38,319 nt of DNA, taken from the NCBI RefSeq assembly GCF_013155395.1, contig NZ_JABJWC010000034.1, positions 1-38,319 of the forward strand, written 5' to 3'. The notes beneath the pieces are model-generated. The model ran no database searches. It was not told the origin of the DNA and saw only the letters and a list, made by a program, of their open reading frames with translations. Below, piece by piece: positions 1 to 38,319 of the stretch. This stretch comes from Komagataeibacter melomenusus (GTDB lineage: Bacteria > Pseudomonadota > Alphaproteobacteria > Acetobacterales > Acetobacteraceae). The translations under genes were made by a program, and so were the position numbers. Numbering within the stretch: position 1 is the stretch's first letter; each line of letters opens with the position of its first letter.

Positions 1-858
1 CACCCGCAGCCCCGCAACACAGCCGCATGCCAGCAGCATGTGCGCAGCCCACACCCCCATCGCCCCCAGCAGCGACACGCCCCGCCACGAGCGGGCCATG
101 AGGTCGGGCTCCACAATCGCTTCGGGCCAGACCAGATCACGCGCCAGCATCATCCACACCACCGCCAGCAGGTCACGCGCATACAGCGCCACCGCGCGGT
201 CGGGGCCTGCCAGATCCTCCAGCATGGTGGCAAACAGGCGTAATGCCGCGCCATCGCTTTCCTCCACCCCCGCCAGCACCAGTGCCGCCGCCACCAGCGC
301 CAGCGGCACGCGCACCACGTTCATATCCGCCACATGCGCCTGCCGTACCAGCCCCGCCAGCGTGCCATCGGGCAGGCACAGCCCCAGCACCACGCACACA
401 AGCAGCAGCACGGGCTGGATCATGATGCCCATGCAGGCCGCCTTCAGCCCCGCATGGCCGGGCCGGGCCAGCCCGGCTGCAAGGGCCGTGACCACAAGGG
501 CCAGAAACGCCATCTCCAGCAGCCCACCCACGATCAGCAGGTCCGACAGGTCGCTGCCGGGCAGGCCGATGCAGAATGATGGCACCAGCCCTGCCGCAGC
601 CAGCCCTGCCGCAAGGCCCAGCCACGGGGTAACCGCCGTAACCTGCGCACCCGCCGCCGAGCGCACCCCCGCCTGCCGCCATGCATGGCGCAGCACGCGC
701 CAGTGGGCCAGCGGGTCGGGCGGGCGGCGCTCGCCTTCCATGCAGGCCGCCATCCAGCGCAGCAGGGCAATCCAGACCGGCGCCATCAGCGCAACCAGCG
801 CCATGTGCCAGCCCGCCAGCAACAGCGCCTGCATGTGTGCCGCAAGGAACGGCGCCAT
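1..858 (-). CDS. HyfC/HycD-like membrane subunit (complex I subunit 1 family), 3' end outside window
   Basis: I translated this frame directly. It is open from an ATG at 858 to the left edge (286 codons) with no stop. The protein is almost entirely hydrophobic, with about seven membrane segments. It resembles the membrane subunit of group 4 hydrogenases and complex I (HyfC, HycD, NuoH). The N-terminal loop GERRPPDPLAHWRVLRHAWR looks like the family's first cytoplasmic loop, which normally leads into a short segment and then an AP motif (here TPWLG). Near residue 190 the sequence VEESDGAALRLFATMLED stands where the family usually has a PxDxPxTHLELTMxHE-like motif, and the His-Glu part is missing. 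The start overlaps the upstream gene's stop as TGATG, so the two are translationally coupled. The family call is by eye and divergent. Because the catalytic subunits lie outside the window, I cannot say whether this is a real hydrogenase module. Confidence 0.6.
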   Translation of the reverse strand, partial: MAPFLAAHMQALLLAGWHMALVALMAPVWIALLRWMAACMEGERRPPDPLAHWRVLRHAWRQAGVRSAAGAQVTAVTPWLGLAAGLAAAGLVPSFCIGLPGSDLSDLLIVGGLLEMAFLALVVTALAAGLARPGHAGLKAACMGIMIQPVLLLVCVVLGLCLPDGTLAGLVRQAHVADMNVVRVPLALVAAALVLAGVEESDGAALRLFATMLEDLAGPDRAVALYARDLLAVVWMMLARDLVWPEAIVEPDLMARSWRGVSLLGAMGVWAAHMLLACGCVAGLRV

Positions 859-2594
859 CACCCCTGCCCCCGCCATGCAATGAACATGAGCGCGAGAACG
901 CAGGCCACCACCAGCGCCACCGGATCCGGCACCCGCCGCCCGCGCCATGTGCCAGCCACCCGGCCCGCACCGGCCCGCACGAGCCTGCGCAGCAGCACCG
1001 GGGAGCGGACAGACGCCCGCATGAAGCGCTGCCGCGCCGGTGCCGCCACGACCATATCGAGCAGCATGCGCGCGGGGTTGCCCGGCCCCACCTGCGTGAG
1101 CGGATCGCCAAACACCATCCATGGGGGCACTGCGGGCGCGCCCTGCTGCCACCCCGCCACCTGCCGCGCCGGAGCCCGGCAGGCCAGCCGCCGCGCTACC
1201 GCCACCATGCCCCCCACCAGCGCCACCAGCAGGCACAGGCGGGCGGGATGCAGTGCCGCCTCCCCATCGGGTGCGGTCAGGGTAACCGCTGCAAGACCGG
1301 ACCACCCGCTTCGCGCTTCACCCTGCATCAACGCCAGCCACCAGCCGGGCCAGACGGAAACCAGCAGGATCGGCAGCCCCGCTCCCAGCACGGCCCATTG
1401 CGCGCGCACGGGCGGGTCAGCCGCCCCCGCGCCGCGCGGGGTGCGGGGCCTGCCGCACAGCATGACCGCCACAATGCGCACGAGGGCGAGCATGCGCACT
1501 GCCCAGCCCACGCCCAGCACGGCCAGCGCCAGCAGCAGCGGCACCTCGCCCGCCAGCCCGGCCGCATGCGGCATGGAGGCCAGCAGGCGCAGCAGCATCC
1601 AGATAATGGAAAAACCCAGGAGCGGCGGCAGCCCGCTTTCAGCCAGAAGGGCCAGGGCAAACAGGGCGGACAGGCGCGGCATGAGCACCCCAAGCCCGCC
1701 CAGCCGGGCCAGCACGAGCGCACCGGCCTCGCGCTCCATCACATCAAGCGCCCGGAGGGCCAGCACACCGGCAAACAGAAGGGCCGCCACCAGAAGGTAG
1801 GTGCGCTGAGCACAACTGGCCATGCCCGGCAGGTCATCGGCCCGTGCCAGCAGCCTGAGGCCCGCAAGCGTGATGATGATGCCCCCCGTGCCCCCCGCCA
1901 GCCCGGTCAGGACCCGGCGGGCATCAGGTGCCCGCAGCGCCCGCCACGAGGCGGTCATGTAGAACAGGCACCCCGCCACGATCAGCACGCCACCCCAGCG
2001 CATGCCGGCCACTGCCGTGCCCGCAGGCAGGCGCGCCCACAGGCTCATGGCAGCGAGCATCGCGGCGATATCGGCCATGTGGAAAGGCCGCAGCACACGC
2101 GGGGCCACCCGCAGGGAAAGCGAAAGCCCCAGCAGCCCGCCCGTGCCCACCGCGCACAGCCCCGGCAGCAGCCACCCCGCCTGCGCGGGAAAGACACAGC
2201 CCGCCGCCAGCAACAGCAGGGCAACCCGACCTGCCGCGTGACGTGGAGCATGACCGGCTGCCTGCAGCGCCCAGCCCGCCCCCACGCAGGCCATTACCGG
2301 CGCGCCCGCAACCGCCAGTGCTGCCGCGATGCAGGCCGCAAGATCGCGCAGGTTGCGAGCCCCTGCGCCCACAAGGCCGAGCGGCAGCAGCAGGGCCAGA
2401 TCGGGCCGTGCGACAAAGACACCGGGCCATGCCACCACCCCGCCGGGCAGGGTGAAACCTGCCTGTGCCACGCCCTGCAGCAGGCTCACCGCCAGCCAGC
2501 AGGCCGCCAGCACGGGCCGCAGGCGCGCCCCCTGCCCTGGCATGCAGGCCAGCAGGGCCGTGAGCAGGGCTGCCACAAGCAGGGCCGCGAGCAC
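858..2594 (-). CDS. hyfB: HyfB-like antiporter-type membrane subunit (hydrogenase-4 subunit B / NuoL-NuoM family), divergent
   Basis: A protein of about 578 residues with more than twelve predicted membrane segments. The C-terminal third fits HyfB/NuoL/NuoM proteins: ARLGGLGVLMPRLSALFA, then LAESGLPPLLGFSIIWMLL (family: ISGLPPLNGFxSEW), then a membrane segment ending in LCGRPRTP. In the family these parts form proton-translocating half channels. In aligned positions the usual charged residues look absent: the family NHxLFKALLF helix reads AALLFAGVLAL here, and the family DLKRLLAYSSxEN segment reads DARRVLTGLAGGT. At 578 residues it is shorter than E. coli HyfB. The start is unclear. GTG at 2594 is the only ordinary start after the in-frame stop, but the best Shine-Dalgarno (GGGAGGG) is about 20 bases upstream, so a rare ATC/ATT start near 2606-2609 is possible. 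It is coupled to the HyfC-like gene downstream. Confidence 0.6.
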   Translation of the reverse strand: MLAALLVAALLTALLACMPGQGARLRPVLAACWLAVSLLQGVAQAGFTLPGGVVAWPGVFVARPDLALLLPLGLVGAGARNLRDLAACIAAALAVAGAPVMACVGAGWALQAAGHAPRHAAGRVALLLLAAGCVFPAQAGWLLPGLCAVGTGGLLGLSLSLRVAPRVLRPFHMADIAAMLAAMSLWARLPAGTAVAGMRWGGVLIVAGCLFYMTASWRALRAPDARRVLTGLAGGTGGIIITLAGLRLLARADDLPGMASCAQRTYLLVAALLFAGVLALRALDVMEREAGALVLARLGGLGVLMPRLSALFALALLAESGLPPLLGFSIIWMLLRLLASMPHAAGLAGEVPLLLALAVLGVGWAVRMLALVRIVAVMLCGRPRTPRGAGAADPPVRAQWAVLGAGLPILLVSVWPGWWLALMQGEARSGWSGLAAVTLTAPDGEAALHPARLCLLVALVGGMVAVARRLACRAPARQVAGWQQGAPAVPPWMVFGDPLTQVGPGNPARMLLDMVVAAPARQRFMRASVRSPVLLRRLVRAGAGRVAGTWRGRRVPDPVALVVACVLALMFIAWRGQG

Positions 2595-2982
2595 GATGAC
2601 AGGAATGATGACAGCCCTCCCGCATGCGCCCGGCCAGCCGGGCTTGTCAGATCATGGCATGCCGCACCGAGCGTGCCGCAGCGCCTTGGCTTCATCAATC
2701 CGCGCCCGATCCACCCACGTCAAGATGAGGCCGGTCATGCGCCGGGCCGAAGGCCGCGATGGGGGTCTGCGACCGCAGAAGAGCATACCGCAGAAGAGCA
2801 TGATGGAGGATGGGCGACACGACACGCCCCGACAGCCCCGGATAGGGCGGTTAAAGGCCACAATCGGGGCACCGTAAAGCGCGCACGTAAAATATTGTCG
2901 AATATCAGAGTGTTTCCCCAAGGTATCGACAACATGATATCTGGTATGGCAACGCTAAAACCTGGCTCTTTTCGTTGCCTTC
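2595..2982. other. Gene-free stretch upstream of the hydrogenase-4-like genes
   Basis: No convincing gene is seen on either strand. The left part is GC-rich. The right part, from about 2875, is clearly richer in A and T and probably holds the promoter of the minus-strand hydrogenase-4-like genes. The stretch contains a 15-bp tandem duplication (2772-2801) and an inverted repeat, TTGTCGA at 2895-2901 and TCGACAA at 2926-2932, separated by 24 bases. That repeat could be an operator, but it is short and may be chance. Confidence 0.4.
2772..2801. repeat. Perfect 15-bp tandem duplication
   Basis: The unit ACCGCAGAAGAGCAT occurs twice back to back without mismatch. It lies between the hydrogenase-4-like genes and the small plus-strand ORF. 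A perfect duplication of this size in non-coding DNA points to recent replication slippage. No function is evident. Confidence 0.85.
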
Positions 2983-3174
2983 ATGGCAGCGGCCGAGCGT
3001 GCATTACCCGCTTTTGTACAGGATATTCCGCCCATCCCGTTGCAGCAGACCATTCAGGTTGCGAAAACAGGCCCCGATATTGTCCTGCGGAGGCCCGATC
3101 AGTCAACCGATGACCCTGCTCGGTATTTCAAGCACGATGACGAGAGAAAATGGGTTCTTATGCCGCCTTTTTAA
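2983..3174 (+). CDS. Possible small hypothetical protein (63 aa)
   Basis: An ATG-initiated frame of 63 codons ending just inside a terminator hairpin on the same strand. The predicted protein is mixed and charged, with a C-terminal part rich in Asp, Arg and Lys, and ends RKWVLMPPF. For: its composition is protein-like and a plus-strand terminator follows at once. Against: there is no Shine-Dalgarno sequence before the ATG, the frame extends only eight codons further upstream to a TAA without a better start, and I recognise no family. It could be the tail of a decayed gene. Neighbours are the hydrogenase-4-like genes and the aldo/keto reductase, both on the opposite strand. Confidence 0.25.
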   Translation: MAAAERALPAFVQDIPPIPLQQTIQVAKTGPDIVLRRPDQSTDDPARYFKHDDERKWVLMPPF

Positions 3175-3191
3175 ATAAAGGCGGCATTTTT
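3160..3191 (+). terminator. Rho-independent terminator
   Basis: A perfect 11-bp stem, ATGCCGCCTTT (3160-3170) with AAAGGCGGCAT (3177-3187), has a 6-base loop and is followed by a run of five T on the plus strand. The stem contains the stop codon of the 63-aa ORF. It also lies 20 bp beyond the stop of the minus-strand aldo/keto reductase and might end that transcript too, although the minus strand lacks a U tract. The arms resemble the second inner hairpin of the repeats around upp. Confidence 0.7.
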
Positions 3192-3211
3192 CATCCAGAC
3201 CCGCCGCACCG

Positions 3212-4063
3212 TCAGATCATGGCCAGCGGTTCCTTGCGGCGCGGCGGGGCGATGGCGGCATCGATCTCGGCAAGGTCATCACGCGTCAGCGTAATTTCGG
3301 TTGCGGCAAGGTTTTCGTGCTGGTGCTTCGGGCTGCCTGCCTTGGGTATGGCCAGCACGTTGTCCTGCCGCAGCACCCATGCCAGCGCGATCTGGGCGGG
3401 GCTGGCCGGGCCGAGTGATGTGGTGTGCCTTGCCGCCACCCGCGCGAGCACCGGCGCGCGCAGCAGGTCGCCGCCCTGCCCCAGTGGCGAATAGGCCATG
3501 GTCACGATGCCCGCTTCACGGTCGCGCGCCAGCAGGTCGAATTCCGCGCCACGGTAGTCGAGGCTGTACAGGACCTGGTTGGCCGCACACGGCGTGGTGG
3601 CGGTGATGCTTTCCACCTCCCGCATGCCGTCGGTATCGAAATTGGAGACCCCCCAGCTGCCGATCAGGTCCGCTGCCACCAGGTCATCAAAGCCTGCAAT
3701 GGTCTCTTCCAGCGGCTCGCTGCCTTCCCAGTGCAGCAGGTAGAGGTCGAGATAGTCGGTGCCCAGCCGCTTGAGCGAGGCCTCGCACGCGCGGCGCACG
3801 CCCTTGCGCGAGGCGTTCGAGGGCAGCACCTTGCTGACCAGAAACACCGCATCACGCCGCCCGCGTATCGCCTCGCCCACCAGTTTTTCCGATCGACCGG
3901 AGCCATACATCTCGGCGGTGTCCACAACCCGGATACCGGCCTCAAGCCCGGCATGGATGCTTTTTATTTCATCCGCGCGGCGGCTGTCGCTGTCCCCCAT
4001 GTTCCATGTGCCCATGCCAAGGGCCGGGACCGTGGTGCCGTTGGGGAAAGTGACCGTTTTCAT
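3212..4063 (-). CDS. Aldo/keto reductase (YeaE-like)
   Basis: A 283-residue NAD(P)H-dependent aldo/keto reductase. The catalytic tetrad is in place: Asp48 and Tyr53 in VVDTAEMYG, Lys78 in FLVSKVLP and His111 in LYLLHWEGSEP. The GVSNFD and MAYSPLGQGG segments and the cofactor-binding IPKAGSPKHQHEN segment near the C terminus are also present. The overall pattern, with MGTWNMGD near the start and a PLAMI-type end, is closest in my memory to E. coli YeaE, a methylglyoxal reductase. The substrate here is not known. The ATG at 4063 is preceded by AGG six bases upstream; a TTG at 4069 is a weaker alternative. It lies 50 bp after holC on the same strand and may be the last gene of a pepA-holC transcript. 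Confidence 0.9.
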   Translation of the reverse strand: MKTVTFPNGTTVPALGMGTWNMGDSDSRRADEIKSIHAGLEAGIRVVDTAEMYGSGRSEKLVGEAIRGRRDAVFLVSKVLPSNASRKGVRRACEASLKRLGTDYLDLYLLHWEGSEPLEETIAGFDDLVAADLIGSWGVSNFDTDGMREVESITATTPCAANQVLYSLDYRGAEFDLLARDREAGIVTMAYSPLGQGGDLLRAPVLARVAARHTTSLGPASPAQIALAWVLRQDNVLAIPKAGSPKHQHENLAATEITLTRDDLAEIDAAIAPPRRKEPLAMI

Positions 4064-4113
4064 ACGCAACCTGCCTTTCGTCCATGCCGCGCGGGGCTGC
4101 CCCGCGCTGGTGC

Positions 4114-4560
4114 CTATTTGCGACGCGCCCAGCCTTTTGGCTGCTGTTGCCAGTAGCTCAGTTCATGCCCGGCCTCGCGCCACGCCACCCAGCGCGCGCG
4201 GGCGGCGGCCACGGCGGCCTCGTCATGGCCATCGAACAGGTCGAACACCCGCTCGAAAGGGGCAGGATCGGGCAGTTCCACGCCATCAAGCAGGAAGGCG
4301 AAGGTCGCGCCATTGGGCACGTCCTCGCCCTCCGTCAGCCAGATGGGCTGCCATGGCCCATGCCCCATGGCTTTCGTGCCATGGGGCAGCCAGAGCGGAT
4401 TGGCGGAGCGCCACAGCCCGTCATCGAGTTCGGCCACCCGCTCGGCCGTGCCGCAGCGAATGACCGCGCGCCTGCCCGCCGCAAGCGTGCGACCAAGCAG
4501 CGCGGGCAGTACTTCCACCGCCTTGGAACGCGTCAGGTGATAGAAGCCGATCTGCGCCAT
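4114..4560 (-). CDS. holC: DNA polymerase III subunit chi
   Basis: A 148-residue protein with the HolC pattern: an N-terminal FYHLTRSKAVEVLPALLGRT helix region, then VIRCGTAERVAELDDGLW, then LPHGT and QPIWLTEG. Chi belongs to the clamp-loader complex and links it to single-strand binding protein. The start is ATG at 4560 with AGGGAA four bases upstream. A longer reading begins ten codons earlier but lacks this site. It lies 42 bp after pepA, the usual pepA-holC order of alphaproteobacteria, which suggests co-transcription. Confidence 0.9.
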   Translation of the reverse strand: MAQIGFYHLTRSKAVEVLPALLGRTLAAGRRAVIRCGTAERVAELDDGLWRSANPLWLPHGTKAMGHGPWQPIWLTEGEDVPNGATFAFLLDGVELPDPAPFERVFDLFDGHDEAAVAAARARWVAWREAGHELSYWQQQPKGWARRK

Positions 4561-4602
4561 GGAGTTCCCTGTTTTGCCCTGTCCTGCCACGCGGGGCAGG
4601 CA

Positions 4603-6078
4603 TTACCCCTCGTAATGCGTGCTGACCAGGCGGTCGAGCAGGCGCACGCCAAAGCCGGTCGCACCTTTAGGCGCGTGCGAGGTGGCGCGCGACGAGAACA
4701 CCGTGCCCGCGATGTCGAGATGCGCCCATGGCACGTCATTGACAAAGCATTCAAGGAACTTGGCCGCCGTGATCGACCCGCCCGGGCGGCCGCCGATGTT
4801 CTTGAGGTCGGCAATGTCCGAGCGCAGCAGTTCGAGGTAGGCGGCATCCAGCGGCATGCGCCACAGTTTCTCGCCCGTGGCCTCGCCGGTGCCGGACAGG
4901 TGGCCCGCCAGTTCATCATTGTTCGAGAACAGGCCCGCGCGTTCCACGCCAAGGCTGACCACGATCGCGCCGGTGAGGGTGGCGAGGTTGACCATGAAGC
5001 GCGGCTTGAAGCGGTCCTGCGTGTACCACAGCACATCAGCCAGCACGAGGCGGCCTTCGGCATCGGTATTGAGCACTTCCACCGTCTGGCCCGCAGCCGT
5101 GCGCACCACGTCACCGGGGCGCTGGGCGTTGCCGGACAGCATGTTCTCGACCAGGCCCACCACGCCCACGGCGTTGACCTTCGCCTTGCGCCCGGCCAGG
5201 GCCGCCATGGTGCCAACCACGGCGGCGGCACCGCCCATGTCGGTCTTCATCTCGTCCATGCCAGCGGCGGGCTTGATCGAGATGCCGCCGGAATCAAACG
5301 TCACACCCTTGCCCACGAAGGCGACCGGGGCCTCACCCTGCGTGCCGCCATTCCAGCGCATGATGACCGTGCGCGGCGGCGCGTCGCTGCCCTGGGCCAC
5401 GCCAAGCAGCGCGCCAAAGCCCAGCTTGTGCATGGCGTCACGGTCGAGCACTTCCACTTCCACGCCAAGGTCGCGCAGGGCGAGGATGCGCTGCTCGAAT
5501 TCGGGCGGGCGCAGCATGTTGGCGGGCTCGGATACGAGGTCACGGCACAGGAACACGCCACGCGCCACCGCCAGCAGCGGCTGCCACGCCGCCTGCGCTG
5601 CCGCCGGGTCAGCCGTGAGCACGCTCACCGTGGCCAGCTTGCCCGCCTCACCCTTGCGCGGGGTGGTGCGATACGAATCGAAGCGGTAGCTGCCCAGCAC
5701 GGCACCAAGCGCTGCATGGGCGGCAAACCCGGGGGAAAGGCTGTCAGCCACGATCGTGCCCTGCGTGCCGCCCTGCGCCAAGGCGCGGGCGGCGGCAACG
5801 CCCGCCCGTTCGGCCTGTGTCGCGCACAGCTCGTCCATCACGCCAAGCCCGACAAGGATCACGCGGTCATAGCCTGCGCCGGGCGCCAGCACCACGCAGG
5901 TCTTGGCCAGCTCAAAGCCGAAGCGGGCGGCCCTGGCGGCACGCGCCAGCGCCCCGCCGGTAGCGGCATCGACCTGGGCGAACACGCCAGCAGGGGCATC
6001 GGGGGAAGCGAGGATGGCGATCGTGCCGCCGGCAGGCGCCGTGGCATCGGAAAAGGCGATATCGAGCATGGGGGTCAC
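4603..6078 (-). CDS. pepA: Leucyl aminopeptidase (M17 family)
   Basis: A 491-residue cytosolic metallo-aminopeptidase that removes N-terminal residues from peptides. The M17 signature NTDAEGRL is at residues 337-344. The two-metal ligands are visible: Lys257 and Asp262 in GKGVTFDSGG, Asp280 in TDMGGAAAV, and Asp339 and Glu341 in the signature. The catalytic Lys269 and Arg343 are present too. The C-terminal catalytic domain starts near residue 175 and the N-terminal domain is more variable, as usual. The start could be GTG at 6078, with GGAG four bases upstream, or ATG at 6069. It is the first gene of a minus-strand group with holC and is divergent from the CysQ-like gene across 146 bp. Confidence 0.95.
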   Translation of the reverse strand: MTPMLDIAFSDATAPAGGTIAILASPDAPAGVFAQVDAATGGALARAARAARFGFELAKTCVVLAPGAGYDRVILVGLGVMDELCATQAERAGVAAARALAQGGTQGTIVADSLSPGFAAHAALGAVLGSYRFDSYRTTPRKGEAGKLATVSVLTADPAAAQAAWQPLLAVARGVFLCRDLVSEPANMLRPPEFEQRILALRDLGVEVEVLDRDAMHKLGFGALLGVAQGSDAPPRTVIMRWNGGTQGEAPVAFVGKGVTFDSGGISIKPAAGMDEMKTDMGGAAAVVGTMAALAGRKAKVNAVGVVGLVENMLSGNAQRPGDVVRTAAGQTVEVLNTDAEGRLVLADVLWYTQDRFKPRFMVNLATLTGAIVVSLGVERAGLFSNNDELAGHLSGTGEATGEKLWRMPLDAAYLELLRSDIADLKNIGGRPGGSITAAKFLECFVNDVPWAHLDIAGTVFSSRATSHAPKGATGFGVRLLDRLVSTHYEG

Positions 6079-6224
6079 GGGGCTCCGCTTTGATCAAAGG
6101 TGTGGATGAACGGCGTGAAACCCTGCCCCGCCCCATGCGGGAAAGGGCCGGTTTTTCGCCGCCGGGCACCATCAGGGCCGATAAAGGCATGACGGCACGG
6201 CACGAGTAAGCTAATGCGAACAGC

Positions 6225-7010
6225 ATGAATACGCCATCCATGCCAGCTTATGAGGACAGATTCCTTCTGGATCTGGCCCTGCGCCTTGCCGATGAAGCCG
6301 CCGAGCTGATCCGCGCCATCCGCGCGCGCGGCTTCGCCACCACGGTCAAGACCGACAGTTCCCCCGTAACCGAGGCCGACCACGCGGCGGAGGCGCATAT
6401 CCTCAAGGGCCTGCGCGCCCATGCGCCCGCCATCCCCGTCGTGGCGGAGGAGGAAATGGCCGCGGGCATCCGCATCGATCCCGGCAGCGAGTTCTGGCTG
6501 GTCGACCCGCTTGATGGCACGCGCGAATTTGCTGCGGGCCGCGATGATTTTACCGTCAATATCGGCCTGGTGCGCAACAACCGGCCCGTGCTCGGGGCCG
6601 TGGCCCTGCCCGCCTACCACCAGCTTTACGGCGCGGGCGCCGGGCGCGGGGCCTTCCGAATTGATGAAAAGGGCGAGCAGGCGATCCATGTCCGCCGCCC
6701 CCCGGCACAGGGGCTGACCGTGCTGGCCTCGCGCCATTATGCCGATGACCCGCGGCTGAAGGAATTCCTGGGCGGCCACCCCGTCGCCCATCTGGGCAAT
6801 ATCGGCTCGGCGGCCAAGTTCATCCGCGTGGCGGAAGGGCTGGCCGATCTCTACCCCCGCCTCGGCACCACCATGGAGTGGGACACCGCCGCCCCGCAGG
6901 CCGTGGTCGAGGCCGCCGGTGGCGCCATCCTCACCCCCGATGGCAAGCCACTGGCCTATGGCAAGCCGGAGTGGCGCAACCCGCACTTCGTGTGCCGTGG
7001 GGCGCGGTAG
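6225..7010 (+). CDS. cysQ: 3'(2'),5'-bisphosphate nucleotidase, CysQ-type inositol monophosphatase family
   Basis: A 261-residue member of the Mg-dependent inositol monophosphatase family. The metal-binding motifs are present: Glu75-Glu77 in VVAEEE, DPLDGT at residues 94-99, and EWDTAAPQAVVEAAGG near residue 216. The TDSSPVTEADHAAE segment near residue 43 is typical of CysQ. CysQ hydrolyses 3'-phosphoadenosine 5'-phosphate, a by-product of sulfate assimilation. SuhB-type inositol phosphatase activity cannot be excluded from sequence alone. No strong Shine-Dalgarno sequence precedes either ATG (6225 or 6240). The Sua5-type gene begins 10 bp after its stop, so they probably form an operon. Confidence 0.88.
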   Translation: MNTPSMPAYEDRFLLDLALRLADEAAELIRAIRARGFATTVKTDSSPVTEADHAAEAHILKGLRAHAPAIPVVAEEEMAAGIRIDPGSEFWLVDPLDGTREFAAGRDDFTVNIGLVRNNRPVLGAVALPAYHQLYGAGAGRGAFRIDEKGEQAIHVRRPPAQGLTVLASRHYADDPRLKEFLGGHPVAHLGNIGSAAKFIRVAEGLADLYPRLGTTMEWDTAAPQAVVEAAGGAILTPDGKPLAYGKPEWRNPHFVCRGAR

Positions 7011-7020
7011 GCAAGAGCGC

Positions 7021-7998
7021 ATGCAGACCCGCCTGCTCCCAGACACCCCCGCCGGGATCGAGACCGCACGTGCCATCCTGCGCGCGGGCGGGCTTGTGGC
7101 CTTCGGCACCGAGACGGTTTACGGCCTTGGCGCGGATGCGGCCAATGACCGGGCGGTGGCCGCCATCTATGCCGCCAAGGGCAGGCCGGGGCGCAACCCG
7201 CTCATCAGCCACTTCTCCACCACTGAGGCCGCCTTCGCACAGGTCGCGGCAACGGAGCTGGCCCGCATGCTGGCCGCGCGGTTCTGGCCCGGCCCGCTGA
7301 CCATGGTGCTGCCCCAGGCCCCCGGCTGCGTTATCTCGCCCATCGCCACGGCAGGGCTCGGCACCGCCGCCGTGCGGGTGCCGGCAGGGGCCACCACGCT
7401 GGCGCTGCTGAAAGCGTGCGGCTTTCCCGTCGTAGCACCCTCGGCCAATCCCTCGGGCAGGGTCAGCCCTTCTGATGCGCAGCATGTCATGGCGGGGCTT
7501 GGGGGCCGGATTGACGCGGTGCTCGATTGCGGCCCCTGCCGCGTGGGGGTGGAGAGCACGATCATCGACCTCTCAGGCCCCGTGCCGGTGCTGCTGCGCC
7601 CCGGCGGCATCACGCTTGAAGCGCTGGAGGAAGCCTGCGGCATGCCCGTAGCCCTGCCCGTAGCCGCGAGCAATGATGCCCGCCCTTCCGCCCCCGGCCA
7701 GCTTTCATCGCATTACGCGCCCGGCCTGCCCGTGCGGCTTGACGCCACCAGCGTGCGCGCGGATGAAGCCCTGCTGGCCTTTGGCGCGCCGCTGCCAGGC
7801 AGCCCGGTGGTGTGGAACCTGAGCGAAGGCGGTGATTTGCACGAAGCGGCAGCCCGCCTCTTCGCGGGGCTGCGGTTTCTTGATATGGAGGGGCAGCGCC
7901 GGGGGCTGGTCGGGATTGCCGTGCAGCCCGTGCCCCGGCATGCGCTGGGGCGGGCCATCCGCGACCGGCTGACCCGTGCGGCCTGTCCGCGTCCGTAA
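7021..7998 (+). CDS. tsaC: L-threonylcarbamoyladenylate synthase (Sua5/TsaC)
   Basis: A 325-residue protein of the YrdC/Sua5 family. It makes threonylcarbamoyl-AMP from threonine, bicarbonate and ATP, the first step of t6A37 modification of ANN-decoding tRNAs. The catalytic domain fills residues 1-200, with GTETVYGLGADA, IYAAKGRPGRNPL, FWPGPLT, RVPAG, SANPSG and GVESTIIDL. A linker, PGQLSSHYAPG, leads into a C-terminal Sua5-type domain, so this is the long form. The 978-bp gene starts at ATG 7021, 10 bp after cysQ. A frame extension into cysQ is ignored because it would overlap that gene. Confidence 0.93.
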   Translation: MQTRLLPDTPAGIETARAILRAGGLVAFGTETVYGLGADAANDRAVAAIYAAKGRPGRNPLISHFSTTEAAFAQVAATELARMLAARFWPGPLTMVLPQAPGCVISPIATAGLGTAAVRVPAGATTLALLKACGFPVVAPSANPSGRVSPSDAQHVMAGLGGRIDAVLDCGPCRVGVESTIIDLSGPVPVLLRPGGITLEALEEACGMPVALPVAASNDARPSAPGQLSSHYAPGLPVRLDATSVRADEALLAFGAPLPGSPVVWNLSEGGDLHEAAARLFAGLRFLDMEGQRRGLVGIAVQPVPRHALGRAIRDRLTRAACPRP

Positions 7999-8036
7999 TG
8001 ACTTCAACCGCATGATCCGACCCCGGTGCAGCTGAC

Positions 8037-8690
8037 ATGAGCGATACACAGACAATCGACCCCAGGGAACTGAGAATCCTTTCGGATATTCTTGCCCTTG
8101 TGCTGGATGAGAACGCTGGCCAGTCGGAAACGGCGCTTGCCGCCATCCGCGCGCGCGCGCTCAAGAACCAGGTCACGGGCGGCGCGCTCAAGAACCTGTT
8201 CACCGCCATTGCCCCCAATCCGCCGCCCAAGGCCGCCCCCAAGCCCCGCGCGCCACGCGCCACCAAGGCGAGTGCTGCCGCCAAGAAAGAAATCGAGGAG
8301 TCGCACGCCCGCATTGCCGAGATGGCGGCAAGCATCCGCACGCTCGATGCGACGCTGCGCGACACGCGTGTCGAACTGCGCTCGGCCCTGGCCCGCAACG
8401 ATGCGCTGACCGCCGAACTGCGCCAGACCCAGCAGGCCCGCGCCGAGACACAGGCCGCGCTGTCGGTCGCGCATAACAGCAGCCGCCCGGCCACGCGCCG
8501 CTCATCGGGCCTGATCGTGGCCGCCGCCGTGGGCGCGCTGACCGGCTTCGCCCTGACCGAGGCCTTTCACCTGCTGGCCCAGCCCAGCCCGGCGCAGGCC
8601 AGCGCCACCTACCCGCCCGTGCGCCACCATGGGCAGGCATGGCTCATGCCCTCTTCCTTCCCCTCCCATACAGGACACATGCTGTCATGA
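8037..8690 (+). CDS. Hypothetical coiled-coil protein with one C-terminal membrane segment
   Basis: A 217-residue protein of unknown function. Residues 1-60 form a predicted helical domain with no recognised name. Residues 60-80 are rich in Ala, Pro and Lys. A coiled coil runs from about 83 to 145 (KKEIEESHARIAEMAASIRT). One membrane helix follows near 158-178 (LIVAAAVGALTGFALTEAF), leaving a short tail. It therefore looks like a C-terminally anchored, mainly cytoplasmic protein. Its stop overlaps the start of the flavoenzyme gene (ATGA at 8687-8690), so the two are coupled. The region after the membrane helix is low in conserved-looking features. Confidence 0.75.
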   Translation: MSDTQTIDPRELRILSDILALVLDENAGQSETALAAIRARALKNQVTGGALKNLFTAIAPNPPPKAAPKPRAPRATKASAAAKKEIEESHARIAEMAASIRTLDATLRDTRVELRSALARNDALTAELRQTQQARAETQAALSVAHNSSRPATRRSSGLIVAAAVGALTGFALTEAFHLLAQPSPAQASATYPPVRHHGQAWLMPSSFPSHTGHMLS

Positions 8691-10144
8691 CCGTATCCCC
8701 CTCACCCGCGCCCGCGCGCCCTGACCTGATCGCGCGCTTTACCGATCTGCTCGGCCCGGTTGGCGTGCTGGTGGATGCGACGGACACCGCCAGTTTCTGC
8801 ACCGACTGGCGCGATCTCTACCATGGCCGCGCGCTGGCCGTGCTGCGCCCCGCCAATACCGCGGAACTCGCCGCCATCGTGCGCCTGTGCAACGAGCAGG
8901 GCGTGCCCATGGTGCCCCAGGGCGGCAATACCAGCATGGTGGGCGGCGCCACACCTGATGACACCGGGCGCGAGGTGGTGATCTGCCTCTCGCGCATGAA
9001 CCGCGTGCGCGCCATCGATCCCGCCGACCTGACCATGGAGGTCGAGGCGGGTGTTACGCTGAAGGCAGCACAGGACGCAGCCCGTGAGGCGGGTTTCATG
9101 CTGCCGCTTTCCATCTCATCGGAAGGCTCGGCGCAGATGGGCGGCGTGCTGGCCACCAATGCGGGCGGCAACAACACGCTGCGCTATGGCAATGCGCGCG
9201 AACTCACGCTCGGCGTCGAGGCGGTCATGCCCGATGGCAGCGTGTTCCATGGCCTGCGCCGCCTGCGCAAGGACAATACCGGTTACGCGCTGCGCCAGCT
9301 GCTCATCGGCTCGGAAGGCACGCTGGGCATCATCACCACCGCCATCATCCAGCTCCACCCCCAGCCCCGCGCCATCGAGGCCGCCCTGTGCGCGGTGGAG
9401 GATGCCGATGCGGCGCTGAAGCTGCTCGGCCTGCTGCGCGCGCGCGACCCGGCCCTGGTGCAGGCGTTCGAGTTCATGTCCGGCACGGGCATGGACCTCG
9501 TGACCAGCCTGATCGCGGGCACGGCCCTGCCGCTGGGCGAGCGCGCGCCCGCCTATGTGCTGGTCGAGCTCGCCACCCCCCGCCCCGATGCCGACCTGCG
9601 CGAATACACCGAGGAAGTGCTGGGCGACGCCCTTGAGGAAGGCATCATCACCGATGCCGTGATTGCCGAGAGCGAAGGCCAGCGCGCGGGGCTGTGGAAG
9701 CTGCGCGAGGAACACGCCGAAGCCCAGCGCCGCGCGGGGGCCAGCGTGAAGAACGACGTGTCCGTGCCGGTCACGCATGTGCCGGAACTGATCCGCCGCG
9801 CCACAGCGGCGTGTACAGCGCTGATACCGGGCATCCGCCCCGCGCCCTTTGGCCACATGGGCGATGGCAACATCCACTTCAACCTTGTCCAGCCCGAGGG
9901 CATGGACCCTGCCGCCTTCCTCGCGCGCAGCCATGACATCATGGATACGGTGGCCGATATCGTGAAGGATCTCGATGGCTCGTTCTCGGCCGAGCACGGG
10001 GTGGGCCAGCTCAAGCCCTACATGATGCCCGCATGGCGTGGTGGCGCGGAACTTGCGGCCATGCGCCACATCAAGGCCGCCCTCGACCCCAAAAACCTGA
10101 TGAACCCCGGCAAGGTCCTGCCGCCGCCCCAGCCGGGCGCATGA
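8687..10144 (+). CDS. FAD-binding oxidoreductase, D-2-hydroxyglutarate dehydrogenase/GlcD type
   Basis: A 485-residue flavoenzyme of the PCMH family. The FAD-binding half contains VPQGGNTSMVGGATPD (near residue 75), SEGSAQMGGVLATNAGG and IGSEGTLGI. The C-terminal FAD-linked oxidase domain contains FGHMGDGNIHFN, whose His and Asn bind the catalytic metal, and SAEHGVGQLK near residue 440. This set is typical of D-2-hydroxyglutarate dehydrogenase-like enzymes; D-lactate or glycolate oxidase subunit GlcD is the alternative. It probably sends electrons to the electron-transfer flavoprotein or quinone pool. I chose ATG 8687 because it overlaps the previous stop; an upstream in-frame ATG at 8639 would add 16 poorly supported residues. 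It is the last gene of the cysQ-tsaC group. Confidence 0.9.
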   Translation: MTVSPSPAPARPDLIARFTDLLGPVGVLVDATDTASFCTDWRDLYHGRALAVLRPANTAELAAIVRLCNEQGVPMVPQGGNTSMVGGATPDDTGREVVICLSRMNRVRAIDPADLTMEVEAGVTLKAAQDAAREAGFMLPLSISSEGSAQMGGVLATNAGGNNTLRYGNARELTLGVEAVMPDGSVFHGLRRLRKDNTGYALRQLLIGSEGTLGIITTAIIQLHPQPRAIEAALCAVEDADAALKLLGLLRARDPALVQAFEFMSGTGMDLVTSLIAGTALPLGERAPAYVLVELATPRPDADLREYTEEVLGDALEEGIITDAVIAESEGQRAGLWKLREEHAEAQRRAGASVKNDVSVPVTHVPELIRRATAACTALIPGIRPAPFGHMGDGNIHFNLVQPEGMDPAAFLARSHDIMDTVADIVKDLDGSFSAEHGVGQLKPYMMPAWRGGAELAAMRHIKAALDPKNLMNPGKVLPPPQPGA

Positions 10145-10244
10145 ACCCACGCCCCGCCGTGCCGCGCGTAACAGACTGTTCCACCCCCCCCTCCGGGCGG
10201 GGTTCACCCCTTTTGCCCCGGCGGGAACAGGGGTAGACAGGGGC

Positions 10245-11411
10245 ATGCCTGCCCTCCGCCCTGGTCCCGACCGCCTTGCGCCGCGCCTGTCGATTCTGGA
10301 TCGCTACATGCTGCGCCAGCTCCTGCTGGCGCTGGCAGCGAGTACGGGCGCGCTGGCCACGCTGATCTGGCTGACCCAGTCGCTGCATTTCGTCTCGCTT
10401 GTGGTGGGGCGCGGGCTGTCGCTGCGCGTGTTCCTGGAACTGACCAGCCTGCTCATCCCCTCCTTCGTGGCGGTAATCCTGCCCATCACCACCTTTGTCG
10501 TGGTGCAGTTCATCTACCAGCGCTTCGGCACCGACCGCGAACTGACCGTGATGCAGGCGGCAGGGCTCTCACCTTTCATGATGGCGCGGCCGGGGCTGAT
10601 GTGCGCGGCCATTGCCACGGGGGCGTGCCTGCTGCTCAACGTGTGGGTGGTGCCGGTGTCCTACCATGCCTTCCGGCAGTATGAATTCCAGATCCGCAAC
10701 CGCATGGCCGCCTTCCTGATCCAGGATGGCGTGTTCACCCAGGTGTCGGACAGCATGACGGTCTATATCCGCACGCGCGACAAGGACGGCACGCTGCATG
10801 GCATCATGGTGGAAGACGACCGCACGCCGGGTGCCGAGGCCACCATCCTGGCCGAGGAAGGCAACCTCGTGATCGTGGGCGACCAGCCGCGCGTGGTGCT
10901 GTTCAACGGCTCAAGGCAGGAAATCGACACCCATACCGGCCGGCTGAACGTGCTGACATTCGCGCGCAACACCATCGACCTGTCCAGCCCGCACGGCAAC
11001 CACACCCGCCAGCCCGACGCCAACGAACTGCCGATCGCCCAGTTGCTGCACCCGGACATGCACGTCTATTCCCGCCGCGATGAAAGCAAGATGGTCATCG
11101 AGGCCTGGCGCAGGCTGAGCACGCCGTTCTGCGCCTTCTCGTTCGCCATGATCGGGCTGCTTGGCGCGATGGGGGGCAATTATTCACGCCAGTCCAGCAT
11201 CATCCGCCCGGTGCTGGCCATACTGGGCGTGGTGGCCGTGCAGGCGCTCACGCTGGCGGTGCAGAACCTTGCCTCGCGCAACCTGCAGCTCATGCCGCTG
11301 ATGTGGATCTGCACCCTGACCCCCGGCCTGATCTGCGCCGTGATCCTGTTCTGGCCCGAATTCCGCGCGGACCGTGAAACACCCGCTCCGGCAGGCAGCC
11401 CGCGCCCATGA
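10245..11411 (+). CDS. lptF: LPS export ABC transporter permease LptF
   Basis: A 388-residue inner-membrane permease of the LptB2FG transporter, which extracts lipopolysaccharide from the inner membrane. Three N-terminal membrane helices (about residues 20-125) precede a periplasmic beta-jellyroll domain (about 130-270), followed by three C-terminal helices. The segment QRFGTDRELTVMQAAGLSPF is the coupling-helix region that contacts LptB. The start is ATG 10245 with a purine-rich site (CAGGGGC) just upstream. The gene overlaps lptG by ATGA at 11408-11411. No lptB or lptC is present in the window. Confidence 0.95.
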   Translation: MPALRPGPDRLAPRLSILDRYMLRQLLLALAASTGALATLIWLTQSLHFVSLVVGRGLSLRVFLELTSLLIPSFVAVILPITTFVVVQFIYQRFGTDRELTVMQAAGLSPFMMARPGLMCAAIATGACLLLNVWVVPVSYHAFRQYEFQIRNRMAAFLIQDGVFTQVSDSMTVYIRTRDKDGTLHGIMVEDDRTPGAEATILAEEGNLVIVGDQPRVVLFNGSRQEIDTHTGRLNVLTFARNTIDLSSPHGNHTRQPDANELPIAQLLHPDMHVYSRRDESKMVIEAWRRLSTPFCAFSFAMIGLLGAMGGNYSRQSSIIRPVLAILGVVAVQALTLAVQNLASRNLQLMPLMWICTLTPGLICAVILFWPEFRADRETPAPAGSPRP

Positions 11412-12523
11412 ACCTGGCCTTTACGCTCTCGCTCTACATCGCGCGGCAGTTCACCTATGCCACGCTGGCCGTGATCGCGTTCCTGACCGGGCTGATCACG
11501 ATGTTCGATTTCATCGACCTGCTGCGCCGGGTCTCGACACGCCCCAACGTGCCGACATCGCTGGTGAGCGAGATCGCGTTCCTGCACATTCCCTTCGCCT
11601 GCCTCGAGATCCTGCCCTTTGGCGTGCTGCTGGGCGGCATCATCTGCTTCTGGCGGCTGGCGCGCACGTCGGAGCTGGTGGTGGCGCGGGCGGCGGGCAT
11701 CTCGGCATGGCAGTTCCTGGCAGGCCCGGTCATCTGCGCCGTGCTGATCGGCACGGTGGCCACCACCGCCGTCTCGCCGCTTTCCTCCGTCATGTATCGC
11801 CGCGCCGAGGTGCTCGACCGGCAGTACCTGCGCGACAATAACGGCAAGTCGCTCAACATGACCGGCGGCACGCTGTGGCTGCGCCAGAGCGATAACGGGC
11901 TGGTCAGCCACGGCACGGCCATCATCCATGCCCGCCGGGTCAGGCTCAGTGGGGGCATGCTGCATGTGGGGGGGATCACCGTCTTCCGCATGGGGCCTGA
12001 TGATGACCTGATCACCCGCATCGAGGCCGAGAACGGCTACCTGGGCAAGGGGCGGTGGGTCCTGACCACGGCCCGCCTGCTACGCCCCGACGAGATGCCC
12101 GAGGCGATGGGCGAGATCACGCTGCCCGCCGACCTGACCCTGGCCGGGGTGGAGGAAAGCTTTGCCTCGCCCGATACGCTGTCGGTCTGGGCGCTGCCGG
12201 GCTTCATCCGCCAGCTCAGGCGCTCGGGCTTTTCCACCATCCGCCACCGGCTGCATTTCCAGACCCTGCTCACGCTGCCGGTGCTGTCGGGCACCATGGC
12301 GCTGGTGGCCGCCGGTTTTTCCATGCGGCCCGCGCGCCGCGGCGGGGTGGTGCGCATGATCAGCTTTGGCGTGGCGGCCGGTTTTGCGCTGTTCGCCATC
12401 TCCAAGATCGCGGCGCAGTTTGGTGAAACGGGCACCCTGCCGCCCCTTCTGGCCGCATGGGCGCCCACCGTGGCCGGGCTTTGTCTTGCAGTCACGCTAC
12501 TTCTTCATCTAGAGGACGGTTAA
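11408..12523 (+). CDS. lptG: LPS export ABC transporter permease LptG
   Basis: A 371-residue partner of LptF with the same plan: three membrane helices, a periplasmic domain, then three helices. The coupling segment RLARTSELVVARAAGISAW near residue 80 matches the LptF/LptG family. The C-terminal helices include LPVLSGTMALVAAGFSM and VRMISFGVAAGFALFAISK. Start and stop are fixed by overlaps: ATGA with lptF and TAATG with lptD. The tight packing implies one transcript and coupled translation of the three transport components. Confidence 0.95.
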   Translation: MNLAFTLSLYIARQFTYATLAVIAFLTGLITMFDFIDLLRRVSTRPNVPTSLVSEIAFLHIPFACLEILPFGVLLGGIICFWRLARTSELVVARAAGISAWQFLAGPVICAVLIGTVATTAVSPLSSVMYRRAEVLDRQYLRDNNGKSLNMTGGTLWLRQSDNGLVSHGTAIIHARRVRLSGGMLHVGGITVFRMGPDDDLITRIEAENGYLGKGRWVLTTARLLRPDEMPEAMGEITLPADLTLAGVEESFASPDTLSVWALPGFIRQLRRSGFSTIRHRLHFQTLLTLPVLSGTMALVAAGFSMRPARRGGVVRMISFGVAAGFALFAISKIAAQFGETGTLPPLLAAWAPTVAGLCLAVTLLLHLEDG

Positions 12524-14898
12524 TGTCCCGCCCCGCCCCTTCCCTGCGCGCGCCGTCACCACGGCCCCCCGCCGCCATGCGGCGGTTCTCGCGCGGGCTG
12601 CTGCTTGCGGCCACGGCACTGGGCGGCCTCATGTTCGGGGTGGAGGCGCGGGCGGAGGGGCCGGTGCGCGCCATGCCCATCCATGCCCCCAAGAGCCAGC
12701 CCGAAGCCCCGGCCTCGTTTACCGGCACGGTATCGAATACCGACCCGATGACCTTCCAGGCCGACCATGTGGCCTATGACAGCAAGAACGGCATCGCCAC
12801 ATGGACCGGCAACGTGCAGTTGTGGCAGAATGACCAGATCATGCGCGCCGACAAGGTCGTCTATGACCGCAATACCGGCATTGCCGCGGCACACGGCAAC
12901 GTGGCCCTTGTCGAACCGGACGGCACGGTGCTGTTTACCGAATATGCCGAACTGAGCAACGGCATGCGCGATGGCATCATGACGCGCATGTATGCCCAGA
13001 TGTATGGCAATGCCCGCCTTGCCGCCAACGGGCTGCGCCGCACCAACAGCAAGGTCAATGACCTCACGCGCGTGGTCTATACCGCGTGCGAAATCTGTGC
13101 GCGCCACCCCGAGCGCGCGCCGTTCTGGCAGTTCCGCTCCTTTGACGCCACGCATGACCTGCAGCACAAGCGGCTGGAATTCCGTGATGTGTTCTTCGAT
13201 TTCTTTGGCGTGCCGGTTTTCTACCTGCCCGCCTTCTCCATGACCGACCCGTCCGTGCGGCGGCAGAGCGGGTTCCTTACCCCCGGCTTCACCCCGCATG
13301 ACCGCTACCTGGGCACCTATGTCACCATCCCGTATTACTGGGTGATCGACCGCTTCTCGGATCTGACGGCAACCGGCCTGTTCGCCACGCGCACCGGGCC
13401 GGAACTCATGACGAGCTTCCGCCGGTATTTCAGCAACGCGCGCCTCTTCGTCAATGGCAACATCGCCTATGACACCCACCATGACAGCACCTACGTCAAC
13501 ACGTTTGGCGATACGGTGGACAGTTCGAACAACCATGGCGTGCAGGGCTACATCTCGGCCAATGGGGTCGTGAACATCAACAAGACCTGGCGCGCGGGCG
13601 GCAATATCCAGTGGGCCAGTTCGCCCAACTACATGCGCGACTACCGCGTCAGCGGCTATGGGCAGGACACGCTCAATTCCAACCTCTACCTTGAAGGCTT
13701 CGGCACCGGCTCGTATTCGCGCATCGATGCCGAGGGCTATCAGGGCATGAACCAGGGCATCATCAACAACAAGGACCTGCCCTGGGTCCTGCCGCGCTAC
13801 ACCTACAGCTATTTTGGCCAGCCCGATGCGCTGGGCGGGCGCTTTGCGCTTGATACGACCGATTTCTATGTCTACCGCCAGAACGGCACATCCGACCAGC
13901 GCGGCCAGCTCTCGCTCAACTGGGACCGCCCCTTCCACAATTCGCTGGGGCAGATCTGGAACCTGACGCTGCATGTCGAATCCGCCGTCCATCGCGCGAC
14001 CGACCTCAACGCCCAGCCCAATTTCGGCCGCACCGCGCGCGCGCAGGTGGAAGGGCAGGTGGAACCCACCGTGGCGCTGAAAATGAACTGGCCCTTCCTG
14101 CGCAGCTTCAACCACAATACCGGCACCCAGATCCTCGAGCCGATCGTGCAGTTCATCGCCGCCCCCAACACCGGCAACAGCACCTCGCGCAATATCCCCA
14201 ACGAGGACAGCCTGACCTACGAGTTCACCGATTCCACGCTGTTCGCCATCAACCGCTACGCGGGCACGGACCGGCTTGATGGCGGCCTGCGCGCCAATGT
14301 GGGGCTGCATAATAACTGGACCTGGAACGGCCACCAGATCGACGTGCTGGTCGGCGAGAGCTTCCAGGAGCATATCGACCACAACCGCATCCCCTATTCG
14401 GGGCTGAACCATCACCTGTCGGATGTGGTGATGGGCACGCGCATGGTGCCCAACCAGTATTTCGATTTTGACGGCAAGATGCGGCTCGACCCCTATGCGG
14501 GCAAGGTGGACTTTGCCGATGCGCTGGGCAGTGCGGGTTTCCGCCATTTCCGCGTAACGGGCGGCTACCTGTTCGAGCCGGTGACGCCGTATTACTATTA
14601 CGCCCAGCGCTCCTACGCCACGGCGCCGCCGGCCATTTACTACAAGCCGGTCAGTGAACTCACGGTGGGTGCCGCCTCCAACTGGGATAACTGGCACATT
14701 GCCGCCTATCTGCGCCGCAGCCTCTCACGCAAGGAAAGCGTGGCGGTGGGTGGCGATGCGGGCTACCAGAATGACTGCTTCGGGCTCGATGTCATGTATC
14801 TCAAGCAGTACACCACGATTGGTGGCCAACAGAGCAATTCGACCGTAATGTTCTCCCTTACGTTCAAAACCATCGGCACGTTTGGTATAAATGGCTGA
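12523..14898 (+). CDS. lptD: LPS-assembly outer membrane protein LptD
   Basis: A 791-residue outer-membrane beta-barrel that inserts lipopolysaccharide into the outer leaflet with LptE. After an Arg-rich start, a signal peptide is seen near residues 18-44 (RRFSRGLLLAATALGG, ending at ARA). An N-terminal OstA/LptA-like jellyroll follows (DPMTFQADHVAYDSKNG), then the barrel domain from about residue 220 (FRDVFFDFFGVPVFYLPAF). There are only three cysteines: Cys189 and Cys192 (CEIC) and Cys752. E. coli LptD has four arranged in consecutive pairs. The start at 12523 overlaps the lptG stop, and a further upstream reading inside lptG is disfavoured. Confidence 0.95.
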   Translation: MSRPAPSLRAPSPRPPAAMRRFSRGLLLAATALGGLMFGVEARAEGPVRAMPIHAPKSQPEAPASFTGTVSNTDPMTFQADHVAYDSKNGIATWTGNVQLWQNDQIMRADKVVYDRNTGIAAAHGNVALVEPDGTVLFTEYAELSNGMRDGIMTRMYAQMYGNARLAANGLRRTNSKVNDLTRVVYTACEICARHPERAPFWQFRSFDATHDLQHKRLEFRDVFFDFFGVPVFYLPAFSMTDPSVRRQSGFLTPGFTPHDRYLGTYVTIPYYWVIDRFSDLTATGLFATRTGPELMTSFRRYFSNARLFVNGNIAYDTHHDSTYVNTFGDTVDSSNNHGVQGYISANGVVNINKTWRAGGNIQWASSPNYMRDYRVSGYGQDTLNSNLYLEGFGTGSYSRIDAEGYQGMNQGIINNKDLPWVLPRYTYSYFGQPDALGGRFALDTTDFYVYRQNGTSDQRGQLSLNWDRPFHNSLGQIWNLTLHVESAVHRATDLNAQPNFGRTARAQVEGQVEPTVALKMNWPFLRSFNHNTGTQILEPIVQFIAAPNTGNSTSRNIPNEDSLTYEFTDSTLFAINRYAGTDRLDGGLRANVGLHNNWTWNGHQIDVLVGESFQEHIDHNRIPYSGLNHHLSDVVMGTRMVPNQYFDFDGKMRLDPYAGKVDFADALGSAGFRHFRVTGGYLFEPVTPYYYYAQRSYATAPPAIYYKPVSELTVGAASNWDNWHIAAYLRRSLSRKESVAVGGDAGYQNDCFGLDVMYLKQYTTIGGQQSNSTVMFSLTFKTIGTFGING

Positions 14899-16300
14899 CC
14901 TGATGCGCGAAAGACCGAGCCGGATGTCCCACTTCCCTGCCACCCATGGCACAGCCTTCCCCCCCGCACCTGGCCGTAGCAGGCGGCGGCGCATGCTGGC
15001 CGCGGCCCTGCTGGCCTGCCTGGCGCTGACGGGGCACCAGCAGGCGGCCTGCGCCCGCAGCGCCCACGCCATTGCCCAGCAGGCCCAGGCGGCGGAAGAC
15101 CAGGACTCCATTGTCGCCACCGTCAATGGCGCGGTGCTGACCAAGCGCGATATCGACACGCGCGGGCGGCTGTTTGCGCTCTCGTCGGGGCTGGATGTGA
15201 GCGACGACGTGATGCAGCGCCTGCGCCCGCAGATCGTGCGCCAGTTGATCGATGAAAAACTGCGCATGCAGGAAATGCTCGATCGCCACATCAACGTGCC
15301 CATCCAGCAGATCGCGGCCGCCATTGCCGGCATCGAGCAGCGCAACGGCATGCCCGAGAACGCGCTGCGCAACAAGCTGGCGGAAGATGGCGTGTCGCTG
15401 ACCACGCTGATCGACCAGATCCGCGTGCAGCTTGGCTGGTCGCAGGTGCTGCGGCAGGAAACGGCGGAGCACGGGCGCATCACCGCAGCCGAGATCGAGC
15501 AGCGCATGGCAGCCCTCAAGCGCGAGGATGGCAAGCCGGAATACATGATCAGCGAGATCTTCATCCCCGTCGAGGATCAGCGCCACCCCGAAGGCGAGCT
15601 GAAATTTACCGAAACCATCATTCAGGAACTGCGCGAGGGCGCGCCTTTCCCCATTGTCGCGGCCCAGTTCTCGCAGGGGCAGAGCGCGCTTGACGGCGGG
15701 ATGATGGGCTGGACGCAGGAAGACGGGCTTGACCCGCAGGTGGTGTCCGTCGCGCGCCAGATGCCCGATGGCGCCATTTCCAACCCCATCCGGGTGGCGG
15801 GCGGGTACGTGATCGCCACCATTGCCGAGCGCCGCACGGTGGGCCACCAGATGGTGAGCGTGCTCTCCATAAGGCAGGCCTTCTTCCCCTTCGACGCGCC
15901 GCTCGACCCCGAGAACCCGACGGACCAGCAGAAGCAGACGCTTGATGCCGCCAATGCCTTTTCCGCCAGTGCCAAAAGCTGCGACCAGGTGGAAGCGCAG
16001 AACAAGAAAAACGGTGAAAAGCATCCGTCTGACCCCGGCGACCTGCTGCTGAACCACCTCAACCCGCAGATGCGCGAAGTGCTTGAGCCACTGCCGCCCG
16101 GCAAGCCGAGCCATCCGCTGGTTTCGGTTGACGGAATTCTGGTGCTGATGGTCTGCTCGCGTGAAGAGCGCAACATCGCCATCCAGACCCCCAGCCAGAT
16201 TGCCGATCACCTGCTGAGCGAGCGCGTGGAGCAGACTTCGCGCCAGCTCAACCGCGACCTGCAGCGCCGCGCGATCATCGACATGCGCTCCAAGACCTGA
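14891..16300 (+). CDS. surA: SurA-type periplasmic chaperone/peptidyl-prolyl isomerase
   Basis: A 469-residue periplasmic folding factor for outer-membrane proteins. After a signal peptide (RRRRMLAAALLACLALTG, residues 31-48), the SurA N-terminal helical domain spans about 70-215 (VATVNGAVLTKRDID). One parvulin-type PPIC domain lies near 218-320 (ISEIFIPVED, GGMMGWTQEDGLDP, IRVAGGYVIATI). A C-terminal segment containing a second, weakly parvulin-like part completes it. The ATG at 14891 overlaps the lptD stop by 8 bp and gives an unusually long n-region; ATG 14993, at the Arg-rich stretch, is a plausible alternative. Position after lptD agrees with the role in LptD assembly. Confidence 0.9.
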   Translation: MADLMRERPSRMSHFPATHGTAFPPAPGRSRRRRMLAAALLACLALTGHQQAACARSAHAIAQQAQAAEDQDSIVATVNGAVLTKRDIDTRGRLFALSSGLDVSDDVMQRLRPQIVRQLIDEKLRMQEMLDRHINVPIQQIAAAIAGIEQRNGMPENALRNKLAEDGVSLTTLIDQIRVQLGWSQVLRQETAEHGRITAAEIEQRMAALKREDGKPEYMISEIFIPVEDQRHPEGELKFTETIIQELREGAPFPIVAAQFSQGQSALDGGMMGWTQEDGLDPQVVSVARQMPDGAISNPIRVAGGYVIATIAERRTVGHQMVSVLSIRQAFFPFDAPLDPENPTDQQKQTLDAANAFSASAKSCDQVEAQNKKNGEKHPSDPGDLLLNHLNPQMREVLEPLPPGKPSHPLVSVDGILVLMVCSREERNIAIQTPSQIADHLLSERVEQTSRQLNRDLQRRAIIDMRSKT

Positions 16301-16308
16301 TCGCTGCC

Positions 16309-17160
16309 ATGACCATGCCACAACGCCCCCATGGGCTTGAGCCGCTGCGCGACACCATTGCGCGGCATGGGCTGGATGCGCGCAAGGCGCTCGGGCAGCA
16401 CTTTCTGCTTGATCCCGGCATTACGGCGCGGATCGCGGCCCTGGCGGGCGATCTTGCGGGGCAGCATGTGGTCGAGGTCGGCCCCGGCCCCGGTGGCCTG
16501 ACCCGCGCGCTGCTTGATACAGAGGCGGCCAGCATCATTGCCGTCGAGGTCGATCCACGCGCGGTGGCGGTCATTACCGAGCTTGCCACCCATGCGCCGG
16601 GCCGCCTGCAGATCATCGAGGCGGATGCCATGCGCCGCGATCTCGCCACGCTATGCCCCGCTCCGCGCCAGATCATTGCCAACCTGCCCTATAACGTGGG
16701 CACGCCGCTGCTCGTGGGCTGGCTGCGGCAGGCCAGTGCCTGGTCACGGCTGACGCTCATGTTCCAGCAGGAAGTAGCCGAGCGCATCTGTGCCGCCCCC
16801 GGCTCCGAGCATTATGGCCGGCTGGGCGTGCTGGCGCAGTGGACATGCCGGTGCGGAGTGATGATGCATATTCCCCCCGGCGCGTTCTCGCCGCCACCCA
16901 AGGTCCATTCCGCCGTGGTGGGGCTGATCCCGCATGCGCAGCAGCCCGATGCCGCGCTGTTCCGCGCCATGGAGCAGGTAACGGCCGCAGCCTTCGGGCA
17001 GCGGCGCAAGATGCTGCGCGGGGCGCTGAAATCCATCGGCGGCGAAGCACTGCTGGCCGAGGCGGGGATTGAAGGCAGCCGCCGGGCGGAAACGCTCGGG
17101 ATCGCGGATTTCGACCGTCTGGCCCGCCTGCATGCCCGCCGCAGCACGGCTGTGGCCTGA
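16309..17160 (+). CDS. rsmA: 16S rRNA (adenine(1518)-N(6)/adenine(1519)-N(6))-dimethyltransferase
   Basis: A 283-residue SAM-dependent methyltransferase (KsgA) that dimethylates two adjacent adenosines in the terminal helix of 16S rRNA. It shows KALGQHFLLD near residue 25, SAM motif VVEVGPGPGGLT near 50, the acidic VEVDPRA, and the catalytic NLPYNVGTPLL near 125. The C-terminal helical domain includes FSPPPKVHSAVV and FGQRRKMLRGAL. The start ATG at 16309 follows surA by 8 bp. Many proteobacteria have pdxA between surA and this gene, but here it is absent. Its stop is 16 bp from the convergent cfa stop. Confidence 0.95.
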   Translation: MTMPQRPHGLEPLRDTIARHGLDARKALGQHFLLDPGITARIAALAGDLAGQHVVEVGPGPGGLTRALLDTEAASIIAVEVDPRAVAVITELATHAPGRLQIIEADAMRRDLATLCPAPRQIIANLPYNVGTPLLVGWLRQASAWSRLTLMFQQEVAERICAAPGSEHYGRLGVLAQWTCRCGVMMHIPPGAFSPPPKVHSAVVGLIPHAQQPDAALFRAMEQVTAAAFGQRRKMLRGALKSIGGEALLAEAGIEGSRRAETLGIADFDRLARLHARRSTAVA

Positions 17161-17176
17161 AAAGATAAAAGTTGGC

Positions 17177-18400
17177 TTAAGCAGCACTTTCCACCCGCTG
17201 GCCCCGCGTCATCATGTAATCACGCGCCAGCGGCAGGGCATCGATTTCACGCGAGAGCGTAAGCTGGAAGTTCATGTGCCCCTGCACGCGAAACGCCAGT
17301 TCCGACACCACCAGATAGAACTCGAACATGCGGCAGAAACGCTCATCATACAGCCGGGCGATCTGGGCGCGCCGGGCGGCGAAGCGCGTGCGCCAGTGGG
17401 CGATGGTGCGGGCGTAATGCAGGCGCCAGATCTCGCAATCGGCCAGCCACAGCCCGGTGCGTTCCACGGCCCCCACCACCTCGCTCACGGCGGGGGAATA
17501 GCCACCGGGAAAGATGTAGCGGTCGATCCACGGATTGGTCACGCCCGGCCCTTCCCGGCGGCCTATGGCGTGCAGCACCATCACGCCATCGGGCCTGAGC
17601 GCGCGGCGCATGGCGGCAAAGAAGGCCGGGTAATGCGCCACCCCCACATGCTCGAACATGCCGACTGAAATGATCCGGTCATACTGCCGGGCCACAGTGC
17701 GGTAATCGAGCAGTTCAAAGCGTGCCCTGCCCTCCAGCCCTGCGGCCCGCGCCCGGTTCTGCGCAATGTGCAACTGCTCGCGCGACAGCGTGATGCCGGT
17801 GACATGCGCGCCGTAGTCACGCGCCAGCGTCAGCCCCAGCCCGCCCCAGCCACACCCCACATCCAGCACGCTCATGCCGGGGCGGTGCAGGTGCAGCTTG
17901 GCGGCGAGATGATGCTTCTTGGCGGCCTGTGCCTCGGCCAGCGTTTCGTGCCCGGTGGGGAAGTAGCCGCAGGAATACTGCATGTCCTCATCAAGGAAAT
18001 GCCGGTACAGCGTGCTGTCGAGGTCATAATGATGGGCGACATTGCGCCGCGCGCGCCCCCGGGTGTTATCCTGCAGCCATGACCGCGCCATGTAGCGCAG
18101 GGTGGAGAACACGCGCTCGCCTGCCGGGCTGCGCTCCATCACGTTGCGCATGAGCACATGCATCAGTTCATACAGCGTGCAGCCCACGGGGCATAGCGTG
18201 CCCGCCATGTAGGCCTCGCCCACCTTCAGCGCCGGGTCGAGCAGCAGGGCGCGCGCGGTGGCCGCATCGGCAAGGCGCATGGCGGCCTGCGGGCCGGGGC
18301 GCCCCGCGTAGCTGCGCCGGTCTCCATCAGGGTAATAGACCTCGAGCCGGCCGGATGTGATGAAATGGGCGAACGCCCGGTCCAGCAGTACAGGCGCCAT
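17177..18400 (-). CDS. cfa: Cyclopropane-fatty-acyl-phospholipid synthase
   Basis: A 407-residue enzyme that transfers a methylene group from S-adenosylmethionine to double bonds of membrane phospholipid acyl chains, a common acid and stress adaptation. The methyltransferase motif VLDVGCGWGGLGLT is at residues 178-191. The likely catalytic residues are present: Cys144 in YSCGYF, Glu250 in FEHVG, His277 in VLHAIG and Tyr329 in LHYARTI. The IDRYIFPGGY segment is typical of the family. The start is ATG 18400 with GGGGAGA seven bases upstream. It is transcribed alone on the minus strand, after the terminator of the ribosomal operon. Confidence 0.93.
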   Translation of the reverse strand: MAPVLLDRAFAHFITSGRLEVYYPDGDRRSYAGRPGPQAAMRLADAATARALLLDPALKVGEAYMAGTLCPVGCTLYELMHVLMRNVMERSPAGERVFSTLRYMARSWLQDNTRGRARRNVAHHYDLDSTLYRHFLDEDMQYSCGYFPTGHETLAEAQAAKKHHLAAKLHLHRPGMSVLDVGCGWGGLGLTLARDYGAHVTGITLSREQLHIAQNRARAAGLEGRARFELLDYRTVARQYDRIISVGMFEHVGVAHYPAFFAAMRRALRPDGVMVLHAIGRREGPGVTNPWIDRYIFPGGYSPAVSEVVGAVERTGLWLADCEIWRLHYARTIAHWRTRFAARRAQIARLYDERFCRMFEFYLVVSELAFRVQGHMNFQLTLSREIDALPLARDYMMTRGQRVESAA

Positions 18401-18441
18401 CGGTCTTCTCCCCGCATGCCTTATGCTGCAACCCGAACGGC

Positions 18442-18474
18442 AAAAGCCCGGAAGAGTTTCCTCTTCCGGGCTTT
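18442..18474 (-). terminator. Rho-independent terminator of rpsF-rpsR-rplI
   Basis: A perfect 14-bp stem, AAAGCCCGGAAGAG (18443-18456) with CTCTTCCGGGCTTT (18461-18474), has a 4-base loop. Read on the minus strand it ends in four U, partly inside the stem. It lies 47 bp past the rplI stop and 42 bp before the cfa start, so it should end the ribosomal operon and insulate cfa. Confidence 0.85.
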
Positions 18475-18520
18475 CACAACCAGTCCAGCCACCCGCCAGG
18501 CGGGCGACGGATCAGGTCAA

Positions 18521-19111
18521 TCAGACAGCCGGAGTTTCCTCAATGGCGGTTTCTTCCGAAACTTCGCCTTCGGTTACCACGCCTTCATCAGCCAGTGTGG
18601 GCTCGTCGTCGAGATCGACGCCGATTTCCTCGCCACGGGCCTGACGCTCTGCTTCTTCCTCAGAGCGGGCAACGTTCACGGTTACCTGCATGGACACTTC
18701 CGGGTGCAGGGCGACGCTGACGTCATACAGGCCAAGCTGCTTGATCGGCTCGGGCAGGATCACCTGGTTACGGGTGATGGTCAGGCCAGCTTTGGTCGCC
18801 GCTTCAGCGATGTCACGGGTCGTGACCGAGCCGTACAGGCTGCCGCTGTCACCCGCCTGGCGGATCAGGATGACCGACAGGCCGTGCATGCGCTCGGACA
18901 GGCGCTCGGCCTCCTCGCGGTTCTTGAGGTTCTGGGCCTCAAGCTGCACGCGCTCACGCTCGAAGCGCTCGCGGTTGTGTGCGTTGGCGCGGATCGCCTT
19001 GCCCTGGGGCAGCAGGAAGTTGCGGGCATAGCCCGGCTTCACCGTGACGATCTCGCCCATCTGGCCCAGCTTCTCGACGCGCTGGAGCAGGATGAGTTCT
19101 ACTGCGGACAT
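18521..19111 (-). CDS. rplI: 50S ribosomal protein bL9
   Basis: A 196-residue L9 protein. The N-terminal domain reads [19 protein letters not shown] and [16 protein letters not shown], followed by the long connecting helix ([20 protein letters not shown]) and a C-terminal rRNA-binding domain with [15 protein letters not shown]. An acidic tail of about 45 residues makes it longer than the usual ~150; such tails are common in alphaproteobacteria. The start is ATG 19111 with GGGAGG upstream. It is the last gene of the rpsF-rpsR-rplI operon. Confidence 0.97.
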
Positions 19112-19124
19112 GATTCTGCCTCCC

Positions 19125-19400
19125 TCAGCTTACAATGTAGGGCAGCAGGGCCAGGAAACGCGCACGCTTGATGGCCTGGGCCAGTTCACGCTGCTTCTTG
19201 GCGGAGACTGCCGTGATGCGGCTGGGAACGATCTTGCCACGCTCGGACAGGAAGCGGCTCAGCAGGCGCACGTCCTTGTAGTCGATCTTCGGCGCGTTGG
19301 GGCCGGAGAACGGGCAGGACTTGCGGCGACGGTAGAACGGACGGCGCGCGCCAACCGCAACGCGGCGGGCGGCGGGGTTGATCTCGGTGGTTTCAGACAT
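19125..19400 (-). CDS. rpsR: 30S ribosomal protein bS18
   Basis: A 91-residue S18 with the family core [28 protein letters not shown] and [20 protein letters not shown]. It binds 16S rRNA as a heterodimer with S6, whose gene lies 6 bp upstream. The single cysteine after RRKS is the remnant zinc-finger position seen in many S18 proteins. Confidence 0.97.
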
Positions 19401-19406
19401 CAGCTC

Positions 19407-19892
19407 TTACTCCGCTTCGGCGCTGGCAGTGGCGTTGGCGCGCTGCTGTTCTTCACGCTCGTTACGGGCGCGGAACTCCTCGCGGTCATCGAAATTGCGG
19501 CGCGTGCCACGGCCACTCTCGAAACGGCCGGTGGGCTTGGGCCCACGGAAGCCACGCTCACGCTCGTCACCCTTGCGCGACAGAATGACGGAGGGTGCCT
19601 CGTCGATCTCGTCGATGCGCAGGGTCAGGACGCGCAGGATATCTTCGTTCAGGCCGAGCTGGCGCTCGATTTCCTTGACGGCGGCGGCAGGCGCATCAAG
19701 GCCGAGGAGCATGTAGTGGCCCTTGCGGTTCTTCTTGATACGGTAAGCCAGCGTGCGCAGGCCCCAGTATTCGCGCTTCTTGATGGAGCCGGATTCGGCT
19801 TCCAGGTAGGTGGCGATGCCATCAGCAATGGCTTCGACCTGCTGCTGCGACACGTCATTACGTGCGATCAGCACGGTTTCATACAACGGCAT
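19407..19892 (-). CDS. rpsF: 30S ribosomal protein bS6
   Basis: A 161-residue S6. The core begins MPLYETVLIARNDVSQQQV and includes the conserved YWGLRTLAYRIKKNRKGHY stretch (residues 42-60) and LGLNEDILRVLTLRI. A C-terminal extension of about 60 residues is rich in Arg and Glu and probably disordered. It is the first gene of the operon. A hairpin sits in the leader about 32 bases upstream of the start, where many bacteria have an S6:S18-binding autoregulatory element. Confidence 0.97.
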   Translation of the reverse strand: MPLYETVLIARNDVSQQQVEAIADGIATYLEAESGSIKKREYWGLRTLAYRIKKNRKGHYMLLGLDAPAAAVKEIERQLGLNEDILRVLTLRIDEIDEAPSVILSRKGDERERGFRGPKPTGRFESGRGTRRNFDDREEFRARNEREEQQRANATASAEAE

Positions 19893-19923
19893 TGGTACTC
19901 CCTTCGGATCACTTCAACCCCCG

Positions 19924-19947
19924 CATGGCCGGACACGGTCCGCCATG
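19924..19947 (-). promoter_or_regulatory. Stem-loop in the rpsF leader, possible S6:S18 autoregulatory element
   Basis: On the minus-strand RNA, CAUGGCGGAC pairs with GUCCGGCCAUG around a CGU loop, leaving a single bulged G. That is ten base pairs, ending about 32 nt before the rpsF start. The position and the CCG at the loop fit the general description of the S6:S18-binding leader motif known from several bacterial phyla. I cannot confirm the full consensus by eye, so the regulatory role is inference. Confidence 0.35.
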
Positions 19948-20051
19948 TTGCCCACAGGGCACGGGTATAGCCGGGGGCGATGCCACGCACCCGGCAGGGA
20001 AGGAGCGGGTTGAAACACAAACCCCGCCCCCACACAAGGAAAAAGTACGGT

Positions 20052-20606
20052 TTACTTCGGATCTTTCGGCGCCAGCCACGTAAAGACGGGCTCGGGCGAG
20101 ACCAGTTGCGGCTCGTCATGGCGGAACCCGGTCACCGATTTGACCACCGCCAGCGGCACGCCAAACATCGGGCCGGGGCCATGCGTCCCGCCATGCGCCA
20201 TCATGGCACGGGTGGCGGCAAAGGCCTCCTCATGCAGTGCGGACACACCAGGCGGGGCCTCACCGCGTATCTCGAGCGCAAGCATTTCTCCCCCGCGGCC
20301 GTCATGCACCACGCTCCAGCGTTCCTCGCCCGCATCGTATCCCTGCGACCGGCTGACGGGGTCAACGCTGCCCACGTCACACGTGACCAGCATGCCCTCG
20401 CGCGCCAGGCTGTTGCGGTCGTAATCGGCCAGAAGTCCGCTGTCGTTATCGACGCGGATGACAAACCACCCGTTGGGCAGGTCGGCTATGGCGTAAGGTG
20501 CCTCACCACCCGGATCGGGCGTGCCGGTGTCATACAAGCCAAGCGCATCGATCAGGCCAGCCCGATCCACGCCATGGAACTTGTAGTAGGATACGTCGAA
20601 CTCCAT
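20052..20606 (-). CDS. Hypothetical protein (184 aa)
   Basis: I do not recognise the family. The start is well supported: ATG 20606 with GGAGAGAGGG two bases upstream. The predicted protein is soluble and acidic, with no signal peptide or membrane segment. It contains PNGWFVIRVDNDSGLLADYD near residue 45 and GERWSVVHDGRGGEMLALEI-like beta segments near 90-115, suggesting a mainly beta fold in the N-terminal two thirds. It sits between the GNAT gene and rpsF on the same strand, with a 95-bp AT-rich gap upstream that could hold its own promoter. Confidence 0.8.
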   Translation of the reverse strand: MEFDVSYYKFHGVDRAGLIDALGLYDTGTPDPGGEAPYAIADLPNGWFVIRVDNDSGLLADYDRNSLAREGMLVTCDVGSVDPVSRSQGYDAGEERWSVVHDGRGGEMLALEIRGEAPPGVSALHEEAFAATRAMMAHGGTHGPGPMFGVPLAVVKSVTGFRHDEPQLVSPEPVFTWLAPKDPK

Positions 20607-20655
20607 TTCCCTCTCTCCAGTTATGAGGATAGGGAGGAAATGGTAACGTGTTCGT

Positions 20656-20661
20656 GTTATA
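20656..20661 (-). promoter_or_regulatory. Candidate -10 element before the 184-aa gene
   Basis: Minus-strand TATAAC lies about 50 bases upstream of the ATG at 20606, in a gap (20607-20701) that is far richer in A and T than its surroundings. No good -35 element is seen, so this is only a plausible promoter position. Confidence 0.3.
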
Positions 20662-20701
20662 ACAATATCCGGAATACTATTTTTATGCGCATATTCGCCT
20701 G

Positions 20702-21293
20702 TCAGGCCAGCCGCAGCCGCGCAGGCGGCACAAGGCCGAGGGCATGCGGAATGGTCCAGACCTCATGCAGGGTGCGCACCTTGCGAAACCCCGCCCGCAG
20801 GTAATTGGGCAGCGCGCGCGGATGGTCGGCCGAGCAGGTATTGACCCGGAGGGCCGCAGGCCGCAGGCCCCACGCCCGCGCCACCATGTTGTGCAGGAAA
20901 GCCTGCCCCACCCCGCGCCCGATCCAGGCGGGCAGCAGGCCAAAATAGGCGATATTCACGTCAGGCCCGTAGCGGCTGTCGAGTTCGCAGAAACCGGCAG
21001 GCTCACTGCCATCATAGAGCACATGCACGGCAATGCCGGGGCCTGAAAGCAGGCGGGCCAGATCGGCATCGGGCATGACGCGGCGCAGCCACCAGCAGTA
21101 ATCCTGCCCCACCCCATCATACAGCGCGCGGTACCACGCAACACCGGGGCGGAAGGTCTGGCGGATGGTGTAGCCCGGCGGCAGCGCCGGGGGCTGGCCG
21201 GGGGGCGGACGGTCCATGCACAGGAACGTCACATCCACCCCGACCCGTGTTCCACCCCCATCCGGCGCGTTGCCGCCGGGGGCACATGGAACC

Positions 21294-21304
<11 letters not shown>
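20702..21304 (-). CDS. GNAT-family N-acetyltransferase
   Basis: A 200-residue protein with a GNAT fold: an [11 protein letters not shown]-like central strand, [20 protein letters not shown] (acetyl-CoA-binding R/Q-x-x-G-x-G/A motif, here GRGVGQA) near residue 130, and a final YLRAGFRKV segment. The substrate is not predictable. The best start is ATG 21304, which lies inside the end of rpoD in another frame (overlap 11 bp), so its translation would be coupled to the sigma factor gene. Starting there leaves a loose, Gly- and Pro-rich stretch of about 45 residues before the domain; a later start near the MDRPPPGQ segment is possible. Confidence 0.82.
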
Positions 21305-23273
<1,969 letters not shown>

Positions 23274-23389
23274 GCCCGATCAATCCCTACCCAGCAAATC
23301 CGTTTACACGCGTGCGCCCAAACCAGCCCGCGCACAGGGGCCGCGCCCTTTGCCCCGCCCCCTGCATGCAGCGGGACAGGATACGGCCA

Positions 23390-23395
23390 ATCATA
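23390..23395 (-). promoter_or_regulatory. Candidate rpoD promoter (-10 element)
   Basis: TATGAT on the minus strand lies about 120 bases upstream of the rpoD ATG, within the 220-bp gap after dnaG. A weak -35 candidate (AGACAA) is 17 bases further upstream. The gap has room for an internal promoter, as known for rpoD in other bacteria, but the assignment is by eye only. Confidence 0.3.
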
Positions 23396-23493
23396 CCGTT
23401 TTCATCTGCATTTGTCTGGTGCAGGTGGTCGATAACATGGCCGAAGTCAAGGGCACGCGGGCGCCATTTCATTCAATCGGCCCATTTTCAGCC

Positions 23494-25287
23494 TCATTCC
23501 TCATCCTCGTCACCGCCGCGGCGCAGGGCGTCGAGGGCAAGCAGGCGGGTGCGCAGGCTGTCCCATTGCGCCTCGTCCGGCGTGCCCGCGCACAGGCGCT
23601 CGGTATCGGCGCGCAGTTCGGCGGCGAAGCGCTCCACGTCGAGCAGCCCGTAGAAATGCCACCACGCCTGCACGGGGTCGGTGTCAAACAGGTCGGCATC
23701 CGCAGCCTGGCCGCGCCGCCCGCGCGTGGCCTCCACGCGCTGGCGCACATCGGCCAGGCCGGCGGCGGCGAGCCGGGCGGCAAGCTCATCCGCATCGGGC
23801 AACGCCTCCCCGCTGTCATACAGGTCGAGCAGTTCCTCGCGCAGGGCGGCGAGGTCGGCGGGCAGTTCGAGGCTGCAATAGGCATCCTGCACCGCGTCGA
23901 GCACGCTGGGCTGCTCAAGCAGGATGGCGCTGAGAATGCACTGGCGCTGCAGGTCGGCCGCCATGGGGGCAACCGGCGCCGTGGCCACGGCCACCCGTTT
24001 CGTGCCGCCACGCCCATCACGGCGGAAGGTCTGGAAAAAACTGTCGAGCAGGGTCGAGCGGTATTCGGCGGCCAGCGTCTTGTCGGGTATGAGGGCCGCC
24101 ACCGCCACGAGCCTGCGCCGCAGGGCCGCGCGCTGCTCGGGGCCGGGGTCGCGCACGCCCTCGCTCATCAGCCCGAACAGCACCTGCCCCATCGGGCGCG
24201 CCCCTTCGATCATGGCGGCCATGGCAGCGCTGCCGTGGCGGCGCACGAGGCTGTCGGGGTCCTCGCCCTCGGGCAGGGTGCAAAAGCGCAGCGTGCGCTC
24301 GACATTGAGCAGCGGCAGCGCGGTCTCCGCCGCCTTCACCGCCGCGCGCTGGCCCGCGCCATCGCCATCGAAGCACAGCACGGGTGCGGGTGCGACCTGC
24401 CACAGCGCCTCGAGCTGCTCGGCGGTGAGCGCCGTGCCCAGCGGCGCCACCGCGCCATGAAAGCCTGCCTGGTGCAGTGCGATCACATCCATGTAGCCTT
24501 CAACCACCAGCAGCTCGGCCCCTGCCCCGCTGCCACGCACGCCCTCGCGCGCGCGGTCGAGGCCGAACAGCACCCGCCGCTTGGAGAAGAGCGCGGTCTC
24601 CGGCCCGTTGAGGTATTTGGGCTGGCCATCGCCCAGAATGCGCCCGCCAAACGAGACCAGCCGCCCGCGCCGGTCGCGGATGGGAAAGGTCACGCGGTTG
24701 AAGAACAGCTCGCGCTGCGGCGTGCCACTTTCATCGGCGCGCATTACCCCCGCATCACGCAGCATGGCGGGTGTTATGTCGAGTTTGGCCATTTCGGCCA
24801 CCAGTTCGCCCCGCCCGGCACCCGACCAGCCCAGGCCGAAGCCAGCGATGGTGTCATCCGTCAGGCCACGGCCGTGCAGGTAGGCCAGCCCGTCGCGCCC
24901 TTCGGGTTCATATAGCCTGCGCTGCCATGACTGCTGCACGGCCTCGAGCACATCGCCCAGCGTACGGGCCTGCTCGGCACGTTCGCGCTGCACGGGGTCG
25001 GGCCTTGGCATGTCCATGCCCGCCGCCGTGGCCAGTTCCTCCACCGCCTCGGGGAAGGAACGGCCCTCGCTCTGCATGACAAACGTGATGACATCGCCAT
25101 GCGCCTGGCAGCCAAAGCAGTGGTAGTGGTCATCATACACGTAAAATGATGGCGTCTTTTCCCCGTGGAAGGGGCAGCACGCCTTCCAGTATTTTCCCGA
25201 GCGCACCAGCTTGGTCCGCCGCCCGATCACGGGGGCGATGGGCGTGCGGGCACGCAGTTCGTCAAGGAATGCGGGGTCAAGCGCCAT
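23494..25287 (-). CDS. dnaG: DNA primase
   Basis: A 597-residue primase that lays RNA primers for replication. The N-terminal zinc-binding domain has ligands Cys38 and His41 (CPFH) and Cys57 and Cys60 (CFGC). The catalytic core begins near residue 150 (DDTIAGFGLGWS), with the RNA-polymerase-like basic segment VTFPIRDRRGRLVSFGGRIL. The TOPRIM motifs are LLVVEGYMDVIAL and VLCFDGDGAGQRAA, carrying the acidic metal ligands. A C-terminal DnaB-interacting helical domain ends in an acidic GGDEDEE tail. The gene begins 22 bp after yqeY on the same strand. Confidence 0.97.
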   Translation of the reverse strand: MALDPAFLDELRARTPIAPVIGRRTKLVRSGKYWKACCPFHGEKTPSFYVYDDHYHCFGCQAHGDVITFVMQSEGRSFPEAVEELATAAGMDMPRPDPVQRERAEQARTLGDVLEAVQQSWQRRLYEPEGRDGLAYLHGRGLTDDTIAGFGLGWSGAGRGELVAEMAKLDITPAMLRDAGVMRADESGTPQRELFFNRVTFPIRDRRGRLVSFGGRILGDGQPKYLNGPETALFSKRRVLFGLDRAREGVRGSGAGAELLVVEGYMDVIALHQAGFHGAVAPLGTALTAEQLEALWQVAPAPVLCFDGDGAGQRAAVKAAETALPLLNVERTLRFCTLPEGEDPDSLVRRHGSAAMAAMIEGARPMGQVLFGLMSEGVRDPGPEQRAALRRRLVAVAALIPDKTLAAEYRSTLLDSFFQTFRRDGRGGTKRVAVATAPVAPMAADLQRQCILSAILLEQPSVLDAVQDAYCSLELPADLAALREELLDLYDSGEALPDADELAARLAAAGLADVRQRVEATRGRRGQAADADLFDTDPVQAWWHFYGLLDVERFAAELRADTERLCAGTPDEAQWDSLRTRLLALDALRRGGDEDEE

Positions 25288-25309
25288 CGTTACACGACCT
25301 CCGGCGCGA

Positions 25310-25768
25310 TCAGGCCGAAAGCCGCGCGCGCACCACGGGCGAGGCGCTGGCCGGGTTCAGTGCCGCGCCAAACTGCTCCTTCAGCGCTGCCATGACCTTG
25401 CCCATGTCCTTCATGGAGGTGGCATCGGTGCGCTCGATCGCTTCGCGCACGGCGGCCTCGAGAGTGGCGTCATCAAGGTCGGGGGGCAGGTAGTCGCGGA
25501 TGATCGCGATTTCGGCCTCTTCCTTTTCGGCCAGTTCGGGGCGGCCACCCTTGAGGTACATCGCTGCCGATTCCGTGCGGGACTTGATCATGCCGCGCAG
25601 CATGGCAATCACCGCCTCATCGCTCACCTGGTCCTCGCCCTTGGCGCGGCCTGCGATATCGACATCCTTCAGCTTTGCCGTAATCATGCGGATGGTGCCG
25701 ACCTTTTCGCTCTGGCCAGCCTTCATGGCGGTTTTCAGGTCATCCATGAAACGTGCGCGCAGGGACAT
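25310..25768 (-). CDS. yqeY: GatB/YqeY domain-containing protein
   Basis: A 152-residue YqeY protein, related to the tRNA-binding tail domain of the GatB amidotransferase subunit. The family features are MITAKLKDVDIAGR near residue 30, MIKSRTESAAMYLKGGRPEL, EIAIIRDYLPP, and a C-terminal DMGKVMAALKEQ helix. Its exact role is unknown. The start is ATG 25768 with AGGAG nine bases upstream; a longer reading runs into the regulatory region and lacks support. It is the first gene of yqeY-dnaG-rpoD and is divergent from carA, a frequent alphaproteobacterial arrangement. Confidence 0.93.
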   Translation of the reverse strand: MSLRARFMDDLKTAMKAGQSEKVGTIRMITAKLKDVDIAGRAKGEDQVSDEAVIAMLRGMIKSRTESAAMYLKGGRPELAEKEEAEIAIIRDYLPPDLDDATLEAAVREAIERTDATSMKDMGKVMAALKEQFGAALNPASASPVVRARLSA

Positions 25769-25819
25769 GACTGTCAACTCCTCTGCCCGGCGGGAGGGCA
25801 CGATGCCCCCTTGCATGCC

Positions 25820-25834
25820 GGGAATAATTTTCCC
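25820..25834. promoter_or_regulatory. Palindrome 1 (GGGAA-N5-TTCCC) in the yqeY/carA intergenic region
   Basis: GGGAA at 25820-25824 and TTCCC at 25830-25834 form a perfect inverted repeat with a TAATT spacer. The same arms and spacing recur 38 bp downstream. Between the two lies GGTATAAGG (25843-25851), a possible -10 region readable on both strands (TATAAG plus, TATACC minus). The arrangement suggests paired binding sites for a dimeric repressor of the divergent genes. No binding evidence is available. Confidence 0.5.
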
Positions 25835-25856
25835 AATGTCTCGGTATAAGGCCATG

Positions 25857-25873
25857 TGGGAATTTTCTTCCCA
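25857..25873. promoter_or_regulatory. Palindrome 2 (TGGGAA-N5-TTCCCA) in the yqeY/carA intergenic region
   Basis: TGGGAA at 25857-25862 and TTCCCA at 25868-25873 form a perfect inverted repeat with a TTTTC spacer. It is the second copy of the motif at 25820, and both copies continue into a TTCCCAAT direct repeat. It lies about 50 bases before the carA start, where a bound protein could block transcription. Confidence 0.5.
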
Positions 25874-25921
25874 ATTACCAGAGACGCTGTTAGGCAATAC
25901 TCCCGGAAGGGACATCATCCA

Positions 25922-27319
25922 ATGCCGATGACGATAGAAAACATTATCGAACGCCTTGGCGGGGCCGAACAGGCCGCGAAGCTGACCGGCGTCAGCACCG
26001 AGGCCATTCGCAAATGGCGGCAGGCCCGCGCCATTCCGCCCAAGCACTGGACCACCGTGCTGCGGGCGACCGGCCTGTCACTGTCCGACCTGCAACCCGC
26101 CACAGAATCCGACCGACCGGAGCCCCCGATGAGCACGTCAAACCCGATCGCACCGGCCGAGAGGCCCAAAGCTGCGACAGCCGCCCTGATCCTGGCCGAT
26201 GGCACCATCCTGTGGGGGCGCGGATTCGGCGCGTACAGCACGGAGCGCGCGCTGGGCGAGATCTGCTTTTCCACCGGCATGACCGGCTACCAGGAAACGC
26301 TGACCGACCCATCCTTTGCTGGCCAGATCATCACCTTCACCTTCCCCCATATCGGCAATACCGGCACCACGCCGGAGGATGATGAAGCCACCGCCATCAA
26401 CGCCCGCGCGCTGGTGGTGAAGGAAGACCTGACCGCACCCGCCAACTGGCGCGCGACCGAATCGCTCGATACGTGGCTGAAAGCCCAGAACGTACCGGGC
26501 ATCTGCGGCATCGACACCCGTGCCATCACGCGCCGCATCCGCGAGGGCGGGCCGCAGACGGCCATCGTGGCCTACCCGGCGGACGGCAAGTTCGACCTGC
26601 CTGCCCTGCTGGCACAGGCCCGCGCCTGGCCGGGGCTGGAGGGCATGGACCTGGCGCGTGAAGTAACCTGCGCCAAGCCTTACGGGTGGAGCGAGGGCGT
26701 GTGGCAGTGGCCGCACGGCACCGCCCCCCTGCCCGCGAAGCGCCGCAAGGTGGTGGCCGTTGATTACGGGGCCAAGCGCAACATCCTGCGCTGCCTGGCC
26801 ACGGCTGGCTGTGACGTGACCGTGGTGCCTGCCACCACCACGGCGGAGGAAATCCTCGCCCTCGACCCCGCGGGCGTGTTCCTGTCCAACGGGCCGGGCG
26901 ACCCGGCGGCAACCGCCAGCTATGCCGTGCCCGCCATCAGGGGCGTGCTCGCGGCGGGCAAGCCGGTATTTGGCATCTGCCTGGGCCACCAGCTTCTGGC
27001 CCTCGCCCTCGGCGCCAAGACCTACAAGCTGGCGCGTGGCCACCGGGGGGCGAACCAGCCGGTCAAGGACCTCGAAACCGGCAAGGTGGAGATCACCAGC
27101 CAGAACCACGGCTTTGCGGTCGATGACACGTCGCTGCCCGCCGACGTGCGCGCCACCCATACCAGCCTGTTCGATGGCTCGAACGAGGGCATCGCCACCA
27201 GCCGCTACCCCGCATTCTCGGTGCAGTACCACCCCGAGGCCAGCCCCGGCCCGTCAGACAGCCACTACCTGTTCCGCCGTTTTGTCGACCTGATCGACAC
27301 CACAACCAAGACCGCGTGA
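25922..27319 (+). CDS. carA: Carbamoyl-phosphate synthase small subunit with an N-terminal helix-turn-helix-like domain
   Basis: A 465-residue glutaminase subunit of carbamoyl-phosphate synthase; it releases ammonia from glutamine for CarB, feeding arginine and pyrimidine synthesis. The CarA part starts near residue 85 ([20 protein letters not shown]). Its class I amidotransferase domain has Cys353 in FGICLGHQ, and His437 and Glu439 in VQYHPEA. Ordinary CarA is about 380-400 residues. The extra 70 N-terminal residues contain [18 protein letters not shown] followed by [18 protein letters not shown], which reads like a small YdaS/Cro-type helix-turn-helix. I recall a similar small domain being described next to carbamoyl-phosphate synthase but cannot verify it. 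ATG 25922 has GGAAGGG about 10 bases upstream. An internal ATG (26129, residue 70) has its own Shine-Dalgarno. carB follows 13 bp later. Confidence 0.93.
26119..26131 (+). promoter_or_regulatory. Internal ribosome binding site and ATG within carA
   Basis: GGAG at 26119-26122 is followed by six bases and an in-frame ATG at 26129. Initiation here would give a 396-residue protein that starts MSTSNPIAP and has the length of ordinary CarA without the helix-turn-helix domain. The site sits exactly at the domain boundary. Confidence 0.45.
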
Positions 27320-27332
27320 AAGCCGACCCGAC

Positions 27333-30300
27333 ATGCCCAAACGGACAGACATCAGCTCCATCCTGATTATTGGCGCCGGCCCGATCGTGATCGGCCAGGC
27401 GTGCGAATTCGACTATTCCGGCGCACAGGCCTGCAAGGCCCTGAAGGAAGAGGGCTACCGCGTCATTCTGGTCAACTCCAACCCAGCCACGATCATGACC
27501 GATCCGGGGCTGGCGGATGCGACCTATATCGAGCCGATCACCCCGGAATTCGTCGAGCGCATCATCCTGCGTGAAAAGCCCGATGCGGTCCTGCCCACCA
27601 TGGGCGGGCAGACGGCGCTGAACACCGCCATGGCGCTCGACAAGTCCGGCTTCCTCAAGAAGCACAATGTCGAGCTGATCGGCGCCAATGCCGAGGTGAT
27701 CGACCGCGCCGAGGACCGCCAGAAATTCCGCGAGGCGATGGACGAGATCGGCATCGAGAGCCCGCGCAGCCTGATCGCCCATACGCTGGATGAAGCACGC
27801 GCAGCCCTTGCCACCGTGGGCCTGCCTTCGGTCATCCGCCCGTCCTTCACCATGGGCGGCTCGGGCGGCGGCATTGCCTATAACAGGGAGGAATTCGACC
27901 GCATCGTCACCTCCGGGCTTGATGCCTCCCCCACCACGGAAGTCCTGATCGAGGAATCCGTGCTGGGCTGGAAGGAGTACGAGATGGAGGTCGTGCGCGA
28001 CACGGCTGACAACTGCATCATCATCTGCTCCATCGAGAACATCGACCCGATGGGCGTGCATACCGGCGATTCCATCACCGTGGCCCCTGCCCTGACCCTG
28101 ACCGACAAGGAATACCAGCGCCTGCGCGACATGTCGCTGGCCTGCCTGCGCAAGATCGGGGTGGAGACCGGTGGCTCGAACGTGCAGTTCGGCATCAACC
28201 CCGCCGATGGCCGCGTCGTGGTGATCGAGATGAACCCGCGCGTGTCGCGCTCCTCCGCACTTGCCTCCAAGGCAACCGGCTTCCCCATCGCCAAGATCGC
28301 AGCCAAGCTGGCGGTGGGCTACACGCTTGATGAACTGACCAACGACATTACCGGCAGCACGCCGGCCTCGTTTGAACCCACGATCGATTACGTGGTGGTC
28401 AAGATCCCGCGCTTTACGTTCGAGAAGTTCCCCGGCACGCCTGCGCTGCTGTCCACGAGCATGAAGTCGGTTGGCGAGGCGATGGCCATTGGCCGCTCCT
28501 TCCCCGAGGCGATGCAGAAGGGCCTGCGCTCGATGGAAATCGGGCTGGCGGGCCTGGACCCGGTCGAGGCACCGGGCGATGGCGGGCCGGATGCCTTCCG
28601 CGCAGCGCTTTCGCAGCCGCGCCCCGAGCGCATCCTCATGGCGGCACAGGCCCTGCGCGCGGGGCTGAGCGTGGAAGACATTCACGATGCCTGCCGCTTC
28701 GAGCCGTGGTTCCTGCGCGAGCTGGCCAAGATCGTGGCCGCCGAGCACGCGGTGGTGCGTGACGGCCTGCCCGAGGATGCCGACAGCCTGCGCGCACTCA
28801 AGGCCATGGGCTTCTCCGACATCCAGCTTGCCCGCCTGTCCGGCACGCAGGCCGATGAGATCGCGAAGCTGCGCGAAGGCCGGGGTGTGACCCCTGTGTA
28901 CAAGCGCATCGACACCTGTGCCGGTGAGTTCGCCTCCCCCACGCCCTACATGTATTCCACCTATGAAGGCGGGTACGGCGTGCCGGAATGCGAAAGCAGG
29001 CCGACCGACCGCAAGAAGATCGTCATCCTTGGTGGTGGGCCGAACCGTATCGGCCAGGGCATCGAGTTCGACTATTGCTGCGTCCATGCCGCCTATGCCC
29101 TGCGCGAGGCCGGTTTCGAGACGATCATGGTCAACTGCAACCCCGAGACCGTCTCGACCGACTATGACACGTCGGACCGCCTGTATTTCGAGCCGCTGAC
29201 CGCCGAGGACGTGATCGCCCTGATCCGCCGCGAGCAGGAGAACGGCACGGTTCTGGGCTGCATCGTGCAGTATGGCGGGCAGACCCCGCTCAAGCTGTCA
29301 CGCGCGCTCGAGGCCGCGGGCATTCCCCTGCTCGGCACCCCGGCCGATGCGATCGACCGCGCGGAGGACCGCGAGCGCTTCCAGACCATGCTGCACAAGC
29401 TTGGCCTGCGCCAGCCCGCCAACGGCATTGCCCGCAGCCCGGCGGAAGCCGAGGCCGTGGCCGAGAAGATCGGCTACCCCGTCGTGGTCCGCCCGTCCTA
29501 CGTGCTGGGCGGGCGCGCGATGGAGATCGTGCATGACCGCGCCAGCCTGCAGCGCTACATGCGCGTAGCACTCCAGCTTGCGGGCGCTGAAGTGGCCAAT
29601 GGCCCGGTGCTGATCGACCACTACCTGAACGATGCGATCGAAGCCGACGTGGACTGCATTGCCGATGGCGGGGAAGTCTATGTGGCAGGCGTGATGGAAC
29701 ACATCGAGGAGGCGGGCATCCATTCGGGTGACAGCGCCTGCTCGCTGCCGCCCTACACGCTCTCGCCCGCCATCGTGACCGAACTCAAGGCCCAGACCGA
29801 GGCCATGGCGCGTGAACTCGGCATCGTGGGGCTGATGAACGTGCAGTACGCGATCAAGGGGCAGGAGATCTTCGTGCTCGAGGTCAATCCCCGCGCCTCG
29901 CGCACCGTGCCCTTCGTGGCCAAGGCGACCGGCGTGCCGGTGGCCAAGATCGGCGCGCGGGTCATGGCGGGGGCGAAGCTGGCCGAGTTCCGGCTCGATG
30001 ACCGCGCCGTCGCCCCGCATGTGGCGGTGAAGGAGGCGGTCTTCCCCTTCAACCGCTTCCCCGACGTGGATACGATCCTTGGCCCCGAGATGCGCTCGAC
30101 CGGCGAGGTCATGGGGCTTGATGCCTCGTTCGAGCGTGCCTTCGCCAAGTCGCAGCTTGCAGCGGGCGTGAAGCTGCCGCTTTCGGGCACGGTGTTCCTG
30201 TCGGTGCGCGATAGCGACAAGGCGGCCGCCAAGTCGATCGGCCGCCTGCTGGTCGAGATGGGCTTCAAGGTCGTGGCCACGCGCGGCACCGCCAAATACC

Positions 30301-30587
30301 TGCGTGAGGCCGGCATTGCGGTGGACGTGATCAACAAGGTGCTCGAAGGCCGCCCCAACTGTGTCGATGCCATCCGCTCGGGCGAGATCCAGATGGTCAT
30401 CAACACCGCCCAGGGTGCCCAGGCGGTCAGCGACAGCTTTGACATCCGCCGCTCCGCACTCACCCACGGCATTCCGCACTACACCACCATTGCGGGGGCG
30501 CGGGCCGCGACGCATGCCATTTCGGCCATGCGCGAGGGGGTTCTTGAAGTCGCGCCGCTTCAATCCTATTTTAAGGGATCATTCTGA
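27333..30587 (+). CDS. carB: Carbamoyl-phosphate synthase large subunit
   Basis: A 1084-residue synthetase making carbamoyl phosphate from bicarbonate, ammonia and two ATP. It has the duplicated ATP-grasp plan. The first half starts [20 protein letters not shown] and includes [13 protein letters not shown] near residue 175 and [20 protein letters not shown] near 300. The second half starts [20 protein letters not shown] near 565 and includes [20 protein letters not shown]. The C-terminal allosteric MGS-like domain runs from about 945 ([19 protein letters not shown]). All expected landmarks are in place. It is co-directional with carA and almost certainly co-transcribed. Confidence 0.98.
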
Positions 30588-30597
30588 GCGCATCGCC

Positions 30598-30647
30598 ACG
30601 ACGCGGGTGGTCTGCTGGTCCCTGGGCTGGCAGGCTGCCCGCGTCGT
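30598..30647 (+). other. Long stem-loop between carB and greA
   Basis: ACGACGCGGG (30598-30607) and CCCGCGTCGT (30638-30647) are perfectly complementary over ten bases around a GC-rich 30-base loop. It starts 10 bp after the carB stop. No run of T follows, so it is not a typical Rho-independent terminator. It could slow decay or reduce read-through between carB and greA. Confidence 0.4.
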
Positions 30648-30721
30648 ATTACAGGCAATACGCCCGGACACAGCAACCAACCGTCAGTTGCGCAAACTGA
30701 CCTTCACCTCGGGGACAAACC

Positions 30722-31195
30722 TTGCAGAAATTTCCGATGACAGCCCCCGGGCTCGAACGGCTTGAAGACGAACTGCGCAAGCTCAAGAGTGAAGAACGCC
30801 CCGCGATCATACGTGCCATTGCCGAAGCGCGGAGCCATGGCGACCTTTCGGAAAACGCGGAATACCATGCAGCCCGCGAACGCCAGTCCTTTACCGAAGG
30901 CCGCATCCAGGAACTTGAGGAAATCGTCTCCTCCGTCGAGGTGATCGATCCGGCCTCGCTCTCGGGCGACCAGGTCAAGTTCGGCGCGCGCGTGAAACTG
31001 GTGGATGAGGAAACCGACAAGGAAGCCACCTACCAGATCGTGGGCGTGTACGAGGCCGACATCAAGCAGGGGCTCCTGTCCATCTCCTCGCCGCTGGCCA
31101 AGTCGCTGATTGGCAAGAGCGTGGGCGACAGCGTATCCGTGCCCGCCCCCGGCGGCGACCGGACCTACGAAATCCTGGAAGTTACCTACGGCTAG
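30722..31195 (+). CDS. greA: Transcription elongation factor GreA
   Basis: A 157-residue GreA that rescues backtracked RNA polymerase by stimulating transcript cleavage. The N-terminal coiled coil carries the typical IAEARSHGDLSENAEYHAAR segment with the acidic tip (near residue 40). The C-terminal domain reads GARVKLVDEET and ISSPLAKSLIGKSVGD. The best start is TTG at 30722, which gives the canonical length and the family's M-x-K-x-P-M-T opening; ATG 30737 would shorten it by five residues. It is preceded by a 134-bp gap containing a stem-loop and followed 11 bp later by the threonine dehydratase gene. Confidence 0.95.
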   Translation: MQKFPMTAPGLERLEDELRKLKSEERPAIIRAIAEARSHGDLSENAEYHAARERQSFTEGRIQELEEIVSSVEVIDPASLSGDQVKFGARVKLVDEETDKEATYQIVGVYEADIKQGLLSISSPLAKSLIGKSVGDSVSVPAPGGDRTYEILEVTYG

Positions 31196-31206
31196 GCCAT
31201 GAACCC

Positions 31207-32403
31207 GTGATCACGCTTGAAGACATCACCGCTGCCGCAAAGCGGATAAAGGGGCGCGTACTGCACACGCCTACCATACCGTGCCAGACCCTCTCGCGCG
31301 CGATCGGCGCGGATATCGTGCTCAAGCTCGATAACCTGCAGGCGGTGGGCTCGTTCAAGGAGCGCGGGGCGGCCAACAAGCTTGCCCTGCTGACCCCGGC
31401 CGAGCGTGAACGCGGCGTGATTACCGTATCAGCGGGCAACCATGCCCAGGGTGTTGCCCGCCATGCCTCGCTGCTGGGCATTGACGCGGTGATTGTCATG
31501 CCGCGCTTCACCCCTGCCGCCAAGGTCACGCGCACGGCCGCGTGGGGGGCCACCGTGGTGCTGGAAGGCGACAACTTTGCCGAGGCCACGGCACATGCCA
31601 ACATGCTGTGCCAGCGCGAAGGCAGGGTGTTCGTGCACCCCTATGACGACCCCGAGGTCATGGCCGGACAGGGCACGTTTGCGCTCGAACTGTTCGAGGA
31701 TGCAGGCCCGCTCGATACGTTTGTCTGCCCCATTGGCGGCGGCGGCCTGCTTTCAGGCTGCGCCGTGGCCGGGCGGGCGCTCCAGCCGGGCATGGACATC
31801 ATCGGCGTGCAGGTGGAAAACTATTCCTCGCTCGCAGGCTTCCCCGGTGATGAGGTGATGCCGCCGGGCGGCGCCACCATTGCCGAGGGCATTGCAGTGC
31901 TGCAGATCGGCCGCCAGCCGCTCGAGGTCATTCGTGAACTCGTATCAAATGTGCTGGTCGTGCCTGAAAGTGCGATTGAAACGGCCATTACCATGCTGGC
32001 CGAAGGAGCCAAGCAGGTAAGCGAAGGCGCGGGCGCCACGGCGCTGGCCGCCGTGCTGACCTATCCCGAACTGTTCCGGGGCAAGCGCGTGGCGCTGCCC
32101 ATTACGGGTGGCAATATCGACAGCCGCATCCTGGCCAATACCCTGCTGCGCTCGCTGCTGCGCGACGGGCGACTGTTATGCCTGAAGATGGAAATACCCG
32201 ACCGCCCCGGCGTGCTGGCCGACATCTCGCGCAAGATTGGCGATGAGGGCGGCAACATCATCGAGGTCTCGCACCAGCGCCTGTTCACCACGCCCAGCGT
32301 GCAGGCTGCCGAGCTTGAGGTCATGATCGAGGCGCGTGACCCCGAACATGCCAGGGCACTCGAGGCCGAACTGGCCAAGACCTATATCGTGCGCCGCGCC
32401 TGA
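31207..32403 (+). CDS. ilvA: Threonine ammonia-lyase (threonine dehydratase) with C-terminal ACT domain
   Basis: A 398-residue pyridoxal-phosphate enzyme converting threonine to 2-oxobutanoate and ammonia, the entry to isoleucine synthesis. The PLP lysine is Lys51 in GSFKERGA. The cofactor phosphate loop is GGGGLLSG, and SAGNHAQG is also present. Residues 325-398 form an ACT domain (IPDRPGVLADISRKIGDEGG), so feedback control is likely. The size matches the short, single-ACT form rather than the long IlvA with two regulatory repeats; a catabolic TdcB-like role is the alternative. The start is GTG 31207. A palindromic repeat begins 20 bp after the stop and probably ends the transcript. Confidence 0.92.
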   Translation: MITLEDITAAAKRIKGRVLHTPTIPCQTLSRAIGADIVLKLDNLQAVGSFKERGAANKLALLTPAERERGVITVSAGNHAQGVARHASLLGIDAVIVMPRFTPAAKVTRTAAWGATVVLEGDNFAEATAHANMLCQREGRVFVHPYDDPEVMAGQGTFALELFEDAGPLDTFVCPIGGGGLLSGCAVAGRALQPGMDIIGVQVENYSSLAGFPGDEVMPPGGATIAEGIAVLQIGRQPLEVIRELVSNVLVVPESAIETAITMLAEGAKQVSEGAGATALAAVLTYPELFRGKRVALPITGGNIDSRILANTLLRSLLRDGRLLCLKMEIPDRPGVLADISRKIGDEGGNIIEVSHQRLFTTPSVQAAELEVMIEARDPEHARALEAELAKTYIVRRA

Positions 32404-32423
32404 CGCGGGCGCCCAAAACAGAA

Positions 32424-32509
32424 GATAAAAGTTTTTGGTGAAGCTTTTTTCAAAAAGCTTCGAAGAACGCCGCCTTTTTGAAAAAAGACGGCACCCAAAA
32501 ACTTTTATC
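32424..32509 (+). repeat. Three-stem palindromic repeat, copy A (also likely terminator)
   Basis: An 86-bp AT-rich element. The outer arms GATAAAAGTTTTTGG (32424-32438) and CCAAAAACTTTTATC (32495-32509) are a perfect 15-bp inverted repeat. Inside are two further hairpins: GAAGCTTTTT with AAAAAGCTTC (32440-32461), and GCCGCCTTTTT with AAAAAAGACGGC (one mismatch, 32469-32492). The whole could fold as a cloverleaf. A T-rich run follows, so it may also terminate ilvA transcription. An inverted, roughly 88-percent-identical copy (by eye) is at 33266-33344. It has no coding capacity. Confidence 0.85.
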
Positions 32510-32588
32510 ATTTTTTATCAATGAATTATTTTTAAACCGTTGCTTAAAATCACAGACCTGCAGGGCAGCATATATAGCTCCGTGGGTT

Positions 32589-33248
32589 TCATTTCGTACC
32601 AAACAGCCGGTCACCCGCATCGCCCAGGCCAGGGCGGATATAGCCGTGCTCATCCAGCCCGCGATCAATGGCGCAGGTCACGATCCGCACATCGGGGTGC
32701 GCGCGGCGCAGGCAGGCCACCCCTTCGGGCGAGGCAAGCAGACATACGAACACCATCCTGTTGCACCCGGCCTGCTTCAGCCGGTCAATGGCCGCCACGG
32801 CGCTGTGGCCCGTGGCCAGCATGGGGTCGACCACAAGGCAGATGCGGTTGCCGACATCATCGGGCAGCTTGAGGTAATATTCGACCGGCTCCAGCGTTTC
32901 GGGGTCGCGGTACAGCCCCACATGGCCAATACGCGCCGAGGGTACGAGGTCGAGCAGCCCGTCAAGAATGCCATTGCCCGCGCGCAGGATGGAAACAAGG
33001 CACAGCTTCTTGCCCGCCAGCCGCCATGCCTCCATGCGCTCGAGCGGGGTGTCGATTTCAACCGGCTCAACCGGCAGGTCGCGCATCGCCTCATAGCCCA
33101 GCAGCAGGCTAAGTTCACGCGCCAGCCTGCGGAATTCCCCGGTCGAGGTCTGGCGTTCGCGCATCAGCGTCAGCTTGTGCTGCACCAGCGGGTGATCGAC
33201 AACAACAACACCCGCATCATGCGGGGGGGCAGGCTCGGTCATCTTCAT
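32589..33248 (-). CDS. upp: Uracil phosphoribosyltransferase
   Basis: A 219-residue salvage enzyme that makes UMP from uracil and PRPP. It shows [20 protein letters not shown] at the start, [16 protein letters not shown] near residue 87, the PRPP-binding [13 protein letters not shown] near 138, and the C-terminal uracil-binding [20 protein letters not shown]. The loop has His where E. coli has Gly (ATGGS to ATGHS), a tolerated family variation. The gene lies alone between two inverted copies of the palindromic repeat. Candidate starts are ATG 33248 and ATG 33242. Confidence 0.96.
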
Positions 33249-33265
33249 TCCTTATACACAGTCAT

Positions 33266-33344
33266 GAAAGTTTTCGGGGGCCGCCTTTTTCACAAAGGCG
33301 GCCTTCTTCGAAGCTTTTTGAAAAAAGCTTCACCAAAAACTTTC
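33266..33344 (-). repeat. Three-stem palindromic repeat, copy B (inverted relative to copy A)
   Basis: A 79-bp element whose reverse complement matches copy A over nearly its full length, including an exact shared block of about 40 bases from AAAGTTTTTGG to GCTTCGAAGAA. The outer arms are shorter (GAAAGTTTT with AAAACTTTC, 9 bp). It fills the gap between msrB and upp, starting 14 bp after the msrB stop, and can act as the msrB terminator. Confidence 0.85.
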
Positions 33345-33358
33345 TCCCGGTGCCTGCT

Positions 33359-33760
33359 TCAGGCGGCACCGTCACGCGGCACGAATGTCAGGGCCAGCCC
33401 GTTCATGCAATAGCGCAGCCCGGTCGGCGGCGGCCCGTCGGGAAACACGTGGCCCAGATGCCCGTGGCAGTGCGCGCAGTGCACCTCCGTGCGGGTCATG
33501 CCGTGGCTGGTATCGGTGGTGGTGCCCACGGCGCCGGGTATGGCCTCGAAAAACGAGGGCCAGCCGCTGCCACTTTCATATTTCGCGGCGGAATGGAACA
33601 GCGGCGCGCCACAATCCGCGCAACGATATTCACCAGCACGCTTTTCATTGTTCAGCGGGCTGGAGCCGGGGCGCTCGGTGCCGTGTTCGCGCATGATGCG
33701 CAACTGCTCGGGGCTCAGGCAGCCGCATGCGGCGGCCCCCTTGCTTGCGGGATCAGACAT
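33359..33760 (-). CDS. msrB: Peptide-methionine (R)-S-oxide reductase
   Basis: A 133-residue MsrB that repairs the R-form of oxidised methionine in proteins. The zinc-binding CxxC pairs are YRCADCG (near residue 46) and VHCAHCHGHLGHVFPDGP (near 94). The catalytic cysteine lies in GLRYCMNGLAL near the C terminus, and the substrate-pocket GSGWPSFFE is present. The start is ATG 33760 with AGGAAGG eight bases upstream; a longer reading reaches into the gpmI promoter region and is unlikely. It is divergent from gpmI across 93 bp. Confidence 0.95.
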   Translation of the reverse strand: MSDPASKGAAACGCLSPEQLRIMREHGTERPGSSPLNNEKRAGEYRCADCGAPLFHSAAKYESGSGWPSFFEAIPGAVGTTTDTSHGMTRTEVHCAHCHGHLGHVFPDGPPPTGLRYCMNGLALTFVPRDGAA

Positions 33761-33853
33761 GGCTGCTTCCTTCCTTTGGCTACAGAGGCATTTGACGCTG
33801 AACGCTTTTAGGGCATCATGCCATACAAAATAAAACAGGGAGAAAATAACCCC

Positions 33854-35410
33854 ATGAACGACCATGAATCGGTGAACAGGCCCCCCCGCCCCGTCATGCT
33901 GGTGGTGCTTGATGGATTCGGCTGGCGCGAGGATGACGCCAATAACGCCGTCAGGGCCGCCCGTACCCCCGCTTTTGATAAATTATGGGCGACCGGCCCC
34001 CGCGCCTTCCTCAAGACCTGTGGCGAGGATGTGGGCCTGCCAAACGGGCAGATGGGCAATTCCGAGGTTGGCCACCTCAATATCGGCGCGGGCCGCGTGG
34101 TCATGCAGGAACTGCCACGCATCAGCACGGGCCTGGCCGATGGCACGGTGGCGAACAGCGCGGTGATGCACGATTTCATTGCCGCGCTGAAAAAAACCGG
34201 CGGCACCTGCCACCTCATGGGCCTCGTCTCGCCCGGCGGCGTGCATGCGCACCAGGACCACGCGGTAGCCCTCGCCCGCATCGTGCGCGCGGCGGGCGTG
34301 CCGGTGACCATGCACATCTTTACCGATGGCCGCGACACCGCCCCGCAATCCGGGCACGGCTATGTGTGCAGGCTGCTCTCGGCCCTGCCCGAGGGCACGC
34401 GCATCGGCACCGTGTCGGGCCGCTATTACGCCATGGACCGCGACCGCCGCTGGGAGCGGGTGGAGAAGACCTACAACGCCATCGTGGCCGGTGAAGGCCC
34501 GCATGCGGGCGATGCGCTCGACGTGCTCGACAAGGCCTATGAGGCGGGCACCACCGATGAATTCGTCATCCCCACCGTCATTGGCGAATATGGCGGCATG
34601 CGCGATGGCGACGGGGTGCTGAGCTTCAACTTCCGCGCCGACCGCATCCGCCAGTTGCTCGATGCGCTGCTCGAACCGGGTTTTGAAGGGTTCACCCGCA
34701 CGAAGCTCGTCAATCTGGCCGCCGTCACCGGCATGACCCGCTACAGCGACCGGCTGGCCGAACTGATGACCGTGCTCTTCCCGCCCGAGGCGCTGCACGA
34801 CCTGCTGGGCGATGTGGTGAGTGCGGCAGGGCTGAAGCAACTGCGCATGGCCGAGACGGAAAAATACCCCCATGTCACCTACTTCCTCAATGGCGGGCGC
34901 GAAGCGCAGCTTGCGGGCGAGGACCGGATCATGGTGCCCTCCCCCAAAGTCGCGACCTATGACCTCCAGCCCGAAATGTCGGCCCCCGAACTGACCGACC
35001 GCGCAGTCGAGGCGATCGGCAGCGGCAAATATGACCTGATCGTGCTCAACTTCGCCAATGCCGACATGGTGGGCCATACCGGCGTGCTGGCCGCCGCCAT
35101 CAAGGCGGTCGAGGCGGTCGATACCGGGCTGGGCCGCATTGCCAGCGCCATCGAACACGCAGGCGGCGCATTGCTGGTCACCGCCGATCACGGTAATGCG
35201 GAAACCATGTTCGACCCCGAAACCAATGGCCCCCATACCGCCCACACGCTCAACGTGGTGCCCGTGGTGCTGGCCGGTGGCCCACGGGGCGTGGGGCTGC
35301 ATGATGGCCGCCTGGCCGATCTGGCGCCCACGCTGCTGCAACTCATGCACCTGCCCCAGCCCGCCGCCATGACCGGGCGCTCGCTGCTTGATGGGCCTGC
35401 GCCATCCTGA
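33854..35410 (+). CDS. gpmI: 2,3-bisphosphoglycerate-independent phosphoglycerate mutase
   Basis: A 518-residue metal-dependent mutase interconverting 3- and 2-phosphoglycerate in glycolysis. The alkaline-phosphatase-like core has metal ligand Asp20 in VVLDGFG, the phospho-serine Ser70 in GQMGNSEVGH, and C-terminal ligands in NFANADMVGHTG and VTADHGNAE. The inserted transferase domain contains HIFTDGRDTAPQSG and VSGRYYAMDRDRRWERV. I chose ATG 33854 (GGGAGAAAA upstream) because it gives the usual length; ATG 33818, which has AGGG just upstream, would add 12 residues. A terminator-like hairpin follows, then the EnvC-like gene. Confidence 0.95.
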   Translation: MNDHESVNRPPRPVMLVVLDGFGWREDDANNAVRAARTPAFDKLWATGPRAFLKTCGEDVGLPNGQMGNSEVGHLNIGAGRVVMQELPRISTGLADGTVANSAVMHDFIAALKKTGGTCHLMGLVSPGGVHAHQDHAVALARIVRAAGVPVTMHIFTDGRDTAPQSGHGYVCRLLSALPEGTRIGTVSGRYYAMDRDRRWERVEKTYNAIVAGEGPHAGDALDVLDKAYEAGTTDEFVIPTVIGEYGGMRDGDGVLSFNFRADRIRQLLDALLEPGFEGFTRTKLVNLAAVTGMTRYSDRLAELMTVLFPPEALHDLLGDVVSAAGLKQLRMAETEKYPHVTYFLNGGREAQLAGEDRIMVPSPKVATYDLQPEMSAPELTDRAVEAIGSGKYDLIVLNFANADMVGHTGVLAAAIKAVEAVDTGLGRIASAIEHAGGALLVTADHGNAETMFDPETNGPHTAHTLNVVPVVLAGGPRGVGLHDGRLADLAPTLLQLMHLPQPAAMTGRSLLDGPAPS

Positions 35411-35431
35411 CACCACGCCTGCACCCTGAGG

Positions 35432-35472
35432 CCCGCTGGCCGGTCCGCCTGGCCAGCGGGTTCGTGTTTTTA
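35432..35472 (+). terminator. Terminator-like hairpin after gpmI, overlapping the start of the next gene
   Basis: CCCGCTGGCC (35432-35441) pairs perfectly with GGCCAGCGGG (35451-35460) around a 9-base loop, followed by TTCGTGTTTTTA. This looks like a Rho-independent terminator 21 bp past the gpmI stop. Its T-rich tail contains the GTG at 35464 used as start of the EnvC-like gene. It may act as an attenuator between the two genes. Confidence 0.6.
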
Positions 35473-36774
35473 TGCGCAGCCCATGCACCGGCCGGGGCCG
35501 TATCCACCCATGCGGGGGGCGGCACGGCCCATGCCCGCGCGGGTCATGCCACGCACGCCACACCCCATGCCGCCACGGCCAGCGAGCAGCGCATCCGCCA
35601 GCAACTCGAGGCCGCGCGCACAGCACATGAAACCCTGCTGGCGCGCGAGCAGCAGCAGGCCCATGACCTCGAGGCCCGCCGCAGGGAAGAGCAGCAGGCG
35701 CGTGAACAGGCCCGTGCGGATGCCGAGAAAGCCGCCAGCCTGTCCGCCGCCACGGTGGATGCCACCGCCCGGCTGCAACAGACCGAGCAGCAGGCCGCCG
35801 ACCTTGATGACCGTATCAAGGACCTGCATGCCGAGCAGGCCGCCCTTCGCCAGCAGCTTGCAGCCCAGGTCGCCCGCCTCGCCCCCCTGCTGCCACTGGC
35901 CGAGCGCCTGTCGCTCTACCCCGCCGACACCCTGCTGGCCGTGCCGCTGCCAGCCGACCGCGCCGTGACCGGCCTGCTGGTGGTGCATGGCATGATGACC
36001 GACATCGCCCGGCAGGCCCGCGCCATACATGACCGCCGCGCCCGCCTGCTTGCACTTGATGGCGAACTGGCCAGCCAGCAGCAGCAGATGCGCCAGGTGG
36101 TAACCCAGCGCGAAACCCAGCGCGATACGGTCAACCGCGCGGCCCATGCCGCCCTCGAGGCCCAGCAGCGCTCGAATGCCGCAGCCCAGAGCGCGACCCA
36201 GGCGGTGGAAGACGCCGCCCGCCGTGCCTCAAGCGTGCAGGACGCCATCACCCGCATCGAGGAAACCGAGGATCAGGCCGAAAAAAACCTGGAACAGGCC
36301 GCCCGCGCCGCCGAGCGCGCGCATAACATGCAGGCCGCCACCGCCGCCCGCCGCCAGGCGCATGAAATGGCCGATGGCGCCGGCCCCGGCATCAGCACCG
36401 CCAACGCCAGCGCGGGCGCGCCCGTGGCGGGCACGGTGCTGACCGCCTGGGGCCACCCGACCGAAAGCGGGCCTGCCACCGGCATCACCTACGCGCCCCC
36501 CTCGCGCGCCAGCGTGCGCGCGCCATGCACGGGGCGCATTGATTTTGCCGGGCCATTCCGTACCTATGGCCAGATGATGATCCTTGACTGTGGCAAGCAT
36601 TACCGTTTCGTGCTGGCGGGCCTGGGCGAGATCGCGGTGGCCGCGGGCCAGCAGGTCAGCCACGGGGCGGCGGTGGGCCAGATGCCGCAATGGAGCGGCA
36701 GCGGCGCGCGGCCCACCCTGTTCGTGCAACTGCGCCACGGGGGGAGCACGGTCAACCCGGCGCCATACCTGTAA
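35464..36774 (+). CDS. envC: Murein hydrolase activator EnvC-like protein
   Basis: A 436-residue periplasmic protein. A coiled coil fills about residues 42-135 and 200-310, very rich in Gln, Ala and Arg. The C-terminal LytM/M23-like domain runs from about 322 (GTVLTAWGHP) to the end (RHGGSTVNPAPYL). The His and Asp zinc ligands of active M23 peptidases are not in place, as in EnvC, which activates amidases instead of cutting peptidoglycan. No ATG exists near the start. GTG 35464 gives a short lead (MFLCAAHAPAGA). The same frame is open upstream, and residues encoded there (RWPVRLASGF) would complete a better signal peptide, so a CTG start at 35419 or 35407 is possible. It sits between gpmI and ctpA, a common alphaproteobacterial order. 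Confidence 0.85.
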   Translation: MFLCAAHAPAGAVSTHAGGGTAHARAGHATHATPHAATASEQRIRQQLEAARTAHETLLAREQQQAHDLEARRREEQQAREQARADAEKAASLSAATVDATARLQQTEQQAADLDDRIKDLHAEQAALRQQLAAQVARLAPLLPLAERLSLYPADTLLAVPLPADRAVTGLLVVHGMMTDIARQARAIHDRRARLLALDGELASQQQQMRQVVTQRETQRDTVNRAAHAALEAQQRSNAAAQSATQAVEDAARRASSVQDAITRIEETEDQAEKNLEQAARAAERAHNMQAATAARRQAHEMADGAGPGISTANASAGAPVAGTVLTAWGHPTESGPATGITYAPPSRASVRAPCTGRIDFAGPFRTYGQMMILDCGKHYRFVLAGLGEIAVAAGQQVSHGAAVGQMPQWSGSGARPTLFVQLRHGGSTVNPAPYL

Positions 36775-36921
36775 TGGCGCGCAAGGCGGTTTTATCCCCA
36801 CGCAGGTTCGGTATATGCTACCGACCCGTGACGGATGGGCAAGACCACGTTACAACGCAACGCGAAGATTACGTGCAGGCCTGCCGGAGCATGGCGGCGG
36901 GCACCCAGGAGACAACGACGC

Positions 36922-38319
36922 ATGAAATTCCGTAATGGCCTGCTGATCGGTTGCGCCTTTCTTGCAGGGATCGTGGCGGCCCCGCAGATTGCCCACTACT
37001 CAGCCAGCAGGTGGGGCGGCCTCGCCCCCATGGCCCATGCGGCGGATGCAGTCTCGAAGGATGACAACTCCCCCCAGGAAATCGAACAGCTCATGTTCCT
37101 GTTCGGTTACGTGCTGGAGAAGGTGAAGGCCAATTACGTCGAGCCGGTCTCGACGCGCGATCTCATCACCAACGCGCTCAACGGCATGCTGAGCGGGCTG
37201 GACCCGCACTCCTCCTACATGACCGAGAAGCAGTTCTCCGACCTGCAGGTCCAGACCAAGGGCTCGTTTGGCGGCCTCGGCCTCGAAGTGCAGGGCGAGG
37301 ACGGACACGTGCGCGTGGTCTCCCCCATTGATGACACGCCCGCCGCGCGCGCAGGCATCAAGCCCGGTGACTTCATCGTGGCGATTGATGGCAAGAACAT
37401 CGATGGCCAGCCGCTCGATCAGGTCGTGACCCGCATGCGCGGCAAGCCCGATACGCGCATCACCCTGACCCTGATCCGTGAAAAGACGCCCAAGCCCGTC
37501 ATCGTCACGCTCACGCGCGCCATCATTCCGCTGCAGGTCATAAAGTCCGCGCTGTATGACAATGTGGGCTATATCCGAATCGCGCAGTTCAACGAGGAAA
37601 CGCAGTCCGGCCTGATGGCGGCCTACAAGAAGCTGCAGGCCCAGACCCATAACAGGATGGCGGGCCTGATCATCGACCTGCGCTCCGACCCCGGCGGCCT
37701 GCTGACACAGGCGATCGACGTGGGCTCCGACTTCATCCGCAGTGGCGAGATCGTCTCCACCCGCGCCCGCCATGCGCAGGACAGCCAGCGCTGGGATGCG
37801 CATAATGCCGACATTACCGGCGGCCTGCCGATCGTGGTGCTGATCAATGGCGGCTCGGCCTCGGCCAGTGAAATCGTGGCCGGTGCGCTGCAGGACCACC
37901 AGCGCGCCGTGCTGCTGGGCGAGAAGACATTCGGCAAGGGATCGGTGCAGACCATCCTGCCCATACCCGGCGAGGGTGCAATCCGCCTGACCACGGCGCG
38001 CTACTATACGCCGTCGGGCCGGTCCATCCAGGGGCTGGGCATCATCCCCGACATTCCCGTGCGCGAGGCGCATGATGATAGCGGCTACAGCATTCACGAG
38101 GCCGATCTCGCCCACATCATCAAGAACCGGGGCGGCAACACGGCCCAGCCGCCCACGCGCACCGACCTGCCCGCCATAGCCAAGACCATCCCGGCGCAGC
38201 CGCCCGCCAACTGGCCGGAATACGACCCGACCAAGCCCACGACCGACTTCCAGCTTCAGGAAGGGCTGCGGGTCGTGCGCGCCATGGCCGGGCTGCCGGT
38301 GCCCCCCGAGCCGCCCGCC
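36922..38319 (+). CDS. ctpA: S41 family C-terminal processing peptidase (CtpA), 3' end outside window
   Basis: I translated this frame directly; 466 codons are open to the right edge. A signal peptide or anchor is at residues 1-21 (MKFRNGLLIGCAFLAGIVAA). The N-terminal helical part includes LNGMLSGLDPHSSYM near residue 90. A PDZ domain follows at about 115-195 (GGLGLEVQGEDGHVRVV, AGIKPGDFIVAIDG). The S41 protease domain has the Ser-Lys dyad: Ser314 in GGSASASEI and Lys339 in TFGKGSVQ. Such proteases trim C termini of periplasmic proteins. The start is ATG 36922 with AGGAG ten bases upstream. It lies 147 bp after the EnvC-like gene. Confidence 0.95.
   Translation, partial: MKFRNGLLIGCAFLAGIVAAPQIAHYSASRWGGLAPMAHAADAVSKDDNSPQEIEQLMFLFGYVLEKVKANYVEPVSTRDLITNALNGMLSGLDPHSSYMTEKQFSDLQVQTKGSFGGLGLEVQGEDGHVRVVSPIDDTPAARAGIKPGDFIVAIDGKNIDGQPLDQVVTRMRGKPDTRITLTLIREKTPKPVIVTLTRAIIPLQVIKSALYDNVGYIRIAQFNEETQSGLMAAYKKLQAQTHNRMAGLIIDLRSDPGGLLTQAIDVGSDFIRSGEIVSTRARHAQDSQRWDAHNADITGGLPIVVLINGGSASASEIVAGALQDHQRAVLLGEKTFGKGSVQTILPIPGEGAIRLTTARYYTPSGRSIQGLGIIPDIPVREAHDDSGYSIHEADLAHIIKNRGGNTAQPPTRTDLPAIAKTIPAQPPANWPEYDPTKPTTDFQLQEGLRVVRAMAGLPVPPEPPA

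What the first reader, a model, noticed from the sequence alone, without database searches (positions are those of the whole stretch)
25922..26140. CarA carries an in-frame N-terminal helix-turn-helix-like domain
The open frame from ATG 25922 adds about 70 residues before the normal CarA start, without a stop. Residues 5-45 have the spacing of a small YdaS/Cro-like DNA-binding fold ([14 protein letters not shown], then TEAIRKWRQ). CarA normally has no DNA-binding part. A carbamoyl-phosphate synthase subunit that binds DNA would link arginine/pyrimidine precursor supply directly to transcription. I recall a small domain annotated next to carbamoyl-phosphate synthase genes, so the fusion may be catalogued, but I know of no functional description.
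Basis: partly seen in the sequence, partly recalled or inferred. Interest (0 to 1): 0.75.

Follow-up and report, generated by a model that had tools for sequence, protein, structure and literature searches.

The report
Enzyme subunit with built-in DNA-binding domain
In acetic acid bacteria and their relatives, the small subunit of the enzyme that starts arginine and pyrimidine synthesis carries a phage-repressor-like DNA-binding domain, and matching sites in its own promoter suggest that the enzyme switches its own gene down.

Summary
CarA begins, in frame, with a ~58-residue helix-turn-helix domain (25922), joined to the enzyme by a disordered linker. The domain matches NCBIfam carph-isopro (68 bits, cut-off 38) and folds like phage Cro. 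236 of 249 same-family genomes have the domain; 160 of 160 family loci read across the junction are fused.

Two palindromes, GGGAA-N5-TTCCC, stand 38 bp apart upstream (25820-25834, 25858-25872). All 168 fused loci tested have at least one such core site. The sites are missing where carA lost the domain (two separate losses) and at 28 of 28 outgroup carA genes. A strict form occurs 17 times in ~71 Mb, 15 at carA. Changes of recognition-helix residue 34 go with changes of the operator's outer base pair. In 109 of 168 loci a site fills the 17-bp spacer between -35 and -10; in the window's group it overlaps a likely -35.

Best reading: HTH-CarA is an autogenous repressor of carAB, as PutA is of put. 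Most fusions keep an internal ATG with a strong ribosome site, so a short enzyme-only CarA is probably made too. Direct binding and the metabolic signal are untested.

The parts
25820..25834 (.). distal palindrome GGGAATAATTTTCCC (candidate operator)
   Evidence: conserved upstream of carA in relatives
25858..25872 (.). proximal palindrome GGGAATTTTCTTCCC (candidate operator), 38 bp from the distal one
   Evidence: conserved upstream of carA in relatives
25868..25873 (+). candidate -35 (TTCCCA), inside the proximal operator
   Evidence: TA 17 nt after TTCCCA in 17 of 30 dissimilar loci of this arrangement, 0-5 of 30 at other spacings; inference for the window
25891..25896 (+). candidate -10 (TAGGCA), 17 nt after TTCCCA
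   Evidence: inference
25905..25912 (+). purine-rich ribosome-site candidate GGAAGGGA before ATG 25922
   Evidence: read from the sequence; inference
25934..26095 (+). carph-isopro / Cro-like helix-turn-helix domain, CarA residues 5-58
25997..26026 (+). recognition helix, residues 26-35, with Q34 whose changes go with the operator's outer base pair
26096..26176 (+). linker, residues 59-85, low model confidence
26119..26131 (+). internal start: GGAG 26119-26122 and ATG 26129-26131 (Met70), candidate start of a short CarA without the HTH domain
26177..27319 (+). CarA enzyme part (CPSase small chain and class I glutamine amidotransferase); C353, H437, E439 invariant in 50 aligned fusions
27333..30587 (+). 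carB, next gene on the same strand, probably in the same operon
   Evidence: frame; named from its sequence by recall

Best explanation
The carA gene makes a carbamoyl-phosphate synthase small subunit with a Cro-type helix-turn-helix domain on a flexible linker. Two such domains bind each palindrome GGGAA-N5-TTCCC in the carAB promoter. Because the proximal site fills the 17-bp gap between -35 and -10 (most genera) or overlaps the likely -35 (the window's group), binding keeps RNA polymerase out, so the enzyme subunit limits its own synthesis. Shown by comparison: the domain, its conservation, the paired sites, their place at carA, their loss together with the domain, and the covariation of residue 34 with the outer base pair. 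Inferred: physical binding, dimer on each site, repression rather than activation, a second shorter product from the internal ATG, and any coupling to ornithine, UMP or enzyme assembly.
For: (1) Cro-like fold: best PDB matches are Xfaso 1 Cro, N15 Cro (also bound to operator DNA) and P22 Cro (Foldseek E 0.03-0.2, TMq 0.57-0.71; profile hit to 2hin E 0.006). (2) Sites: 58 of 68 fused loci have a perfect site within 200 nt, 62 of 68 with at most one mismatch, against 0.05 and 1.2 of 68 in shuffles; scored on the core GGAA-N5-TTCC, 168 of 168 fused loci have at least one site with at most one mismatch and 159 have two or more; 162 of 167 distinct loci have a perfect core. (3) Specificity: TGGGAAN5TTCCCA occurs 17 times in 18 genomes of ~71 Mb, 15 at carA. 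(4) Co-loss: carA of G071 and G157 (one genus) and of G249 has neither domain nor site within 450 nt, two separate places on the CarA tree; 28 of 28 outgroup carA loci have no site with at most one mismatch. (5) Covariation: Q34 loci have outer base G in 470 of 512 half-sites, S34 loci C in 12 of 12; S34, T34 and A34 sit in three places on the tree. (6) Position: TTG at -35 in 93-99% and TA-rich -10 exactly flanking the site in 90 dissimilar loci; the same ttGnnn / Tatnnn motifs are reported for Gluconobacter oxydans promoters (PMC5756330, passages).
Against: No binding, transcript or protein data. The window itself does not show the clean -35/operator/-10 order; its promoter is inferred. Covariation is not perfect: 42 of 512 Q34 half-sites do not have G, several Q34 proteins with Gly at 36 have C..G sites, T34 loci are mixed (3 C, 3 G), H34 keeps G, and A34 (L068) has only imperfect cores. 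P values (5e-12 half-sites, 6e-8 loci) ignore relatedness; the S34 loci are one clade. G019, G020 and G031 have no strict site anywhere. The reversed-pattern control found 2 sites in G031. G157 still has a free-standing 82-aa match to the domain elsewhere.
Confidence: 0.82

Rival explanations
1. A separate, free-standing repressor binds the palindromes, and the HTH domain on CarA is an evolutionary leftover or serves something else.
For: Free-standing relatives of the domain exist in some family genomes (88-92 aa frames; 82 aa in G157), and sites alone do not name their binder.
Against: Sites disappear with the CarA domain and the outer base pair follows residue 34 of the CarA domain. Most family genomes have no second over-cut-off copy among the listed matches.
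Confidence: 0.08
2. HTH-CarA binds these sites but activates carAB, or mainly controls the divergent yqeY-like gene (start near 25768).
For: The sites lie between two divergent genes in the window; some HTH proteins that bind in the spacer activate (MerR type; recalled).
Against: The spacer is 17 bp, already optimal, whereas MerR-type activation uses longer spacers (recalled); the sites keep a fixed register to carA promoter elements in 90 dissimilar loci.
Confidence: 0.07
3. Only the short CarA from Met70 is made; the extension is not translated or is not a functional protein domain.
For: Internal Met codons in the linker have strong ribosome sites: median -5.8 kcal/mol for 65 Met codons against -1.7 for 1992 other linker codons and -3.1 for the 81 domain starts.
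Against: Mostly synonymous changes in the domain, invariant recognition-helix residues in 55 sequences, covariation with DNA, and 22 of 81 dissimilar fusions without any linker Met.
Confidence: 0.03

Closest known systems
PutA, trifunctional (proline utilisation A)
   Same: A metabolic enzyme with a small N-terminal DNA-binding domain that represses its own operon (PMC5293562, passages).
   Different: PutA uses a ribbon-helix-helix domain and switches with proline and membrane binding; here the domain is Cro-like, the enzyme part makes carbamoyl phosphate, and the switch signal is unknown.
Phage Cro proteins (Xfaso 1, N15, P22)
   Same: Same all-helical fold and paired operator logic; correlated recognition helices and half-sites are the subject of Hall et al. 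2005, which I saw only as cited in PMC4997575.
   Different: Here the domain is fused to an enzyme and has essentially one target, its own promoter; sequence identity to the solved Cro proteins is 26-33%.
NCBIfam NF046037 carph-isopro domain
   Same: The extension is a member (68.4 bits, cut-off 38).
   Different: The family entry seen here is a name and a profile only; operators, self-regulation and two start sites are not in it as shown. Outside the family the domain sits on other proteins.
PepA control of E. coli carAB
   Same: A trigger enzyme represses the carAB promoter (PMC6245113, passages).
   Different: PepA is a separate aminopeptidase, acts with PurR, RutR and IHF by wrapping DNA; here the repressor would be CarA itself.

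Membership tests
NF046037 carph-isopro domain | score above the curated cut-off of 38 bits | tested here: met
   68.4 bits alone, 63.1 in the whole protein, residues 5-58 over all 54 profile positions
Pfam P22_Cro (PF14549) | score above gathering cut-off 30.2 | tested here: inconclusive
   30.4 for the extension alone, 25.9 in the whole protein
Pfam YdaS_toxin (PF15943) | score above gathering cut-off 30 | tested here: not met
   29.8 alone, 28.6 in the whole protein
Cro-type phage repressor fold | five-helix Cro fold | tested here: met
   model with five helices; nine best PDB matches are Cro proteins or a Cro hybrid, none with E below 0.001
Cro-type phage repressor | dimer on a palindromic operator | tested here: inconclusive
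   palindromes and covariation found; no dimer or binding test
Carbamoyl-phosphate synthase small subunit (TIGR01368) | score above cut-off 307.35 and catalytic Cys/His/Glu | tested here: met
   449.4 bits; C353, H437, E439 invariant in 50 aligned fusions; their catalytic role is recalled
Autogenous trigger enzyme (PutA-like) | enzyme carries its own DNA-binding domain | tested here: met
Autogenous trigger enzyme (PutA-like) | binds and represses its own promoter | not testable with these tools
   only sites, their position and covariation
Autogenous trigger enzyme (PutA-like) | DNA binding switched by a pathway metabolite | not testable with these tools
   no data

The most novel reading that the evidence does not exclude
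One gene makes two proteins with different jobs: a long HTH-CarA, translated in most genera from a leaderless or nearly leaderless message whose promoter spacer is the operator itself, and a short CarA from the old internal start. The share of long form in the synthase, and the assembly state of the synthase (in E. coli ornithine favours tetramers and UMP single heterodimers), would decide whether two HTH domains can pair on the operator, so the whole enzyme would read arginine and pyrimidine status and set its own transcription without any separate regulator.
Probability: 0.25. Interest if true: 0.88.

Novelty: new variant of a known kind. Interest (0 to 1): 0.78.

Why it matters
How carbamoyl phosphate synthesis is controlled outside E. 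coli and a few other models is poorly known to me; in E. coli several separate proteins do it. Here a whole bacterial family, including industrial acetic acid and cellulose producers, appears to have built the repressor into the enzyme. The operator is defined to the base pair, has essentially one genomic target, and comes with natural specificity variants, so the claim can be tested in a few weeks and would add a clean second case beside PutA of an enzyme that reads its own promoter. It also gives a natural data set for a protein-DNA recognition code in Cro-type domains.

Tried and rejected
Wider regulon: in the window's genome GGGAAN5TTCCC occurs at 7 places (control pattern 3); the 5 outside carA were read by eye and none resembled a paired promoter site, but gene starts around them were not mapped. 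Known RNA element in the leader: no Rfam match in 25700-26200. Sigma-70 consensus scan of 25740-25960: no site found; the acetobacterial promoter is laxer. Same trick outside the family: no pair of like 5+5 palindromes that looked convincing upstream of 27 loci where the domain heads other proteins; L085 gave four GC-rich pairs that I judged chance, the start could not be placed well in several, and L092 had no motif. One search read minus-strand loci in the wrong orientation for its upstream and protein columns; only its CarA search, which covers both strands, is used. My regular expression missed 6 fused loci (154 of 164 loci given); one search shows these 6 are fused and that the other 4 lie outside the family.

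Literature: searches for 'carph-isopro', carbamoyl phosphate synthase with helix-turn-helix, fusion and autoregulation, with carA and Acetobacteraceae, and 'carbamoyl phosphate synthase small' with 'HTH domain' gave no paper. One search listed 4 papers, none of which holds the carbamoyl phosphate term. The library holds open-licence PMC papers only.

Full report
What is there. The frame from ATG 25922 is open through CarA to 27319. Residues 5-58 match the NCBIfam carph-isopro domain (68.4 bits, cut-off 38) and, more weakly, Pfam P22_Cro and YdaS. The rest is an ordinary CarA (449 bits to TIGR01368) with the presumed catalytic residues C353, H437 and E439 invariant in 50 aligned fusions. Close relatives in the named collection are Komagataeibacter species with 97-98% identical domains, so the window is most likely Komagataeibacter.

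Conservation. 238 of 249 same-family genomes have a domain match and 236 have one over the cut-off; this counts the domain anywhere in the genome. Of 164 loci looked at across the junction, 160 are from the family and all 160 are fused in frame (several come from the same genomes, and the special cases below were not in that set). Special cases: in G129 (L102) the domain frame and the CarA frame differ next to a run of C and G, possibly an assembly error, and in G075 (L104) the CarA frame holds a TAG. In 13 Komagataeibacter loci the domain codons differ by 2-9 synonymous and 1-2 nonsynonymous changes; five pairwise estimates gave dN 0.008-0.23 and dS 0.19-0.76. Elsewhere in the class the domain is over the cut-off in 35 of 190 genomes, three of them same-family. 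Of 30 loci given to a CarA search, only the two same-family ones hold CarA; the others carry the domain on other proteins, many looking like mitofilin-type membrane proteins (named by recall).

Fold. The domain alone is modelled with pLDDT 81 (about 88-93 over residues 11-50) and five helices. The nine best PDB matches are Xfaso 1 Cro, N15 Cro (free and on operator DNA), a Cro hybrid and P22 Cro; E-values are 0.03-0.2, so the match is suggestive in score but consistent in kind. In the full-length model residues 58-77 are mostly below pLDDT 50, so the domain looks tethered, not packed.

The sites. Upstream of carA lie GGGAATAATTTTCCC (25820-25834) and GGGAATTTTCTTCCC (25858-25872), 38 bp apart. 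The pattern is expected 0.01 times in the window and occurs twice. In the window's 3.6-Mb genome it occurs at 7 places, two of them here. In 68 fused loci, 58 have a perfect site within 200 nt, 39 have two, and 62 have one with at most one mismatch; shuffled upstream regions gave 0.05 and 1.2 loci. Six of the 68 had none by this rule: L059, L060, L064, L067, L068 and L071. Reading them showed the same site with another outer base pair. Scored on GGAA-N5-TTCC with the outer pair left free, 168 of 168 loci have at least one site with at most one mismatch and 159 have two or more; 162 of 167 distinct loci have a perfect core. No shuffle was run for this looser rule; I estimate about 7% per locus by chance for one mismatch. 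Site spacing in loci with two perfect cores is 38 in 46 cases and 36-44 in 97 of 105. In the named set 79 of 80 loci have a perfect core.

Specificity and co-loss. The strict form TGGGAAN5TTCCCA occurs 17 times in 18 genomes of about 71 Mb, 15 of them beside carA; the reversed control occurs twice, both in G031; G019, G020 and G031 have no strict site. Three genomes with full-length carA but no extension (G071, G157, G249) have no site with at most one mismatch within 450 nt of the CarA core, and none of the strict form anywhere. On a tree of 82 CarA proteins they lie in two places, each next to fused relatives. G157 keeps an 82-aa free-standing match to the domain elsewhere. Of 28 carA loci from other families of the class, none has a site and none showed the extension by eye. 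Other family genomes without the domain match had carA cut by a contig end or not found.

Covariation. Where residue 34, in the recognition helix, is Gln, the outer base of perfect-core half-sites is G in 470 of 512; where it is Ser it is C in 12 of 12; for Thr 3 of 6 are C; for His 2 of 2 are G. By locus, 142 of 153 Gln loci and 1 of 9 others have a G..C site (Fisher p 6e-8, not corrected for relatedness). The six Ser loci form one supported clade (99/95), the Thr loci another, and the single Ala locus (L068, sites TGGAG..TTCCG and CGGAG..TTCCG) a third place, although parts of the backbone are unresolved. Among Gln loci, those with Arg at 36 have a G..C site in 105 of 107 and the rest in 37 of 46, and several Gln proteins with Gly at 36 have C..G sites, so residue 34 is not the only determinant. 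An independent binder would not be expected to follow CarA residues.

Promoter geometry. In 109 of 168 loci a site starts 26-36 nt before the domain's start codon. In 90 dissimilar ones the flanks are TTG at 7 to 5 nt before the site (T 0.99, T 0.93, G 0.94) and TA-rich right after it (T 0.62, A 0.92, T 0.56), which places a 17-bp tGGGAAN5TTCCCa exactly between -35 and -10. Measured Gluconobacter oxydans promoters have the same lax ttGnnn and Tatnnn motifs, and leaderless messages occur there (PMC5756330, passages; carA is not named in its text). This geometry puts the transcript start at or near the domain's ATG. In 30 dissimilar loci of the other arrangement, which includes the window, TA stands 17 nt after the site's TTCCCA in 17, against 0-5 at other spacings, so the site's right half probably is the -35. 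For the window this gives TTCCCA 25868-25873 and TAGGCA 25891-25896; the consensus scanner found no promoter there.

Two products. In 81 dissimilar fusions, 59 keep at least one Met in the linker. These 65 Met codons have a stronger ribosome site upstream (median -5.8 kcal/mol) than 1992 other linker codons (-1.7) or the domain starts (-3.1). The old CarA start seems to be kept in use in most, while 22 of 81 have none and must use the fused form. In the window the internal start is GGAG 26119-26122 with ATG 26129.

Mechanism and limits. The simplest reading is negative feedback on enzyme amount: HTH-CarA occupies its own promoter. In E. coli the synthase forms tetramers with ornithine and heterodimers with UMP (PMC6245113, passages), so a link from assembly state to pairing of the domains is possible, but its sign and existence are guesses. 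PutA shows that such an enzyme-repressor works (PMC5293562, passages). I found no paper on this fusion in searches of an open-licence library.

Noticed in passing
L097 (G323:C26), L091 (G392), L088 (G374): Outside the family the same domain stands in frame before what look like a SerA-type dehydrogenase, a crotonyl-CoA reductase-like protein and an NAD(P)HX-epimerase-like protein, again just before a plausible enzyme start (names by recall).
   Followed up: partly
L008, L019, L028, L077, L081, L087 and others: In many other alphaproteobacteria the domain heads a mitofilin-like membrane protein, with a different recognition helix (TTVQGWK); why such a protein would carry it is unexplained.
   Followed up: partly
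L102 (G129) and L104 (G075): Domain and CarA lie in different frames in L102 near a C/G run, and L104 has a TAG in CarA; both keep two sites.
   Followed up: no
L359 (G157:C1:2074574-2074711): A genome whose carA lost the domain keeps a free-standing 82-aa frame with the domain over the cut-off.
   Followed up: no
window 25310-25921: The site-bearing gap lies between carA and a divergent yqeY-like gene (start near 25768), which could share the control.
   Followed up: no
G080:C18:265183-265347: A second over-cut-off copy of the domain in a 364-aa frame, in a genome that also has the CarA fusion.
   Followed up: no
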